From: Faecalibacterium prausnitzii
GTDB lineage: Bacteria > Bacillota > Clostridia > Oscillospirales > Ruminococcaceae
Length of the DNA: 64,000 nucleotides
Assembly (NCBI RefSeq): GCF_019967995.1
Contig: NZ_CP065377.1
Coordinates: 1,116,001 to 1,180,000, forward strand
Direction of reading: 5' to 3'
In this document: piece by piece, positions 1 to 64,000 of the stretch
How positions within the stretch are numbered: position 1 is the first letter of the stretch
Layout: each line of letters opens with the position of its first letter
Made by a program: the position numbers and the translations under genes
Notes under the pieces: generated by a model
Told to the model about the DNA's origin: nothing
What the model saw: the letters and a program-made list of their open reading frames with translations, nothing else
Database searches by the model: none

Positions 1-62
1 GCGGGCAGCACACGGGTGCCAAGGCCCGCAGCAGGGATGACCGCTTTCGTGACTTTTTTCAT
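1..62 (-). CDS. galU: UTP-glucose-1-phosphate uridylyltransferase, N-terminal fragment
   Basis: Only the first 20 or so codons are in the window; the gene runs off the left edge. The minus strand reads MKKVTKAVIPAAGLGTRVLP, the N-terminal nucleotide-binding loop (AAGLGTR) of bacterial GalU, which makes UDP-glucose from UTP and glucose-1-phosphate. A GAAGGAG ribosome site lies about 8 nt before the ATG. The zinc-finger gene upstream ends 41 nt away on the same strand, so the two may be co-transcribed. UDP-glucose also links to the galT/galK pair at 25.8-28.5 kb. The identification rests on the short motif alone. Confidence 0.85.
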   Translation of the reverse strand, partial: MKKVTKAVIPAAGLGTRVLP

Positions 63-103
63 GATTCAAAACTCCTTCGCAAAACTATCGCAGGCTGGGT
101 GCA

Positions 104-1084
104 TCAGCCGTAGACCAGATTGAGCAGGGCGTCCACATTGGGGCCCAGCAGCAGGGTGCTGGCGCTGCCGATGACCATCAGCAGCAAAAAGCAGCCGAAC
201 ACCGCCGCAAAGCTGACGCCGCCCTGTGCGGCCAGAACGGCCTTGCGCTGGGCTTCGTCCGGGAATTCAGAGCGGATCTTCCGGATGCGGTCTGCCGCGC
301 TCTTGCGGTAGAGCCACTTGCCGTACATGCCGCGCACGACCATGAGCAAAAAGCTCAGGGCCGAGCACAGGCGGGCCAGCAGGACCATCGTGGAATCGCT
401 CAGAGCGGGGGCCATGGTGCTGCCGGTGAGCTGCATCAGCTGCAGCAGGGTGGGCACGGCCAGCAGCAGCTCGGCTGCCAGGAAGCCGAACGCGGGCTTC
501 CATGCCTTGCGGTAAAAGAAATAGAATGGCCCGAACAGCAGTGCCGAAAAACTCATGGAGATCTTGCTGTGCGCCAGCTGCATCCGGCAGTAGGTGCTCA
601 GGTAGGCGGGGGACGCAGGGCCGATGTAGCTGGCCCAGTCCTTGCAGGGGATGCCGTCCAGCATCTCGTCCTTGCCAAAGGCGGCCTCATAGGCCTGCCG
701 CATGGGGTCCTGGGGCATGGAGCCGGTCTCCTGATACTGGCGGTACAGGCTGGAATAATCAAAATTGCCCTCGCCGGGGCCGGCCGTGCGGTCGGCAGGC
801 TCTTCGGCCCCTTCCGGCGGCAGCACGGCACCGCAGCAGCGGCAGTGGTCCTCGCTGCGCAGGGTGCGCTCGCCGCAGGCAGGGCAGGTGCACAGCTCGG
901 ATTCCTGATACGGGAACTTCCATTCGTATCCGGCGGCATGAGCCGGGCTGTGGATGCAGCGGCCCAGTTTTTCATAACAATCCCGGTGGTACGGTGCGCC
1001 GCAGTCGGGGCAGACGACGATATCGTCCTGCAGCGTCAGCGGCTTGCCGCAGCCCTCGCAGGGGCAGCCATAATATTTTGGCAT
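104..1084 (-). CDS. RING/zinc-ribbon membrane protein (DUF2628-like)
   Basis: 326-aa protein. Residues 7-45 form a Cys/His-rich finger (C7, C9, C12, C25, C28, H33, C36) like the prokaryotic RING family. A second CPxCG...CxxCG ribbon lies near residues 66-85. After an acidic/Gly linker, the C-terminal half has four hydrophobic segments and matches the DUF2628 pattern, where the cytosolic zinc domain precedes a small membrane domain. No catalytic motif is visible and the function is unknown. The ATG follows a GGGAGGAAG ribosome site. It precedes galU on the same strand, which may mean a link to envelope synthesis, but that is only inference. Confidence 0.75.
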   Translation of the reverse strand: MPKYYGCPCEGCGKPLTLQDDIVVCPDCGAPYHRDCYEKLGRCIHSPAHAAGYEWKFPYQESELCTCPACGERTLRSEDHCRCCGAVLPPEGAEEPADRTAGPGEGNFDYSSLYRQYQETGSMPQDPMRQAYEAAFGKDEMLDGIPCKDWASYIGPASPAYLSTYCRMQLAHSKISMSFSALLFGPFYFFYRKAWKPAFGFLAAELLLAVPTLLQLMQLTGSTMAPALSDSTMVLLARLCSALSFLLMVVRGMYGKWLYRKSAADRIRKIRSEFPDEAQRKAVLAAQGGVSFAAVFGCFLLLMVIGSASTLLLGPNVDALLNLVYG

Positions 1085-1114
1085 AACTTCCTCCCATAAA
1101 TGGTACTTGATGCT

Positions 1115-1143
1115 ATTATACTCCCATCCCGGAGAAAAGAAAA
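1115..1143 (-). promoter_or_regulatory. Candidate promoter of the zinc-finger gene
   Basis: On the minus strand a perfect TATAAT (1115-1120) lies 17 nt after TTTTCT (1138-1143), about 30 nt before the ATG at 1084. The -35 is poor, the -10 is perfect. Confidence 0.45.
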
Positions 1144-1186
1144 GGTGAAAATCTTCAAATTTCCAGCATGATGGTGATTTTTCCTC

Positions 1187-1215
1187 TTTACTTTATCACG
1201 GATTCCCGGTATACT
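1187..1215 (+). promoter_or_regulatory. Candidate prfB promoter
   Basis: TTTACT (1187-1192), 17-nt spacer, TATACT (1210-1215). It predicts a ~170-nt leader before prfB that contains the hairpin repeat at 1253-1310. The same -35 hexamer is used upstream of uvrB. Confidence 0.55.
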
Positions 1216-1252
1216 AATGAAGTATCTGTGTATAAACTGTATCTTTTTGTAG

Positions 1253-1310
1253 CCCTCTCAGCCATCGCTGCGCGATGCCAGCTCTCCCGCAGGGAGAACC
1301 CCTGGCGACC
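1253..1310 (+). repeat. Short GC-rich structured repeat, copy A (prfB leader)
   Basis: Begins CCCTCTCAGCC and contains two small hairpins (CATCG/CGATG and TCTCCC-GCA-GGGAGA), followed by CCCCTGGCGACC. It resembles the elements at 5723-5798 and 23581-23607. The intergenic stretch 1085-1395 holds only this repeat and the two promoters. Confidence 0.6.
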
Positions 1311-1395
1311 GGCTTTTGTGTTTGCCAGAATGCAAAGCGCGATGGACCCATGAGAAATAAGGGCGATACTTCTTATTTTTGAGAGGATATTGAGA

Positions 1396-2517
1396 ATGAT
1401 CACGACTGAAGAACTGAAAGTGAAGCTGGCCGAATACGGCACAGCGGTGAAGGACCTGGAAGAGGCCCTCGCCATCGAAGCCTCCCGCAAGCGCGTGCAG
1501 GAGCTGGAGCACACCATGTCCCGCCCCGGCTTCTATGATGACGCTGAGCTGAGCAAGAAGGTGTTCGACGAGGTGGGCGACCTGCGCGGCAAGCTGAACC
1601 GCTTTGAAAAGCTGCAGGGCCTGTACGATGACGCCGAAACCATGCTGGAAATGCTGGACGAGGAGTACGACCCGGAACTGATCCCCGAAGCCGAAGAGGC
1701 AGTCAACACCGTGGAGAAGGCGGTGGATGAGCTGCAGCTCATGACCATGCTGAACGGCGAGTACGACCACAGCAACGCCATCCTGACCTTCCACGCCGGT
1801 ACCGGCGGCACCGAGGCGCAGGACTGGGCTGAGATGCTCTACCGGATGTACAACCGCTGGGCCGCTGCCCACGGCATGACCGTGGAAGTGCTGGACTATC
1901 AGGACGGCGACGAAGCCGGTCTGAAGAGTGCTTCGATGATGGTCAAGGGGGCCAACGCCTACGGTCTGCTCAAGAGCGAGAACGGTGTGCACCGCCTGGT
2001 CCGCGTCTCTCCGTTTGACGCCAACGCCCGCCGTCAGACGAGCTTTGCCTCGCTGGAAGTCATGCCGGAGCTGGACAACACCATCCAGGTGGACATCCGC
2101 CCCGAAGACATCGAGATGCAGGTCTACCGTTCTTCCGGTGCCGGCGGCCAGCACATCAACAAGACCTCTTCGGCTGTCCGTCTGATCCACAAGCCCACCG
2201 GCATCGTGGTCAGCTGCCAGACCCAGCGCAGCCAGTTCCAGAACCGCGACTACGCCATGGAGATGCTGAAGGCGAAGCTGTATCAGATCGCCCAGCAGCA
2301 GCACATGGACAAGATCGAGGACATCAAGGGCGTCCAGAACGAGATCGCCTGGGGCCACCAGATCCGCAGCTACGTCTTCATGCCCTACACCATGGTCAAG
2401 GATCATCGCACCAACTACGAGACCGGCAACGTGGATGCTGTCATGGACGGCGACCTCGACGGCTTCATCTTTGCATACCTCAAGGCCGCCAGCCGCGGGG
2501 AATTGCAGGACACCTAA
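1396..2517 (+). CDS. prfB: Peptide chain release factor 2
   Basis: 373-aa class I release factor that ends translation at UGA/UAA. The tripeptide anticodon SPF is at residues 205-207. The peptidyl-tRNA hydrolysis motif GGQ is at 250-252, within SSGAGGQHINKTSSAVR. The N-terminal coiled coil and C-terminal domain have normal length. The start is ATG 1396, 8 nt after GAGAGGA; the TTG at 1390 is too close to the ribosome site. Unlike many bacteria, the frame is continuous where the programmed +1 frameshift with UGA would lie (around codon 25), so RF2 autoregulation by frameshift is absent here. It is followed by a bidirectional terminator. Confidence 0.97.
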   Translation: MITTEELKVKLAEYGTAVKDLEEALAIEASRKRVQELEHTMSRPGFYDDAELSKKVFDEVGDLRGKLNRFEKLQGLYDDAETMLEMLDEEYDPELIPEAEEAVNTVEKAVDELQLMTMLNGEYDHSNAILTFHAGTGGTEAQDWAEMLYRMYNRWAAAHGMTVEVLDYQDGDEAGLKSASMMVKGANAYGLLKSENGVHRLVRVSPFDANARRQTSFASLEVMPELDNTIQVDIRPEDIEMQVYRSSGAGGQHINKTSSAVRLIHKPTGIVVSCQTQRSQFQNRDYAMEMLKAKLYQIAQQQHMDKIEDIKGVQNEIAWGHQIRSYVFMPYTMVKDHRTNYETGNVDAVMDGDLDGFIFAYLKAASRGELQDT

Positions 2518-2530
2518 ATCTTATCAATAA

Positions 2531-2564
2531 GCAAAAAAGCCACGCGAAAGCGTGGCTTTTTTGC
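2531..2564. terminator. Bidirectional terminator, prfB / DUF1836 gene
   Basis: Perfect 15-bp stem with a GAAA tetraloop, A-rich on one side and T6 on the other, between convergent genes. The core AGCCACGCGAAAGCGTGGCT recurs at 52841-52866. Confidence 0.92.
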
Positions 2565-2573
2565 TTGCGTGTC

Positions 2574-3122
2574 TTACGCCAGATCCGCCAGGATGTCCGG
2601 CCAGAGAGCCTGCTCCTGGTGCATGACGGCAAATGCGCAGTCAAGAAACATCTTGTTGACGGCGGCGATGATGGTGCTACGGAGCAGAAGCTTCTCCTCT
2701 CCGGCGTCCGCGGCCAAGTCCCGGATGGTGTGGGTCAGGCCGAACACATAGGGCAGGCAGTTTTCCACTTCCTCGCAGAAATAGTCGTAGGCCTGCGCGG
2801 CAGAGTAGTGCTGGCGCTGCATTTTGAAGAGGGTGTCGATGTTTTCCATCGAGAGCACCGTTTTGGAGACGACGATGTAGATCAGGCCGGCCAGCTGCTC
2901 ACGGGTGTATTTTTTCTTGATGGGGTGGCCGATGATCCCTTTCTTGACGTAGTTGCTCACCATGGAAGCTGTGAGCTCCACCCCCGGAAATGCACGAAAA
3001 TACCCGTTGACGTACTGGACGGTCTGGTCGAGATACAGCCCGACAGAAGGCAGTTCTGCGTACCGCGGCAGGGCAAAATCCACGGCGCAGGCCGCTATGC
3101 GGCGGTTGGATTCATTGTTCAT
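2574..3122 (-). CDS. DUF1836 family protein
   Basis: 182 aa. The central part (FRAFPGVELTASMVSNYVKK, then a basic GxPIKKKYTREQL) matches the DUF1836 pattern, a Firmicute family whose N-terminal half resembles a MerR-like helix-turn-helix. A role in regulation is therefore plausible but not shown. It is convergent with prfB and shares its terminator. The 5' end faces the degV promoter, leaving about 75 nt for both start regions. No signal peptide or membrane segment is visible. Confidence 0.7.
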   Translation of the reverse strand: MNNESNRRIAACAVDFALPRYAELPSVGLYLDQTVQYVNGYFRAFPGVELTASMVSNYVKKGIIGHPIKKKYTREQLAGLIYIVVSKTVLSMENIDTLFKMQRQHYSAAQAYDYFCEEVENCLPYVFGLTHTIRDLAADAGEEKLLLRSTIIAAVNKMFLDCAFAVMHQEQALWPDILADLA

Positions 3123-3196
3123 GCGGATAGTATAGCGTATTTTTCAGGCAGGGTCAACCGTCTTATGAAAACTTTTTGAAGATTTCTCGGAAACTG

Positions 3197-3225
3197 TTGA
3201 CAGGTTTTTGAAAAACTGATATCAT
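3197..3225 (+). promoter_or_regulatory. degV promoter
   Basis: Perfect TTGACA (3197-3202), 17-nt spacer, TATCAT (3220-3225). The first transcribed base would be near 3232, about 50 nt before the chosen ATG. Confidence 0.8.
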
Positions 3226-3282
3226 AGCTTCGACAACATGAAAAATGCGGCGGATTTTGCCGCTGGAATGGAGATACTGCTT

Positions 3283-4122
3283 ATGAAGACCCGGATCGTT
3301 GTGGATTCTGCCGCAAGCCTGTATGCACTGGATGGCGTGGATTTTGCCTGTGTGCCCCTGAAGATCATCACCGATCACGAGGAATACCACGATGACGGCA
3401 CGCTGGATGCGGTGGGCATGGCCACGACCCTGCGCACCTATAAAGGAAAGACCTCCACTTCCTGCCCCAACGTCGGCGACTGGCTGGCTGCTTACGAGGG
3501 AGCCGATGAGGTGTACGCCATCACCATCACCGGTACGCTGTCGGGCAGCTGCAATGCGGCCCAGCTGGCGGCGGAGGAATACCAGCAGGAGAACCCCGGT
3601 AAGCGGGTCTTTGTGCTGGACAGCCTGTCCACCGGCCCGGAGCAGGTCCTGCTGGCGGAGCATCTGCGGGATGAGCTGGCTGCCGGCAAGGAGTTTGACG
3701 CTGTCTGTGAAGAGATGCTGCGCTACCATAAGCACACCCATCTGCTCTTCTCGCTGGAATCGCTGGCCAACCTGGCCCGCAATGGCCGCGTGAAGCCCGC
3801 TGTGGCGGCAGTGGCGCGGATGCTGGGCATCCGGGTCATCGGGCAGGCCAGTGAGGCCGGTGAGCTGGACGTGATCTGCAAAACGCGCGGCGAGCACGGC
3901 GCATTGGAGCGCATCGTGCTGGAGCTCAAGGAGCACGGCTACACCAACGGCAAGGTGAACATCTCCCACTGCGGCAACCCTGCCGCTGCCGAGCGCCTGA
4001 AGCACATGATCGAGGCCGTCTTTGAGGGGGCCAGAGTCGTGGTGACGGAGTGCGGCGGCCTGTGCAGCTACTACGCCGAGCTGGGCGGCCTTCTGATCGG
4101 ATACGAGGACGGAGAGGCTTGA
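3283..4122 (+). CDS. DegV family fatty-acid-binding protein
   Basis: 279 aa. It has the DegV family marks: TRIVVDSAA at the N-terminus, the TSTSCPNVGDW segment, TGTLSGSCNAAQLA near residue 84, and LANLARNGRVKP in the second domain. DegV (FakB-like) proteins bind fatty acids and can present them to the kinase FakA, which is not in this window. ATG 3283 was preferred over an upstream in-frame ATG at 3238 because the family N-terminus starts there and a purine-rich site precedes it. The promoter for the next gene starts inside its stop codon region. Confidence 0.88.
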   Translation: MKTRIVVDSAASLYALDGVDFACVPLKIITDHEEYHDDGTLDAVGMATTLRTYKGKTSTSCPNVGDWLAAYEGADEVYAITITGTLSGSCNAAQLAAEEYQQENPGKRVFVLDSLSTGPEQVLLAEHLRDELAAGKEFDAVCEEMLRYHKHTHLLFSLESLANLARNGRVKPAVAAVARMLGIRVIGQASEAGELDVICKTRGEHGALERIVLELKEHGYTNGKVNISHCGNPAAAERLKHMIEAVFEGARVVVTECGGLCSYYAELGGLLIGYEDGEA

Positions 4123-4147
4123 AAAATCACCCGGACCGCGCTATACT
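4119..4147 (+). promoter_or_regulatory. Candidate cls promoter
   Basis: TTGAAA (4119-4124), 17-nt spacer, TATACT (4142-4147). The -35 overlaps the degV stop codon. Confidence 0.6.
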
Positions 4148-4190
4148 AACTCCATCTTAAAGGGCCGCGTAGCGGCGGGGGAGGTACAGC

Positions 4191-5720
4191 GTGTTCAGAC
4201 TGCCGATCGTTAAATTTTTCAGCCGCATCCTCAACCGTGCCACCATCACCATCGTGCTGGTGGCATTGCAGGTGCTGTGGCTGCTCTGGGCGTTCTGGGC
4301 CTTTACGACGGGCCGGGTCTGGCTGAACGGCCTGCTCAAGGCGCTGAGCATCGTCATCGTGCTCTACCTCGTCCGGAAAGACGAGAACAGTGCCTATAAG
4401 ATCGGCTGGATCGTCCTCATCGGCCTGCTGCCGCTGCTGGGCGGGGCGCTGTATCTGGCCTTTGGCAACAAGGCTCCGGCTAAGGGGCTCCGCACCCGGA
4501 TGCGGAAGGTGGAGCAGGCCCACACGGCCGATCTTGCGCCCCGGCCGGACCAGACCGACACGCTGGACCGCGTGGAGAAAAACCTGAGCCATTACGTGGA
4601 GACCTACGGCCCCTACCCGGCGTGGAAGCACACCGCCGCGCACTATTTCCCCTGCGGCGAGGCCATGTATCCCAGGCTTCTGGAAGACCTGGAACGGGCG
4701 GAAAAATTTATCTTTCTCGAATTCTTCATTGTAAAGTCGGGCACGATGTGGGACGGCATCGAGGCCATCCTCAAGCGGAAAGCCGCCGAGGGCGTGGACG
4801 TGCGGCTGATCTACGATGATTTCGGAAGTCTGCTGGGCCTGCCCAGCGACTTCGTCATCCGGATGGAGCGCAGCCATATCCGCTGCATCCCGTTCAACCC
4901 TGTGGTGCCGCTGGTGTCGCTGGTGATGAACCACCGCGACCACCGGAAGATCGTGGTCATCGACGGCAATGTGGCCTACACCGGCGGCGTGAACCTCGCG
5001 GACGAATATATCAACGCCGAGCAGCGCTTCGGCTACTGGAAGGACGCCGCCATCCGGCTGGAAGGGGCGGCGGTCTGGAATTTTACCGTCATCTTCCTCA
5101 ACTGCTGGAACGCCTTCCGCCCGCAGGAGACGGACTACGCACCCTTTGCGCCGACCCACCTGCCGGAAAGTTCGGACGGCGTCGTTCAGCCCTACACCGA
5201 CAGCCCGCTGGACGAAGAGCCGCTGGCCGAGACGGTCTACCTGAACATCCTGGCCCAGGCGCAGCGGTATGTGTATCTCTACACGCCCTATCTTGCTGTG
5301 GGTGAGGAGATGCTGGATGCCCTGAAGACTGCCGCCAAACGCGGCGTGGATGTCCGGCTGGTCCTGCCGGGCATCCCGGATAAGAAGCTGGTGTTCCGGC
5401 TGAGCCGGTCCTACTATGTGCCGCTCCTCCGGGCGGGCGTCCGCATCTACGAGTACACCCCCGGCTTCCTCCATGCAAAATGCTACGTCAGTGACGACCA
5501 TCTGGCCGTGGTGGGCAGCATCAACATGGATTACCGCAGTTTGTTTTTGCACTTTGAGTGTGGGGCGCTGCTTTACAGCAACAGTCAGGTCATCGCCCTG
5601 CGGGAAGATGTGCTGGCCACTCTGCCGCAGTGCCGGGAGGTGCAGCTTTCCGACTGCCGGACTTCTCTGCCGGGCACCCTGCTGGACAGCGTCCTGCGGC
5701 TGCTGAGCCCGCTGCTGTAA
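4191..5720 (+). CDS. cls: Cardiolipin synthase (PLD family)
   Basis: 509 aa. Two or three N-terminal hydrophobic segments (to about residue 90) anchor the protein in the membrane. Two HKD motifs of the phospholipase D superfamily are intact: H251-x-K-x4-D258 in HRKIVVID with a following GGVN, and H428-x-K-x4-D435 in HAKCYVSD with GSINMDYRS. Such enzymes join two phosphatidylglycerols into cardiolipin. The start is GTG 4191, 6 nt after GGGGGAGG. Length and domain order are normal for bacterial cardiolipin synthases. A structured repeat follows the stop codon directly. Confidence 0.92.
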   Translation: MFRLPIVKFFSRILNRATITIVLVALQVLWLLWAFWAFTTGRVWLNGLLKALSIVIVLYLVRKDENSAYKIGWIVLIGLLPLLGGALYLAFGNKAPAKGLRTRMRKVEQAHTADLAPRPDQTDTLDRVEKNLSHYVETYGPYPAWKHTAAHYFPCGEAMYPRLLEDLERAEKFIFLEFFIVKSGTMWDGIEAILKRKAAEGVDVRLIYDDFGSLLGLPSDFVIRMERSHIRCIPFNPVVPLVSLVMNHRDHRKIVVIDGNVAYTGGVNLADEYINAEQRFGYWKDAAIRLEGAAVWNFTVIFLNCWNAFRPQETDYAPFAPTHLPESSDGVVQPYTDSPLDEEPLAETVYLNILAQAQRYVYLYTPYLAVGEEMLDALKTAAKRGVDVRLVLPGIPDKKLVFRLSRSYYVPLLRAGVRIYEYTPGFLHAKCYVSDDHLAVVGSINMDYRSLFLHFECGALLYSNSQVIALREDVLATLPQCREVQLSDCRTSLPGTLLDSVLRLLSPLL

Positions 5721-5722
5721 AA

Positions 5723-5798
5723 CCCTCTCCGTCAACGCCTGATGGCGTTGCCAGCTCCCCCGAAGGGCGAGCTGGCGAGCGAAGCGAGACGGAGAGGG
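5723..5798 (+). repeat. Short GC-rich structured repeat, copy B (most complete)
   Basis: An outer 11-bp stem (CCCTCTCCGTC 5723-5733 with GACGGAGAGGG 5788-5798) encloses two hairpins: AACGCC/GGCGTT (5734-5749) and GCCAGCTC/GAGCTGGC (5750-5776). The fold is a three-way junction. It lies directly after the cls stop codon and may act as a terminator or RNA stabiliser. Related pieces are at 1253, 23581 and 51150. Confidence 0.7.
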
Positions 5799-5872
5799 GA
5801 AAACTACTGACGAATAAGAAGGACCCTGCCGGATATACTACTTCCAAACCCATCGGGAAAGGGAGCGTATCT

Positions 5873-6889
5873 ATGAGAAAAAGCAAGGCTCTTTGGGGCT
5901 GTGTGCTGGCAGCAGCCCTGCTGCTGGCTGCCTGCGGGAAACCGAATGCCGGGTCGTCCGGCTCTGGAAGCATGAGCGGGAGCGGCGCGGCCTCGCAGAC
6001 GACTGCCGCCTGGAAGACCGGCCTCGGTGTCGTCATGGAAACGGAAGACGAAGACCGCACCGGGAGCATCCGGCTGGCGGCTGCGGCAGTGCTGCTGGAC
6101 GGCGACGGCAAGATCGCCGACGTGGAGCTGGATGAGCTGGAAACGACCATCGGGGCCGACGGCACCGGCGCGGTGCACCTGCCCACGGATTACCGGACCA
6201 AGCGGCAGAAAGGGGTGGACTACCCGCTGGCAGAGGCCTCTTCGCTGAAAAAAGGCTGGGCGGAACAGGCGGATGCCTTCGCGGACTACCTGACCGGCAG
6301 GACGCCGGAGCAGGTGTCCCTGCTGAAGCTGGATAACGATGGCAAGCCCACGGACGCTGACCTGTTGGCCGACTGCACCATCGCGGTGGACCGCTATCGG
6401 GATGCGGTGGTCAAGGCCTGCTCCAATGCCAGGGGGCTGGGCGCGGCCAAAGGCGACCGGGTGTCGCTGGGCGTGGAGGCGGTGAATGCCTCTTCGGATG
6501 TGACTGCCACCGATGACCGGGACGTCAACGCAGAGATCGACATCAGCCTTGTGGCCCTGACGCTGGACGCTGAGGGCCGTGTGACCAGCGCCGTGGCAGA
6601 TATGGCCGAACCGGCCCTGACGGTGGCGTCCGATGGCGGCATCACTGCGCCGGACAAGGTGGAGACCAAGCTGGAACAGGGCGACCGCTACGGGATGCGG
6701 GGCGCTTCCTCCTTAAATAAGGAGTGGTACGAGCACAGCGAGGGCTTTTGCGGCTACCTCAAAGGAAAGACCCGTGCGGAGGTCGCCGCCATCCCGGCAG
6801 ACGGCTCGGACGCCGACCTGATGGCGCTGTGCACCATCTCGGTGACCGACCTCCAAAAGGCTGCGCTGGACGCGATGCGAACCAAATAA
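5873..6889 (+). CDS. Lipoprotein with two tandem related domains, unknown function
   Basis: 338 aa. It has a basic N-terminus, a hydrophobic core, and a lipobox LLAAC (Cys near residue 21), then a Gly/Ser linker. The mature part has two related copies. Copy 1 (about residues 45-180) ends with SLKKGW...FADYLTGRTPEQV and DADLLADCTIAVDRY. Copy 2 (about 200-338) ends with SLNKEW...FCGYLKGKTRAEV and DADLMALCTISVTDL. I do not recognise a named family; the layout recalls FMN-binding-like extracellular lipoproteins, but no flavinylation motif is seen. The start is ATG 5873. It has no partner gene nearby except the following transporter, which has its own promoter. Confidence 0.75.
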   Translation: MRKSKALWGCVLAAALLLAACGKPNAGSSGSGSMSGSGAASQTTAAWKTGLGVVMETEDEDRTGSIRLAAAAVLLDGDGKIADVELDELETTIGADGTGAVHLPTDYRTKRQKGVDYPLAEASSLKKGWAEQADAFADYLTGRTPEQVSLLKLDNDGKPTDADLLADCTIAVDRYRDAVVKACSNARGLGAAKGDRVSLGVEAVNASSDVTATDDRDVNAEIDISLVALTLDAEGRVTSAVADMAEPALTVASDGGITAPDKVETKLEQGDRYGMRGASSLNKEWYEHSEGFCGYLKGKTRAEVAAIPADGSDADLMALCTISVTDLQKAALDAMRTK

Positions 6890-6906
6890 CGCTGCAAAGC
6901 ACTTCA

Positions 6907-6940
6907 CAAGAGCTTTTTCCGGAAGGGGAAGGCTCTTTTT
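6907..6940 (+). terminator. Terminator after the lipoprotein gene
   Basis: An imperfect stem of AAGAGC...GGCTCTT with a T5 run, 20 nt after the stop codon. Confidence 0.75.
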
Positions 6941-7016
6941 GTTTGCGCGATTCGCACAGAAAGCACACCGGAAAGAGAACGCATTCCGGCATTGTGCGAA
7001 AAATCGGCCTTCCCCC

Positions 7017-7045
7017 TTGCAAAATCGTGCCAAATGCGGTATCCT
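7017..7045 (+). promoter_or_regulatory. Promoter of the amino-acid ABC transporter operon
   Basis: TTGCAA (7017-7022), 17-nt spacer, TATCCT (7040-7045), about 65 nt before the ATG. Confidence 0.55.
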
Positions 7046-7112
7046 AGATGCACAGTTTAGCTCTTTATCACGGTAAAGCGATAAAACAAGGGCGTTGGAG
7101 GAGGACTTTGGG

Positions 7113-7958
7113 ATGAGAATGAAACGATTCCTTTCGATGTTTGTGGCGGGTGCGATGGCACTCAGTCTGGCAGCCTGCGGCGGGGCCGCATCCACGTCTA
7201 CGGCTGCTTCGGCTTCCGGCTCTGCGGCAGGCTCTGCTGCATCCGCTTCGGCCGACAGCGACCTGGCCTACATCCAGGGCAAGGGCAAGATGGTCATTGG
7301 TTACACGGTGTATGCACCGATGAACTACACCGATGACGAGGGCAGCTTCACCGGCTTTGATACCGAGCTGGCCACCGCCGTCTGCGAGAAGCTGGGCGTG
7401 GAGCCGGAGTTCGTGGAGATCAACTGGGACACCAAGGTGGTCGAGCTGGACGCCAAGAGCATCGACTGCATCTGGAACGGCCTGACCCTGACCGATGAGA
7501 TCAAGGAGAACACCGCCACCACCAAGCCCTACGCCAAGAACGCACAGGTCGTGGTCGTGAAGGACGGCACGGAGTACACCTCTACGGCGGATCTCGTGGG
7601 CAAGACTGTGGTCGCAGAAGCCGGTTCCGCTGGTGAATCGGCCATTGCAGACGATGCAAGCCTGTCGCAGGCCGATTACATCTCCAAGAGCGTCCAGACC
7701 GACTGCCTGATGGAGGTGGCCGCCGGTACCGCAGATGCCGCTGTGCTGGACCTGACCCTGGCCAACGCGATGATCGGTGAGGGCACCGACTACGCAGACC
7801 TGAAGATCGTCGATGAGCTGAACGCCGAGGAGTACGGCGTGGCCTTCCGCAAGGGCAGCGATGCCGCAGCGGCCGTCGATGAAGCGTTTGATGCGCTGAA
7901 GGCTGACGGTACCCTGAGCGCTCTGGCCGAAAAGTACGAGCTGACGCTGGCCGATTGA
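7113..7958 (+). CDS. Amino-acid ABC transporter, substrate-binding lipoprotein
   Basis: 281 aa. Signal peptide with lipobox SLAAC (Cys near residue 23) and an Ala/Ser-rich linker, then a family 3 solute-binding fold: GKMVIGYTVYAPMNYTDDEG, GFDTELATAVCEKLGV, and LTLTDEIKENTATTKPY. This marks a polar amino-acid (or cystine) receptor. The exact ligand cannot be read from sequence. The ATG is 8 nt after GGAGGAGG. It heads an operon with a permease and an ATPase, as in ArtJ-ArtM-ArtP or TcyA-B-C systems. Confidence 0.92.
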   Translation: MRMKRFLSMFVAGAMALSLAACGGAASTSTAASASGSAAGSAASASADSDLAYIQGKGKMVIGYTVYAPMNYTDDEGSFTGFDTELATAVCEKLGVEPEFVEINWDTKVVELDAKSIDCIWNGLTLTDEIKENTATTKPYAKNAQVVVVKDGTEYTSTADLVGKTVVAEAGSAGESAIADDASLSQADYISKSVQTDCLMEVAAGTADAAVLDLTLANAMIGEGTDYADLKIVDELNAEEYGVAFRKGSDAAAAVDEAFDALKADGTLSALAEKYELTLAD

Positions 7959-8039
7959 TCGTAGATCGCAATGCAGAAAGCCGCTCCGTTCCGGGACGGT
8001 TTCCGGTTGGAAGTACAAAAAATTGATGGGTGTGTTTTT

Positions 8040-8693
8040 GTGTCTGTGATTCTTGGGCGCCTATCCGGCGCATTCCTGCTCAACTGTGAGCTGTTTGCCC
8101 TGACGCTGCTGTTCGCGCTGCCGCTGGGCCTTGTGGTGTCGTTTGGCTCCATGAGCCGCTGCAAGCCGCTGAGCGCCGCAGTCAAGACCTTCGTCTGGAT
8201 CATCCGCGGCACCCCGCTGATGCTGCAGATCATCGTCATCTACCTTGGCCCCGGTCTGCTGGGGATGAGCAACCCCTGGCCCTCCGGCTCCGGCGGGCGG
8301 ATGGTGGCAGCCGTGGTGGCGTTTGCCATCAACTATGCCTGCTACTTCTCGGAGATCTACCGCGGCGGCATCGAGGCAGTGCCCAAAGGCCAGACCGAGG
8401 CCGGGGAGGTGCTGGGCATGACGAAGACGCAGATCTTTTTCAAAGTCACGCTGCTGCAGGTCATCAAGCGCATCCTGCCCCCGATGGGCAACGAGATCAT
8501 CACGCTGGTCAAAGATACCTCGCTGGCGAATACCATCGCCAACAAGGAGATCATCATGATGGCCAAGGAATACAGCGCAAAGGGCCTGATCTGGCCGCTG
8601 TTCTCCACGGCCATCTTCTTCCTGGTCTTCGTCGGTGTGCTGACCGTTCTGTTCAACTGGCTTGAGAAAAAGCTCGATTATTTCCGCTGCTAA
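8040..8693 (+). CDS. Amino-acid ABC transporter permease
   Basis: About 217 aa, hydrophobic. The EAA loop (YFSEIYRGGIEAVPKGQTEAGEVLGM) is typical of His/Glu/Gln/Arg permeases. Membrane segments lie near residues 15-40, 50-75, 85-105 and 185-210. The start is uncertain. GTG 8040 gives a normal N-terminus but has only a weak upstream GATGGGTG; the open frame extends to ATG 7971 without a ribosome site. An out-of-frame ATG at 8026 reads MGVFL then stops. The 80-nt gap after the receptor gene contains a small hairpin (CCGT/ACGG). Confidence 0.85.
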   Translation: MSVILGRLSGAFLLNCELFALTLLFALPLGLVVSFGSMSRCKPLSAAVKTFVWIIRGTPLMLQIIVIYLGPGLLGMSNPWPSGSGGRMVAAVVAFAINYACYFSEIYRGGIEAVPKGQTEAGEVLGMTKTQIFFKVTLLQVIKRILPPMGNEIITLVKDTSLANTIANKEIIMMAKEYSAKGLIWPLFSTAIFFLVFVGVLTVLFNWLEKKLDYFRC

Positions 8694-8708
8694 GGGAGGG
8701 GTTCAATT

Positions 8709-9491
8709 ATGGCATTGCTCGAAGCCTCCGGCATCGGGAAAAATTTCGGGGACACCCACGTCCTCAAGGACATTTCGCTCACTCTGGAGCAGGGCGAGGC
8801 GCTGGCCATCATCGGTTCGTCGGGTTCCGGCAAGACGACCCTGCTGCGCTGCCTGAATTTTCTGGAACGGCCGGACACCGGCGTCATCAAGGTGAACGGC
8901 GAGACCATGTGGGACGCCGCCGACCCCGCCACCCAGCGGGAGAGTGAAGTGCGCAAGAAGCGTCTCCACTTTGGTCTGGTGTTCCAGAACTTCAACCTTT
9001 TCCCGCAGTACACCGCGCTGCAGAACGTTATGCTGGCGGGCGAGCTGCTGGCCAAAGAGCGCCCGGACTACAAGGCCCGCAAAAAGGCCATCCATGCCGA
9101 GCTGGAGCAGCAGGCAAAGGAGCTTCTGGCCCAGATGGGTCTGTCGGAGCGGGCCGGACACTATCCGCACCAGCTGTCCGGCGGCCAGCAGCAGCGCGTG
9201 GCCATTGCCCGTGCGCTGGCCCTGCACCCGGACATCCTCTGCTTCGACGAGCCGACCTCGGCCCTCGACCCGGAGCTGACCGGCGAGGTGCTGCGCGTCC
9301 TGCGCGACCTTGCCGACCGCAAGACGACCATGATCATCGTCACCCACGAGATGCACTTTGCCCGCGACGTTGCGGACCGCATCCTCTTCATGGATGGCGG
9401 CGTGGTCGTGGAGGAAGGCCCCGCCAAAGAGCTCATCGACCACCCCCAGGAGGAGCGCACAAAGCAGTTCCTCGCCCACTATTCTGAATGA
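8709..9491 (+). CDS. Amino-acid ABC transporter ATP-binding protein
   Basis: 260 aa. Walker A GSSGSGKTT is at residues 36-44; the Q-loop FQNFNLFPQ, signature LSGGQQQRVAIARAL, Walker B ILCFDEPTSALD and switch His in VTHEMHFARDVAD are all present. The sequence is of the GlnQ/ArtP subtype that energises polar amino-acid uptake. The ribosome site is AGGGAGGGG, 16 nt after the permease stop. It is the last gene of the operon and is followed by a terminator. Confidence 0.95.
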   Translation: MALLEASGIGKNFGDTHVLKDISLTLEQGEALAIIGSSGSGKTTLLRCLNFLERPDTGVIKVNGETMWDAADPATQRESEVRKKRLHFGLVFQNFNLFPQYTALQNVMLAGELLAKERPDYKARKKAIHAELEQQAKELLAQMGLSERAGHYPHQLSGGQQQRVAIARALALHPDILCFDEPTSALDPELTGEVLRVLRDLADRKTTMIIVTHEMHFARDVADRILFMDGGVVVEEGPAKELIDHPQEERTKQFLAHYSE

Positions 9492-9499
9492 CCACATCT

Positions 9500-9534
9500 G
9501 CCCCCGGAGAGGCTGCCTTTCCGGGGGCGGTTTT
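9500..9534 (+). terminator. Terminator of the amino-acid transporter operon
   Basis: Stem GCCCCCGGA/TCCGGGGGC (9500-9528), then GGTTTT. Confidence 0.75.
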
Positions 9535-9584
9535 GCACTCCATGCAGGAAAACCGCCCGGACGACCGTTTTATGGAGTGAAAGG

Positions 9585-10478
9585 ATGTGGAACTCGATGA
9601 AACGGAAGCGTTCTGCGCGGAACCGCCGGGCACGGCGGTGTCTGTTTTTGATCTTGCTGGCTCTGCTGGCACTGCTGCTGATGTGGCCCCGGACGGTCCA
9701 TCTGGAGGGGCTGGTCAGCCCGTATGCCATTCTGGTGGATGCCGACAGCGGAGAGGCAGTGGCAGAAAAAAAGGCGGATGTGAGCATCTACCCGGCCTCG
9801 ATGACCAAAGTGATGACGGCCCTTCTGGCCCTTGAGGCAAACCCAGACCTGGAACAGCCGGTGACGCTGCCGGAGGACATCTTCCCGGAATTGCGGGCCG
9901 ATGGCGCATCCATGGCGGGGTTTCGGCCCGGTGAGACGGCCACCGTGCGGGACCTGTTATACGGTGCGCTCCTGCCCTCCGGCGCGGAGTGCTGCGAGGC
10001 GCTGGCGCGGGAAGTGAGCGGTTCGGAGGAAGCCTTTGTGGAGTTGATGAACCAGAAGGCGGCAGAGCTGGGGATGCGTTCCACCCACTTCTGCAACCCC
10101 ACCGGCCTGCACGACCCGGAGCATGTCTCCACCGTGCGGGATATGGCCCGGCTGCTGCGGGCTGCGATGCAGAACGAGACCTTCCGTGCCATCCTGAGCG
10201 CCGGGCGCTATGCCGTCCCGGCGACGGGCCTGCATCCGGAGGGCTTTACAATGACGAGCACTTTCTGGGCAGAGCTGGGCGATGTCTCCCTGCGGAGGGG
10301 GCAGTTCCTGGGCGGCAAAACCGGCTATACCAGCGCGGCGGGGCTTTGTCTGGCCAGTGCCGCACAGGTGAAGGGAAAACGGTACATCCTCGTCACGGCG
10401 GGTGCGCGGGGGAACCACGGCACCGAGCCTTACCATATCGAAGATGCTGTCCGGGTCTACCGCCAGCTGACTCGCTGA
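9585..10478 (+). CDS. Serine-type D-alanyl-D-alanine carboxypeptidase
   Basis: 297 aa. Residues 18-34 form a signal anchor after a very basic N-terminus. The penicillin-binding catalytic set is present: S72-M-T-K75, KTG at 245-247 in GGKTGYT, and the middle motif at 132-134. That middle motif reads SGA rather than the usual SGN (in LLPSGAECCEAL). The enzyme trims the terminal D-Ala of peptidoglycan stems outside the membrane. It is shorter than DacA/DacF because it lacks the C-terminal beta domain and amphipathic anchor. The Asn to Ala change may be a subfamily trait. Confidence 0.85.
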   Translation: MWNSMKRKRSARNRRARRCLFLILLALLALLLMWPRTVHLEGLVSPYAILVDADSGEAVAEKKADVSIYPASMTKVMTALLALEANPDLEQPVTLPEDIFPELRADGASMAGFRPGETATVRDLLYGALLPSGAECCEALAREVSGSEEAFVELMNQKAAELGMRSTHFCNPTGLHDPEHVSTVRDMARLLRAAMQNETFRAILSAGRYAVPATGLHPEGFTMTSTFWAELGDVSLRRGQFLGGKTGYTSAAGLCLASAAQVKGKRYILVTAGARGNHGTEPYHIEDAVRVYRQLTR

Positions 10479-10541
10479 GATATGAGCAGAATCACTAATT
10501 TTTACGAGGAATCTTTGTTGAAGCTTATCAAAAGGAGACTC

Positions 10542-10569
10542 TTGAAAAATTACCGCAATCTGATATAAT
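10542..10569 (+). promoter_or_regulatory. Promoter upstream of the MATE gene
   Basis: TTGAAA (10542-10547), 16-nt spacer, TATAAT (10564-10569). The predicted start, near 10576, lies only about 14 nt before a terminator-like hairpin, so this may be an attenuated leader. Confidence 0.65.
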
Positions 10570-10589
10570 CACATTCGTGAAAACCACAA

Positions 10590-10620
10590 CGTCCTGCCCC
10601 TTTTCCGGCAGGGCGTTTTT
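10590..10620 (+). terminator. Terminator or attenuator before the MATE gene
   Basis: Stem CGTCCTGCC/GGCAGGGCG (one G-U pair) followed by T5. It could end the carboxypeptidase transcript or attenuate the transcript starting near 10576. Confidence 0.75.
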
Positions 10621-10675
10621 GTCGGCAAAAAATCGGTTTTGTTGCTTTTGATGACCCCCAAAGGAGGGCACTGAC

Positions 10676-12031
10676 ATGACAAAAGATATGACACAGGGCA
10701 GCCCGCTCAGGCTGATCCTCGCCTTTGCGGTCCCGCTGATGCTTGGCAGCCTGTTTCAGCAGTTCTACAATCTGGCCGATACCATCATCGTGGGCCGGTT
10801 CGTCGGTGTGGAAGCGCTGGCGGCGGTCGGCAGCGTGGGCGGCCTGAACTATCTGGTGCTGGGCTTCGTCAACGGCATCGCCTGCGGCTTCTCCATCCCC
10901 ATTTCGTGGACGTTCGGCGCAAAGGACTACCGTGAGATGCGCCGTTACACCGCCAATGCCGTCTGGCTGTCGATCTTCTTTGCGGCGGTGCTCACCGTGG
11001 TCACGGTGGCCATGACCCGCTCCATCCTGGTCTGGACCAACACCCCGGACAACATCATCGACCTGGCGGATGTCTACATCCGCACCATTTTTGTGGGCAT
11101 CCCGTTCACCCTGCTGTACAATATGACCAGCGCCCTGATGCGCGCTCTGGGCGACAGCAAGCGCCCGCTCTACTTCCTGCTGGTGGCGAGCTTCCTGAAC
11201 ATCGGGCTGGACCTGCTCTGCATCATCGTGTTCCGGATGGGTGCCTTCGGTGCGGCGTTCGCCACCGTGTTCAGCCAGGCCGTGGCCGGTCTGGGCAGTC
11301 TGCTCTATATCCTCAAACATTACGGGGAGCTGCGCTGGTCCAGAGAAGAGGGGCAGCTCAGCAGGACGCACTGCGCCAAGCTCTGCAGCATGGGCATCCC
11401 CATGGGCCTGCAGTGCAGCATCACGGCCATCGGCAGCGTCGTGCTGCAGGGTGCCGTCAATGGTCTGGGCAGCGACATCGTGGCAGCACAGACGGCCGGC
11501 GGCAAGGCGGCGCAGTTCCTCGCCGTCCCGCTGGAGAGCATCGGCACGGCCATGACCACCTACGCCAGCCAGAACATGGGCGCACACGACCTGAACCGCG
11601 TGAACAGGGGCGTCAACACCGCGCTGGGCATCGGCGTGGTGTACAGCATCGCGTCCTTCCTCATCCTGCGCGTGGCGGATAAGCCCCTCATCGGACTCTT
11701 CTTGGAGAGCGATCAGACCGAGATCATGGCCAACGCCCAGAGCTTCATTTTCTGGAACAGCGTCTTCTATATCCCGCTGGCAGTCCTCATCATCTACCGC
11801 TATACCATTCAGGGGCTGGGCTATTCCAGCCTGGCCATGTTCGCCGGGGTGGCCGAGATGGTCGCCCGTGCGCTGGTGGGCTTCCTGTTCGTGCCGCTGT
11901 GGGGTTACTTTGCCGCCTGCATCGCCAGCCCCGTGGCCTGGTTCTTTGCCTGCTTCTTCCTCATCCCGGCCTACATCGTGGTGTACCGCCGCCTGAAAAA
12001 GGAAAAGCTGGTGCCTCACGCAAACCTGTAA
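10676..12031 (+). CDS. MATE family efflux transporter
   Basis: 451 aa, with about 12 hydrophobic segments. The N-terminal family pattern is intact: PLMLGSLFQQFYNLADTIIVG, and the related LRALGDSKRPLYF (here MRALGDSKRP) after helix 4. MATE proteins export cationic drugs or metabolites by sodium or proton antiport across the inner membrane. The ATG follows AAAGGAGGGCACTGAC. It appears to be a single-gene unit with a strong terminator downstream. The substrate cannot be predicted. Confidence 0.93.
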   Translation: MTKDMTQGSPLRLILAFAVPLMLGSLFQQFYNLADTIIVGRFVGVEALAAVGSVGGLNYLVLGFVNGIACGFSIPISWTFGAKDYREMRRYTANAVWLSIFFAAVLTVVTVAMTRSILVWTNTPDNIIDLADVYIRTIFVGIPFTLLYNMTSALMRALGDSKRPLYFLLVASFLNIGLDLLCIIVFRMGAFGAAFATVFSQAVAGLGSLLYILKHYGELRWSREEGQLSRTHCAKLCSMGIPMGLQCSITAIGSVVLQGAVNGLGSDIVAAQTAGGKAAQFLAVPLESIGTAMTTYASQNMGAHDLNRVNRGVNTALGIGVVYSIASFLILRVADKPLIGLFLESDQTEIMANAQSFIFWNSVFYIPLAVLIIYRYTIQGLGYSSLAMFAGVAEMVARALVGFLFVPLWGYFAACIASPVAWFFACFFLIPAYIVVYRRLKKEKLVPHANL

Positions 12032-12039
12032 GAATCAGA

Positions 12040-12081
12040 AGAAGCGTTTTGCGATGACTGCATTGCAAAACGCTTCTTTTT
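12040..12081 (+). terminator. Terminator of the MATE gene
   Basis: Perfect 13-bp stem AGAAGCGTTTTGC/GCAAAACGCTTCT (12040-12077) followed by TTTTAT. Confidence 0.9.
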
Positions 12082-12127
12082 ATATTATACTGATTATAAT
12101 TATGCCACAGAAAGGGAGGTGGAGCCG

Positions 12128-14350
12128 ATGGAGCAGGAACTGGAACAGATCGAGGGTACGGTCGAAGACATCATCTACGAAAATACGGACAACGGCTACA
12201 CCGTCTTTGAGATCTCCGGCGGCGGCGTCCTCACGGTGGTGTGCGGCGTGGTGGGGGAGCTGCATGCAGGCGAGAGCGTCGTCTGCCGCGGCAAGTATGA
12301 AAACCACGCCACCTATGGCCGCCAGTTCCACGCGCAGGAGTGCGAGACCGACATGCCCAAGGATCTGGAAGCCGTCTATGCCTTCCTCGCCAGCGGCTCG
12401 CTGCCCTACATCGGAGCGCGCACGGCCACGAAGATCCTCGACAAGTTCGGGGCACAGGCACTGGAGATCATTGCGAATGACCCGGCCCAGCTGACCACCA
12501 TCTCCGGCATCTCGGCGGACAAGGCCGACCGCATCCAGCAGGAGTTCAAGCGGATGTTCGGGATGCGGGAGCTCATCGCCTATCTGGCCCAGTTTGAGAT
12601 CAGCCCCCGCCGCGCGATGGAGGTGTTCCGGGTGTTCGGCCCCAGCGCCATGAACGCCATCTCCTCCAACCCCTATCTGCTCTGCGGCGAGCCACTGCAG
12701 CTGGATTTCCGCCACGCCGACAGCATCGCCCAGTATTATCATATGGAAGGGGACTGCACCCAGCGGCTGGAAGCTGCTCTTCTGCGCACCCTGCGCCACA
12801 ATGCGGGCAACGGCCACACCTGCCTGCCCCGTGCGCAGCTGCTGGAAACGGCCTCCAATTTCATCCACCAGCCGCCGGAAAAGCTGGCCAAAGCGCTGGA
12901 CCAGTGCATCGAAACGGACGAACTCAGCGTCCGGATGTTTGAGGGCACACCCTACATCTACCTGCCCGACCTGCTGGCCGCTGAACAGGACATCGCCGAC
13001 CGGCTGGCCCTGCTGGCCAAGCGGGAGAAGCAGACCGTCCGCGACCTGGACAAGAACATCCAGGTGTTGGAGCTGACCCAGGGCTTTGCCTATGCACCGC
13101 TGCAAAAAGAGGCCATCCGCAAGGCGATGACCGAGAACTGCCTCGTCCTCACCGGCGGCCCCGGCACCGGCAAGACCACCACTGTGAACGCCATCCTGCA
13201 ATTGCTGGAACATCAGGCCGAGCGGGTGGCCCTCTGCGCCCCCACGGGCCGTGCGGCCAAGCGGCTGAGCGAGCTGACCGGCCGGAAGGCCTCCACCATC
13301 CACCGCCTGCTCGAAGTGGACTACACCGGCGGCGTGGTCAGCTTCATCCACAACGACAAGAACCTGCTCAAGTGCGATGTCGTCATCCTCGACGAGATGA
13401 GCATGGTGGACGTCAAGCTGTTTCAGGCGCTTATCGCGGCGCTGCGGTACAGCTGCCGCATCCTGATGGTGGGCGATGCCGACCAGCTGCCCAGCGTCGG
13501 CCCCGGCAACATCCTGGGCGAGGTCATCCGCTCCGAGCGGGTGCCCACCGTCTGCCTGAACGAGATCTTCCGGCAGGCCAAGCGGAGCCTCATCGTGGAG
13601 AACGCCCACCGTATCATTTCCAGTGAGCCGCTGCAAAAAGGCGGCAAGACCGACGACTTTTTCTTTCTGGAATCGGATGGCGATGCAGCCCAGAAGCTGG
13701 TCTGCGACCTTGTCACGACCCGCCTGCCCCGGAGCTACGGCTTCGACCCCGTCCGGGATATCCAGGTGCTCTGCCCGACCAAGCTCGGCCCCACCGGCAC
13801 CCAGGCGCTGAACGTGGAGCTGCAGAACCTGCTCAACCCGGAGCAGAAGGGCAAACCCCAGCTGCAGAGCGCGGCCCGCGTCTTCCGGGTGGGAGACAAG
13901 GTGATGCAGGTGCGCAACAATTACGAGATCGTCTGGCAGCGGGTCGGCGGGGAACAGGGCGTGGGTGCCTACAACGGCGACATCGGCATCGTGGAATCTA
14001 TCAACATGCGGGAGCGCTCGATGGTGGTCCGGATGGACGACCGGCGGTTGCTCTACCCGGCGGAGAACCTCAACGAACTGGAGATCGCCTACGCCATCAC
14101 GGTGCACAAGAGCCAGGGCAGCGAGTTCCCGGCGGTGATCCTGCCGGTGGCGCAGGTGCCGCCCCGGCTGTGCTACCGGAACCTGTTCTACACCGGCGTC
14201 ACCCGCGCACGGAAGCTCTGCATCGTGACCGGGCGGCGGGATGTCGTGAACCGGATGATGGGCAATGTGCGCCAGAACCTGCGGTACAGCGGCCTGTGCA
14301 CCCTGCTGCAGCAGGCCCTGCCCGCCGAACAGCAGAAACTTGAGGAATGA
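12128..14350 (+). CDS. recD2: RecD2-type ATP-dependent DNA helicase
   Basis: 740 aa. N-terminal OB-like domain (to ~80), helix-hairpin-helix region (IGARTATKILDKFG and ISGISADKADRIQQEF, ~95-140), and an SF1B motor with Walker A GGPGTGKTTT near residue 343. Motif II is VVILDEMSMVD, and the last motifs are YAITVHKSQGSEFPAVILP and YTGVTRARKLCIV. RecD2 enzymes act without RecB/RecC and unwind 5' to 3'; they take part in replication-fork and mismatch repair. ATG 12128 is 9 nt after GGGAGG; the GTG at 12119 lies inside the ribosome site. TATAAT at 12095-12100 may serve as its -10. Confidence 0.93.
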   Translation: MEQELEQIEGTVEDIIYENTDNGYTVFEISGGGVLTVVCGVVGELHAGESVVCRGKYENHATYGRQFHAQECETDMPKDLEAVYAFLASGSLPYIGARTATKILDKFGAQALEIIANDPAQLTTISGISADKADRIQQEFKRMFGMRELIAYLAQFEISPRRAMEVFRVFGPSAMNAISSNPYLLCGEPLQLDFRHADSIAQYYHMEGDCTQRLEAALLRTLRHNAGNGHTCLPRAQLLETASNFIHQPPEKLAKALDQCIETDELSVRMFEGTPYIYLPDLLAAEQDIADRLALLAKREKQTVRDLDKNIQVLELTQGFAYAPLQKEAIRKAMTENCLVLTGGPGTGKTTTVNAILQLLEHQAERVALCAPTGRAAKRLSELTGRKASTIHRLLEVDYTGGVVSFIHNDKNLLKCDVVILDEMSMVDVKLFQALIAALRYSCRILMVGDADQLPSVGPGNILGEVIRSERVPTVCLNEIFRQAKRSLIVENAHRIISSEPLQKGGKTDDFFFLESDGDAAQKLVCDLVTTRLPRSYGFDPVRDIQVLCPTKLGPTGTQALNVELQNLLNPEQKGKPQLQSAARVFRVGDKVMQVRNNYEIVWQRVGGEQGVGAYNGDIGIVESINMRERSMVVRMDDRRLLYPAENLNELEIAYAITVHKSQGSEFPAVILPVAQVPPRLCYRNLFYTGVTRARKLCIVTGRRDVVNRMMGNVRQNLRYSGLCTLLQQALPAEQQKLEE

Positions 14351-14389
14351 CGCAGGAAACCGCTGCTTTGTGTAAGAACGCGGGTGTAC

Positions 14390-14418
14390 TTTTCCGCACG
14401 GTTATGTTATACTATAAT
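14390..14418 (+). promoter_or_regulatory. Possible mreB promoter
   Basis: Perfect TATAAT at 14413-14418 with a poor -35 (TTTCCG near 14391). A small CCGGC/CCGG hairpin follows in the leader. Confidence 0.4.
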
Positions 14419-14491
14419 GTGTTTGATTACCCGGCCGGGGAGACCGGCATTCAGATAGGAACAGGGAAAGCAGAGAAAGGATCTTCGTATT

Positions 14492-15517
14492 ATGGCACAG
14501 AATGATATCGGTATCGACCTTGGTACCACGACCATCATCATCGCGCAGGAGGGCACTGGCGTGGTGCTCAATCAGCCCAGCGTGGTGGCGGTGGATACCC
14601 GCAAGAACTCGGTGCTGGAGGTTGGCGACAAGGCGCTGGCCATGGTGGGCCGCACCCCGAACTATATTTCCGCGATCTTCCCGCTGAAGGACGGCGTCAT
14701 CAGCGACCACACCATGACCCGCGAGCTCATCTGCCGGTTCGTCAATCAGGTGTACAGCTCCCACATGGTCAAGCCCCGCGTGGCGGTCTGTGTGCCTGCG
14801 GCCATCACCGGCATCGAGAGCGACGCCGTGGTCGAGGCGGTCATGGCCGCCGGTGCGCGTCAGGTCTACCTCATTGACGAGCCCATCGCCGCAGCCCTCG
14901 GCTCCGGCATCGACATCACCCAGCCCGACGGCCGGATGATCATCGACATCGGCGGTGGCACCACGGATATCGCAGTGCTGAGCCTGGGCGGCAAGGTCAA
15001 GGCCACCAGCGTCCGCGTGGCGGGCAACCACTACGATGACGAGATCTTGAAGCATGTGCGCAACAAGTTCAGCATCGCCATCGGTCAGCGCACCGCCGAA
15101 CAGCTGAAAAAGAACGTGGCCTGCTGCCCCCAGAAGGCCGATTTCAACGAGACGATGGAGGTCAAGGGCCGCAGCCTGCTGACCGGCCTGCCCATCCGGG
15201 TGAACGTCTCCACCAGCGACCTGTATGAGCCGGTCATGATGCTGAGCGAGCAGATCGGCACGGCGGCTCATCAGGTGCTGGAAAAGACCCCGCCGGAGCT
15301 GGCCGGCGACATCTTCCGCAACGGCGTGGTGCTGACGGGCGGCGGTGCCCAGCTGCACGGCTTGCCGGAGTACCTGAGCCAGGAACTCAAGGTCAACGTG
15401 GAGGTCTCGCCCGACCCTGTGAACTGTGTGGCGCTGGGCACGGCCATGAGCCTGAGCGTGCGCGACCGGCTGGAGACCGGCTTTACGGATGCGACTCCCC
15501 GCATCGGCCGCCGCTGA
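14492..15517 (+). CDS. mreB: Rod shape-determining actin MreB/Mbl
   Basis: 341 aa. The actin-fold nucleotide motifs are intact: phosphate 1 IGIDLGTTTIIIA, connect 1 after PAAITGIESDAVVEA, EPIAAALGSGI, phosphate 2 MIIDIGGGTTDIAVL, and adenosine GVVLTGGGAQLHGL. MreB filaments guide peptidoglycan synthesis under the membrane. mreC/mreD are not adjacent and no minCD is seen, so this is a stand-alone copy. The ATG follows AGAAAGGATC. The length is typical for the family. Confidence 0.93.
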   Translation: MAQNDIGIDLGTTTIIIAQEGTGVVLNQPSVVAVDTRKNSVLEVGDKALAMVGRTPNYISAIFPLKDGVISDHTMTRELICRFVNQVYSSHMVKPRVAVCVPAAITGIESDAVVEAVMAAGARQVYLIDEPIAAALGSGIDITQPDGRMIIDIGGGTTDIAVLSLGGKVKATSVRVAGNHYDDEILKHVRNKFSIAIGQRTAEQLKKNVACCPQKADFNETMEVKGRSLLTGLPIRVNVSTSDLYEPVMMLSEQIGTAAHQVLEKTPPELAGDIFRNGVVLTGGGAQLHGLPEYLSQELKVNVEVSPDPVNCVALGTAMSLSVRDRLETGFTDATPRIGRR

Positions 15518-15574
15518 GCGAAAAGACGTACTTCACGGTTTGGAAAAAATTGCGATATTTTTTGTTCATCGTTG

Positions 15575-15603
15575 TTGAATCGTGCCGGAAAATATTGTAT
15601 AAT
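15575..15603 (+). promoter_or_regulatory. oadGB promoter
   Basis: TTGAAT (15575-15580), 17-nt spacer, perfect TATAAT (15598-15603). Confidence 0.75.
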
Positions 15604-15676
15604 ATTTTCAAATCGGTTTTTGCGGGCGGAGCCATGCGCTTTGACCGCAGAAGAATAAATGACTAGGAGGAAGAAC

Positions 15677-16033
15677 ATGAATCTGGGTTCTGATGTGGTT
15701 ATCACCATTACCGGTATCGTATTGGTGTTTGCCATCCTTGTCCTGCTGATGGCGATCATCACGCTGGAGGGCAAGATCTTCGACGGCATGAATGTCAGGA
15801 AGGCAGCAGCAAAGGCTGCACCCAAGGCTCCCGCTGCAAAGCCGGCCGCACCTGTTCAGCAGGCTGCTGCTCCTGCTCCTGTGGTGGAAGAGGGCATCCC
15901 CGGCGATGTGGTGGCTGCGATCATGGCAGCGATCCACGCAATGGGCAACGGAAAGTACACCCTCAAGGCCGTGCGCCGCAGCAAGAATGGCTGGGGCAAG
16001 GCCGGTGTCAACGACACCACCGCACCTTTTTAA
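15677..16033 (+). CDS. oadG: Sodium pump decarboxylase, gamma subunit (OadG-like)
   Basis: 118 aa. One membrane helix (residues ~8-32, ITITGIVLVFAILVLLMAII), then an Ala/Pro-rich stretch and a basic C-terminal tail (SKNGWGKAGVN). This is the architecture of gamma subunits that hold together sodium-translocating decarboxylases. There is no biotin-attachment MKM motif, so the biotin carrier must be elsewhere. The start is ATG 15677, 6 nt after AGGAGGAAG. The gene is 15 nt upstream of oadB, and both have the identical context AGGAGGAAGAACATG. Confidence 0.85.
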   Translation: MNLGSDVVITITGIVLVFAILVLLMAIITLEGKIFDGMNVRKAAAKAAPKAPAAKPAAPVQQAAAPAPVVEEGIPGDVVAAIMAAIHAMGNGKYTLKAVRRSKNGWGKAGVNDTTAPF

Positions 16034-16048
16034 CACAGGAGGAAGAAC

Positions 16049-17257
16049 ATGACACAGTTTATCAGCACTCTGGTCGGTATTTTCCAAAGCTCTGGCTTCG
16101 CCCGCTTCGGCGAGCCGGGCGGCTACCTGTACGCAATCATGATTTGCGTCGGCTGCTTCTTGCTGTACCTGGCCATTGTGAAGGAATTTGAGCCCCTGAT
16201 CCTGCTGCCCATGGCGTTCGGCATGATCCTTGCCAACCTGCCCGGCAGCGGCATCATCCACATGCAGTATTTCGTCGGCGATGGTCTGGAACACCCGATG
16301 TGGGTCGAGATCCTGAACAACGGCGGTCTGGCCGATATGCTCTACATGGGCGTTAAGCTGGGCATCTACCCGCCGCTGATCTTCCTGGGCATCGGCACCA
16401 TGACCGACTTCGCACCCCTGATCTCCAACCCCAAGAGCCTGCTGCTGGGCGCTGCAGCTCAGTTCGGCATCTTCGGTACCTACATGGGCGCCCGCCTGCT
16501 GGCAGCCACCGGCCTGGTGGACTTCACCCAGAAGCAGTCTGCTGCCATCGCCATCATCGGCGGTGCAGACGGCCCGACCGCGATCTTCGTCACCTCCCGT
16601 CTGGCACCGGAGCTGCTGGGCAGCATCGCCGTGGCAGCATACAGCTATATGGCGCTGGTGCCTGTCATTCAGCCGCCCATCATGAAGGCTCTGACCACTA
16701 AGAAAGAGCGTACCGTCGTGATGAAGCAGCTGCGCACCGTGACCAAGACCGAGAAGATCGTCTTCCCCATCATGGTCACCATCATCGTTTCCCTGATCGT
16801 TCCGGATGCCGCCGTTCTGGTCGGTATGCTGATGCTGGGCAACCTGATGAAGGAGTCCGGTGTTGTGGACCGTATCCAGAAGACCGCCGGCAACGAGCTG
16901 ATGAACATCATCACCATCTTCCTGGCGCTGTCCGTTGGCTGCACCACCTCTGCCAACACCTTCCTGAACACCCGCACCCTGTTCATCATCGTGCTGGGTC
17001 TGATCGCTTTCTCCTTCGGCACCGCAGCCGGTGTTCTGTGCGGCAAGGTCATGTATGCACTGACCGGCGGCCAGGTCAACCCCCTGATCGGTTCCGCAGG
17101 CGTTTCCGCTGTTCCGATGGCGGCCCGCGTTTCTCAGAAGGTCGGCCAGAGCGAGAACCCCTCCAACTTCCTGCTGATGCACGCCATGGGCCCCAACGTC
17201 GCTGGCGTGATCGGTTCCGCCGTTGCTGCTGGTATTCTGATCAACATCTTCGGCTAA
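16049..17257 (+). CDS. oadB: Sodium ion-translocating decarboxylase, beta subunit
   Basis: 402 aa, about 10 hydrophobic segments. Family motifs include ANLPGSG, the conserved loop FGIFGTYMGARLL after NPKSLLLGAAAQ, the sodium-path segment GGADGPTAIFVTSRLAPEL and SAVPMAARVSQKVGQ near the end. Beta subunits pump Na+ outward when carboxybiotin is decarboxylated. The alpha (carboxyltransferase) subunit and biotin carrier are not in the window, so the substrate (oxaloacetate, methylmalonyl-CoA or glutaconyl-CoA) cannot be assigned. A strong terminator follows. Confidence 0.93.
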   Translation: MTQFISTLVGIFQSSGFARFGEPGGYLYAIMICVGCFLLYLAIVKEFEPLILLPMAFGMILANLPGSGIIHMQYFVGDGLEHPMWVEILNNGGLADMLYMGVKLGIYPPLIFLGIGTMTDFAPLISNPKSLLLGAAAQFGIFGTYMGARLLAATGLVDFTQKQSAAIAIIGGADGPTAIFVTSRLAPELLGSIAVAAYSYMALVPVIQPPIMKALTTKKERTVVMKQLRTVTKTEKIVFPIMVTIIVSLIVPDAAVLVGMLMLGNLMKESGVVDRIQKTAGNELMNIITIFLALSVGCTTSANTFLNTRTLFIIVLGLIAFSFGTAAGVLCGKVMYALTGGQVNPLIGSAGVSAVPMAARVSQKVGQSENPSNFLLMHAMGPNVAGVIGSAVAAGILINIFG

Positions 17258-17285
17258 GCCCTGTTTTGGCAAATTGAAGATTCCA

Positions 17286-17329
17286 AACCGCCCATCTGTC
17301 GGCACTGCGCCGCAGATGGGCGGTTTTTT
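17286..17329 (+). terminator. Terminator of oadGB
   Basis: Perfect 13-bp stem AACCGCCCATCTG/CAGATGGGCGGTT (17286-17325) ending in T6. Confidence 0.93.
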
Positions 17330-17417
17330 GTGCGGGAAACTCTGTGCAATAGGGATGAAATGTGATATACTATATCTTAGTGATTCATGGAAAATAGCTT
17401 AAAGAACAGGTGAAACA

Positions 17418-20057
17418 ATGGCAATTGATCTCAGGCAGGAATTTTGCGCGCTGCGCGATACCTACATTGAAAAACAGTTCGGCCGCCTGAACGCGATGCA
17501 GCGGGAGGCTGTGTTTACCACCAACGGCCCGCTGCTGATCCTGGCAGGTGCCGGAAGCGGCAAGACGACCGTGCTGGTCAACCGCATCGCGAACCTCATC
17601 CGCTTTGGTGCGGCGCACGGCTCCCAGTGGGTGCCCCGCGAAGTGACCGAGGACGACGTCAAGGCACTGCGGATGGCCATCATGACGAACACCGATGCCC
17701 CTTCCTGGCTGGATGGGATGCTCCGCAAGGATGCGGTGCGCAGCTGGAACGTGATGGCAATCACCTTTACGAACAAGGCGGCAGGGGAGCTGAAGGAGCG
17801 TCTGCGGAACATGCTGGGCGGCGAAGAGGGCGACGAGGTGTTCGCCTCTACCTTCCACTCGGCCTGTGTGCGCATCCTGCGCCGCTGGGCGGAGGAGATC
17901 GGCTACCCCCGCAGCTTTACCATCTACGACACCGACGATGCCCAGCGCGTGATGAAGAGCGTATACAAAGAGCTGAGCATTGATGACAAATTCTTCCCGG
18001 TCAAGAGCGCCATCAACCAGATGAGCCGCTGGAAGGACCAGCTCGTCAGCCCCGAAGAGGCCCTGCGCACCCCGGCGCGGGATACGAAAGGGGCGCTGGC
18101 GGCCAAGGTCTATGCGGCCTACGAAAAGAAGCTGAAGGACGCCGGTGCGTTCGATTTCGATGACCTCATCTACCAGACCGTCCAGCTGCTGGCCGGGCAT
18201 GAGGAGGTGCGGCAGTTCTACCAGAACAAATACCGCTATCTGCTTGTGGACGAATACCAGGACACCAGCGTGGCACAGTTCCGCCTGGTCAGCCTGCTCA
18301 CCGGGCCGGAAAAGAACATCTGCGTCGTCGGCGACGATGACCAGAGCATTTACCGGTTCCGCGGTGCCACCATCGAGAACATCCTCAATTTTGAGCGCAT
18401 CTATCCCGGCACAAAGACCATTCGTCTGGAGCAGAATTACCGCTCGACCTCCAATATCCTGAACGCCGCCAACTGCGTCATCCAGCACAACACCGAGCGC
18501 AAGGGCAAGACCCTCTGGACGAAGAACGGTGAGGGCGACAAGGTGCAGGTCTACACGGCGGAGAACGAGCAGGATGAGGCCATGCACATCGCGGATGTCA
18601 TTGGTCAGCACCTCAAAGAGGGCGGGCATCTGGCAGACCACGCGGTGCTCTACCGGATGAACGCGCAGTCGGCCCCCATCGAAAGCTACTTCACCCGCGC
18701 CGGCATCCCGCATAAGATCGTGGGCGGCCAGCGCTTCAACGACCGCAAAGAGGTCAAGGACATCCACTCTTATATGTCCATCGTGGCCAACGCCCGCGAC
18801 GACGTCCGCCTGCGCCGCATCATCAACGAACCGGCGCGGAAGATCGGCAACACGACCATCGAGGTCATCGCAGACCTTGCCGCGCAGGAGAACACGAGTA
18901 TGCTGGAGATCATCAGCCATGCCGACCAGTACGCGCGGCTGGCCCGCTCCATCATGCCGATCCTGAAATTCTGGCAGATCTACGAGAAATTGCAGGAGTC
19001 GCTGGAAACACGGACGCTGGATGAATTTGCGTCCGACGTCATTGAGCTGAGCGGGTACAAGGCCATGCTCGAACAGGAGATCGCCAAGGGCCACGAGGAC
19101 GCCGCCGACCGGCTGCAGAACCTGGGCCAGCTGGTCAATAACGTGAAAAACTACTGCGACCAGCACGGCGAGGAAGCCACGCTGGAAGGCTACCTCGAAG
19201 ACATCGCCCTCATCAGCGACATCGACAGCTACAACGAGAGCAGCGACCAGGTGGTCCTGATGACCATCCACTCGGCCAAGGGGTTGGAATTTCCATATGT
19301 GTTCCTCATCGGCATGGAGGAGGGCGTCTTCCCCAGCGAGATGAGCAAATACTCCGAGGCAGACCTCGAAGAGGAACGCCGCCTGGCCTATGTCGGCATC
19401 ACCCGCGCCAAAAAGGAGCTTTACATCTCCAACAGCGTGACCCGGATGCTCTATGGCCGCACCCAGCGCAACGAGCCCAGCCGCTTTTTGCGCGAGATCG
19501 AGCCGGAGTACATCGCGGAGACCCGCAGCCCGGCGCTGGAGCGCCGCTCTCAGCTGGGCGGCTGGGGCTCGGCCTACAGCGATACCGTGCCGGGCGGCGC
19601 GTCGGGCTACTCCGGTGCCTCCGGCTGGGGCCGCAGCCGTTCCGGCGGTTCCGGTTCCAGTTCCGGCAGCCGCTCCGGCTACCTGAATGCGGAGTACAAC
19701 GGCGGAAGCCGGGGCTTCGGGGCCGACTACGCCGGGCGAGGCACGTCCGGGTCGGCCAGCGGGGACAGCCGCAGCCGTTCGGGCGGTTTTGGCTCCGGTT
19801 ATGGCCGTGCCGCAGCCCCCAAGGCTCCGGCGAAACCGGTGCAGTTCACCGGGGCACCGGCGGCAAAGCCTGCCGCCAGCACCCCGAAACACTACGAGCC
19901 GGGGGATATCGTGGAGCATAAAGTGTTTGGCCGCGGCAAGGTGCTCAAGGTCAAGCCTGCCGCAGGCGACCAGATCGTAGAGATCAACTTTGAAAAGGTC
20001 GGCGTGAAAAAGACCATGGCAAACTTCGCGCCGCTGACAAAAATAACGGAGGAATGA
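17418..20057 (+). CDS. pcrA: UvrD/PcrA-type 3'-5' DNA helicase
   Basis: 879 aa SF1A helicase. Walker A GAGSGKTT is at 44-51; motif Ia is AITFTNKAA; motif II is LLVDEYQDT; motif III is VVGDDDQSIYRFRGA; motif IV LEQNYRST; motif V MTIHSAKGLEFPYVFLIG; motif VI AYVGITRAKKELYI. An insertion of about 40 residues sits between motifs I and Ia compared with B. subtilis PcrA. Residues ~715-825 form a Gly/Ser/Arg-rich disordered linker, then a C-terminal GDIVEHKVFGRGKVL Tudor-like module that in PcrA binds RNA polymerase. It heads the thyX-tmk gene run. Confidence 0.95.
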   Translation: MAIDLRQEFCALRDTYIEKQFGRLNAMQREAVFTTNGPLLILAGAGSGKTTVLVNRIANLIRFGAAHGSQWVPREVTEDDVKALRMAIMTNTDAPSWLDGMLRKDAVRSWNVMAITFTNKAAGELKERLRNMLGGEEGDEVFASTFHSACVRILRRWAEEIGYPRSFTIYDTDDAQRVMKSVYKELSIDDKFFPVKSAINQMSRWKDQLVSPEEALRTPARDTKGALAAKVYAAYEKKLKDAGAFDFDDLIYQTVQLLAGHEEVRQFYQNKYRYLLVDEYQDTSVAQFRLVSLLTGPEKNICVVGDDDQSIYRFRGATIENILNFERIYPGTKTIRLEQNYRSTSNILNAANCVIQHNTERKGKTLWTKNGEGDKVQVYTAENEQDEAMHIADVIGQHLKEGGHLADHAVLYRMNAQSAPIESYFTRAGIPHKIVGGQRFNDRKEVKDIHSYMSIVANARDDVRLRRIINEPARKIGNTTIEVIADLAAQENTSMLEIISHADQYARLARSIMPILKFWQIYEKLQESLETRTLDEFASDVIELSGYKAMLEQEIAKGHEDAADRLQNLGQLVNNVKNYCDQHGEEATLEGYLEDIALISDIDSYNESSDQVVLMTIHSAKGLEFPYVFLIGMEEGVFPSEMSKYSEADLEEERRLAYVGITRAKKELYISNSVTRMLYGRTQRNEPSRFLREIEPEYIAETRSPALERRSQLGGWGSAYSDTVPGGASGYSGASGWGRSRSGGSGSSSGSRSGYLNAEYNGGSRGFGADYAGRGTSGSASGDSRSRSGGFGSGYGRAAAPKAPAKPVQFTGAPAAKPAASTPKHYEPGDIVEHKVFGRGKVLKVKPAAGDQIVEINFEKVGVKKTMANFAPLTKITEE

Positions 20058-20060
20058 CAG

Positions 20061-20837
20061 ATGATGACAGTCCGATTGATCGCGCATACGCCGGAGCCGG
20101 AAAAGGTGGTGGCCGCAGCGGCGAAGCTCTGCTATTCCGACGCCCACATCACCGACCTGCTGGACGGCCTGACCGAGGAGAAGACGGCCAGCTTCCTGAC
20201 CATGCTCAGCGACCTTGGCCACGCCAGCCCCATAGAACATGCCAGCTTCACCTTTGGCATCGAGGGCGTCAGCCGCACCCTGCTGGCCCAGATCACCCGC
20301 CACCGCATCGCATCGTTCAGCGTGCAGAGCCAGCGCTATGTCCGGCTGGACGACTTCCGTTATGTCATCCCGCCGGAGATCGAGGCCATCCCCGAAGCGA
20401 AGGAAGCCTTTCTCGCCAGCATGAACGAGGACGCGGCGCGCTACCTTGACCTCGTGAAAAAGCTGGAGGAGGGCCACACCGCCCGCCTGATGGCAGAGGG
20501 AATGCCCGAAAAACAGGCCCGCGCCAAGGCTTCCAAGCAGGCCAATGAGGACGCCCGCTTCGTGCTGCCCAATGCCTGCGAGACCAAGATGGTCGTCACC
20601 ATGAACGCCCGCAGCCTGCAGAACTTCTTCCATCTGCGGTGCTGCAGCCGCGCCCAGTGGGAGATCCGGGCGCTGGCCGAAGAGATGCTGCGGCTGGTCT
20701 ACCCGGTGGCACCCCATCTCTTCCGCACGGCTGGCCCGGCGTGTGTTTCCGGCCCCTGCCCGGAGGGCAGGATGTGCTGCGGCAAGACCGCCGAGGTGCG
20801 GGCGCAGTATGCCGCTTTGAAGGGGGAACCCGTATGA
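20061..20837 (+). CDS. thyX: Flavin-dependent thymidylate synthase
   Basis: 258 aa. The ThyX signature RHRx7S is present at residue 80 onward (RHRIASFSVQSQRYV). It makes dTMP from dUMP with methylene-THF, FAD and NADPH, unlike ThyA. The start is 8 nt after GGAGG, which overlaps the end of the helicase gene. The stop overlaps the ATG of tmk by 4 nt (ATGA), so the two enzymes that make dTMP and dTDP are translationally coupled. The C-terminal CxxGRMCC-like segment (CPEGRMCC) is notable but its role is unknown. Confidence 0.95.
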   Translation: MMTVRLIAHTPEPEKVVAAAAKLCYSDAHITDLLDGLTEEKTASFLTMLSDLGHASPIEHASFTFGIEGVSRTLLAQITRHRIASFSVQSQRYVRLDDFRYVIPPEIEAIPEAKEAFLASMNEDAARYLDLVKKLEEGHTARLMAEGMPEKQARAKASKQANEDARFVLPNACETKMVVTMNARSLQNFFHLRCCSRAQWEIRALAEEMLRLVYPVAPHLFRTAGPACVSGPCPEGRMCCGKTAEVRAQYAALKGEPV

Positions 20838-21508
20838 GCCACGGAAAACTCATCGTGCTGGAAGGGCTGGACGGCAGCGGCAAGGCCACCCAGGCCAAGC
20901 GTCTGGCTGCAGCACTGGCCGCCGAGGGCAGGCTGGTGCGGGAGATCACCTTCCCGAACTATGCCAGCGATTCGAGCGCACTGGTCCGGATGTATCTGGC
21001 CGGACAGTTCGGCGCGAGACCCGACGACGTGAACGCATACGCAGCATCGAGCTTTTATGCGGTAGACCGCTATGCGGGCTACAAAGCCGACTGGGGGAGA
21101 TTCTACGAAGAGGGCGGCATCCTCATCGCCGACCGGTACACCACCTCCAATGCGGTGCACCAGTGCTCGAAGCTGCCGCCGGAAGAATGGGAGCAGTTTC
21201 TGCACTGGCTGTTCGATTACGAGTTCCATCTGCTGGGGCTGCCCGCACCGGACTGCGTGATCTATTTACAGGTGGACCCTGCCGTGAGCCAGAAGCTGAT
21301 GACCCAGCGCTACCACGGCGACGAGAGCAAAAAGGACGTCCACGAAAAGGATGTGGAGTATCTGGCCCGCAGCCGCAGAGCGGCTGAGTTCTGCGCCGCT
21401 CACCTGGGCTGGCAGACTGTGCCCTGCACCTGCGGGGACGGGATGCGCAGCATTGAAGAGATCGGGCAGGAGGTCCGCCGACGGGTGGACGCGGCCCTTG
21501 CGGAATAA
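20834..21508 (+). CDS. tmk: dTMP kinase
   Basis: 224 aa P-loop kinase. The P-loop reads GLDGSGKATQ (about residues 11-20), with Ala where most thymidylate kinases have Ser/Thr. The DR motif ADRYTTSN is intact, and a lid-like region RYHGDESKKDVHEKD carries basic residues. It phosphorylates dTMP to dTDP. Overlap with thyX (ATGA) supports the role. Deoxynucleoside kinases are a second choice, but position and DRYTTSN favour tmk. Confidence 0.88.
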   Translation: MSHGKLIVLEGLDGSGKATQAKRLAAALAAEGRLVREITFPNYASDSSALVRMYLAGQFGARPDDVNAYAASSFYAVDRYAGYKADWGRFYEEGGILIADRYTTSNAVHQCSKLPPEEWEQFLHWLFDYEFHLLGLPAPDCVIYLQVDPAVSQKLMTQRYHGDESKKDVHEKDVEYLARSRRAAEFCAAHLGWQTVPCTCGDGMRSIEEIGQEVRRRVDAALAE

Positions 21509-21570
21509 CGCACAATTGACCTGCGCCGGGCAGGCGCAGGGATACCCATGCGTAGGAGGTAGGTGTTTTT

Positions 21571-22383
21571 ATGTACCGTTTGATGCAGCCGTCCGACCGG
21601 GCGGAGATCCTGGTGCTGTGGCAGCGCGAACATGGGGAGGACGAAACGTTCCTCGCCAACACCATCGAGCGCTTTGCCGGGGAGCAGAATGTCTATGTAG
21701 CGGAGGAAAATGACCACATCGAGGCCGTGGCTATGGCGGTGCCGGTCTCGCTGCAGGGGCGGCCTGGCTGCTGCCTGTACGGCCTGACCGGGCAGGGCAG
21801 CCTGATCCTGGCGGGCCTGGTAGACCACCTGTGCACCCAGCAGAAACAGAAAGGGGCCGGGTTCGTGGTCGTTGTGCCCAGCGGGAACGAGCAGGCGGCG
21901 CTATTGCAGGATAAGGGCTTCCAGTGGGCCTTCCCGCTGCGGTGCCTGCCCCGCGAGGTAGACCGCAACCTGTGGAGCCAGGCCGAGTTCGACACCGTCA
22001 CGGCCAAAAAGCTCTGTGAGTTGCGGGCGAGATTCTGGGCCGACACCGTGCAGCTGCCGCCGGAACAGATGGCCGTGGTGCTGGGGGATCTGTACTCCCG
22101 CGGGGCCACCATCGTCTCGAACGATAACGGCTACGGAATATATTTCCGCAAGGAGGACACCCTTTATTTTGTGGAGATGATGGCCACCGGCGACCGTGCC
22201 GCAGAGATCCTGATGGAAGCGGCCCGCGAAAAAGAGGTCATCGTGGAAAAGGCCGTCATCACCGTAGGGGCCGCGCAGAACCTCTTCCTTGGCGAGGGCA
22301 CCCGGCAGGATTATGGAATGATCCGCTTTGAGGGCGAACCCTTTGATGTGAGCGAGAGCTATATGCGGCTGATGTTGGACTGA
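21571..22383 (+). CDS. GNAT-like acetyltransferase, unknown substrate
   Basis: 270 aa. The N-terminal half has a GNAT layout: MYRLMQPSDRAEILVLWQREHG, then a beta region and an acetyl-CoA-like loop LCTQQKQKGAGFVVVVPSGNEQAALLQDKGFQWAF. The C-terminal half (from ~150) may be a second degenerate GNAT or sterol-carrier-like domain. No substrate can be proposed. The ATG follows GTAGGAGGTAGG. It lies between tmk and mltG, with 60 nt and 13 nt gaps, so it belongs to the same transcript. Confidence 0.7.
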   Translation: MYRLMQPSDRAEILVLWQREHGEDETFLANTIERFAGEQNVYVAEENDHIEAVAMAVPVSLQGRPGCCLYGLTGQGSLILAGLVDHLCTQQKQKGAGFVVVVPSGNEQAALLQDKGFQWAFPLRCLPREVDRNLWSQAEFDTVTAKKLCELRARFWADTVQLPPEQMAVVLGDLYSRGATIVSNDNGYGIYFRKEDTLYFVEMMATGDRAAEILMEAAREKEVIVEKAVITVGAAQNLFLGEGTRQDYGMIRFEGEPFDVSESYMRLMLD

Positions 22384-22396
22384 AAGGAACATGCAG

Positions 22397-23533
22397 ATGG
22401 CAAGTAACCATACGAGACCCCGCAAAAAAGGCGGTGCGCTGAAGATCCTGCTCGTGCTGCTGGTGCTCGTGCTGGCGGCGGCGGGCGGCGCATTCCTGCT
22501 GGCAAAGCGCGAGATCGACGGCGGCACCCGGCAGGACGCTGTGACCGTGGAGATCGCGCAGGGCAGCGGTGTGAGCACCATTGCCCGGCAGCTGAAGGAA
22601 GCGGGCGTCATCCGGTTCCCGCAGCTGTTCCGGTGGTACGTCAGCCGCAAAGACGCGGCGGCGAAGCTTCAGTACGGCGAATTTTCGCTGGAACCCGGCA
22701 GCTCCTACGATGCGCTCATCGAGGCGCTTTCCGAGTATGCCAAAGCAGATTCCGTCCGCCTGACCTTCCCGGAGGGCACGACGGCCATCGCCATCGCACA
22801 GAAGATGGAGCAGGCCGGGCTGTGTACCGCAAAGGAGTTTCTCGAAGAGGCCAACACCGGCGATTTCAGCGAATACACGTTCTGGCAGCATGTCCCCGAT
22901 GACTCGGATGCCCCAGACCGTTTTTTGAAATGTGAGGGCTATCTCTTCCCGGATACCTACGAATTCCTCGCGGATGATACGGTGCACAACTACGTTGCAA
23001 CGTTCTATTCGCATTTTGACCGGCAGTTCACCGACGCGATGTACAAGGAGCTGGATCAGCAGGGCCTGAGCCTTTCGGAGGTCATCACGCTGGCATCCTT
23101 CGTGCAGGAGGAGGCCGGCAACGACCAGGACAACAATGTGGCCCAGGTCTTCCGCAACCGTCTGGCAGAAGGCTCGCCCTACCCCAAGCTGCAAAGCAAC
23201 ACGTCCAGCTATGTCCAGAGCGATGCAGACAACAACTATCTCTGGAACTGGGTGGCCCCCTGGTACGGCGGCTGGGAGAAGATCCCCGAAAACATCCGCA
23301 ATGCCTACGACACCTATACCTGCACCGGCCTGCCCGCCGGGCCGATCTCGAACCCCGGTCTGGCCGCCATCCGGGCTGCGCTGGCCCCCCAGCCCGATGC
23401 GGAAGTCCAAGACTGCTATTTCTTCGTGACCGACCTCAGCGGCCAGTATTACTACGCCCGCACCTATGCGGAGCATCAGACCAACTGCCAGAAGGCAGCG
23501 GATGTGAACCGTTCGCTTGCGGCAAAAAAATGA
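22397..23533 (+). CDS. mltG: Endolytic murein transglycosylase
   Basis: 378 aa. Basic N-terminus, one membrane helix (residues ~15-35), then an LysM-like subdomain (IAQGSGVSTIARQLKEAGVI) and the YceG/MltG catalytic domain. The conserved signature is LASFVQEEAGN near residue 233, followed by VAQVFRNRLAEG; the first Glu of the common ASxxEKE form is Gln, with the last Glu kept. It cuts nascent glycan strands near the membrane. ATG 22397 has 9-nt spacing to AAAGG, better than the ATG at 22391. Confidence 0.92.
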   Translation: MASNHTRPRKKGGALKILLVLLVLVLAAAGGAFLLAKREIDGGTRQDAVTVEIAQGSGVSTIARQLKEAGVIRFPQLFRWYVSRKDAAAKLQYGEFSLEPGSSYDALIEALSEYAKADSVRLTFPEGTTAIAIAQKMEQAGLCTAKEFLEEANTGDFSEYTFWQHVPDDSDAPDRFLKCEGYLFPDTYEFLADDTVHNYVATFYSHFDRQFTDAMYKELDQQGLSLSEVITLASFVQEEAGNDQDNNVAQVFRNRLAEGSPYPKLQSNTSSYVQSDADNNYLWNWVAPWYGGWEKIPENIRNAYDTYTCTGLPAGPISNPGLAAIRAALAPQPDAEVQDCYFFVTDLSGQYYYARTYAEHQTNCQKAADVNRSLAAKK

Positions 23534-23580
23534 GAGCGAAGCCCTTGGGCCGGACAGAAAATGCAACGGTTGACCGGTTT

Positions 23581-23607
23581 GCCAGGGGCTCTCCCTTTGG
23601 GAGAGGG
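23581..23607 (+). repeat. Short GC-rich structured repeat, copy C (fragment)
   Basis: GCCAGGGG followed by the hairpin CTCTCCC-TTT-GGGAGAG, in the 97-nt gap between mltG and the U32 gene. Resembles the 3' half of copy A. Confidence 0.5.
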
Positions 23608-23630
23608 TAAGCTCGTTTAGGAGAATGATT

Positions 23631-24851
23631 ATGTTACAGATCCCGGAACTTCTGTCCCCTGCGGGCGATTTGGAGCGCCTGCGCTACGCCATCAACTACG
23701 GTGCAGATGCCGTCTATTGCAGCCTGCCCGAATTTGGGATGCGCTCAGCCCCGGCCAACTTCACGCCGGAACAGCTGACCGAGGGCGTCATCTACGCCCA
23801 TGCCCGCGGCCGCAAGGTCTATTTGACCATGAACACCCTGCCCACCAACGAAGAGGCCGACCGTCTGCCGGACGCCATCCGGAGCGCGGCCGCAGCGGGC
23901 GTGGATGCTTTCATCGTGGCAGACCTGGGTGTGCTGGAAGCCTGCAAGCAGTTCGCGCCGGATATTGATGTCCACATGTCCACCCAGACCGGCATCACCA
24001 ACTGGGCCGCTGCCCGTGCGGCCTACAACCTGGGCGCCAAGCGGGTGGTGCTGGCCCGTGAGCTGACCTTGCAGGACATTGCCACCATCCGGGATAAGAC
24101 CCCGCCGGAACTGGAGATCGAGGCCTTTGTCCACGGTGCCATGTGCATGAGCGTGTCGGGCCGGTGCCTGCTGTCCAACTATCTGACGGGCCGCGACTCC
24201 AACCGGGGCCAGTGCGCCCAGCCCTGCCGCTGGAAATACTACCTGAGCGAGGAGACCCGCCCCGGCCAGCTGTATGAGATCGGCGAGAACGAGGACGGGA
24301 GCTATATCCTGAACGCCAACGACATGTGCACGGCACCGTTCCTGGACCTCATCTGCAAGGCGGGCGTGGACAGCCTGAAGATCGAGGGCCGCGCCAAGAC
24401 GTTCTACTACGTCGCCAGCGTGACGGCCGCCTACCGCCGCGCATTGGACCAGTATCTGGCCGACCCGATGAACGACAACTTTGAGCTGCCGGACGAGGTG
24501 CTGGCTGAGCTGACCCGCACCAGCCACCGCCACTATTCGCCGGGCTTCTACTTTGGCCGCGAGCAGGCCAAGCAGGCCACCGACAGCGCCACCTACATCC
24601 GCGAGTGGGAGTTCGTGGGCACTGTGGACAGCTGGGAGAACGGCATCGCCAGCTGCCAGCAGCGGGGCAAGTGGAGCCTGGGCGACACGCTGGAAGTGCT
24701 CTGCCCGGACGGCCGCAGCATCCCGCTGCACCCGGAGTGGATCCGGAACGAGGCAGGGGAGAAGGTGGAGTCCACCCCCCATGCGATGGAAAAATACACC
24801 ATCCCCACCCCGGAACTGCCCCCCATGAGCCTGCTGCGGCGCAAGGTCTGA
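23631..24851 (+). CDS. U32 family peptidase (RlhA/TrhP-like)
   Basis: 406 aa. It has the U32 marks: ELLSPAGDLERLRYAINYGADAVYC, DVHMSTQTGITNWAAA, VLARELTLQDI, and the signature EAFVHGAMCMSVSGRCLLSNYLTGRDSNRGQCAQPCRW with four clustered Cys, plus SLKIEGRAKTFYYVA. Several U32 members are in fact tRNA/rRNA hydroxylation factors with an iron-sulfur cluster (TrhP/TrhO path, RlhA). A proteolytic role is uncertain. ATG 23631 has 7-nt spacing to AGGAG. It ends the pcrA-thyX-tmk run. Confidence 0.9.
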   Translation: MLQIPELLSPAGDLERLRYAINYGADAVYCSLPEFGMRSAPANFTPEQLTEGVIYAHARGRKVYLTMNTLPTNEEADRLPDAIRSAAAAGVDAFIVADLGVLEACKQFAPDIDVHMSTQTGITNWAAARAAYNLGAKRVVLARELTLQDIATIRDKTPPELEIEAFVHGAMCMSVSGRCLLSNYLTGRDSNRGQCAQPCRWKYYLSEETRPGQLYEIGENEDGSYILNANDMCTAPFLDLICKAGVDSLKIEGRAKTFYYVASVTAAYRRALDQYLADPMNDNFELPDEVLAELTRTSHRHYSPGFYFGREQAKQATDSATYIREWEFVGTVDSWENGIASCQQRGKWSLGDTLEVLCPDGRSIPLHPEWIRNEAGEKVESTPHAMEKYTIPTPELPPMSLLRRKV

Positions 24852-24870
24852 GATCTCCGTTCCATACAGC

Positions 24871-24902
24871 AAAAAAATCCCGCCATTTGGCGGGATTTTT
24901 TT
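24871..24902. terminator. Bidirectional terminator, U32 / cutC
   Basis: Perfect 14-bp stem, A7 on one side and T7 on the other, between convergent genes. Confidence 0.95.
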
Positions 24903-24904
24903 CG

Positions 24905-25672
24905 TCAGAGCGTATCCAGAACGCTGCGCGCCTTCCGGATGGTATCTTCGCTCGTCTGCCACAGCTCGAACTCGGAGAAGCCGGGCAGGCCCATAGGAAC
25001 GCCTTCCCGGCGGAAGGTCATCCGGCTGTCCAGCACCTGCTTGCCGGAAAGGTGGAAGCTGTGCGCACCGGTCTGTTTGGCCAGTGCAGGGAGGTTGGCC
25101 GGGGAGACGCCTGCGCCCACCAAAATCTCGATGCGCCCGGCGGCGCAGTCCACAAGCTGCCGGAGCAGGGGGGCCCCGGCGGGGGCGCTGGCGGCCTGGC
25201 CGCTGGTCAGGATGGTGGAAAGCCCCAGAGCACAGGCCGTGTCCAGCGCCGCGAAGGGGTCGCGGCAGACGTCAAAGGCGCGGTGGATGGTGAGTGCAAC
25301 GGGGCGGCCCGCTTTGGCGGCGGCTTCACGGGCGGCCTCGTAGATGGGGCGCAGGGCCTCTGCATCCAGCGCACCGTCCGGGGTCAGCACACCGGTGACG
25401 ATGCCGTCTGCCCCGGCGGCGACGAGGGCGGCGGCAGATTCTTTCATCTGGGTCAGCTCCCAGCGGTCGTAGCAGAAATCACCGAAGCGGGGGCGGAGCA
25501 GGGCGCGGACGGGCAGGCCGGTGGTCTCCTTGACCTGCCGCACCAGCGCAAGGCTGGGGGTGGTGCCGCCCACGATGAGGTCGGCGCAAAGTTCTAAGCG
25601 GTCTGCGCCGCCGTTCTTTGCCGCCAGTGCACTGGCGGTGCTGTCAACACAAACTTCTAATGTATAGGGCAT
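24905..25672 (-). CDS. cutC: CutC family protein (copper homeostasis / TIM barrel)
   Basis: 255 aa. The N-terminus YTLEVCVDSTASALAAKNGGADRLELCADL is the CutC signature. Later segments include GLPVRALLRPRFGDFCYD, GADGIVTGVLTPDGALD, TIHRAFDVCRDPFAALD and ILTSGQAASAPAG. CutC is a TIM-barrel protein first linked to copper tolerance; its true role is unclear. The start is minus-strand ATG 25672 after AAAGGAGGTTTTTC; the longer frame up to 25759 has no ribosome site and overlaps the inverted repeat. It is downstream of galK-galT but separated by a long hairpin. Confidence 0.92.
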   Translation of the reverse strand: MPYTLEVCVDSTASALAAKNGGADRLELCADLIVGGTTPSLALVRQVKETTGLPVRALLRPRFGDFCYDRWELTQMKESAAALVAAGADGIVTGVLTPDGALDAEALRPIYEAAREAAAKAGRPVALTIHRAFDVCRDPFAALDTACALGLSTILTSGQAASAPAGAPLLRQLVDCAAGRIEILVGAGVSPANLPALAKQTGAHSFHLSGKQVLDSRMTFRREGVPMGLPGFSEFELWQTSEDTIRKARSVLDTL

Positions 25673-25711
25673 GAAAAACCTCCTTTGATACAGCGGCCGG
25701 AACGGTCCATC

Positions 25712-25750
25712 AACAAGACCCGTCAACAGAAACTGCTGACGGGTCTTGTT
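25712..25750. repeat. 14-bp inverted repeat after galT
   Basis: AACAAGACCCGTCA (25712-25725) pairs perfectly with TGACGGGTCTTGTT (25737-25750); an inner CAG/CTG pair closes an AAA loop. It lies 14 nt past the galT stop on the minus strand, so it could terminate or protect the galKT transcript, but there is no T-run. Confidence 0.7.
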
Positions 25751-25763
25751 CAGGAACAACAGG

Positions 25764-27263
25764 TCACTTTACGGATTCGAGGAAGCGTACGAAGCCTGCA
25801 CGGCCTGCTTCGTCCAGCTTGTAGACACCGGCATCGGTCAGGACCTCAGCGAAGACATGGCCGACCTCGTCCTGCAGGATGAGGTGGACCGTATCAGCAT
25901 TCAGCTCCGGGTGCCGGGCGAGGATCTCCTCGGCCCAGGCAGCGTGTTTTTGCAGGGCTTCGGGGTAGTCGGCCGTGGGCACATGCGCGGTCAGCAGGTC
26001 GGCCAGGTCGAACAGCTCCTGCTTCAGGCGGCTGGGCAGCACGGCCAGACCCATGACCTCGATGAGGCCGATGTTCTCCTTTTTGATGTGGTGGAGCTTG
26101 GCGTGGGGGTGGTAGACGCCCAGCGGGTGTTCCGGCGTGGTGATGTTGTTGCGGAGCACGAGGTCCAGCTGGAATCTGCCGTCCCGCATCCGGGCGATGG
26201 GGGTAATGGTGTTGTGCGGCTCACCGTCGGTCTCAGCGTAGACGAAGCAGGCTTCGTCGGTGTAGCCGCGCCATGCGGTCAGGATCTTGTCGGCCAGGTC
26301 CACCAGACGGGCGTCGTCCTCGCAGGTCAGGCGGATGCAGCTCATGGGCCAGTGGACGATGCCGGCTTCGACATCCTCGTAGCCGGGGAAGGTCCAGCTC
26401 TTCTCGATGGGAGCCTTGGCCATGGCGAACTCGTAGTGGCCACCCTGGAAGTGGTCGTGGCTCAGGATGGAGCCGCCCACGATGGGCAGGTCGGCGTTGC
26501 TGCCCACGAAGTAGTGCGGGAACAGCGCCACGAAATCCAGCAGCTTGCGGAAGGTGGCCCGCTCGATCTTCATGGGGGTGTGCTGGCTGTTGAACACGAT
26601 GCAGTGCTCGTTGTAGTAGACGTAGGGGCTGTATTGCAGATTCCACGCGCTGTCGTTGATGGTCAGCGGGATGATGCGGTGATTCTCGCGGGCGGGGTGG
26701 TTCATCCGGCCCGCATAGCCCTCATTCTCCACGCAGAGCTGGCACTTGGGGTAGGCGCTCTGGGGGGCCAGCTTGGCGGCGGCGATGGCCTTGGGGTCTT
26801 TTTCGGGCTTGGAGAGGTTGATGGTGATGTCCAGATCGCCGTAAGGCGTTTTGGTGACCCACTTCAGGTCCCGCTTGATGCGGTAGCGGCGGATATAGTC
26901 GGTGTCCTGGCTGAACTTGTAGAACCAGTCGGTGGCAGCCTGGGGGCCTTCCTCCTCGTACCGCTCCTCAAAGTTGGCGCGGACGATGGAGGGGCGCGGG
27001 GTCAGGACGCCCATGAGTTTGGTGTCAAAGAGGTCGCGGGCGGTGGAGTTGTCCGCGCACACACCGCGCGATACAGCATCGTCCACCAGCGTTTTCAGGA
27101 TGGATTCGAGGTCTTTGTAGCAGACTTCGCCCTCCGGCTCGGTGAAGCTGTCCAGCTGCATGGTCATGAGCAGCTGGTTGCGGATGTAGATTGCATCGTC
27201 CGGCAGGATGAGGCCGGTGTCCAGACCATAGTTGACGAGCTGCTGAATGGCAGTGGAGATCAC
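25764..27263 (-). CDS. galT: UDP-glucose-hexose-1-phosphate uridylyltransferase (type 2)
   Basis: 499 aa, the long Firmicute GalT form. The active-site motif GGSILSHDHFQGGHYEF has the HxHxQ-type HDHFQ nucleophile region. Other blocks are YPKCQLCVENEGYAGR (a CxxC zinc site) and NEHCIVFNSQHTPM. It swaps UMP between UDP-glucose and galactose-1-phosphate in the Leloir pathway. Its ATG overlaps the galK stop by 4 nt. galE is not in the window; the UDP-glucose supplier galU is at the left edge. Confidence 0.95.
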   Translation of the reverse strand: MISTAIQQLVNYGLDTGLILPDDAIYIRNQLLMTMQLDSFTEPEGEVCYKDLESILKTLVDDAVSRGVCADNSTARDLFDTKLMGVLTPRPSIVRANFEERYEEEGPQAATDWFYKFSQDTDYIRRYRIKRDLKWVTKTPYGDLDITINLSKPEKDPKAIAAAKLAPQSAYPKCQLCVENEGYAGRMNHPARENHRIIPLTINDSAWNLQYSPYVYYNEHCIVFNSQHTPMKIERATFRKLLDFVALFPHYFVGSNADLPIVGGSILSHDHFQGGHYEFAMAKAPIEKSWTFPGYEDVEAGIVHWPMSCIRLTCEDDARLVDLADKILTAWRGYTDEACFVYAETDGEPHNTITPIARMRDGRFQLDLVLRNNITTPEHPLGVYHPHAKLHHIKKENIGLIEVMGLAVLPSRLKQELFDLADLLTAHVPTADYPEALQKHAAWAEEILARHPELNADTVHLILQDEVGHVFAEVLTDAGVYKLDEAGRAGFVRFLESVK

Positions 27264-28546
27264 AGGACAGCGCCTCCTTCCGGGCGGATGGAGAGGATGT
27301 GGCAGCGGCCCTTGCCAAGGATGGCCTCCATCTCAGCCTTGAAGGAATCGAGCCGGGTCAGCGGCACAAAGGCCTGCACGGTGCCTGCGAAGCCGCCGCC
27401 GTGGACGCGGACTGCGCCCTCGCCATGCAGGAAGTGCTTAGCGGCAGCGATGGTCACGGCCACCTCCTGATGCTCCTTATACCCGGCGGGGATGACGTTC
27501 TGCAGGTACTCCCAGCTGCTCAGACCGGACTCAGTGACCAGCGCAAGGAAGGTCTCGAAGTCGTCCGCGCGGAGGGCGTCCACCTGCTTTGCGACCCGGT
27601 CGTTGTCGGCGTAGACGTGGAAAGCGCGCAGGACGGCGCGGTCGCCGCACTGTCTGCGGCACTCCGGCAGGTTGGCAAGGAAGGTCTCGAACGGCACATC
27701 ACGCAAAACTTCGCCGCCGCAGACCGCTGCCACGGCGCGGCAGTCGGCCGGGATGGCGGCATACTCGTCGGTCAGGTCGGCGTGGTCTGCACCGGAATCC
27801 AGGATGCAGAGCGCGAGGCCGGCCTTGGAGAAATCGACCTGTACAGGCTCGACCACGGGGTGGGCCGGGTCGGCAAAGTCGATGGTGATGATGTTGCCGA
27901 CGCTGGAAGCCATCTGGTCCATCAGGCCGCAGGGCTTGCCGAAGTAGACGTTCTCTGCCCACTGGCCGATCTGGGCAATGGCGATGGGGGAGACCTTTTC
28001 GGTCATGAAGCAGTCGTTCAGGATGACGCCGATTAGCACCTCGAAGGCAGCAGAGGACGAGACGCCGCTGCCCTTGGGCACGTTGGAGGAGATGTAAACA
28101 TCCAGACCGGAGAGGCTGGCCCCGCGCTCCTGGAAGGCCTTGCACTCGCCGCGCAGGATGGCGGCGCTGGTGTTTTCCTCCTCCTTGCGGGCCGTCAGGT
28201 CGGCCAGGTCGATGACGCACAGGTCATAGCCCTCGCTCTGGACGCGCAGCTGGTTCAGGCGGTTGGGGGCGGCGGCTGCGATCATATCAATGTTGACGCT
28301 GCCGGCCAGCACACGGCCGTGCTGGTGGTCGGTGTGGTTGCCGCCGATCTCGGTGCGGCCGGGGGCACTGTACAGCCCGGCCTCGGTGTGGGCACCAAAC
28401 GTTTTTTCCAGCCCGTCCAGCACAGCAGCATAGCGGGCTGCCTGTGCGGGGGTCTGTTCGGGGGCGCAGCAGTACAGCGAGGCCAGACGCTCGGTGTGGG
28501 CGCCGCCTGCCAGCTCCTGCTTCCAGACAGAAACGGATTTCATCAT
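27260..28546 (-). CDS. galK: Galactokinase
   Basis: 428 aa GHMP kinase. The galactose-binding signature GRTEIGGNHTDHQHGRVLAGSVN is near residue 62; the ATP loop PKGSGVSSSAAFEV is near 145; the C-terminal motif VRVHGGGFAGTVQAFVP is intact. It makes galactose-1-phosphate, the substrate of the overlapping galT. The start, on the minus strand at 28546, is 8 nt after AGGAGG; a further in-frame ATG follows immediately. The ~300-nt gap upstream holds a perfect palindrome at 28666-28681, a possible galactose operator. No gene is seen in 28547-28845. Confidence 0.96.
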   Translation of the reverse strand: MMKSVSVWKQELAGGAHTERLASLYCCAPEQTPAQAARYAAVLDGLEKTFGAHTEAGLYSAPGRTEIGGNHTDHQHGRVLAGSVNIDMIAAAAPNRLNQLRVQSEGYDLCVIDLADLTARKEEENTSAAILRGECKAFQERGASLSGLDVYISSNVPKGSGVSSSAAFEVLIGVILNDCFMTEKVSPIAIAQIGQWAENVYFGKPCGLMDQMASSVGNIITIDFADPAHPVVEPVQVDFSKAGLALCILDSGADHADLTDEYAAIPADCRAVAAVCGGEVLRDVPFETFLANLPECRRQCGDRAVLRAFHVYADNDRVAKQVDALRADDFETFLALVTESGLSSWEYLQNVIPAGYKEHQEVAVTIAAAKHFLHGEGAVRVHGGGFAGTVQAFVPLTRLDSFKAEMEAILGKGRCHILSIRPEGGAVL

Positions 28547-28665
28547 GGCGAGTTCCTCCTCTGAACAAATCGTGCAAACTTCGTCACAGCCCATGCGGCG
28601 GGCCGTGGGATTCTTTCGATACTTCTATAATAAAGAATCTGTGCCCAAAAGACCATGCGTTATTG

Positions 28666-28681
28666 TTGCATCTGGATGCAA
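28666..28681. promoter_or_regulatory. Candidate operator palindrome upstream of galK
   Basis: TTGCATC-TG-GATGCAA, a perfect 7-bp inverted repeat with a 2-nt centre, about 120 nt before the galK start. The size fits a LacI/GalR-type or similar dimer site. No clear -10/-35 pair was found beside it. Confidence 0.4.
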
Positions 28682-28845
28682 AGTTGCCAGAAAATCCGGC
28701 ACGAAATTTGTGCAGAAATTCCTGCAACAGAGCTGAAAAAATCCTCCAAACCGGAAAAGCATTGGCCACAACCCACAAAGAACGGTCGGCTGCGGGTCAA
28801 TCAGGGCCAGAGTTCCGATATGGAGGATTGGATTTTGCCAGCGGG

Positions 28846-29967
28846 TCAGTGAAAGTCCGGGCCGGTGAGGCCGTCGAGATTCAGCATCCCTTCCAGTGCA
28901 GCCACATCGGCGGAGACGTCCAGCGCGTCGGACTGGAACAGCTTGTCCAGCTGGTTTTCGAAGGCCGTGATGAGCAGGTCCATCGAGCGCTCGATGCTCT
29001 GTCTGGCGTCGGTGATGTTCTCGCCCTGCACATCCTGCGCCGAGAGCTGGGCGTAGGTGTTCAGCAGTTTGAGGGCCGTGGGCAGGTAGTAATCCATGAA
29101 CTTTTGCAGCTGGGCCTTTTTATCCGGGTCTTTCTTGGCCAGAGCAAAGATGCGGGCGCTGAGCTCTTCCAGCCGGGAGATCTTGGCCGTCATCACCGGG
29201 TCGGGGATGGCATCGTTGGCGCGGCGCAGCTGCTGCTGAAGGGAGGCGTACAGGTCTTCCGGTTCCGCTTCCGGCTCCGGCTGCGGGGCCTTGGGCGGCT
29301 GGGGTGCGGCCCCGCGCACGACAAGGGTGTCGGTGCGGTAGTCGATGTAGGCATCGGCCCCGAAATAGCCGTGGTCGATGGCGTGTTCCACCGCAGCGCG
29401 GCCACGAACTGCGTCGATGCCGACCGCCGCGAACAACTCGCCCAGCGCGATGTTGTCCCGGTCGCCGACGATCTTGTCGAGCTTGCGTTCCAGCTTGCGG
29501 GCGCGGTCCATCCGCAGGCCGGTGAAGAGGGCTGCGCCGCCGCCGATGGTCTGGGCCAGCGCCGTCAGCAGCTCACCCCAGTCGATCTCATGGTCCCAGA
29601 AGAGCTCCTCCATGACATCGGCCAGGTCGCCGATGCCCACCAGCAGGAAGATGGCACCGAAGATGGTGCACAGGGTGATGAGGGTCTTGTGCCACTGCTT
29701 GGCGCTCTTCTGCTCCGCAGTGGGGACATCCTGGTCGGAGACCGTCTCGCTGCGCTGGCCGGAGGCGGCGCTCTGTGCGGTGCGGGCGTCCTCTGCGTGG
29801 CTGTCGCGGGCGGGGTCGGCGTTGGTCTGCTCCTTTTTCTCGGCATCCCGGTCGATGGCGCGCAGGATGAAGAACAGGATGCCCAGCCACGGCGACATGG
29901 CGAACAGCACCAGCAGAAGGATGGTGGGGAGATGGGCAAGGAAATGGTTGCTGCGTTTTGGCTCCAT
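28846..29967 (-). CDS. XpaC-like membrane protein (5-bromo-4-chloroindolyl phosphate hydrolysis family)
   Basis: 373 aa. Two hydrophobic segments (residues ~12-38 and ~95-118) flank an acidic, Asp/Glu/Ser-rich linker. Another weakly hydrophobic stretch lies near 130-150. The C-terminal half has helices with SRLEELSARIFALAKKDPDKKAQLQKFMDYYLPTALKLLNTYAQL, the XpaC family hallmark. XpaC is linked to phosphate-ester hydrolysis by genetics only and often sits near TelA genes, absent here. The ATG follows AGGAGG. The upstream hairpin at 29990-30034 separates it from htpG. Confidence 0.75.
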   Translation of the reverse strand: MEPKRSNHFLAHLPTILLLVLFAMSPWLGILFFILRAIDRDAEKKEQTNADPARDSHAEDARTAQSAASGQRSETVSDQDVPTAEQKSAKQWHKTLITLCTIFGAIFLLVGIGDLADVMEELFWDHEIDWGELLTALAQTIGGGAALFTGLRMDRARKLERKLDKIVGDRDNIALGELFAAVGIDAVRGRAAVEHAIDHGYFGADAYIDYRTDTLVVRGAAPQPPKAPQPEPEAEPEDLYASLQQQLRRANDAIPDPVMTAKISRLEELSARIFALAKKDPDKKAQLQKFMDYYLPTALKLLNTYAQLSAQDVQGENITDARQSIERSMDLLITAFENQLDKLFQSDALDVSADVAALEGMLNLDGLTGPDFH

Positions 29968-29989
29968 GGGGCAAATTCCTCCTAAAATG

Positions 29990-30034
29990 AAAAGAACCGT
30001 GTTCCACCTTATTATAGCGGAACACGGCTCTTTT
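29990..30034 (-). terminator. htpG terminator containing a TATAAT loop
   Basis: On the minus strand, AAAAGAGCCGTGTTCC pairs with GGAACACGGTTCTTTT (one G-U), loop of 13 nt. The loop holds TATAAT (30011-30016), a possible -10 for the XpaC-like gene. Confidence 0.82.
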
Positions 30035-30066
30035 GTTAAGGGATAATTTATCTGGGAGTAAACGCC

Positions 30067-31995
30067 TTATTTCATCAGGCTGCAAACAGCTTCGGCATAC
30101 GCGGCGGGGTCATCCACAGGCAGGCCCTCGATGAGCTGTGCCTGTGCATAGAGCAGGTCGCTGTATTTCTTGAGCTTCTCGGTGTCGCCGGCCTCCTGTG
30201 CGGCCTTGAGCACGGCGAAGACGGGGTGATGGATGTTCAGCTCCAGCACCTTGTCGCTCTTGACGCCCTCGCTGCCGGGCTGCTTGGAGAGGACCTTCTC
30301 CATCTCGATGGAGAGCGGGCCGTCTGCGGAGAGGCAGACCGGGTGATCCTTCAGGCGGGTGGAGACCTTGACCTCCTTGACCTTGCCGTCCAGCGCATCC
30401 TTCATGGCATCGAACAGGGGCTTGTTCTCGGCGGTGGCATCCTCGGCGGCCTTCTTCTCGTCCTCGGTCTCAAGGCCCAGGTCGCCGCTGTTGACGTTCT
30501 TGAACTCAACGGTGCCGTCCTTGCCCTCGGCATCCTTGCGGGGATAGGTGCGCAGGATCTGCAGGCAGAATTCATCCACATCCTCGGTCAGCAGCAGCAC
30601 GTCGTAGCCCTTATCCAGCACCAGCTCAGCGGCAGGGAGCTTGGCCAGACGGTCGGTGGAGTCACCGGCTGCAAAGTAGATGAACTTCTGCTCAGCGGGC
30701 ATCTTGTCCACATACTCCTGCAAAGTGACCATCTTCTGCTCCTTGGCAGACCAGAACAGCAGCAGGTCGCGCAGCAGCTCGCCGTGCATTCCGTAATCGG
30801 AGTAGGCACCGAACTTGATCTGGCGGCCGAACTCCTTCCAGAAAGCCTCATACTTCTCGCGGTCGTTGGTCAGCATGGCGTGGAGCTCGTTCTTGATCTT
30901 CTTTTCCAGTGCGTTGTGGATCAGCTTGAGCTGGTTGTCCTTTTGCAGCATCTCACGGCTGATGTTCAGGCTCAGGTCCTGGCTGTCCACGATGCCCTTG
31001 ACGAAGCTGAAGTAATCGGGCAGCAGGTCGCCGCACTTTTCCATGATGAGCACACCGGAAGCGTAGAGTGCCAGACCCTTTTCGTAGTCCTTGGTGTAGA
31101 AGTCGTAGGGGCGGTGGCTGGGCACAAAGAGCAGGGCGTTGTAGTTCGCAGTGCCCTCGGTGCGGCTGACGATGACGCGGGCGGGGTCGGTGTAGTCGTT
31201 GAACTTATCCTTGTAGAAGGCGGCGTACTCTTCGTCGGAGACTTCGCTCTTCTGCTTCTTCCAGATGGGCACCATGCTGTTCAGGGTCTCCAGCTCGGTG
31301 TAGGTCTCCCACTCCGGCTTGTAGTCATCGGGCTTGGGGTCCGGTTCGGGCTTCTGGCGGCTCTTCTCGCGCTCCATCTGGATAGGGTAGCGCACATAGT
31401 CGCTGTACTTCTTGACGATGGCCGCGATGCCATATTCATCGAGGAAATTCTCGTAGTTGTCGGTATCGGTGCTGGGCTTGATGTGCAGGATGATGTCGGT
31501 GCCCACGGTGTCCTTTTCGGCCGGGTTCATCTCGTAGCCGTCCGCACCGCTGGATTCCCACTGCCAGGCCTGGTCTGCGCCGTAAGCTTTGGAGATGACA
31601 GTGACCTTGTCGGCCACCATGAAGGCCGAGTAGAAACCGACGCCGAACTGGCCGATGATGTCGATGTTCTCGTCCTTGTTCTCTTTCTTGAAGTCGAGCG
31701 AGCCGGAGTGGGCGATGGTGCCGAGGTTGGACTCCAGCTCTTCCCTGGTCATGCCGATGCCGTTATCGGAGACGGTCAGGGTACGGCTGTCCTTGTCGCG
31801 GGTGAGCAGGATGCGGAAATCGCCTTTGTTCATGCCGACGGAGGTGTCGGTCAGGCTCTTATAATACAGCTTGTCGATGGCGTCCGAAGCGTTGGAGATC
31901 AGCTCGCGCAGGAAGATCTCCTTGTTGGTGTAGATGGAGTTGATCATCATGTCCATCAGCTTTTTGCTTTCCGCCTGAAATTCTTTCTTCGCCAT
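30067..31995 (-). CDS. htpG: Chaperone HtpG (Hsp90)
   Basis: 642 aa. GHKL ATPase motifs are intact: ELISNASDAIDK, DNGIGMTREEL, GQFGVGFYSAFMVADKV and GTDIILHIK. The middle domain contains the catalytic-loop segment SRTEGTANYNALLFVPSHRPYDFYTKDYEKG, and the C-terminal dimer domain is complete. HtpG folds client proteins using ATP. The start, MAKKEFQAESK at 31995, follows AAGAGGT; the longer frame to 32061 crosses the CIRCE operator and is not coding. It is under HrcA control by a perfect CIRCE element. Confidence 0.97.
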   Translation of the reverse strand: MAKKEFQAESKKLMDMMINSIYTNKEIFLRELISNASDAIDKLYYKSLTDTSVGMNKGDFRILLTRDKDSRTLTVSDNGIGMTREELESNLGTIAHSGSLDFKKENKDENIDIIGQFGVGFYSAFMVADKVTVISKAYGADQAWQWESSGADGYEMNPAEKDTVGTDIILHIKPSTDTDNYENFLDEYGIAAIVKKYSDYVRYPIQMEREKSRQKPEPDPKPDDYKPEWETYTELETLNSMVPIWKKQKSEVSDEEYAAFYKDKFNDYTDPARVIVSRTEGTANYNALLFVPSHRPYDFYTKDYEKGLALYASGVLIMEKCGDLLPDYFSFVKGIVDSQDLSLNISREMLQKDNQLKLIHNALEKKIKNELHAMLTNDREKYEAFWKEFGRQIKFGAYSDYGMHGELLRDLLLFWSAKEQKMVTLQEYVDKMPAEQKFIYFAAGDSTDRLAKLPAAELVLDKGYDVLLLTEDVDEFCLQILRTYPRKDAEGKDGTVEFKNVNSGDLGLETEDEKKAAEDATAENKPLFDAMKDALDGKVKEVKVSTRLKDHPVCLSADGPLSIEMEKVLSKQPGSEGVKSDKVLELNIHHPVFAVLKAAQEAGDTEKLKKYSDLLYAQAQLIEGLPVDDPAAYAEAVCSLMK

Positions 31996-32054
31996 AATAC
32001 AAAACCTCTTTTGTTCAGATTCGGTGCCAGAGAGCCGGAGTTTGGGATGACGGC

Positions 32055-32081
32055 TTAGCACTCATAACTTTCGAGTGCTAA
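32055..32081. promoter_or_regulatory. CIRCE operator (HrcA site) of htpG
   Basis: TTAGCACTC, 9-nt spacer, GAGTGCTAA: a perfect match to the CIRCE consensus. It overlaps the htpG -10 by two bases and lies in the leader. Confidence 0.95.
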
Positions 32082-32108
32082 TATACACCGCTTCGCATCA
32101 AAAATCAA
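32080..32108 (-). promoter_or_regulatory. htpG promoter
   Basis: Minus strand TTGATT (32103-32108), 17-nt spacer, TATATT (32080-32085), directly abutting CIRCE. Confidence 0.8.
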
Positions 32109-32147
32109 GGGGTTTCATAAAAAGTTCAGAAATGTTTGCGGTTCTCT

Positions 32148-32176
32148 TTGCATTCCGGCTCCAAACCCATTATAAT
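32148..32176 (+). promoter_or_regulatory. Promoter of the esterase gene
   Basis: TTGCAT (32148-32153), 17-nt spacer, perfect TATAAT (32171-32176). Divergent from htpG. Confidence 0.75.
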
Positions 32177-32208
32177 AGTCCCGACAAAGTCGGAAAGGAA
32201 TGACTTCG

Positions 32209-32994
32209 ATGCAGTTTGAAATGTGTGCGCTTCCCGGTGGAGGGAAGCTGGAACTTTATCTGCGCAGCCCGGCTCCGGCCATGCCGAACGCGCTGCGCCG
32301 TCCGCTGGTGCTGGTGGTGCCCGGCGGCGGGTACGAACACGTCAGTGCCCGCGAGGCCGACCCGGTGGCGCTGCAGTTTGCAGCGGCAGGGTATCACACT
32401 GCTGTGCTGACCTACAGTGTGGGCGAGGGGGCACGGAATCACCAGCCGCTGCGCCAGCTCCGCGCGGCCATCGGGCTGCTGCGACAGAACGCAGAACGCT
32501 GGGGCATCCTGCCGGACCGGATCGCCGTTTGCGGCTTTTCGGCGGGCGGGCACCTGGCGCTGTCCGGTGCGGTGCTCGACTGCCCCGGCGAGGCGGCAGA
32601 CCGCAGCCGGAAGCCGGATGCCGTGCTGCTGGCCTATCCGGTCATCACGGCGGGGGAGTATGCCCACCGGGGCAGTTTTGTGCAGCTTTCGGGCAGCGAA
32701 GACCGGGCGGAGCACCAGAGATTCGGGCTGGAAGAGAAGATCACGCCGGATACACCGCCGGTCTTCGTCTGGCACACGATGGAGGACGCCACCGTCCCGG
32801 TGGAAAACACCCTGCTCCTCCTTGCAGCGCTGCGGAAGAACCATGTCCCCTGTGAGGCGCATCTGTTCGAGAAGGGGGTCCACGGCACCAGCATCTCCAC
32901 CGCAGAGGTGGATGCCGCCAGCGCCCACCGCGCCCATTGGGTGCAGCTGGCGGTGGAATGGCTGAACGACACCTTCGACTTCCATCTGGAATAA
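32209..32994 (+). CDS. Alpha/beta hydrolase (acetyl-esterase-like)
   Basis: 261 aa. LVVPGGGYEHVSAREADPVALQF is the oxyanion loop of the HSL/BD-FAE esterase class. The nucleophile elbow is GFSAGGHL (Ser in G-x-S-x-G). The catalytic Asp is likely in WHTMEDATVPVENT, and the His in EKGVHGTSIST. Similar gut-bacterial enzymes deacetylate xylan side chains, but the substrate here is not readable. No signal peptide, so it is cytosolic. ATG 32209 was preferred to 32200, which abuts the ribosome site AAAGGA. Confidence 0.85.
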   Translation: MQFEMCALPGGGKLELYLRSPAPAMPNALRRPLVLVVPGGGYEHVSAREADPVALQFAAAGYHTAVLTYSVGEGARNHQPLRQLRAAIGLLRQNAERWGILPDRIAVCGFSAGGHLALSGAVLDCPGEAADRSRKPDAVLLAYPVITAGEYAHRGSFVQLSGSEDRAEHQRFGLEEKITPDTPPVFVWHTMEDATVPVENTLLLLAALRKNHVPCEAHLFEKGVHGTSISTAEVDAASAHRAHWVQLAVEWLNDTFDFHLE

Positions 32995-33036
32995 ACTGGA
33001 TTTGTATAGTTCTACAAAAAATTCATGAAAAAATAG

Positions 33037-33065
33037 TTGACCTGCAACAAATTTTAGCGTATACT
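33037..33065 (+). promoter_or_regulatory. Promoter of the 33.1-34.1 kb pair
   Basis: TTGACC (33037-33042), 17-nt spacer, TATACT (33060-33065). A 6-bp GC hairpin (CCGGGC/GCCCGG, 33084-33100) follows near the 5' end, just before the ribosome site, and may protect the mRNA end. Confidence 0.75.
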
Positions 33066-33118
33066 GGTCAGCGAAAACAAACGCCGGGCACACCGCCCGG
33101 AAGGAAGAGGGAACATTT

Positions 33119-33553
33119 ATGGCAATGCGGCCGGAAATTTCTGTCAAGAACCTGATGATGCAGGCATTCCTGACGGGCTGGGAGCTCTCCGACAAGAGCA
33201 TCTCGCAGGATGAATATCTTCAGAGCGCCATTCAGGTGATCGAGGTGCTCCAGGTGGAGCCGGAGAGCCTTTATGCCGAGGAGGGCCTCGGCCTGCCGGA
33301 CGGCGAAGAGGTGGACCATCTGGACGACCTGCTCCGGGCAGACGGCCAGTGGATCTATTACGGCGTCGAGGCAGAGAACTTCTTCCTCATCCAGTGGTAT
33401 CCGGATGTGGAGTCCGCCAAGGCCAAGCTCGCGGAGCTGGACGCCATGGGCGACGGCAGCCGGCAGTATCTGGTGGACATGAGCCTGAAGCGCGAGAACC
33501 CCAGCAGCGCCGAGAACTTCGGCAATTCCAACCCCGTCCAGCTCCGCTCCTGA
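33119..33553 (+). CDS. Conserved-looking small acidic protein, unknown
   Basis: 144 aa, soluble, acidic, no signal or membrane segment. A middle block (LRADGQWIYYGVEAENFFLIQWYPDVESAKAKLAELDAMG) looks like a folded alpha/beta domain. I do not recognise a family. It has a good promoter and GAAGAGGGA ribosome site and coding-like composition. It is 33 nt upstream of the HD protein and likely co-transcribed. A non-enzymatic or regulatory role is possible; no function is proposed. Confidence 0.65.
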   Translation: MAMRPEISVKNLMMQAFLTGWELSDKSISQDEYLQSAIQVIEVLQVEPESLYAEEGLGLPDGEEVDHLDDLLRADGQWIYYGVEAENFFLIQWYPDVESAKAKLAELDAMGDGSRQYLVDMSLKRENPSSAENFGNSNPVQLRS

Positions 33554-33586
33554 TGTTGTTTTTTAAGAGGAAAGGGACCCCAAGCA

Positions 33587-34114
33587 ATGCAGCTTTCTCA
33601 GACTGAACGTGAGCAGCTTTACGCCATTCTGGAACAGTACGACCACCATCCCAAAGTGCAGGAGATGCGGGAGTTCATCCAGCATGGCGACGTGACCACC
33701 TATCAGCACTGCAAAAATGTGGTGCTGGTCAGCTTCTGGCTCAACCGCCGCTTCCATCTGGGTGCCGACGAGACCGCGCTGGCGGTGGGCGGCTTTCTGC
33801 ACGATTTCTACCTGTACGACTGGCACAAGACGAGCAGCTTCCATGGTATCCGCCGCCTGTTTGAGATGCACGGCTTTTCGCACCCCGGCTCGGCCTGCGT
33901 GAATGCGGAGCATTACTTTCACATCACGAAGAAGGAGCAGGACATCATCCAAAGCCACATGTGGCCGCTGACCTTCCGGCATGTACCCACCTGCCGCGAA
34001 GCCATCATCGTCTGCCTGGCCGATAAGTACTGCGCTGTGGTGGAGAGCATGTTCCGCCGCGCCAAAGTCGCCACCACTGTGGGTGCGGATGGGGCCGGCG
34101 ACACCGAGTGGTAA
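33587..34114 (+). CDS. HD-domain phosphohydrolase
   Basis: 175 aa. HD residues: YQHCKNV (first His), GGFLHDFYLYDWH (HD pair), a further HGFSHP with His and NAEHYF, and a final LADKYCAVVES with the distal Asp. These fit a metal-dependent phosphohydrolase of the HD superfamily, like YfbR- or YqeK-type proteins. The substrate is unknown. The ATG follows AGAGGAAAGG. The last codon is followed at once by a very long palindromic terminator shared with the ABC transporter gene. Confidence 0.85.
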   Translation: MQLSQTEREQLYAILEQYDHHPKVQEMREFIQHGDVTTYQHCKNVVLVSFWLNRRFHLGADETALAVGGFLHDFYLYDWHKTSSFHGIRRLFEMHGFSHPGSACVNAEHYFHITKKEQDIIQSHMWPLTFRHVPTCREAIIVCLADKYCAVVESMFRRAKVATTVGADGAGDTEW

Positions 34115-34176
34115 TCACAAAACAACAAAAAAATCCTTCCGGCAATTGCCGGAAGGATTTTTTTGTTGTTTTGTGA
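34115..34176. terminator. 62-nt perfect palindrome, bidirectional terminator
   Basis: The whole 62 nt equals its own reverse complement (31-bp arms, no loop). The core is ATCCTTCCGGCAATTGCCGG and the flanks contain A7/T7 then CAACAAAACA-type sequence. It separates two convergent genes by 63 nt. Confidence 0.95.
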
Positions 34177-34177
34177 C

Positions 34178-37100
34178 TTATTCCGACCGCAGGGCCTTGA
34201 CGGGGTCGGAACGGGAAGCGCCCTTGGCGGGGATGAAGCCGCCGAGGATGGTCAGCACGGTGGCCAGAACGATCAGCACAAGGGCTGCGTTCAGCGGCAG
34301 GCGGGCGACCACATTGGTGCCGTTGGAGATCTTCTGGATGAGCATATTGCCAGGGATGAGCAGGATCTCGCTCAGCACGACGCCCATCACGCCGGAGCAC
34401 AGGCCGATGATGAAGGTCTCGGCGTTGAACACCTCGGAGATGTTCCGCTTGGACGCGCCGATGGCACGCAGGATGCCGATCTCCTTGCGGCGTTCAAGCA
34501 CGCTGATATAGGTGATGACGCCGATCATGATGGACGAGACCACCAGCGAGATGGAGACGAAGGCGACCAGCATGTTGGAGATCATGTTGATGATCTCGGT
34601 CACGGAGGTCATCAGGGTGCCGACGACGTCGGTGTACTGGATGACCTTGTCGTCCGCGCCCTGGGACCGCATGTTGTCGTTGTAGGCGTCGAGCTTGGCC
34701 ACGACGGACGCCTTGTGGTCAAAGTCCTGCGGATAGATCTTGATCTGGCTGGGGGCGTCGAGGTCGGCATAGCCCAGCGTCTGCAGGTTGCTGTCGTAGG
34801 TGGCGGTGGAGGAGAGCATGGCCGACTTCATCAGGTCGGTCAGGTCGTCCTCGCTCATGTTGAACTGGATGGCCTTCTGGAAGGCTGTGGCGTCGATCTT
34901 CAGCGCGCTCTCCATCTGGCTGCCCAGCTGGGAGAAGCTCTGCTGCATCTGGCTCTGGATGTTCTGGCTCATCTGGGTCATCAGCTTGGTCATGGCCGTC
35001 TGCATCGCGCTGCCCAGCTGAGCCTGCAGCGTCTCGGAGATCTGGGACGAGTAGCTTTCCATGAGGGTGGACATCGCCGTCTGCATGGCCTCCGAGAACT
35101 GGGCCTGCAGGGCGTCCTGGTCGAACAGTTCGCCCATGGCGTCGTTCATCAGGGTCTTGAAGGCATCGCTCTTGAGGTACTGAGAGAAGCTGATCTTGTT
35201 CAGGTTCAGGATGCCGTTCCCGATGACATAGTCCTTGTAGCCGACCAGAACCTTCTGGGCCAGCTCCTGCATCTTGTCTTCGGAGACGGAAAGGTCCATG
35301 TTGGCAAAGAGGTCGGTCAGGGTGCTCATGTCCAGGTCAGGCGTTTCGGTCAGATCCAGATCCAGCTGGAAATCGTCGGGGTCGAGCAGCGAGCCGAGAT
35401 CGACCGAACCGTTGTCCAAATCGAATGCGCCGCTGAGGTCGAAATTCAGCTTGCTGGTGTCGAATTGGAAGGCGCTCTTGAGCATGTCGGTGTCGATGCG
35501 GAACAGGCTGCTCATATCAAAGGCGGAAGCGTCTTCGGTGCCGAAGGGTTCGCCGTTCATCACATTGATGGCAGGGGAGGCCAGCTGGTCTTTGACCATC
35601 TGAGAGTCGGCTGCGGCGGCGATGACGTGCTGGGTGAGGGCGGCCGGGTAGGCGATGCCGGAGGACAGCATGGAAGCAGAGGCATCCTCTTTGGGCTGCA
35701 CGACGCCCACCACGGTCAGGGTCTCGCTGGATGCGACAAGGTTCTTCATGAAGTCCTTGTCGTCGGACTTGTCCACCCAGGCGTTGTGGTCGTCGTCGCG
35801 CAGATAGCGGTCGGCCGCGTTGACCAGTTTGAACTGGATGCCGATGAAATCGCTGTACCGGTAGGTCTTGAAGTCGGTGGGGACATCGACGTTCTGGTTC
35901 TGGGCGAACTGCTGGATCATCTTGTCCAGCTCGGCGCTGTCCCGCAGGCCGAGGGCGTACAGCGCATAGTCGGTGATGGTGCCGTCGGCACCCAGCACGG
36001 CAACGCATTCATTGTACTTCTCCGGCCAGCGGCCCGCCTTAACTTCATACTGGGAGTTGTAGAGCTCATCGCTTTCGGGCAGCTGATAGAACACGCTGGT
36101 GTTCATCATGGAGGACATCATGCTGTTGGTGGAGCTTGTGGAGCTGATGCCCAGGCTGGAGAGGGAAGAATCCGGGTTCACCTGACGGATGGAGCCATCG
36201 GCGTCTTCCCGGTAGATCTGGGGCTGCACATTATAAGAATACTCGATGGAGGTGGCGTCCTCGGCAATGGTGCAGTCGTCACTTTCGAGATAGGTCTTGA
36301 GGGACTTCAGGTCGTTGGAGGTGATGCCTGCTACCATCTGGGTGATGAGCTGCCGCACCGGGACCATCCCTTCCTCGGCGGTCGTGCTGGAAGCGGACGC
36401 CGGCGAGCCGGAGGTGAGCATCGAGGTCAGGTCCATGCCGCTGCTGAGAATTTGCAGCGGATATTCGGACAGGGTGGAGCGTTCGGTATCGTCGATATAC
36501 TGGTTGACGCCTGCCGACAGGGAGATGATGAGCGCGATGCCGATGATGCCGATGGAACCGGCAAAGGCCGTGAGCAGGGTGCGGGCCTTTTTGGTCAGCA
36601 GATTGTTGAAGCTCAGGCTCAGCGAGGTGAGGGGAGACATGGACGAGCGGCCCATGCTCTTGTGTACTGGCGGGGCAAGCTGGGCGGCGTCCGGCTCGAA
36701 GGGGTCGGTGTCGGAGCGGATGACGCCGTCCTTCAGCTGGACGATGCGGGTGGCGTACTGGTGGGCCAGCTCCGGGTTGTGGGTGACCATGACGACGAGG
36801 CGGTCTTTGGCCACTTCCTTCAGCAGCTCCATGACCTGGATGCTGGTCTCGCTGTCCAGTGCGCCGGTGGGCTCGTCGGCCAGCAGGATGTCCGGGTCGT
36901 TGACGAGGGCGCGGGCGATGGCCACCCGCTGCATCTGGCCGCCGGACATCTCGGTGGGGTGCTTGTGCAGCTGGTTGCCCAGACCCACTTTCTGCAGTGC
37001 CTCGGTGGCCCGGCGGCGGCGCTCGGCACCCGATACGCCGGAGATGGTCAGTGCCAGCTCCACGTTGGCCAGCACGGTCTGGTGGGGGATGAGGTTGTAG

Positions 37101-37372
37101 CTCTGGAACACGAAGCCGATGGTGTGGTTGCGGTAGGAGTCCCAGTCGCGGTCGGTGTACTTTTTGGTGGAGATGCCGTTGATGATGAGGTCGCCGCTGT
37201 CATACCGGTCCAGACCGCCGATGATGTTCAGCAGGGTGGTCTTGCCGGAGCCGCTGGGGCCAAGGATGGCGACGAACTCGCAGTCGCGGAGGCTCAGGCT
37301 GACCTTGTCAAGGGCTGTCTGGACCAGGTCGCCGGTCTTGTACTGCTTGTGGATCTTTTTGAGTTGAAGCAT
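34178..37372 (-). CDS. ABC transporter, ATPase-FtsX permease fusion with long extracytoplasmic domain
   Basis: 1064 aa. Residues 1-230 are a MacB/LolD-like ATPase: GPSGSGKTTLLNIIGG, EMSGGQMQRVAIARAL, ILLADEPTGALD, VTHNPELA. A membrane helix lies near 275 (GIIGIALIISLSAG). About 600 extracytoplasmic residues follow. They include Asp/Leu-rich stretches and helical repeats with the unit AMQTAMxxLM. Three C-terminal helices form the FtsX domain (IGVITYISVLERRKEIGILRAIGASKRNI). Such type VII systems move lipids/peptides or act by mechanotransmission at the wall. No partner protein is adjacent. Start: minus strand ATG 37372. Confidence 0.88.
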   Translation of the reverse strand: MLQLKKIHKQYKTGDLVQTALDKVSLSLRDCEFVAILGPSGSGKTTLLNIIGGLDRYDSGDLIINGISTKKYTDRDWDSYRNHTIGFVFQSYNLIPHQTVLANVELALTISGVSGAERRRRATEALQKVGLGNQLHKHPTEMSGGQMQRVAIARALVNDPDILLADEPTGALDSETSIQVMELLKEVAKDRLVVMVTHNPELAHQYATRIVQLKDGVIRSDTDPFEPDAAQLAPPVHKSMGRSSMSPLTSLSLSFNNLLTKKARTLLTAFAGSIGIIGIALIISLSAGVNQYIDDTERSTLSEYPLQILSSGMDLTSMLTSGSPASASSTTAEEGMVPVRQLITQMVAGITSNDLKSLKTYLESDDCTIAEDATSIEYSYNVQPQIYREDADGSIRQVNPDSSLSSLGISSTSSTNSMMSSMMNTSVFYQLPESDELYNSQYEVKAGRWPEKYNECVAVLGADGTITDYALYALGLRDSAELDKMIQQFAQNQNVDVPTDFKTYRYSDFIGIQFKLVNAADRYLRDDDHNAWVDKSDDKDFMKNLVASSETLTVVGVVQPKEDASASMLSSGIAYPAALTQHVIAAAADSQMVKDQLASPAINVMNGEPFGTEDASAFDMSSLFRIDTDMLKSAFQFDTSKLNFDLSGAFDLDNGSVDLGSLLDPDDFQLDLDLTETPDLDMSTLTDLFANMDLSVSEDKMQELAQKVLVGYKDYVIGNGILNLNKISFSQYLKSDAFKTLMNDAMGELFDQDALQAQFSEAMQTAMSTLMESYSSQISETLQAQLGSAMQTAMTKLMTQMSQNIQSQMQQSFSQLGSQMESALKIDATAFQKAIQFNMSEDDLTDLMKSAMLSSTATYDSNLQTLGYADLDAPSQIKIYPQDFDHKASVVAKLDAYNDNMRSQGADDKVIQYTDVVGTLMTSVTEIINMISNMLVAFVSISLVVSSIMIGVITYISVLERRKEIGILRAIGASKRNISEVFNAETFIIGLCSGVMGVVLSEILLIPGNMLIQKISNGTNVVARLPLNAALVLIVLATVLTILGGFIPAKGASRSDPVKALRSE

Positions 37373-37750
37373 GGATTCTGCCTTTCTGCAAACACGGCTG
37401 AGGGGAGTGCCAAAGCCGCCGGAACAAAAATATCACTTTATTTTATCAGAAAAATGTGAACAAATCGTGGCATCCCGACGGCTCCCGACAGGGGAAGTTC
37501 TGGAAGATAAGAGACAATTACTGTCCCTTGCTTTTGGGCGGAAAAGGTGGTATCCTTGACAAAGAAAAGCAGTTTCCATCGGCTTTTCTCTGGCGAAAAA
37601 CGCGAGGCGAACCGGGCAGAGCAAACACCAAAACGACACATTTTGACGCTTTTTAGGGGATTGCATCTCTCTGTGCTGCTCTATAAAATAGGAATGAAAA
37701 GCCATAGACCGGAAGATTATGGCAACCACAGCAGCAAGGAGGAGTCTTTT
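37373..37750. other. Divergent intergenic region, promoters only
   Basis: 378 nt of lower GC between the ABC transporter (minus) and the 100-aa gene (plus). A TATAAA at 37682-37687 with TTGCAT at 37661-37666 (15-nt spacer) may serve the plus-strand operon. Short open frames here have no ribosome sites or family marks. Confidence 0.5.
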
Positions 37751-38053
37751 ATGGAACGAACGTATGCCCCGCTGATCCGGCAGTTCTCGTCGATCAAGGG
37801 CTATCAGGCCGCGTATACGCTGGTCTACGCGCTGGATGCGTCAGAAGGCGGCTGCCACCTGACGCTGGACCGGAAGGGCGAGCGGGAACAGCAGGTCAGC
37901 GAGTTTGTTCCGCTGCATCCGGAGGCAGGCTACCGGCTGCTGCAATATCTGTGTGAAAATGCCGTGCAGCCAGAGATCTGGGGCGATGTGATCGCAGACT
38001 GGCTCCCGGTGCTGGAAGCAGAGCAGAACGGAGGTGCCGCAGGTGCCCGGTGA
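37751..38053 (+). CDS. Small cytosolic protein, possibly DUF6514-like
   Basis: 100 aa: MERTYAPLIRQFSSIKGYQ, a YTLVYALDASEGGCHLTLD beta segment and an acidic C-terminal helix (YRLLQYLCENAVQPEIWGDVIADWL). The layout recalls the small DUF6514 proteins of Clostridia, but I hold this as weak. The ATG follows AAGGAGGAGTC. The end overlaps the GTG of the Spo0A-like gene by 11 nt, so translation is probably coupled. This tight linkage is the main clue that it belongs to the same regulatory cluster. Confidence 0.7.
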   Translation: MERTYAPLIRQFSSIKGYQAAYTLVYALDASEGGCHLTLDRKGEREQQVSEFVPLHPEAGYRLLQYLCENAVQPEIWGDVIADWLPVLEAEQNGGAAGAR

Positions 38054-38795
38054 GCGGGATGCGGAGAACCTGCGCGTCGCTCTGATGAGCTACGACGACC
38101 GGGAACTCCGCATCCGGAAGTTTTATCTGGAAGAGCAGAGCACCATCATCCGATGCACCTGCTTCCAGAGCGGGGAGCCTGTCCTGCAGGCGCTGCGGCA
38201 GGAGCGGTGCTTTGATGTGCTGGTGCTGAGCAGCCAGCTGGAGGATATGGACAGCCTGACCTTCCTCGAAAAGCTCAACCGCCTGCCCAGCCACCCGCCG
38301 CTCCTGTTGCAGGGCGACGGCTGGGCCGACGACATCACCGCCGCCCACCTGCAGCCGGGCAGCCGTTTTTACGGCGTCGGGCACGACCATCTGCGGGATC
38401 TTCTGCGGGGGCTGCTGGGCGTCCCCGGCCGGAACTCGATGCAGATCGAACGGTTCTGCACCCACCTGTACGAGCTGTGGAAGCTCCCGCAGCCGGACAC
38501 CAATTGCGAATACCTCACGCTGGCGGTACAGATCGCCTGTTCAGCCGATGGAAAACTGGCGCTTTGCAAAGAAATTTTGCAGGGCGTCGCGGAACAATAT
38601 CACATCACGGTGGCCGCTGTGGACAGCGGCCTGCGCCGTCTGGTCGAAGGGCTGGAGACACGGCACCCGGTGGAATGGGAGCACTTCAAGGCGGAAAACG
38701 GCCTGACCGGGCTCAAAGTCACCACCGGCAGGCTGGTCTACTCGCTGCAGCAGACCGTGCTGCGGCGCGGCATCATCGTGCGGGAACAGCGGTAA
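38043..38795 (+). CDS. Spo0A-like regulator with ablated phosphorylation site
   Basis: 250 aa. The N-terminal domain aligns with the Spo0A receiver: DVLVLSSQLEDMDSLTFLEKL matches DVLVLDxxMPxLDGLxVLExL, with Ser63 in place of the phosphorylated Asp. The conserved receiver Lys is also lost (VGHDHLRDL). The C-terminal part (EYLTLAVQIACSADGKLALCKEILQGVAEQYHI and AVDSGLRRLVEGLE) resembles the Spo0A DNA-binding domain but has altered recognition-helix residues. It is probably a phosphorylation-independent transcription factor. Start GTG 38043, 8 nt after GGAGG. HATPase protein follows. A generic LytTR/LuxR origin is less likely. Confidence 0.75.
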   Translation: MPGERDAENLRVALMSYDDRELRIRKFYLEEQSTIIRCTCFQSGEPVLQALRQERCFDVLVLSSQLEDMDSLTFLEKLNRLPSHPPLLLQGDGWADDITAAHLQPGSRFYGVGHDHLRDLLRGLLGVPGRNSMQIERFCTHLYELWKLPQPDTNCEYLTLAVQIACSADGKLALCKEILQGVAEQYHITVAAVDSGLRRLVEGLETRHPVEWEHFKAENGLTGLKVTTGRLVYSLQQTVLRRGIIVREQR

Positions 38796-38804
38796 GGAGG
38801 AACG

Positions 38805-39608
38805 GTGGATATGTGCAGGCAGGACGAAGCGGGATTTCCGCAAAAACAGTTGGAAACAGCGTTTCTGCACTCACTGCGCCTGCTGGAACAGAACCGGGAA
38901 TATTTACAGATGCACTTACAGCCGCTGAAGGATGCCCGCGCGACCCAGGCGCTGGAGGACATGGAGCAGGAAGCAGCCCGGCTGGAACGGACGTTCCGGG
39001 AGTTGATGGAGCTTTCGGCTCCGGAGGAACCGGTGCAGAAGCGGCCGGTGGACCTGTGCCGCCTGCTGGCGCAGCTGGAAGGGCTGCGCGGCGAGATCGA
39101 CGCCCAGAGCAGCACGAAGCTCACCGTAGACTGCGGCGGGCTGGAGCAGTGCCTTGTCTGGGGCGACCGAGAAATGGCCGAACAGATCTGCTTTCACCTG
39201 CTTTCGAACGCCCTGCGTGCTGCCGCACCCGGCGGGAACATCCAGGTGTGCCTGCGGCAGACCGGGCAGGACATCCGCCTGACCATCGAGGACGATGGCT
39301 GCGGCCTGCCGGAAGGGGAGAGCTGGCTCGAAAACCGCCGCCGCTTTCTGGGCGGTGCGCAGGCGGGGCTGCTGCTCTGCCGCCGGTATTGCCGCCAGCT
39401 GGGCTGGGGGCTTGCCCTGCTGCCCCGCACACCGCAGGGCGTCCGGGCAGAGCTGACACTGCCGCTGCCCACCCGGCCGTTCCCCATCGAAACGACGGTC
39501 GAGTTCCGCTCGCAGCCGTCCCACCCGGACGAACACAGCACCACCGCGCTGCAGCATCAGCTCCGCCGCGAGCTGTATCTGCTCACCCGCAGGCACGCAG
39601 GGAATTGA
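38805..39608 (+). CDS. HATPase_c sensor-kinase-like protein
   Basis: 267 aa, cytosolic, no membrane segment. N-terminal coiled-coil-like helices (~10-75) may be a dimerisation domain; a His lies in FLHSLRLLEQN but no clear H-box is present. The GHKL ATP-binding domain has N-box FHLLSNALRAA, G1 DDGCGLPEG and G2 GGAQAGLLLCRRYCRQLGWGL. The C-terminus has a Ser/His/Pro-rich tail. Since the linked regulator lacks a phosphorylation site, this may signal by binding rather than phospho-transfer. GTG 38805 (4 nt from AAGGAGG) or ATG 38811 (10 nt) could be the start. Confidence 0.78.
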   Translation: MDMCRQDEAGFPQKQLETAFLHSLRLLEQNREYLQMHLQPLKDARATQALEDMEQEAARLERTFRELMELSAPEEPVQKRPVDLCRLLAQLEGLRGEIDAQSSTKLTVDCGGLEQCLVWGDREMAEQICFHLLSNALRAAAPGGNIQVCLRQTGQDIRLTIEDDGCGLPEGESWLENRRRFLGGAQAGLLLCRRYCRQLGWGLALLPRTPQGVRAELTLPLPTRPFPIETTVEFRSQPSHPDEHSTTALQHQLRRELYLLTRRHAGN

Positions 39609-39681
39609 CCGCAGATTCCAAAGCCGTCCTAGGGCGGCTGCTGGACAAGGCGGTAGAAGAATATCTTGCAATGTGATCACG

Positions 39682-39734
39682 AACGCGCTGCGCATCGGGC
39701 GGGATGAATTGCCCACCGATGCGCAGCGCGTTTT
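39682..39734 (+). terminator. Terminator of the Spo0A-like cluster
   Basis: 17-bp stem AACGCGCTGCGCATCGG/CCGATGCGCAGCGCGTT, then TTTT. The rest of 39609-40018 holds only this and the next promoter. Confidence 0.88.
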
Positions 39735-39873
39735 GTCTGCTGAAATCCACTCTCAGTAAAGAATCTTAGCTGTTTTATGGAAAAATACGGCCGAAAGTTC
39801 CGTGAAATTAACAAAATGTTTAACTTTCTGAGCGGAAAATACTATTTTTTGCGTGTAAAATGGAAAACACCAA

Positions 39874-39902
39874 TTGATTGTTTTCGCGGTTTTGAGTATA
39901 AT
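39874..39902 (+). promoter_or_regulatory. Promoter of the dehydratase-activase gene
   Basis: TTGATT (39874-39879), 17-nt spacer, TATAAT (39897-39902). Leader of ~110 nt before GTG 40019. Confidence 0.8.
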
Positions 39903-40018
39903 ACAACTGTATGCGAGTCCTGCAGATGATTCGCTAACGAACTACTTTTCGGGCAGAGGACGGCAGAGCGGCCCTGCCCGAAAACTGGCAGGAAGTTCCT
40001 TCAGGAGGAAAGAAAAAC

Positions 40019-42946
40019 GTGAGAGTAGGTCTTGACATCGGCAGTACCACCATCAAGTGCGTGGTGCTGGATGAACATGATTCGATTGTATATTCGACAT
40101 ATGAACGTCATTACAGCCATATCCTGGAAAAGGCGCAGGAGCTGCTGCGCCGGATCGACGCCGAGCAGCTGCACGGTCAGAAGGCGCTGCTGAGCATTTC
40201 CGGCTCGGCGGGCATGGGCCTGGCAGACAGCTGCGGTGTGCCCTTCGTGCAGGAGGTGTTCTCCACCCGTGTGGCGGTCAAGCGGTTCGTTCCCGCAACG
40301 GACTGCGTCATCGAGCTGGGCGGTGAGGACGCGAAGATCCTGTTCCTGACCAACGGCACCGAAGTCCGCATGAACGGCAGCTGCGCCGGCGGCACCGGTG
40401 CGTTCATCGACCAGATGGCCACCCTGCTGAAGATGAGCGCTGACGAGATGAACAAAGCCGCCGAAAAGGCTGAGCGCACCTACACCATCGCTTCCCGCTG
40501 CGGCGTGTTCGCCAAGAGCGATGTGCAGCCCCTCATCAATCAGGGTGCCCGCACCGAGGACATCGCCGCCAGCATCTACAAGGCGGTCGTCAACCAGACC
40601 ATTGCTGGTCTGGCACAGGGCCGCCCCATCCAGGGCAACATCCTCTACCTCGGCGGCCCGCTGACCTTCAGCACCGTGCTGCGCAAGAGCTTCGACGAGG
40701 CGCTGGGCGTTACCGGCACCTGCCCGGAGAACAGCCTGCTGTATGTGGCACTGGGTGCGGCGCTCTATGCAGACAAAGAGTTCAACCTTTCCGCGGTGGC
40801 CGGGGCGCTGGATGAGTACGCCGCTACGGCGACCTACGCCAGCGAGCCTCCGCTCTTCGCCAACAAGGAGGAGTATGAGGCCTTCCATGCCCGCCACATG
40901 TCTCACAGTGTGCCGCATGTGCCCTTCAGCGCACAGTGCGGCCCCGTGCACATCGGCATCGACTCCGGCTCCACCACCGTCAAGCTGGTGGTCGTGGACG
41001 AAAAGAGCCAGATCTTGTACACCAACTATCAGCCGAACCTCGGCAACCCGCTGCCCCTCATCAAAGAGCAGCTCATTAAGATCTATCAGGAGCACCCCGG
41101 CCTGCACGTGGCCAGCGTGACCACCACCGGCTACGGCGAAGAGCTGGTCAAGAATGCCTTCCGCTGCGATTACGGTCTGGTGGAGACGGTGGCGCACTTC
41201 ACCGCCGCCAAATATTTTATGCCCGATGTGGACTTCATCATCGACATCGGCGGACAGGATATGAAGTGCTTCAAGATCGAGGATGGCGCCATCAGCAACA
41301 TCTTCCTGAACGAAGCCTGTTCCTCCGGCTGCGGCAGCTTTTTGCAGACCTTCGCGCAGGCGCTGGGTTATGATGTCAAGGAGTTCGCCGCGCTGGGCCT
41401 GTTTGCCGACCGCCCGGTGGACCTGGGCAGCCGCTGCACCGTCTTCATGAACAGCTCGGTGAAGCAGGCCCAGAAGGACGGCGCATCCATCCAGAACATC
41501 TCGGCAGGTTTGTCCATCAGCGTCGTCAAGAATGCGCTGTACAAGGTCATCCGCGCATCCAGCCCCGAAGAGCTGGGCCGCAAGATCGTCGTGCAGGGCG
41601 GTACCTTCTACAACGAGGCCGTGCTCCGCGCCTTCGAGAAGGAGATGGGCGTCGAGGTCATCCGCCCCGACATCGCGGGTCTGATGGGCGCTTACGGTGC
41701 GGCGCTGTTCGGCCTGCGCCAGAGCGCCAGGAACCACAGAGAGACTTCCTCTATGATGACGCTGGAGGAGCTGCAGAGCTTCGACCAGAAGGTCGTCAGC
41801 GTCAAGTGCGGCGGCTGCGGCAACCACTGCCAGCTCACCGTGAATACCTTCGCCGATGGCCGCAAGTTCATCTCCGGCAACCGCTGCGATAAACCCGTGA
41901 CCGGCAAGAGCGAGGACAACAGCCTGAACCTCTATGCCTACAAGCAGCAGCTTCTGGCAGGCTACAAGCCGGTGCCCGGTAAGCGCGGCTCCATCGGCAT
42001 CCCGCTCTGCCTGAACATGTACGAGATGCTGCCGTTCTGGCACACCTTCTGGACCAGGCTCGGCTTTGCCGTTCACACCAGCCCGGTGTCCAGCCGCGGG
42101 CTGTATCTGGCCGGTCAGGCCACCATCCCCAGCGATACGGCCTGCTTCCCGGCCAAGCTCAGCCACGGCCACATCAAGGCTCTGAGCCAGATGCAGCTGG
42201 ACGCCATCTTCTACCCCTGCCTGACCTACAACTTCGACGAGGGGCTGGGCGATAACCACTACAACTGCCCGGTGGTCGCGTACTATCCGGAAGTTCTGGC
42301 CGGCAACTGCCCGGAGCTGGAAGGCAAGAAGTTCATCTACGATTACGTGGGCATCCATCGCCCGAAGGACTTCGTCCGCAAGATGGCCAAAGAGGTCCTC
42401 CCGCGCTACTTCGGCGGCATCTCCGAGAAGGAAGTGCAGGCCGCAGCAGACGCCGCTTATGCCGAGCACGAGGCCCACATGGCCCAGATCCGGGTCAAGG
42501 GCAGCGAGATCATCGACGAGGCCCGCCGACAGGGCAGGCGCATCATCGTGCTGGCCGGCCGCCCCTACCATGTGGACCCGGAGGTCAACCACGGCATCGA
42601 CCACCTCATCACCCGCCACGGCGCTGCCGTCATCACCGAGGACAGCATTTCGGACCGGGTGGAAAAGTTCCCCACCAGGGTCCTGAACCAGTGGACCTAT
42701 CACAGCCGCCTGTATGCAGCGGCCAAGTACTGCACCACCCAGAAAGATATGGATCTGGTGCAGCTCGTCTCCTTCGGCTGCGGCGTCGATGCCATCACCA
42801 CCGACGAGACCCGCGAGATCCTGCAGGAGGGCGGCAAGCTCTACACCCAGCTGAAGATCGACGAGATCACCAACCTGGGCGCAGTGAACATCCGCCTGCG
42901 CAGCCTGTTCGCGGCGCTGGATGAGCGGGACGAGGACCGGAAATAA
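40019..42946 (+). CDS. 2-hydroxyacyl-CoA dehydratase activase, two-domain (BadF/BadG + DUF2229)
   Basis: 975 aa. Two tandem ASKHA ATPase domains: RVGLDIGSTTIKCVVLDE at the start and HIGIDSGSTTVKLVVVDE near residue 318. Each has Cys pairs typical of the [4Fe-4S] activators HgdC/CompA: NGSCAGGTGAF and ASRCGVFAKSDV in the first, NEACSSGCGSF and GSRCTVFMNSSV in the second. A DUF2229 part follows (VKCGGCGNHCQLTVN, GIPLCLNMYEMLPFWHTFW). It should use ATP to give electrons of very low potential to a partner. The start is GTG 40019, after AGGAGG. Partner gene is downstream. Confidence 0.9.
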   Translation: MRVGLDIGSTTIKCVVLDEHDSIVYSTYERHYSHILEKAQELLRRIDAEQLHGQKALLSISGSAGMGLADSCGVPFVQEVFSTRVAVKRFVPATDCVIELGGEDAKILFLTNGTEVRMNGSCAGGTGAFIDQMATLLKMSADEMNKAAEKAERTYTIASRCGVFAKSDVQPLINQGARTEDIAASIYKAVVNQTIAGLAQGRPIQGNILYLGGPLTFSTVLRKSFDEALGVTGTCPENSLLYVALGAALYADKEFNLSAVAGALDEYAATATYASEPPLFANKEEYEAFHARHMSHSVPHVPFSAQCGPVHIGIDSGSTTVKLVVVDEKSQILYTNYQPNLGNPLPLIKEQLIKIYQEHPGLHVASVTTTGYGEELVKNAFRCDYGLVETVAHFTAAKYFMPDVDFIIDIGGQDMKCFKIEDGAISNIFLNEACSSGCGSFLQTFAQALGYDVKEFAALGLFADRPVDLGSRCTVFMNSSVKQAQKDGASIQNISAGLSISVVKNALYKVIRASSPEELGRKIVVQGGTFYNEAVLRAFEKEMGVEVIRPDIAGLMGAYGAALFGLRQSARNHRETSSMMTLEELQSFDQKVVSVKCGGCGNHCQLTVNTFADGRKFISGNRCDKPVTGKSEDNSLNLYAYKQQLLAGYKPVPGKRGSIGIPLCLNMYEMLPFWHTFWTRLGFAVHTSPVSSRGLYLAGQATIPSDTACFPAKLSHGHIKALSQMQLDAIFYPCLTYNFDEGLGDNHYNCPVVAYYPEVLAGNCPELEGKKFIYDYVGIHRPKDFVRKMAKEVLPRYFGGISEKEVQAAADAAYAEHEAHMAQIRVKGSEIIDEARRQGRRIIVLAGRPYHVDPEVNHGIDHLITRHGAAVITEDSISDRVEKFPTRVLNQWTYHSRLYAAAKYCTTQKDMDLVQLVSFGCGVDAITTDETREILQEGGKLYTQLKIDEITNLGAVNIRLRSLFAALDERDEDRK

Positions 42947-43031
42947 AACCCTGACCTCTCAGGCGCGGCATAGATACAGGACAGCGCCGAGTTCCCTAAG
43001 GCAACGTTACAATGATACATAGGAGGAACCT

Positions 43032-44351
<1,320 letters not shown>

Positions 44352-44372
44352 CCCGGCAAACGAACAGACAAA

Positions 44373-44410
44373 AAGGCCCCGTGCAGACCAATGTGTCCGC
44401 ACGGGGCCTT
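44373..44410. terminator. Terminator between the dehydratase partner and pfk genes
   Basis: Perfect 12-bp stem AAGGCCCCGTGC/GCACGGGGCCTT. On the minus strand it ends in a T4 to T5 run; on the plus strand the tract is poor. Confidence 0.88.
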
Positions 44411-44438
44411 GCTTATGCGCCGGGAAACAGAAGAGAAA

Positions 44439-45665
44439 TCACTTCTTCAGGTAGATGTGGTGGGGCAGACCTGCAATGTACAGCGGGGTCAGCTCGGCCT
44501 GGATGAGGGGACGGGCATAATCCAGGAACTCCTCGGTCATCTGGGTGTGGTTGGCGTTCATCCAGCTCAGCGGCACCTTCTTTTCGAGGTTTGCGACCTC
44601 ACTGATGGGGTGCAGCTCGGTGGTGCACTGATAGGGGTTGTTGGAGATGCGCTTCAGGGCAACCATCTGGCCGGTGACGCCCTCAAAGGCAGCCTTGGCG
44701 GCAGCACCGCCGACCTGATAGGCCTCGGTGATGTCGGTGCGGCTGGTCAGGTGGCCGGCGCAGCGCTGCAGGGTGGAAAGCTCGATGCTGCGGGTCTTGG
44801 TGTCCAGATTCCGGGCCACGACATTTGCCAGATAGCGGGCGGTGCCGGTCAGGGCCTTGTGGCCGAAGGCATCGACTGCATGCACATCGTCGGCCAGCTC
44901 GCAGACATAGCGGCCATCCTCCAGCTTGACGCCTTCGGAGACGGCGATGACGATGCTGGGCTTCTTCTCCTGCATGGTACGGACCTTCTCCACGAAGTGG
45001 TCCACATGGAAGGGCACTTCGGGCAGGCAGATCATGTCCACGCCCTCGCAGTCGTCGCTCTTGGCCAGAGCAGCGGCGGCGGTCAGCCAGCCGGCGTTGC
45101 GGCCCATGATCTCGACGACGGTGACGTACTTGGTGCCGTAGACGGTGGCATCCCGGATGATCTCCTTCATCACGACGCCGATGTACTTGGCAGCGGAGCC
45201 GTAGCCGGGGGTGTGGTCGGTGACCATCAGATCGTTGTCGATGGTCTTGGGCACACCCATGAAGCGGATGCTGCTCTGCACACGGTTGCCGTAGTCGGCC
45301 AGCTTGCCGATGGTGTCCATGGAGTCGTTGCCGCCAATGTAGAAGAAGTAGCCGATGTCCAGCTTCTCCAGAATGGCGAACAGCTTCTTGTAGACCGCCT
45401 CGTCGTCGTGCCAGTCGGGCAGTTTGTAACGGCAGCTGCCCAGGAAGCTGGACGGCGTGCGCTTGAGCAGCTCGATGTCGAGGTCGTCGGTCAGGTACTG
45501 AGACAGGTCTACAACGTTTTCCTCCAGCAGACCGGCGACACCGTTGCACATGCCGTAAACGACCTGTGCGCCGCGGTTCTTGCAGCTCTCAAAAACACCT
45601 GCCAGACTTGCATTGATGACAGAGGTGGGGCCGCCAGACTGGCCAACGATTGCATTTTTACCCAT
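44439..45665 (-). CDS. 6-phosphofructokinase, probably pyrophosphate-dependent (copy 1)
   Basis: 408 aa. N-terminal phosphate loop AIVGQSGGPTSVINASLAGV; active-site GGNDSMDT and PKTIDNDL. In E. coli ATP-PFK the matching positions are Gly (GGDGS, PGTIDND); here they are Asp and Lys, which typify PPi-dependent enzymes. Later blocks VVEIMGRNAGWLTAAAAL and FSTLQRCAGHLTSRTD-type are present. The reaction makes fructose-1,6-bisphosphate in glycolysis. The ATG follows AAAAGGAGAAATC. It is about 60% identical by eye with the next gene. Confidence 0.92.
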   Translation of the reverse strand: MGKNAIVGQSGGPTSVINASLAGVFESCKNRGAQVVYGMCNGVAGLLEENVVDLSQYLTDDLDIELLKRTPSSFLGSCRYKLPDWHDDEAVYKKLFAILEKLDIGYFFYIGGNDSMDTIGKLADYGNRVQSSIRFMGVPKTIDNDLMVTDHTPGYGSAAKYIGVVMKEIIRDATVYGTKYVTVVEIMGRNAGWLTAAAALAKSDDCEGVDMICLPEVPFHVDHFVEKVRTMQEKKPSIVIAVSEGVKLEDGRYVCELADDVHAVDAFGHKALTGTARYLANVVARNLDTKTRSIELSTLQRCAGHLTSRTDITEAYQVGGAAAKAAFEGVTGQMVALKRISNNPYQCTTELHPISEVANLEKKVPLSWMNANHTQMTEEFLDYARPLIQAELTPLYIAGLPHHIYLKK

Positions 45666-45756
45666 GATGATTTCTCCTTTTCTTCTGTTTCGGCTTTATA
45701 TTATCGTGCAGGAGCACGAAAACAGACTGCGGGAAAGAGGATGCGGGGGGAAAAAC

Positions 45757-46980
45757 TTACAGGCGGATGTGACGCGGGGTGCCGTTGACGTAAACAGGCG
45801 TCACCTCGTCCAGGATCAGCGGGCGGGCATATTCTTCAAATGCCGCCGTGACCTGCATCCCGTCCGGGGTGATCCAATCCAGCGGGACCTTCTTCTCAAG
45901 GTTCGCCACCTTCTGGACATCCACGGCCTCGGTGATGCACTGATAGGGATAGTTGGAGATGCGCTTGAGCGAGATCATCTTGCCGGTCTCGCCCGCAAAA
46001 GCAGCCGCAGCGGCCGCACCGCCCACGGCGTAGGCCTCGTTCACATCGGTGCGGCTGGCCAGATGGCTGGCACAGCGCTGCAGAGTCGAGAACTCGATGG
46101 CGCGGCTCTTGCAGTTCAGCCGGTCGTGGATGAGGTCGGACAGATAGCGGCTGGTGCCGCTGAGAATGGCCTTGTGGCCAAAGGCATCCAGCTGCCCGGC
46201 GGTGGAGACCAGATCGCACAGATAGGTGCCGTCGGCGGTCTTCACGCCCTCGCTGGCTGCGATGATGACATTGGGCTTGCTCTTTTGCAGCTCGTCCACC
46301 CTGGCCAGGAAGCGGTCCGCATCAAAGGGAACTTCCGGCAGCAGGATGAGGTCCGGGCCTTCGCAGTCATCACCGCCGGCCAGGCAGGCCGCACCGGCCA
46401 GCCAGCCTGCGTGGCGGCCCATGATCTCGGCCACGGTCACGCTGCGGATGTTGTAGACGGAAGAGTCCCGGATGACTTCCTTCAGGATGGTGGCAATGTA
46501 CTTGGCTGCCGAGCCGTAGCCGGGGGTGTGGTCGGTCAGGCACAGGTCGTTGTCGATGGTCTTGGGCACACCGATGAACCGCACCGGGCTGCCCACCCGC
46601 GCGCCATAGCGGCTGAGCTTGGCGATGGTATCCATCGAGTCGTTGCCACCAATGTAGAACAGCGCACAGATGTCGTACTTGTCAAACAGGGTGAAGAGTT
46701 TAACGAACGGGGCGGCGTCCACATCCGGGTCAGGCAGCTTGTAGCGGCAGCTGCCCAGATAGCTGGACGGGGTGCGCTTGAGCAGCTCGATGCTCATGCG
46801 GTCGTTCAGCAGAACGTTCAGCTCCAGCATCTCTTCCTTGAGCAGGCCTTCGATGCCGTACTGCATCCCGTAGACCTTCTCAGCTCCCAGACTGATCGCG
46901 GCTTTGTAGACGCCTGCCAGACTGGAATTGATGACGGCTGTGGGGCCGCCGCTCTGGCCAATGATGACGTTTTTCGCCAT
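45757..46980 (-). CDS. 6-phosphofructokinase paralog, probably pyrophosphate-dependent (copy 2)
   Basis: 407 aa. The same frame of motifs as copy 1: VIIGQSGGPTAVINSSLAGVY, YIGGNDSMDTIAKL, GVPKTIDNDLCLTDHTPGYGSAAKY, and AEIMGRHAGWLAGAA. Active-site Asp and Lys also suggest use of pyrophosphate. It is transcribed toward copy 1, 91 nt upstream, so both are in one direction. The start, MAKNVIIGQ at 46980, follows GAAGGAGG; a longer frame to 47001 lacks a ribosome site. The pair looks like a tandem duplication. Confidence 0.92.
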   Translation of the reverse strand: MAKNVIIGQSGGPTAVINSSLAGVYKAAISLGAEKVYGMQYGIEGLLKEEMLELNVLLNDRMSIELLKRTPSSYLGSCRYKLPDPDVDAAPFVKLFTLFDKYDICALFYIGGNDSMDTIAKLSRYGARVGSPVRFIGVPKTIDNDLCLTDHTPGYGSAAKYIATILKEVIRDSSVYNIRSVTVAEIMGRHAGWLAGAACLAGGDDCEGPDLILLPEVPFDADRFLARVDELQKSKPNVIIAASEGVKTADGTYLCDLVSTAGQLDAFGHKAILSGTSRYLSDLIHDRLNCKSRAIEFSTLQRCASHLASRTDVNEAYAVGGAAAAAAFAGETGKMISLKRISNYPYQCITEAVDVQKVANLEKKVPLDWITPDGMQVTAAFEEYARPLILDEVTPVYVNGTPRHIRL

Positions 46981-47164
46981 GAGAACCTCCTTCTTATCCA
47001 AAAAACTGTTACGTCCCGCAAAACGGACGGCTGCGTTCGGAAACTGTTCCGGGTGCCCTGCACTGCTCCCGGAACAAGCGCAGCCATTCGCCGCAAGTCG
47101 TACAAAAAGAATGCAGGATGTGCAAGCACTTCAATGAAAACGGCACAATTCCTGCTACTCTTCT

Positions 47165-47193
47165 ATTGTAAACCATTTGCCTGTTGTATGCAA
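47165..47193 (-). promoter_or_regulatory. Promoter of the phosphofructokinase pair
   Basis: Minus strand TTGCAT (47188-47193), 17-nt spacer, TACAAT (47165-47170). About 180-nt leader before ATG 46980. Confidence 0.65.
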
Positions 47194-47204
47194 GACCTGA
47201 TTGG

Positions 47205-47233
47205 TTGCACAGGCAAAAAAATTATGATACAAT
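47205..47233 (+). promoter_or_regulatory. Promoter of the SGNH hydrolase gene
   Basis: TTGCAC (47205-47210), 17-nt spacer, TACAAT (47228-47233). Back-to-back with the minus-strand promoter; the gap 46981-47330 holds no gene. Confidence 0.65.
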
Positions 47234-47330
47234 AATGGTCATATGGCACAAAAAACGGTGCGATCCCGGAATGTGATGCAATTTTTGAGGGATACTACCC
47301 GTAAATATAAAAAAGGCAAGGGGAACGACG

Positions 47331-48377
47331 ATGGGAATTTCACACGAATATCATTCGGCGCATGGCCGCGCCAGGCGCAGCCGTGCAGGGACCGGGCTGC
47401 GGCTGGCAGGGGTCATTGCAGCCATTCTGCTGCTCTCGCTGGCGGTGACGGCCATTCTGGAAAACGGTTCGAAGGAGAGCGAGCAGCCGCAGACCGCGAC
47501 TTCCAGCGGCATGGCCGAGAACATTCTGGCTCCGCTGCCCATGCAGGGCGCAGCGGCCGACAGCACAGCGGGGGAGAGCGGGGAGACCGCAGCGGACTCC
47601 GGCAGTGCGGGCAGCACGGCGGATACCGGAGCCGCTGCCGTGACGTTGGAGACCTTCGGCCCGGCCCGGCAGACGGCGGGCGGCTACACGGTCAAGGCGC
47701 AGGACAGCAGCACCATCCGCCAGCCCAGCTGCGGGCAGGTGGACCTGAGCTATTTTGCGGATGCAGCCTTCCTCGGTGACAGCCTGACCGTGGGCTTTTC
47801 CGATTACAACATCAACCTGGGCGGTGCGCTCATCTGCGGCTACACGGGCGTCGGCCCGGACGCCATCGTGAACCGCAGCGCCGTCAAGAGCTCCACCCGC
47901 GGCGAGGAGGTCGCGCTGGATGTGCTGGCTGCTGCCCACCCGAAAAAGCTCTATCTTCTGCTGGGCACCAACACCCTGACCACGCTGGGCGCGGCAGACC
48001 GTTTCCTGGCCTACTATGGCCAGATGCTGGACCTGCTGCGGCAGACGCTGGGCAATGACTGCGTCATCTACGTCCAGTCCATCCCGCCGGTGCGCCCGGC
48101 CGCTGCGGCGGAAAAGCCCGGCCTTGCGTCGGACGTCATCCGCTCGGTCAATGAGCAGCTGGCCCTGCTGGCAGCGGACAAGGGCTGCGTTTACCTCGAC
48201 CTGTGGGAGACCTTCGCCGACGGCGAGGGCAACCTGAAAGAGGTGCTGGCCGCTCCGGACGGCATCCATTTCTCGGCGGGCAACGGCTACGGTGCCTGGG
48301 TCACCTATCTGCGCAACCACGCGAAGTATTCGGCTGCCAATGCCTGGACGCCGGGCAGCGCCTACGCGGCAAATTAA
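47331..48377 (+). CDS. Membrane-anchored SGNH/GDSL hydrolase
   Basis: 348 aa. Residues 24-44 are a signal anchor, then a long Ser/Ala/Glu-rich linker to about 125. SGNH blocks: FLGDSLTVGF (nucleophile Ser), GTNTL (block III), and DGIHFSAGNGYGAW with the catalytic Asp-x-x-His. The enzyme is exposed outside and may deacylate glycans or peptidoglycan. The ATG follows AAGGGGAACGACG. No linked O-acetyltransferase is seen. Confidence 0.85.
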   Translation: MGISHEYHSAHGRARRSRAGTGLRLAGVIAAILLLSLAVTAILENGSKESEQPQTATSSGMAENILAPLPMQGAAADSTAGESGETAADSGSAGSTADTGAAAVTLETFGPARQTAGGYTVKAQDSSTIRQPSCGQVDLSYFADAAFLGDSLTVGFSDYNINLGGALICGYTGVGPDAIVNRSAVKSSTRGEEVALDVLAAAHPKKLYLLLGTNTLTTLGAADRFLAYYGQMLDLLRQTLGNDCVIYVQSIPPVRPAAAAEKPGLASDVIRSVNEQLALLAADKGCVYLDLWETFADGEGNLKEVLAAPDGIHFSAGNGYGAWVTYLRNHAKYSAANAWTPGSAYAAN

Positions 48378-48381
48378 GCAC

Positions 48382-48421
48382 AAAAAGGAACGGCACACCG
48401 TCTGGTATGCCGTTCCTTTTT
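48382..48421. terminator. Bidirectional terminator, SGNH / nitroreductase
   Basis: Perfect 14-bp stem AAAAAGGAACGGCA/TGCCGTTCCTTTTT between convergent genes. Confidence 0.9.
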
Positions 48422-48430
48422 TGCGCCTGC

Positions 48431-48958
48431 TTATTCGGCCCAGAACACCCGGCCGTCCCGGCGGGGTGCGGGCTGCGGGGCTTCGCCGTCGATATAACCG
48501 ACGACGCAGTGGCCGATGCCTTCCCACTCGCCCTCGACGCCGAGGTCTTTGAGCAGCTGCTTGTACTCCGGGCGTTCGAACTCCTCCTTGGCGCGGTGGA
48601 TCCAGATACTGCCCAGACCCAGTGCGTGTGCGGCCAGCATCAGGTTGCCCATGACGAGGCTGCCGTCGTAGATGCCGGTGGGGCAGCTCTTGTCTGCCAG
48701 CACGATGAGGACCGCCGGGGCACCGTAGAAGGGGTCTTTGCCTTCCGGGAAGCCGCCGATCTCGCGGTTCAGGGCGGAGAGCCTGTCGCGCAGCTCCCTG
48801 TTGGTCACGGCCAGAATGATCGCGCCCTGTCGGCCTCTGCCGTTGGCGGCGTAAAGACCGGCCTCGATGATCTGCTGAAGCTCCTCTTTGCGGGGCATGG
48901 CGGGCTTGAACTGCCGGATGCTCCGGCGGGTCTCCATGGCCTGAATGATGTCGTTCAT
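48431..48958 (-). CDS. Nitroreductase family protein
   Basis: 175 aa. METRRSIRQFKP gives the FMN-phosphate binding motif, with GLYAANGRGRQG and the C-terminal GLGSIWIHRAKEEFERPEYKQLL and GHCVVGYIDGE. This is a short FMN enzyme of the NADPH-dependent nitroreductase group. The start is ATG 48958 after AAGGAGGTTTTGTT; the longer frame to 49051 is non-coding. Substrate unknown; it may reduce quinones or nitro compounds. Confidence 0.88.
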   Translation of the reverse strand: MNDIIQAMETRRSIRQFKPAMPRKEELQQIIEAGLYAANGRGRQGAIILAVTNRELRDRLSALNREIGGFPEGKDPFYGAPAVLIVLADKSCPTGIYDGSLVMGNLMLAAHALGLGSIWIHRAKEEFERPEYKQLLKDLGVEGEWEGIGHCVVGYIDGEAPQPAPRRDGRVFWAE

Positions 48959-49071
48959 AACAAAACCTCCTTGTTTGTGTCTTTCACGCGGCACAGCGCC
49001 GCAGTGAGATGGAGTTTTCTTTATTATACAGAGAATGGAGCCGGTTTGCAAATAGAAAGGCAGACAAACAC

Positions 49072-49111
49072 AAAAAACGGCACCGCAGGCCGTGGGGCTT
49101 GCGGTGCCGTT
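49072..49111 (-). terminator. typA terminator
   Basis: Stem AACGGCACCGCA/TGCGGTGCCGTT; the minus strand ends in T6, 27 nt after the typA stop. Confidence 0.9.
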
Positions 49112-49137
49112 GAGCTGTTTTCGAAAAAGGGGAGCGC

Positions 49138-50961
49138 TTACTTCAGCTTGCTCTTGGCCTTCATGCGCTGGTCGTGGTTCAAGATCTGCTTGCGGATACG
49201 CAGGTTCTCCGGGGTGACTTCCAGCAGCTCGTCGGGTGCCAGGAACTCCAGGCAGCCCTCCAGGCTCAGCTTGCTGATGGGCACCAGACGCAGAGCGTCA
49301 TCGGAGCCGGAAGCACGGGTGTTGGTCAGATGCTTGGTCTTGCAGACGTTGACATCGACGTCCTCGCCGGAAGCGGTGTAGCCGATGACCATGCCCTCGT
49401 AGACCTTCTCGCCAGCGCCGACCAGAAGGGTGCCGCGCTGCTGTGCGTTGAACAGACCGTAGGTGACAGCCTCGCCGGTCTCAAAGCTGACCAGAGAGCC
49501 GGTGGAGCGGTTGGCGATCATGCCGGCCCAGACGTCGTAGCCGTCGAAGATCTGGTTCAGGATGCCCTCGCCGTGGGTATCGGTCAGGAACTGGTTGCGG
49601 TAGCCGAACAGGCCGCGGCTGGGCATCCGGAACTCCAGACGGACACGGTCGGTGCCCAGAGACTCCATCTGCTGAAGGACGGCCTTGCGGGTGCCCAGAC
49701 CGGTCATGACAGCGCCCTGATACTGGGTGGGCACGTCGATGACGACATGCTCCATAGGCTCGTAGGTCTTGCCGTCGATGATCTTGGTCAGAACGTGCGG
49801 GGGAGAGACCTGCAGCTCATAACCTTCGCGGCGCATGGTCTCGATCAGGATGGACAGGTGCATCTCACCACGGCCCATGACGCGGAAGGAATCGGTGGTA
49901 GCGGAGTCCTCCACCTTCAGAGCGACGTCCTTCAGCAGTTCTTTCTGCAGGCGGTCACGGATCTGGCGGCTGGTGACGAACTTGCCCTCGCGGCCGGCCA
50001 GCGGGCTGTCGTTGACGGAGAAGGTCATCTCGACGGTGGGGTCGTTGATCTTCACGAAGGGCAGCGGCTCGACCTGAGAGGGAGAGCACAGGGTGTTGCC
50101 GATGGTGACATCGGGCAGGCCGGAGAAGGCGACGATATCACCGGCGGTGATGTTGTCGCACGGCTGGCGGCCGTTGGCCTGGAAGTCGTACAGCTTGGTC
50201 AGACGGCCGCGCATCTTCAGGTCGGGATTGTGCCAGTCGCACACCAGGACCTCTTCGCCCACGCGGGCAACACCGTTCTGGATGCGGCCGATGCCGATGC
50301 GGCCCACGAACTCGTTGTAGTCGACCGAGGAGACCAGCATCTGGAACGGAGCCTCCGGGTCGCCTTCCGGCGGCTGGATGGTGCTCAGCAGGGTGTCGAA
50401 CAGGGGGATCAGGTCGGTGCCCGGCACATCCGGGTCCAGGCTTGCGGTGCCCTGACGGCCGCAGCAGAACAGGATGGGGCAGTCCAGCTGCTCATCGGTA
50501 GCACCCAGATCCATCAGCAGGTACAGGACCTCGTCGATGACTTCCTTGATGCGGGCATCGGGGCGGTCGATCTTGTTGATGGCGACCACCAGGCTCAGGT
50601 TCTGCTGCAGAGCCTTCTGCAGCACGAAACGGGTCTGGGGCATGCAGCCTTCCGCTGCATCGACCAGCAGCAGAACACCGTTGACCATCTTCAGAACGCG
50701 CTCGACCTCGCCGCCAAAATCGGCGTGGCCCGGCGTATCGACGATGTTGATCTTGACACCCTTGTAGGTGCAGGAGCAGTTCTTGGCCAGAATGGTGATG
50801 CCGCGCTCACGCTCGATATCACCGCTGTCCATGACGCGCTCGGCCACGACCTGATTGTCGCGGAAAGCGCCGCTCTGACGCAGCATGGCGTCCACCAGCG
50901 TGGTCTTGCCGTGGTCAACGTGAGCGATAATGGCGACGTTGCGCAAATCGTTACGAACCAT
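49138..50961 (-). CDS. typA: GTP-binding protein TypA/BipA
   Basis: 607 aa. G1 AHVDHGKTT, G2 ERERGITILAKN, G3 DTPGHADFGGE, G4 NKIDR. The EF-G-like domains II, III and V and a C-terminal TypA domain (QRGTLLVGAGEKVYEGMVIG, LTNTRASGSDDALRLVP) are complete. It binds ribosomes in stress and helps 50S assembly. The start MVRNDLRNVAII at 50961 fits the family; the upstream frame start at 50970 lies in the ribosome site. It has its own promoter and terminator. Confidence 0.97.
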   Translation of the reverse strand: MVRNDLRNVAIIAHVDHGKTTLVDAMLRQSGAFRDNQVVAERVMDSGDIERERGITILAKNCSCTYKGVKINIVDTPGHADFGGEVERVLKMVNGVLLLVDAAEGCMPQTRFVLQKALQQNLSLVVAINKIDRPDARIKEVIDEVLYLLMDLGATDEQLDCPILFCCGRQGTASLDPDVPGTDLIPLFDTLLSTIQPPEGDPEAPFQMLVSSVDYNEFVGRIGIGRIQNGVARVGEEVLVCDWHNPDLKMRGRLTKLYDFQANGRQPCDNITAGDIVAFSGLPDVTIGNTLCSPSQVEPLPFVKINDPTVEMTFSVNDSPLAGREGKFVTSRQIRDRLQKELLKDVALKVEDSATTDSFRVMGRGEMHLSILIETMRREGYELQVSPPHVLTKIIDGKTYEPMEHVVIDVPTQYQGAVMTGLGTRKAVLQQMESLGTDRVRLEFRMPSRGLFGYRNQFLTDTHGEGILNQIFDGYDVWAGMIANRSTGSLVSFETGEAVTYGLFNAQQRGTLLVGAGEKVYEGMVIGYTASGEDVDVNVCKTKHLTNTRASGSDDALRLVPISKLSLEGCLEFLAPDELLEVTPENLRIRKQILNHDQRMKAKSKLK

Positions 50962-51018
50962 AAAATACAACCTCTCTATTTTGAATCTCTGTGTAGAAGT
51001 TACGTCATACGAATTAAG

Positions 51019-51046
51019 TTTATATCAGCAGGGGGTGGTTTGTCAA
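51019..51046 (-). promoter_or_regulatory. typA promoter
   Basis: Minus strand perfect TTGACA... read as TTGACA (51041-51046), 16-nt spacer, TATAAA (51019-51024). Confidence 0.8.
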
Positions 51047-51149
51047 GATTGTATAAAAAATTTTTCGAAAATTCGGCGTTCTGCTTGATATTCCCGGCGC
51101 GATTTGGACGCATTGGAAAAAGAAAATATGTTATAATACAAGTGCAAAA

Positions 51150-51174
51150 CCTCTCGGTCTCGCTTCGCTTGCTG
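51150..51174 (-). repeat. Short GC-rich structured repeat, copy D (inverted fragment)
   Basis: CCTCTCGGTCTCGCTTCGCT matches, with one change, the reverse complement of the right end of copy B (5778-5798). It lies in the leader of the MBL nuclease gene; CTCTC here can pair with GAGAG near 51195. TATAAT at 51132-51137 is a likely -10 for the gene. Confidence 0.5.
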
Positions 51175-51222
51175 CGGACGCGGTGCGAATGGCAGAGAGC
51201 ATCGATCAGGAGGTGCTTTTGG

Positions 51223-52830
51223 ATGAAACTGACATTTTTGGGCGCGAACCATGAGGTGACGGGCAGCTGTACCCTGCTGGAAGCCGCCGGGCAGCGCTAT
51301 CTCATCGACTGCGGCATGGAGCAGGGCAGGGATACCTATGAGAATCAGCCCCTCCCCGTGGCCCCCGGCGAGATCGACGGTGTGCTGGCGACCCATGCCC
51401 ACATCGACCACACCGGCCTGCTGCCGCTGCTGGCCCGCAACGGGTTCCGGGGCAGGATCTATGCCACCAACCCCACCGTGGAGCTGTGCGGCATCATGCT
51501 GCGGGACTCTGCCCACATCCAGGAGTTTGAGGCGGAGTGGAAGAACCGCAAGGGCAAGCGCTCCGGTGCCGAGCCGGTGGAGCCGATGTATACCGTCCAG
51601 GATGCCGAAGCGGCCATCAAGTTGTTCCGGGGCGTGGATTACAACACGAAACTGGAACTGGCCCCCGGCCTTGTGATCGAGTTCGTGGATGTGGGCCATC
51701 TGCTGGGGTCGGCCAGCATTGCGATCTGGGTGACGGAGAACGGCACCACCACCAAGCTCGTCTTCTCCGGCGACATCGGCAACCAGAACCAGCCCCTCAT
51801 CAAGGACCCGACCTATCTGACCGATGCCGATTATGTGGTGATGGAATCCACCTACGGCGACCGGCTCCACGGCCCCCGCCCGGATTACATCGGCGAACTG
51901 GCCAGAATATTGCAGCGCACCTTTGACCGGGGCGGCAATGTGGTCATCCCCAGTTTCGCGGTGGGCCGCACACAGGAGCTGCTCTATTTCATCCGGGAGA
52001 TCAAGGAAAAAGGTCTGGTCAAGGGCCACGGCAATTTCCCGGTGTACATCGACAGCCCGCTTGCCATCGAGGCGACCCGCATCTTCAGGGATACCGACCC
52101 TGACTGTTTTGACGAGGCGGCCCGCGCCCTGCTGGCCCAGGGCATCGACCCCATCCAGTGCCCCGGCCTGCGGGTCAGCGTGACCAGCGATGAATCCCGG
52201 ATGATCAACGCTGACCGGGAGCCGAAGGTCATCCTCTCGGCCAGCGGCATGTGCGAGGCCGGCCGCATCCGCCACCATCTCAAGCACAACCTCTGGCGGC
52301 CGGAGTGTACCATCCTCTTTGTGGGCTATCAGGCCGTCGGCACACTGGGCCGCACCCTCATTGAAGGTGCTACCGATGTCAAACTGTTCGGTGAGGCCAT
52401 CGAGGTGCGGGCGGAGATCTGCCAGCTGACCGGTCTGTCCGGCCACGCGGACAAAAACGGCCTGCTGGCGTGGATCAACGCCTTTTCGCCCAAGCCCAAG
52501 CGGGTCTTCATCGTCCACGGCGACGACGAGGTGGAGAACATCTTCGCCCAGACCCTCACCGACGAAGGCTTCACGGCCTGTGCGCCCTACAATGGGGCGC
52601 AGTGGGTCATCGGGGCTGAGGGGGCCGTCTGTGTGCAGGAGGGCACCAGAGTGCGGGTCGAGCATCGGCCCAGTGAGGGTGCCAGCCGCGCCGCCACGGT
52701 TTTCCAGCGCCTGGTCAGCGCAGGCAAGCGCCTGCTGCGGGTCATCGAACACAACGAGGGAGGGGCCAACAAGGACCTTGCCAGGTTTGCCGACCAGATC
52801 AACGCCCTCTGCGACAAGTGGGACCGATAA
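51223..52830 (+). CDS. MBL-fold beta-CASP ribonuclease-like protein
   Basis: 535 aa. Metal motif THAHIDHTG (HxHxDH) near residue 60; GHLLGSASIAI and SGDIGN later in the MBL fold. The beta-CASP motifs are present: ESTYGDR (A), ASGMCEAGRIRHHL (B), and LSGHADKNGLL (C), ending with the RMMBL HGDDE. The family is YSH1/RNase J-related mRNA processing nucleases. A C-terminal extension of ~70 residues is unusual. The ATG follows AGGAGGTGC. It is convergent with the HD operon. Confidence 0.9.
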   Translation: MKLTFLGANHEVTGSCTLLEAAGQRYLIDCGMEQGRDTYENQPLPVAPGEIDGVLATHAHIDHTGLLPLLARNGFRGRIYATNPTVELCGIMLRDSAHIQEFEAEWKNRKGKRSGAEPVEPMYTVQDAEAAIKLFRGVDYNTKLELAPGLVIEFVDVGHLLGSASIAIWVTENGTTTKLVFSGDIGNQNQPLIKDPTYLTDADYVVMESTYGDRLHGPRPDYIGELARILQRTFDRGGNVVIPSFAVGRTQELLYFIREIKEKGLVKGHGNFPVYIDSPLAIEATRIFRDTDPDCFDEAARALLAQGIDPIQCPGLRVSVTSDESRMINADREPKVILSASGMCEAGRIRHHLKHNLWRPECTILFVGYQAVGTLGRTLIEGATDVKLFGEAIEVRAEICQLTGLSGHADKNGLLAWINAFSPKPKRVFIVHGDDEVENIFAQTLTDEGFTACAPYNGAQWVIGAEGAVCVQEGTRVRVEHRPSEGASRAATVFQRLVSAGKRLLRVIEHNEGGANKDLARFADQINALCDKWDR

Positions 52831-52840
52831 GAAAAACAGC

Positions 52841-52866
52841 AAAAGCCACGCGAAAGCGTGGCTTTT
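52841..52866. terminator. Bidirectional terminator, MBL / HD operon
   Basis: 11-bp stem AAAAGCCACGC-GAAA-GCGTGGCTTTT. Same 20-nt core as the terminator at 2531-2564. Confidence 0.88.
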
Positions 52867-52869
52867 GTC

Positions 52870-53460
52870 TTACGTGGAAGGACGGTAGCTGTCCTTTTCC
52901 ACAACATCATAAATGCTGCGCCCGGCAAGCTGCTCAAAATGAGCTTTCAGGGCAAGGTTCATGTCCCATTTGTTCTGGGGGTAATCGCCGTAGCGGCGCT
53001 TGACATCAGCCATCCGCTCCTCGATATCCACGACGCCGGTCGCATCCGCCAGCGAGTCGCAGAGCTGAATGAGCCGGTCGTAGTCGTCGTAGACCATGGT
53101 GGCGAGCTCCCGCTCAATAAGGGCCGTTTCTTTGGGTGTGGTGTCCCTGTGGCCGACATAGCTGGCAAGGGATTGGTCGTTGAACGAGTGGCTCATGCAG
53201 ACGCGGGCCACTTCGTCATAGCCCAGCTCCATCATATAAGTGTAGCCGTCCGACACATGGCCGAGGTGCCGCTTGCCGTAGCGGCGGCCAATGTCGTGCA
53301 GCAGGCCCAGCACGAACGCCTTGTCCGGGTCCAGCCCGACGGCTGCGGCGATCTTCTCCGCGCAGTGAGCGGCGGTGCGGCTGTGGTCGCCCCAGGGACC
53401 GGGGTTGTGCGGCTCGGCCTCCGCCAGCAGGGCAATGGCTTCTTCACGGGTGGGGTACAT
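52870..53460 (-). CDS. HD-domain phosphohydrolase (operon gene 4)
   Basis: 196 aa. The HD signature is DHSRTAAHCAEK, then GLLHDIGRRYGKRHLGHVSDG, with further His in CMSHSF and a distal Asp in LIQLCDSLADA. It is likely a metal-dependent phosphohydrolase of unknown substrate. The ATG follows AAAAAGGAGGCTGCGT. It is 15 nt after the CAT-like gene and ends the minus-strand operon RluA-PAS-CAT-HD. Confidence 0.87.
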   Translation of the reverse strand: MYPTREEAIALLAEAEPHNPGPWGDHSRTAAHCAEKIAAAVGLDPDKAFVLGLLHDIGRRYGKRHLGHVSDGYTYMMELGYDEVARVCMSHSFNDQSLASYVGHRDTTPKETALIERELATMVYDDYDRLIQLCDSLADATGVVDIEERMADVKRRYGDYPQNKWDMNLALKAHFEQLAGRSIYDVVEKDSYRPST

Positions 53461-53475
53461 ACGCAGCCTCCTTTT

Positions 53476-54108
53476 TCACGGCTCCAGCGCGTCGATGGAC
53501 GCCTGAAGCGTCTGGTAGAATCTGCCGAGGTGGACGCCGTCGAGGAAGCGGTGATTCACCTCTACCGACATCCCCAGCGTCTCGCGGCCTGCGCCGTCCG
53601 GGACGTATTTTCCCCAAGCAATGCGGGGGATGTTGTCGTCGCGGTCAAAATCGCGCTCGTTGGTCAGGGCCGTGAGGTCGAACCAGGGGGTGCAGGAAAA
53701 ATAGATGAGGGCATCCAGCTCTTTGTCGTCCTGGTCGAGGAAGAGAGCCTGTGCCTCGCTGCGGGCCTTGGCGGCGGCGCAGAACTGCTCCAGCATTTCT
53801 TCCTGCGGCAGGGTGACGATGTGAAAATCCTCGCTGCCGGGTTTCAGGTCGGTAAAACTGGGGATGCGCTCGTCCAGTAGATAAACTTCGCCATCCCGGA
53901 TGGTATAGCGGAAGTTCTCCACGGCATTGACGGCGTTCGTCGCGAGATACACGAGCGCATAGTAAAACGAGAGCCCGCGCTGCTTGGTGTAGGCGTGGAG
54001 GTTCGTCACATCCACCCGGAAAGTGACACTGTAAAACGGTTGGGACACCGCCGAGAAAAAGCCGAACTTTTCCGCGCGGGGCCAGGTGGAACGGTCGATC
54101 TTCTGCAT
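53476..54108 (-). CDS. Chloramphenicol-acetyltransferase-like protein (operon gene 3)
   Basis: 210 aa. The CAT fold markers are FSFYYALVYLATNAVN-like helices (LSFYYALVYLATNAVNAVENF) and the active site VEVNHRFLDGVHLGRFY. The usual HHxxxDG reads NHxxxDG: the first His is Asn, while the catalytic second His and the Asp are kept. It may acetylate a small hydroxyl or another acceptor. CAT-like proteins of this kind are common in gut Firmicutes and need not give drug resistance. It is 18 nt downstream of the PAS gene. Confidence 0.85.
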   Translation of the reverse strand: MQKIDRSTWPRAEKFGFFSAVSQPFYSVTFRVDVTNLHAYTKQRGLSFYYALVYLATNAVNAVENFRYTIRDGEVYLLDERIPSFTDLKPGSEDFHIVTLPQEEMLEQFCAAAKARSEAQALFLDQDDKELDALIYFSCTPWFDLTALTNERDFDRDDNIPRIAWGKYVPDGAGRETLGMSVEVNHRFLDGVHLGRFYQTLQASIDALEP

Positions 54109-54126
54109 GGCAATGCTCGCTTTCTC

Positions 54127-54501
54127 TTAAAAGGCGTACCGCTCCATCGTCTCCGGGCTGCGGAACTCGTGCTTTTCGTAGTAGCCGATGAGGGTGCCGT
54201 CGGCGTCCCGCAGGGCGACCATGTAGACGTCCTTGTTCTGCTTTTCGTTGTGATAGGTGTAGATGATGTTGTGCTCCGGGCTGGCCGCGAACCAGTCCAC
54301 GACTTCCTGAATGCGGCTGTTCGAGCTGGCATTGTGGCAGTGGAGCAGGCTGCGGCCGATGAGCGCCGCGCCGCCGTGCTTGGCGTAATTGCGGACGGCG
54401 GCAGGGTTCATGTAGACGATGGTATGGTTCAGGTCACACAGGACGACCGATGCGGTGTCCTGGTCGATGACACTTTTGAAATAGGCGTTCAGGTTTTCCA
54501 T
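54127..54501 (-). CDS. Single PAS-domain protein (operon gene 2)
   Basis: 124 aa, one PAS fold: DTASVVLCDLNHTIVYMNPAAVRNYAKHGG, then LIGRSLLHCHNASSNSRIQEVVDWFAAS, and IIYTYHNEKQNKDVYMVALRDADGTLIGYYEKHEF. The HCHNASS block recalls PAS domains of DUF438-type proteins where a Cys/His pair may bind haem. There is no output domain, so it may sense a ligand and act on a partner. It is 13 nt after the RluA-like gene in the same operon. Confidence 0.8.
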   Translation of the reverse strand: MENLNAYFKSVIDQDTASVVLCDLNHTIVYMNPAAVRNYAKHGGAALIGRSLLHCHNASSNSRIQEVVDWFAASPEHNIIYTYHNEKQNKDVYMVALRDADGTLIGYYEKHEFRSPETMERYAF

Positions 54502-54514
54502 GGAGAGTCTCCTT

Positions 54515-55498
54515 TTATTCTTTGCTCTGGTCCAGCGCGTCGAACTGCTTCAAGATCTGCGGGTCTTTCAGCTTGATGACCTTGCCGGAGAGGTAGTGCA
54601 GGGTGTTCTCCTCCGGGATATCGAGGAAGCGGACGCGGACGGCGCAGAGGGCCTGCGTTTTGGTGCCGGTGCGCTCGTTCATCTTGCGGTTGCCGTATTT
54701 GATATCGCCCAGCACCGGCTTGCCGAGGTAGGCGAGGTGAGCGCGGATCTGGTGCGTCCGCCCGGTGATGAGGCCGATCCTGCACAGCGCGAACGGCCCG
54801 GCGGTGCGCAGAACGTCCACGTCGGTGATGATCTGCTTCCGGCGCTCATCCTGAGACTGGTGCGCGTGGATGCTGACCTTGTTGTTCTTCTCGTCGTGCT
54901 CCCACCAGGCCGTGAAGCGGCCGCTCTGGGGGATGCCCACGGTGATGGTGTAGTATTCCTTTTTGAGCAGATCGGTGCGGATGATCTCGTTCATGTCCCG
55001 CAGAGCGGCGTAGCTCTTGGCTGCGATGACCAGACCCTCGGTGCCGCGGTCCAGCCGGTTGCAGATGCCGGGCTTGAAGCGGTTCTCGCCATGGGGGTCG
55101 TACTCGCCCTTCTGCGCGAGGTACTGGGTGAAGGCGTCCACCAGATTCGCGTCGCCGGTGCGGTCGCTGTGGCAGAGCAGGTGGGTGGGCTTGTAGAGCA
55201 CGGCGATGTTCTCGTCCTCGTAGATGATTGTCACCTTGGGCTGATTGGGCTGCTTTTTGGGGGCTTTCGGTGCGGACTTCGCCCCTTCCGGCGGGAAGAA
55301 CTCGTCGTTGATGTAAAGTTCGATGAGGTCGCCGGCCTGGATGCGGTCTTCGGGGGCGCCTTTTTTGCCGTTGACCTTGATGCGCTTATTGCGGAAGCTC
55401 TTGTACAGCAGACTTGTGGGAAGATCGCGGGTCACGCTCTGTACAAAGCGGGAGAGCCGCACACCGTCGTCGTTGGCGGTCGCAGTGTATTGTTTCAT
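54515..55498 (-). CDS. RluA-family pseudouridine synthase (operon gene 1)
   Basis: 327 aa. N-terminal S4 RNA-binding domain (GVRLSRFVQSVTRDLPTSLLYKSFRNKRIKVNG), then the catalytic motif GICNRLDRGTEGLV, with the nucleophile Asp in RLDRGTEG. The later ITGRTHQIRAHLAYLGKPVLGD segment is typical. It isomerises uridines in rRNA or tRNA; the site is not predictable. The start is set at ATG 55498 (MKQYTATAN), after a weak GAGG; a longer frame to 55516 is possible. Confidence 0.92.
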   Translation of the reverse strand: MKQYTATANDDGVRLSRFVQSVTRDLPTSLLYKSFRNKRIKVNGKKGAPEDRIQAGDLIELYINDEFFPPEGAKSAPKAPKKQPNQPKVTIIYEDENIAVLYKPTHLLCHSDRTGDANLVDAFTQYLAQKGEYDPHGENRFKPGICNRLDRGTEGLVIAAKSYAALRDMNEIIRTDLLKKEYYTITVGIPQSGRFTAWWEHDEKNNKVSIHAHQSQDERRKQIITDVDVLRTAGPFALCRIGLITGRTHQIRAHLAYLGKPVLGDIKYGNRKMNERTGTKTQALCAVRVRFLDIPEENTLHYLSGKVIKLKDPQILKQFDALDQSKE

Positions 55499-55556
55499 TC
55501 TTGTTCTGTTCCTCATGTTGAAGCGCGGATGGGCCGCGCATGGATGTGATAACCTT

Positions 55557-55585
55557 ATAATAAACTACTCGTTTTCTGAAGTCAA
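55557..55585 (-). promoter_or_regulatory. Promoter of the RluA-PAS-CAT-HD operon
   Basis: Minus strand TTGACT (55580-55585), 17-nt spacer, TATTAT (55557-55562). Confidence 0.75.
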
Positions 55586-55607
55586 CGCGAAAATTTAGGC
55601 CGGGCCC

Positions 55608-55635
55608 TTGTGTTTTGCAGAAAATCGGGTACTAT
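55608..55635 (+). promoter_or_regulatory. Candidate radC promoter
   Basis: TTGTGT (55608-55613), 16-nt spacer, TACTAT (55630-55635). Confidence 0.5.
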
Positions 55636-55668
55636 TAAGAGGAGAAAGCGCGCGAAAGGAGCCGACTT

Positions 55669-56394
55669 ATGGCGGAAGATTCAAAGATCCATACCGGGCA
55701 CCGCAGGCGGATGCGCAGCCGGGTGGCAGAGAACGGCTTTGCCAGCCTGGAACCGCATGAGGCGCTGGAATGCCTGCTGTACATCACCAACGCGCGGAAG
55801 AACACGAACCGGATGGCTCACGAGCTCATCGACCGCTTCGGTGATTTTGCCGGGGTGCTGGATGCCTCGGAGGAAGACCTGATGACGGTGGAGGGCGTTG
55901 GCCCGGCCACGGCCCGGATGCTGCATCTGATGCCCGATGTCTGCCGATACTATACCCAGTGCCGCACCGGCAGAAACGGCTGCCTGAAGACGACGGAACA
56001 GCTGGCGGAACACCTGATGGGCCTGTTTGCCGGGGCCGTGCAGGAGCGCGCCCTTCTGCTGGCGCTGGACAGCCGCAGCCGGGTCCGGGCGACGCTCTGG
56101 CTCAAGGACGGCACCAGCGACCGGGTGAGCCTTGCCATCAAAGACGTGGTGGCGGCAGCCTTGAAGGGCGGCACCGACCGGGTCGTGCTCTGCCACAACC
56201 ACCCAAACGGCGTGGCGCTGCCCTCGCGGGAGGACATCCAGGCCACCGAGAACATCGTCCGGGCGCTGGGGCTCGTCCATGTTCTTCTGCGGGACCACAT
56301 CATCCTGACCGAGACGGAGTATTTTTCCATGCGGGAGGAGAACCGCCTGCCGTTCTACGACCTTGCGACCGGGGAGATGTTAAGGCCGTACTGA
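55669..56394 (+). CDS. radC: RadC/JAB-domain protein
   Basis: 241 aa. A helix-hairpin-helix-like N-terminal part (LMTVEGVGPATARMLHLM) precedes the JAMM/MPN+ core: VVLCHNHPNGVALPSREDI, which gives the HxHx(n)SxxD metal site, and LLRDHIILTETEYFSMRE at the end. RadC was long called a repair protein, but its true role is unsettled. Length is normal. The ATG follows AAAGGAG. It precedes uvrB by 361 nt of highly structured sequence. Confidence 0.93.
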   Translation: MAEDSKIHTGHRRRMRSRVAENGFASLEPHEALECLLYITNARKNTNRMAHELIDRFGDFAGVLDASEEDLMTVEGVGPATARMLHLMPDVCRYYTQCRTGRNGCLKTTEQLAEHLMGLFAGAVQERALLLALDSRSRVRATLWLKDGTSDRVSLAIKDVVAAALKGGTDRVVLCHNHPNGVALPSREDIQATENIVRALGLVHVLLRDHIILTETEYFSMREENRLPFYDLATGEMLRPY

Positions 56395-56417
56395 GATGCA
56401 GGAAAGGCCGCATCTCC

Positions 56418-56650
56418 GGGAGCTTTTCCCGGCGGGTCAAAGGGCATTCCATGCCCTCCCCAACGCTTCGCGTCGGGTCCCCACCTCGGATACCCGCCGG
56501 GAAAACTCCCCTCGTGCGGCAGAGTCAGCTGGCAGGATGTCGGGTGGTCTCCCAAGCAAGTGTCCGACGGGTGGGACCCTGTTGCCGCAGGCAATAGGGC
56601 GGGGTATGGAATCCCCGTCTCACTTGCGGGGAGACTGCCCGATGTCCTGC
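56418..56650. repeat. Pair of inverted structured repeats between radC and uvrB
   Basis: Domain 1: GGGAGCTTTTCCCGGCGGGT (56418-56437) pairs with 56492-56510 and encloses two hairpins (56441-56457 and 56459-56477). Domain 2: 56532-56562 pairs with 56621-56650 (tandem G-U pairs tolerated) and encloses two hairpins (56577-56599 and 56601-56616). The core of domain 2, reverse-complemented, is recognisably like domain 1 (ATTCCAT, GTCCC(A)C, CGGA shared). They are two inverted copies of one element. No coding sequence lies in 56395-56755. Confidence 0.75.
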
Positions 56651-56670
56651 TCTGTCCAAAAAACTTCTTG

Positions 56671-56699
56671 TTTACTTTATAAAATAGTTGTGCTATACT
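56671..56699 (+). promoter_or_regulatory. uvrBA promoter
   Basis: TTTACT (56671-56676), 17-nt spacer, TATACT (56694-56699); same hexamers as the prfB promoter. Confidence 0.65.
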
Positions 56700-56722
56700 G
56701 AACACAAAAAGCACAACTATTT
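56682..56722. promoter_or_regulatory. Inverted repeat overlapping the uvrB -10 (candidate operator)
   Basis: AAATAGTTGTGC (56682-56693) and GCACAACTATTT (56711-56722) form a perfect 12-bp inverted repeat, with the -10 box and likely start site between the arms. It does not match the Gram-positive LexA box pattern GAACN4GTTC. Confidence 0.5.
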
Positions 56723-56755
56723 GTGGTTCCATGACAATCGAAAGGAGAGAGCGGC

Positions 56756-58813
56756 ATGGCAGATGAAACCTTCCATCTGGTCTCGGACTATGCCCCGATG
56801 GGCGACCAGCCGCAGGCCATCCAGCAGCTTGTGGAGGGTGTGGAGCGCGGCGACCGCTGCCAGACCCTGCTGGGTGTGACCGGCAGCGGCAAGACCTTCA
56901 CCATGGCGAACGTGATCGCCCAGTGCAACCGCCCCACGCTGGTGCTGGCCCACAATAAAACGCTGGCGGCGCAGCTCTGCACCGAGTTCCGGTCGTTTTT
57001 CCCGGACAATGCGGTGGAGTATTTCGTGTCCTACTACGATTACTACCAGCCCGAAGCCTATATCCCCAGCACGGATACCTATATTGAAAAGGACAGCGCC
57101 ATCAACGATGAGATCGACCGCCTGCGCCACTCGGCCACGGCGGCGCTGTCGGAGCGGCGGGATGTTATCATCGTGGCGTCGGTGTCCTGCATCTACTCGC
57201 TGGGCGACCCCATCGACTACCGCAGCATGGTCATCAGCCTGCGCCCCGGCATGGAGATGGAGCGCGATGTGCTGTGCAAGCGGCTGGTGGACCTGCAATA
57301 TGAGCGCAACGACATCAATTTTATCCGCAACAAGTTCCGTGTCCACGGCGACACGGTGGACATCTACCTGGCCTATATGAGCGATCTGGCCATCCGGGTG
57401 GAGTTTTTTGGGGACGAGATCGACCGCATCGTCGAGTTCAACCCTGTCACCGGGGCCAAGCAGAACGTGGTCAAGCATGTGGCAATCTTCCCGGCCAGCC
57501 ACTATATCGTCAGCGCCGAAAAAAAGGCGAAGGCACTGGAAAAGATCCGCGCCGAGTGCGACGCGCAGGTCAAACAGTTCACTTCCGAGGGCAAGCTCAT
57601 CGAGGCCCAGCGCATCCAGCAGCGGACGAATTACGACATCGAGATGCTGACCGAGGTCGGCATGTGCAAGGGCATCGAGAACTATTCGGCGGTGCTGTCG
57701 GGCCGTGCGCCGGGCAGTATGCCGACCACCCTGCTGGATTATTTCCCGGAGGATTTTCTGCTCTTCGTGGACGAGAGCCATGTCACCCTGCCCCAGGTCC
57801 GCGCCATGTACGGCGGCGATTTTGCCCGCAAGAAAACGCTGGTGGAGTATGGCTTCCGCCTGCCCTCGGCGTTTGACAACCGCCCGCTCAAATTCGAAGA
57901 GGTGGAGTCGAAGCTGAACCAGATCGTGTTCGTGTCGGCTACGCCCGGCGAGTATGAGCGGAAGAACAGCACGCAGATCGCGCAGCAGGTCATCCGGCCC
58001 ACCGGCCTGCTGGACCCGCTCATCTCGGTGCGCCCGGTCGAGGGCCAGGTGACCGACCTGCTGGGCGAGATCAACGCCCGCACGGCGAAAAATGAACGGG
58101 TCCTCGTCACGACCCTGACCAAGAAAATGGCTGAAGACCTGACCGACTTTTTGACCGAACAGGGCGTCAAGGTCAAGTATATGCACCACGAGGTGGACAC
58201 CTTCGAGCGGATGGAGATCATCAAGGACCTCCGCCTCGGCTCCATTGATGTGGTGGTGGGCATCAACCTGCTGCGCGAGGGTCTGGACCTGCCGGAAGTC
58301 AGCCTCGTTGCCATCCTGGATGCCGACAAGGAAGGCTTCCTCCGCAGTGAGACGAGCCTGATCCAGACCATTGGCCGCGCCGCCCGCAACGCGGAGGGTC
58401 TGGTCATCATGTATGCGGACGAGGTGACGGACAGCATGGAGCGCGCCATCACCGAGACCGAACGCCGCCGCGCCATCCAGATGGCATACAACGAGTCCCA
58501 CGGCATCGTGCCCCGGACCATCGTCAAGGCCATCCCGGATTCCATCGAGATCAGCGACAAGGCCGAGAACGCGAAGATGAACACCCGGCGGATGGGCAAG
58601 CTGGAGCGGGAAGCCGCCATCGACCGGCTGACCCGCGAGATGAAGGAAGCCGCCAAGCTGCTGGAATTTGAGCATGCGGCCTTCCTGCGCGACCAGATCG
58701 ACCGCCTGCGCCGGGGTGAGAACCCTACCGTGGACTCGGCTGCCGAGACCGAGCGCAAACAGAACCATGCACAGACACAGAGAAGAGGGAGAAAGTACCT
58801 TGGCAAACGATAA
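56756..58813 (+). CDS. uvrB: UvrABC excinuclease subunit B
   Basis: 685 aa. Walker [12 protein letters not shown] near residue 40, beta-hairpin region [12 protein letters not shown], motif II DESHV, and helicase motifs [12 protein letters not shown] and QTIGRAARN. The UVR motif at the C-terminus ([28 protein letters not shown]) contacts UvrC. It verifies DNA damage handed over by UvrA. The ATG follows AAAGGAGAG. Its last 14 nt overlap the uvrA TTG start. Confidence 0.98.
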
Positions 58814-61733
58814 GATCGTCATCAAAGGCGCACGGGAGCACAACCTGAAAAATGTCAATTTGACCCTCCCGCGCGAAAAACTCATCGTCATGACCGGTTT
58901 GTCCGGTTCGGGCAAGTCGAGCCTTGCCTTTGATACCATTTATGCCGACGGCCAGCGCCGCTACGTCGAGAGCCTGTCCAGCTACGCCCGGATGTTCCTG
59001 GGCCGGATGGACAAGCCCGATGTGGACGAGATCACTGGCCTGTCGCCGGCCATTTCCATCGACCAGAAGACCACGAGCCACAACCCGCGTTCCACCGTGG
59101 GCACTGTGACCGAGATCTACGATTATCTGCGCCTTTTATATGCCCGCGTGGGTGTGCCTCACTGCCCGGTCTGCGGCCGGGTCATCAGCCAGCAGACTGT
59201 GGATGAAATGGTGGATGCTGTCCTGAAACTGGACGAAGGCACGAAGTTTCAGGTGCTGGCTCCGGTCGTCCGCCAGCGCAAGGGCACCCAGCAGAAGGAG
59301 CTGGACGCAGCTCGCCGGGGCGGCTACTCCCGTGTCCGCATCGACGGGGATCTCTATGACCTCGACGAGGAGATCACGCTGGAAAAGAACATCAAGCACA
59401 CGGTGGAGATCGTCGTGGACCGCCTCGCCATGCGCAAGGGCATCCGGGGCCGCCTGGCTGACTCGCTGGAAACGGCTCTGGCTCTGACCGGCGGCATCGC
59501 AGAGGTGGATGTCATCGGCGGCGAGTGCATGACCTTCAGCCAGAACTTTGCCTGCCCGGAACACGGCATCTCCATCAGCGACCTGTCGCCCCGGCTGTTC
59601 TCCTTCAACAACCCGCTGGGTGCCTGCGAAAAGTGCACCGGCCTGGGCACGTTCATGCGGGTGGACGAGGAGCGCATCCTGCCCAACCGGAGCCTGTCCA
59701 TCCGGCAGGGAGCCATCAAGGCCAGCGGCTGGTATTACGCCGAAGGCTCCGTCAGCGAGATGTACTATCTTGGTCTGGGAAAAAAGTACGGTTTCACGCT
59801 GGATACGCCCATCAATGAGATGAGCACGGAGGCCGTCAACGCCCTTTTGTACGGCACCAACGGCGAAAAGATCGAGATGCACCGCACCAACGAGTTCGGC
59901 AGCGGCGTCTACTACAACACCTTTGAGGGCATCGTCGAAAATCTGGAGCGCCGCTTCCGCGAGACGAACAGCGAGTGGATGAAGGAGGAGATCGGCAGCT
60001 TCATGTCCGGCGTCGAGTGCCCGGACTGCCATGGCCGCCGCCTGAAGCCGGTAGTGCTGGCCGTGACCATCGGGGACAAGAACATCAGCGAATTCTGCGA
60101 GATGTCCATCCGGGATGAACTGCGCTTCATCGCGGAAAATGAGCCGAATCTGACCGAAAAGCAGAAACAGATCGGCGGGCAGATCATGAAGGAGATCAAG
60201 AACCGCCTGCAATTTTTGCAGAGTGTGGGTCTGGATTACCTGACGCTGGCCCGCTCAGCAGGCACACTGTCCGGCGGCGAGAGCCAGCGCATCCGCTTGA
60301 CCACCCAGATCGGCAGTGCGCTGTCCGGTGTGCTGTATGTTCTGGACGAGCCCAGCATCGGCCTGCACCAGCGCGACAACGACAAGCTCATTGCGACCCT
60401 GAAGGATCTGCGCGACCTGGGCAATACGGTCATCGTGGTCGAACACGACGAGGATACCATGCGCAGCGCCGATTATATCGTGGATGTCGGCCCCGGTGCT
60501 GGCGTCCACGGCGGCGAGATCGTGGCAGCCGGCACGGTGAAGGACATCTGCAAGGCCAAGCGAAGCATTACCGGCGACTATCTGTCCGGCCGCAAGCGCA
60601 TCCCGGTGCCGGAGATCCGCCGCGCAGGGAATGGCAGCTGCCTGACCGTGAAGGGGGCCCGCGAGAACAACCTGCGCAACATCGACGTCCGTTTCCCGCT
60701 GGGCGAGTTCATCTGCGTCACAGGCATTTCCGGTTCGGGCAAGTCGAGCCTCATCAACGAGATCCTGTACAAGACGCTGGCCAGCGAGCTGAACGGTGCC
60801 CGCGCCCGCGCAGGCAAGTGCGATGGGGTAGAGGGGCTGGAATTTGTCGATAAGGTCATCGGCATCGACCAGCAGCCCATTGGCCGCACCCCGCGCTCCA
60901 ACCCGGCCACTTATACCGGCGTGTTCAACGACATCCGCGCCGTTTTCGCCGAGACGCAGGACGCCAAGATGCGCGGCTACGGCCCCGGACGGTTCAGCTT
61001 CAACGTCAAGGGCGGCCGCTGTGAGGCCTGCGAGGGCAACGGCATCCTGCAGATCGAGATGCACTTTTTGCCGGACGTCTACGTCCCCTGCGAGGTGTGC
61101 AAGGGCGCCCGCTACAACCGCGAGACGCTGGAGGTGAAGTACAAGGAAAAGACCATCTCCGACGTGCTGAACATGACGGTGGAAGAGGCAGTGGTCTTCT
61201 TTGCCAACCAGCCCAAGATCGCCCGCAAGCTGCAGACGCTGCTGGATGTGGGCCTGGGGTACGTGACCCTGGGGCAGAGCGCCACGACTCTTTCGGGCGG
61301 CGAGGCGCAGCGGGTGAAGCTGGCCAATGAGCTGGCCCGCCGCGGCACCGGCAAGACGGTGTATATCCTCGACGAGCCGACCACCGGTCTGCACATTGCC
61401 GATGTCCACCGCCTCATTGAGGTGCTGCAGAAACTGGTGGATGCGGGCAACACCGTCATCGTCATCGAGCACAACCTCGACCTCATCAAATGCGCAGACC
61501 ACATCATCGACCTCGGCCCCGAAGGCGGCAGCGCAGGCGGCCTGGTCATCGCAGAGGGCACCCCGGAGCAGGTGGCCGAAACAGAGGGCAGCTTCACGGG
61601 CCAATATCTCAAGCCGCTGCTGGAAAAGGACAAGCTGCTGCGCCAGCAGGAGGCCGAGGCAGCACAGAACGCGCCCGCCGCAAAGAAATCAAAAAAGAAA
61701 GAACGTACTCTAGAGGATTTTACAAAAATCTGA
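58800..61733 (+). CDS. uvrA: UvrABC excinuclease subunit A
   Basis: 977 aa dimeric ABC ATPase. Two ATP sites ([10 protein letters not shown] and [10 protein letters not shown]), two signatures ([11 protein letters not shown] and [11 protein letters not shown]), and zinc modules [15 protein letters not shown] and [11 protein letters not shown]...[10 protein letters not shown]. It finds lesions and loads UvrB. The start is TTG at 58800 (TTG GCA AAC GAT AAG), after a GAGGGA site inside the 3' end of uvrB; an overlap of 14 nt points to coupled translation. The upstream frame without that site is not coding. A Lys/Ala-rich tail ends the protein. Confidence 0.97.
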
Positions 61734-61751
61734 AAAAATTTCAAAAATCTG

Positions 61752-61780
61752 TTGACAAACACCCGTGATTCGCGTATAAT
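61752..61780 (+). promoter_or_regulatory. tRNA-Pro promoter
   Basis: Perfect TTGACA (61752-61757), 17-nt spacer, perfect TATAAT (61775-61780), right after the uvrA stop. Confidence 0.93.
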
Positions 61781-61823
61781 ATTTCCTGTCGCCACGCTTC
61801 GGTAGGGAAGCGGCGGTCGATAT

Positions 61824-61901
61824 CCGGGTGTAGCGCAGTTTTGGTAGCGCGCTTGAATGGGGTTCAAGAGGCCGTGAGTTCGATTCTCGCCACTCGGACC
61901 A
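61824..61901 (+). tRNA. tRNA-Pro (GGG)
   Basis: 78 nt including an encoded CCA. Acceptor 7 bp (61824-61830 with 61891-61897, one G-U), D-arm GCGC/GCGC, anticodon stem CTTGA/TCAAG around loop ATGGGGT with anticodon GGG (61859-61861), T-arm GTGAG-TTCGATT-CTCGC, discriminator A, CCA at 61899-61901. The 3' end is a common target of integrases, and one lies next door. Confidence 0.95.
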
Positions 61902-61902
61902 T

Positions 61903-61942
61903 AAATCCAACGATTTCACGTTAGAAATCGTTGGATTTTTTT
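61903..61942 (+). terminator. Terminator of the tRNA gene
   Basis: Perfect 15-bp stem AAATCCAACGATTTC/GAAATCGTTGGATTT (61903-61938) then T4. The motif CCAACGATTT recurs at 61992-62001. Confidence 0.9.
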
Positions 61943-61965
61943 GTTTGTAGGCTGACCTCATTTGG

Positions 61966-61989
61966 TTTTGACCACAATTTTGACCACAA
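61966..61989. repeat. Tandem 12-bp repeat near the integrase end
   Basis: TTTTGACCACAA occurs twice without a gap (61966-61977, 61978-61989), between the tRNA terminator and the integrase stop. It may be an arm-type binding site for the recombinase. Confidence 0.7.
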
Positions 61990-62035
61990 TGCCAACGATT
62001 TTATCTGGTCTAATTAGTGCCGTTCCGTCCAATTT

Positions 62036-63133
62036 TCAGGCCGAAAACGCCTCACTGAACAACTGGATCGCACTCTGCCGAATGGATTCCTGAACATGGA
62101 GATAATGCTCAGTCATCTCGGTATCGGCGTGGCCTACGATACTCTGGATGGTCTGGATATCCACGCCCAATGCCTGCATCTGCGACACATAGGTGTGGCG
62201 GCAGCTGTGCGGCGTGAGCAAGCGGACATCGCCCGCTTCTTCCAGAGATTTGCGGAATACATCCCGGAAATGGGTGGGATTGCAGGGCAAGCCGGTTTTG
62301 GGACTTTCCCAGATGAACTGGTCGGTGGTATCCCGCAGCTTGATGGCACATGAGCGGACATTCAGCGGCACCGGAATATCCCGGATACTGTCTTTGGATT
62401 TCGGACTGCCAATGCTGACTGTACCTTTTACGACCTTTACTGCCTGCCGGATGTGAATGACAGAGCCATCTTCTTCAATAAACTGCGGCTCCAAAGCCAG
62501 AAGTTCCTGCATTCTCATTCCAGTGCCGAGTAAAAGCCGAATGCTCAATCCCATGCGGTCATCAGGCAGCACCTTCATCAGGTGTGCGACTTCCGCTGTG
62601 GTAAAGGCTTCCTTGCGTTTTGCGGTACCGGATGCCCGCATCTTTTCAGCAAGCCGGACCGGGTTGCGGCGCACAAGGTCATTGGCTTCTGCCTTTTGAA
62701 AGATCTGGTAGAGCATCCCTCGTGCCTTGCTGATGTAAGAATCCGAGCGGCCATCGCGCCGCATCCCTTTCAGGAAGATTTCGATGTCGATGGGGCGTAT
62801 GACGGTCAAGGGGCGATGATAAAATCCCTCTTTGAGCATTTTCAGGCAGTATTTGTAGCTTTCCTGTGTCGTGGGAGCGATATTATCCCTGTGACCCTCG
62901 AACCATGTATCAGCCCAATCCTCAAAGTACAGGATCGTGTCCAGCTGGACACCGCTGATAAGCGCATCCTGATACTCTTTCAGTTTGAGCTTGACCTCCT
63001 TCTGGGTCTTGCCATAGAAGGTCTTGAAGCGCGGCGAACCATCTTTCTGGTAGCCGTCCATCATACGTAATTCCCAGCGACCATCGCTGCGGTGGCGAAG
63101 CGTACCCTCGCCGTGTGAACGTTTGCTTGGCAT
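62036..63133 (-). CDS. Tyrosine recombinase / site-specific integrase
   Basis: 365 aa, complete. N-terminal AP2/SAM-like region (RWELRMMDGYQKDGSPRFKTFYGKTQKEV), core-binding helices, and the catalytic set R207 (GTGMRMQELL), H309-x-x-R312 (HSCRHTYVS), H335 (GHAD) and Y344 (TEHYLHV). The stop faces tRNA-Pro, as in elements that enter the tRNA 3' end. Codon use looks less GC-rich than its neighbours. The ATG follows AAGGAGGCAAT. No xis, relaxase or phage gene is in the window, so the rest of the element is lost or lies elsewhere. Confidence 0.95.
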   Translation of the reverse strand: MPSKRSHGEGTLRHRSDGRWELRMMDGYQKDGSPRFKTFYGKTQKEVKLKLKEYQDALISGVQLDTILYFEDWADTWFEGHRDNIAPTTQESYKYCLKMLKEGFYHRPLTVIRPIDIEIFLKGMRRDGRSDSYISKARGMLYQIFQKAEANDLVRRNPVRLAEKMRASGTAKRKEAFTTAEVAHLMKVLPDDRMGLSIRLLLGTGMRMQELLALEPQFIEEDGSVIHIRQAVKVVKGTVSIGSPKSKDSIRDIPVPLNVRSCAIKLRDTTDQFIWESPKTGLPCNPTHFRDVFRKSLEEAGDVRLLTPHSCRHTYVSQMQALGVDIQTIQSIVGHADTEMTEHYLHVQESIRQSAIQLFSEAFSA

Positions 63134-63149
63134 ATTGCCTCCTTCCTGA

Positions 63150-63747
63150 TCGAGATGCAGGATTCGGGCTGGATAGCCAGCGCGCTATCAAAATGACTTG
63201 CTGCCAGCAGCCAGCCGGTGATGGCAGTACCCAGACCGCCGCCCAGCTTCACACCGAGAGAAGTGCAGGAGTACATCGTGCCATCCACGCGCTTATGCTT
63301 CGTCAGCCAAGTGTACTCGGAGCAAGCAGCAATCGCAGCGTTCATATCGCCCTGCCAAGGACCCTGACCAAGAGCTGCGATTGCAGTAAAGAGCAGCATC
63401 AAGGTCACATTGCCGCTGCCCATGTAACCAGCTACAGCAACCAGTGCACGAGAAATCGTTGCCAGAGTATAGCTCATGACGTTCAGCTTATACATTCCAT
63501 TCCACTTTGCAACCAAGGTCGGGGTGAACACCAGTGCGATGATCAGAGGAATGTTGATTGCCCAAGAGAATACACCGAACAGATTCTGGTTGCCAAGGAT
63601 GTAGGTTGCATAGTAGGTGCCCATGCTGATCATGGCACCGTAGATCTGCTGCAAAATGTAGGTGACGCAAATCATCATATAATATTTGTTACCAGCAAGC
63701 AGCTTTGCAGCCTGAACCAGATTGTACTTTTCGTCATATGCACAAAA
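63150..63747 (-). pseudogene. Internal fragment of a GPH-family sugar:cation symporter
   Basis: The minus strand reads about 195 residues of a GPH (MelB/XynB-like) transporter: YDEKYNLVQAAKLLAGNKYYMM, the loop TKHKRVDGTMYSCTSLGVKLGGGLGTAITGWLL, and several hydrophobic helices. A full protein is about 450-480 aa. The open frame meets a stop at 63748-63750 with no start, so the N-terminal ~200 residues are missing. The C-terminus ends at the integrase leader (after QPESCISI). It is thus an inside piece, with both ends lost. The divergent AraC gene is the usual partner of such transporters. Confidence 0.85.
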
Positions 63748-63823
63748 TCAAAGAGTTTGTAATTTTTTGATAGAACATTTCCAAAATCACTGTAAAGTCT
63801 CTGAAGATGAGGAGGACGCAGGG

Positions 63824-64000
63824 ATGTATTTCAACTCAGGATATTTGAACAACTCCCGTTTGGATTTCAAAGACTACTCAAAGCCGCTGGTCGTAGGCAG
63901 CTGCGGCACTTATCGCTTGAAAAAACGCCCTAAGCTACCTACTTTTTGGGCAAAGGGTCGCAGAGACTATCAAATCCTCTATGTGGCATCTGGTAAAGCG
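63824..64000 (+). CDS. AraC-type transcriptional regulator, N-terminal part
   Basis: 59 codons, cut by the right edge of the window. The sequence (NNSRLDFKDYSKPLVVGSCGTYRL and KGRRDYQILYVASGKA) looks like the cupin-type sensor domain of AraC regulators for sugars. The ATG follows GAGGAGGACGCAGGG. The promoter in the 76-nt gap to the transporter fragment is not clear. The DNA-binding domain is outside the window, so this is tentative. Confidence 0.7.
   Translation, partial: MYFNSGYLNNSRLDFKDYSKPLVVGSCGTYRLKKRPKLPTFWAKGRRDYQILYVASGKA

Follow-up and report, generated by a model that had tools for sequence, protein, structure and literature searches.

What can a Spo0A-like regulator and its kinase-like partner do, when neither of them retains the residue used for phosphotransfer? 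The question is raised by three genes found in a window of 64,000 nucleotides (the whole stretch of DNA analysed, to which positions refer) from Faecalibacterium prausnitzii, in a genome of 2.94 Mb assembled as a single contig. A sequence-only reading of the locus had proposed a rewired, phosphorylation-independent relay, perhaps a leftover or a reuse of the sporulation switch. Reuse without phosphate is likely, because the phosphosites are absent, the regulator has a Spo0A-type domain, loci of other genera have the same gene order and purifying selection acts on the genes; the leftover part of the proposal was not supported. In the reading favoured here, to which a probability of about one half is assigned, the genes form a paralogous operon of the Spo0A family, whose ancestor was a His-Asp pair accompanied by a DUF6514 partner and whose control no longer depends on phosphorylation. 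Sequence comparisons and predicted models establish the domain architecture, the absence of His and Asp, the ATP pocket, the gene order, purifying selection, and a tandem site in most Faecalibacterium.

Organization of the operon and encoded proteins

All three genes lie on the plus strand (Table 1), the first overlapping the second by 11 nt, and the third following after a spacing of 9 nt. The tight packing and the strong hairpin closing the array were all found as first described. The T-tail of the hairpin is short, and a terminator scanner gave no call for it. Flanking genes were named by eye. An ABC-transporter-like gene is located upstream on the minus strand, as in six of the eight loci from named records, and a CoA-enzyme-activase-like gene downstream on the plus strand; in named records the latter is downstream in three of the eight loci, and upstream, on the other strand, in two (L060, L061).

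Table 1. Features of the three-gene operon and of its upstream region (positions in the window).
Feature	Positions	Strand	Basis
Candidate operator, 0A-like, with two GAC boxes in tandem (10-bp period)	37634..37654	+	0 mismatches to YGACRCWTTTTGACRCWTTTT
-35 element TTGCAT	37661..37666	+	6 bp past the tandem site; 17-bp spacer; layout common to related operons
-10 element TAAAAT	37684..37689	+	17-bp spacer; layout of related operons
DUF6514-like small protein, 100 aa	37751..38053	+	operon gene 1 in 25/29 genus rows
Regulator of 250 aa: pseudo-receiver, then Spo0A-type DNA-binding domain	38043..38795	+	profile, alignment and fold comparisons
Ser63 codon AGC, position of the phospho-acceptor Asp	38229..38231	+	alignment
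HATPase protein, pseudo-histidine kinase, 267 aa	38805..39608	+	HATPase_c 53 bits; acceptor column without His
Thr18 codon, phospho-His position of the kinase-like protein	38856..38858	+	alignment to GLTHEFKTP of L107
Terminator-like hairpin	39681..39733	+	-43.5 kcal/mol, z -5.7

In the regulator a receiver fold is followed by a Spo0A_C DNA-binding fold, in the same order as in Spo0A (TIGR02875; PF00072 plus PF08769). The motif carrying the acceptor Asp reads DVLVLS, with Ser63 replacing the Asp, and the receiver Lys is gone as well. The protein is a pseudo-receiver, that is a receiver fold missing the acceptor Asp, joined to a Spo0A_C DNA-binding domain. On both replacements the alignment agrees with the sequence-only reading, and the attribution of the C-terminal half to a Spo0A-type DNA-binding domain is borne out by the Spo0A_C match and by the fold. 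The Pfam scores of the regulator are below cut-off, and the TIGR02875 equivalog model is not reached (22.8 bits, cut-off 200). When Ser63 was counted against Asp, the latter was found in 0 of the 114 alignable rows among the 120 homologues listed, and in 15 of the 29 Faecalibacterium rows (28 genomes), the others featuring Cys (8), Ser (3) or Gly (3).

The third protein has an ATP-binding domain, in which the N, G1 and G2 boxes are kept. Residues N135, D163, G165 and G188 are each conserved in at least 28 of the 29 genus rows. The 120 homologues listed of 337 retain N135 in 116 of 118 alignable rows, and G188 in 107 of 112. HisKA gave no match, no other Pfam domain exceeded the cut-off, and the dimerisation part has no Pfam match. 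The phospho-His column, which features Thr18 in the window, holds His in 0 of 108 letters (12 gaps) in the same homologues, and in none of the 29 genus rows. As a kinase-related protein missing the phospho-His this is a pseudo-histidine kinase, matching the initial description of N, G1 and G2 boxes with no clear phospho-His.

Phosphotransfer might persist along a non-canonical route, from His22 of the kinase-like protein to Asp18 or Asp68 of the regulator. His22, placed at +4 from the phospho-His position (one helical turn), is kept in 110 of 112 alignable rows of the listed homologues; for Asp18 the count is 108 of 110, for Asp68 it is 113 of 114, and the ATP boxes are intact. However, 18 of the 29 genus rows feature Arg in the His22 column, 10 feature His and one features Gln; where His is present it is followed by Ser or Ala, and not by the usual Glu or Asp; and rows with His22 all belong to the Asp-less clade. 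Because the genus column is mostly Arg, His22 looks like a later replacement of Arg. Moreover, all 25 rows of alignment A2 feature Asp68, and these include relatives keeping the acceptor Asp. Such a route is improbable.

The small protein scored 13.1 bits with DUF6514 (PF20124), or 12.4 bits in the genome search, below the cut-off of 23.9. It is linked to DUF6514 via basal homologues, since its counterparts in the basal operons L105, L106 and L107 pass the cut-off (three of ten scanned). The predicted model (pLDDT 89) has four strands and two helices, and no clear solved relative was found by structure comparison. No small gene was found before the regulator in four of the 29 genus rows: L007, L027, L041, L042 (contig end). 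In the genomes of the first two (G171 and G199) the tandem site lies only about 100-170 nt from the regulator, leaving no room for it. On the short contig L112, from another genus, regulator and kinase are present, with no small gene found. The genome hosting the operon encodes the small protein a second time, as a stand-alone copy (C1:1940454-1940705, minus strand; L093:5374-5739), and similar copies were found in four other Faecalibacterium genomes (L094-L097). Neither regulator nor kinase genes were found beside the stand-alone copies within the 11 kb examined, and no such regulator was found within 1.5 kb of the 37 DUF6514 loci sampled outside the family.

Distribution and loss of the phosphosites

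A profile of the regulator matched 29 of 31 Faecalibacterium genomes, all 22 high-quality ones included. The match in G216 (L052) was rejected, being by eye an unrelated LytTR-like regulator, and the regulator is thus present in 28 genomes; the start of the operon is visible at a contig end of G216 (L174). Matches from named records are all from Faecalibacterium (8/8); among them, the operon of L054 (Faecalibacterium hattorii) has phmmer scores identical, for each of the three proteins, to those of L028 from another genome of the genus. Genome G219 hosts two copies of the entire three-gene operon (L048, L053). At the family level, matches to the profile of the small protein were found in 45 of 396 genomes, seven of these being Faecalibacterium, and in 16 of 126 genera. 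A separate search of family genomes matched 18 of 197. Of these, the weak matches L015 and L024 were judged to be other regulators, and no regulator match was found in L019, L021-L023 and L026. The order small protein-regulator-kinase, for which a check had been suggested, is conserved: it is found in all 13 other-genus loci with the small gene that were retrieved, and in the genus the small gene comes first in 25 of the 29 rows.

For the tree and the residue counts, L015, L024 and L052 were left out, together with stray matches in L100 and L109 and the repeats L008, L110, L111 and L112. L012 and L109 are one locus, so that the 50 rows of the tree correspond to 49 distinct loci, and the regulators from other genera to 20 rows. 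Asp, Lys and His are all kept in four operons (L107, L105, L106, L098). The clearest His-Asp pair is L107, in which REC (72.0 bits), Spo0A_C (69.9 bits) and HisKA (31.8 bits) all exceed the cut-off, and the kinase features the motif GLTHEFKTP. HisKA gave no match in L105, and scores below cut-off in L106 and L098. Ten regulators, L050 and nine from other genera, were scanned for Spo0A_C: eight matched, three of them over the cut-off, and no match was found in L098 and L103. Other combinations also occur. Asp is kept and His missing in L010, L025, L099-L104 and L109; His is kept and Asp missing in L016/L017; both are missing in L011, L013, L014, L018 and L020. Homologues keeping the Asp in a normal two-component pair, named beforehand as a finding that would refute a rewired relay, do exist in part, in other genera and most clearly in L107. 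Because relatives from other genera keep both Asp and His, and basal Faecalibacterium keep Asp, the phosphosite loss is, by sequence comparison, a derived state.

In a tree of regulator plus kinase, from which the two trait columns had been removed beforehand, all 14 genus rows without Asp fall into a single clade (support 100/99), in which Ser, Gly and Cys rows are grouped. Parsimony requires a minimum of four changes at the Asp position and of three at the His position; the branching order among the other genera is unsure, because long branches are flagged there. As His is found in none of the genus rows, Asp is still kept in 15, and the Asp-less rows are a single clade, the kinase His was probably lost before the regulator Asp within Faecalibacterium.

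NG86 dN/dS values range from 0.09 to 0.51, all below 1, in 27 comparisons (nine species pairs for each of the three genes), and from 0.18 to 0.33 for the regulator in six Asp-less pairs. By this measure the operon genes are under purifying selection. A functionless, decaying remnant could be suspected from the lost active sites and the low Pfam scores of the regulator; the dN/dS values, the occurrence of the regulator in every high-quality genus genome and the conservation of the promoter-proximal site make this highly improbable.

A separate, canonical Spo0A with Asp and Lys is encoded in the same genome (C1:1632236), and Spo0A_C matches over 120 bits were found in 30 of the 31 genus genomes. 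These data do not support the view of the operon as a leftover of the sporulation switch; judging from the sequences, it is paralogous to that switch, and not the switch itself. Faecalibacterium is usually called non-spore-forming. The lineage had been taken as non-sporulating also in the sequence-only reading, but this is not clear from the genes, because the genome encodes SpoIVA (C1:1718536-1719234, minus strand, 362 bits).

A candidate tandem operator

The upstream regions have in common the tandem YGACRCWTTTT-GACRCWTTTT, located just 5' of a TTGCAT-17-TAAAAT promoter. Neither TTGCAT nor TAAAAT was called in the window by a consensus promoter scan. Tandem sites adjoining the -35 element suit activation of the Spo0A type. 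Allowing up to three mismatches, the site is unique in the window, and was found in none of 100 shuffles. It is present at 21 of the 28 testable genus operons, that is 20 plus the truncated operon of G216; G220, in which the operon is cut by a contig end, falls outside the testable set. G205, G210, G212 and G223 have a degenerate site and G224 a reduced one, while in G198 and G209 a TTCGACGAAA-like form takes its place. When the clade under test was withheld from the weight matrices, 19 of 25 genus loci and L013 beat 300 of 300 shuffles, and L014 beat 299 of 300, whereas the tandem site was not detected at L011, L012, L018 and L020; the result is support, not proof, because the sites used for training had been chosen by eye from these promoters. 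Upstream regions from other genera were inspected by eye and left unscored. L100 and L101, which keep the Asp, have CGACGGAAAACGACGGATTTTT before TTGCAT; L106 has only TTGTC-like repeats; no tandem site is evident in L098, L099, L102-L105 and L107.

In the whole genome the pattern is found, again with up to three mismatches, at four places, and the reversed control pattern at two; in other genomes of the genus the figures are up to seven and up to five, respectively. Two of the four genomic sites are located directly upstream of near-identical orphan Spo0A_C genes lacking a receiver (C1:950436-950726, minus strand, and C1:1610980-1611270, plus strand; L183, L184). Both genes reside in duplicated, mobile-looking segments, each preceded by a variant tandem site; the two are counted as one event. 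The recognition helix of the orphans (AVQSTVRRA) resembles that of the pseudo-regulator (AVDSGLRRL); in Spo0A it is RVERAIRHA.

The pattern D-S-x-x-R-R of the regulator is to be compared with E-R-x-x-R-H of Spo0A. Arg is found at both 217 and 218 in 29 of 29 genus rows. The equivalents of Spo0A E213-R214, in B. subtilis numbering, are D/E-S in most genus rows and D-S in the window, and DNA preference may for this reason differ from that of Spo0A. The DNA specificity of the regulator is, from its residues, likely related to that of Spo0A but shifted. In PMC3485338 the 0A core is given as TGTCGAA, with G2, C4 and G5 as contacted bases. The first box of the candidate operator includes CGACA, the complement of TGTCG, which covers all three; the second box departs from the core.

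Canonical Spo0A might then be the protein which binds the tandem site and controls the operon, the pseudo-regulator acting at other sites. The core bases of the first box and the presence of Spo0A here, and of strong Spo0A_C matches across the genus, agree with this. The second box does not, 0 of 30 spo0A loci have a tandem site within 500 bp upstream, and two of the four genomic sites precede orphan genes having a recognition helix like that of the pseudo-regulator; we regard the hypothesis as unlikely. Alternatively, the pseudo-regulator could mainly pair with canonical Spo0A on the tandem boxes and alter the output, by analogy with WhiI and BldM, a precedent described in PMC12632262. The two proteins have the same domain architecture and related DNA-binding folds, and coexist in nearly all genus genomes. 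Pairing leaves, however, the conserved kinase-like and DUF6514 neighbours unexplained, and is quite unlikely.

Possible mode of action and precedents

If the operon works independently of phosphorylation, as we favour, an ancestral His-Asp pair would have lost first the kinase His and later the regulator Asp. The ATP pocket and the DNA-binding domain would have been retained throughout, and so, in most Faecalibacterium, would the site at the operon's own promoter. The regulator may bind the candidate operator as a tandem pair and tune its own operon. Its activity would be set by direct contact with the ATP-bound pseudo-kinase, along with the DUF6514 protein where present, and by its own amount, and not by phosphate. 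More tentative is the stricter version in which phosphotransfer is wholly dropped, the ATP-loaded pseudo-kinase directly binds the Asp-less Spo0A paralogue, the DUF6514 protein is a third component, and intermediates survive in living relatives.

The likeness to Spo0A extends to the YGAC core of the candidate operator; unlike Spo0A, the regulator has a dedicated kinase-like protein encoded beside it. Both pseudo-receivers and pseudo-kinases are already known. According to PMC12632262, 2.0% of receivers have no Asp and 0.9% of HisKA domains no His. The Asp-less regulators described in PMC4395418 and PMC12632262 similarly have a receiver fold without phospho-Asp; here, in contrast, the partner kinase also lacks the His, and relatives span from the His-Asp pair to the double loss. 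By analogy, the nearest precedent for the proposed phosphate-free control would be Caulobacter DivL, a kinase fold without phospho-His which, according to PMC4211667, works through a response regulator without kinase activity. DivL has PAS domains and binds phosphorylated DivK, whereas in the operon the regulator is itself devoid of the usual phosphosite. In CmrRST of Clostridioides difficile (PMC12632262) a pseudo-receiver is co-operonic with a kinase, as here, but is added to an otherwise normal regulator-kinase pair, which is missing in the operon. The literature searched, as far as the available text of the sources goes, yielded no co-operonic double loss combined with living His-Asp relatives and a candidate operator. 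A 2025 review (PMC12632262) describes the on-off switching of bacterial pseudo-receivers as a mystery. Since both losses are found in one operon, intermediates and His-Asp pairs are found in relatives, and a candidate operator is available, pseudo-receiver switching becomes testable in a gut commensal.

Two minor observations may be added. In a F. hattorii-like genome a perfect tandem site (G204:C50:41221-41241, L161) immediately precedes the start of a lipoprotein-like gene. A 400-aa protein (P0057) joins regulator and HATPase in one chain, and may be either a real fusion or an assembly artefact.
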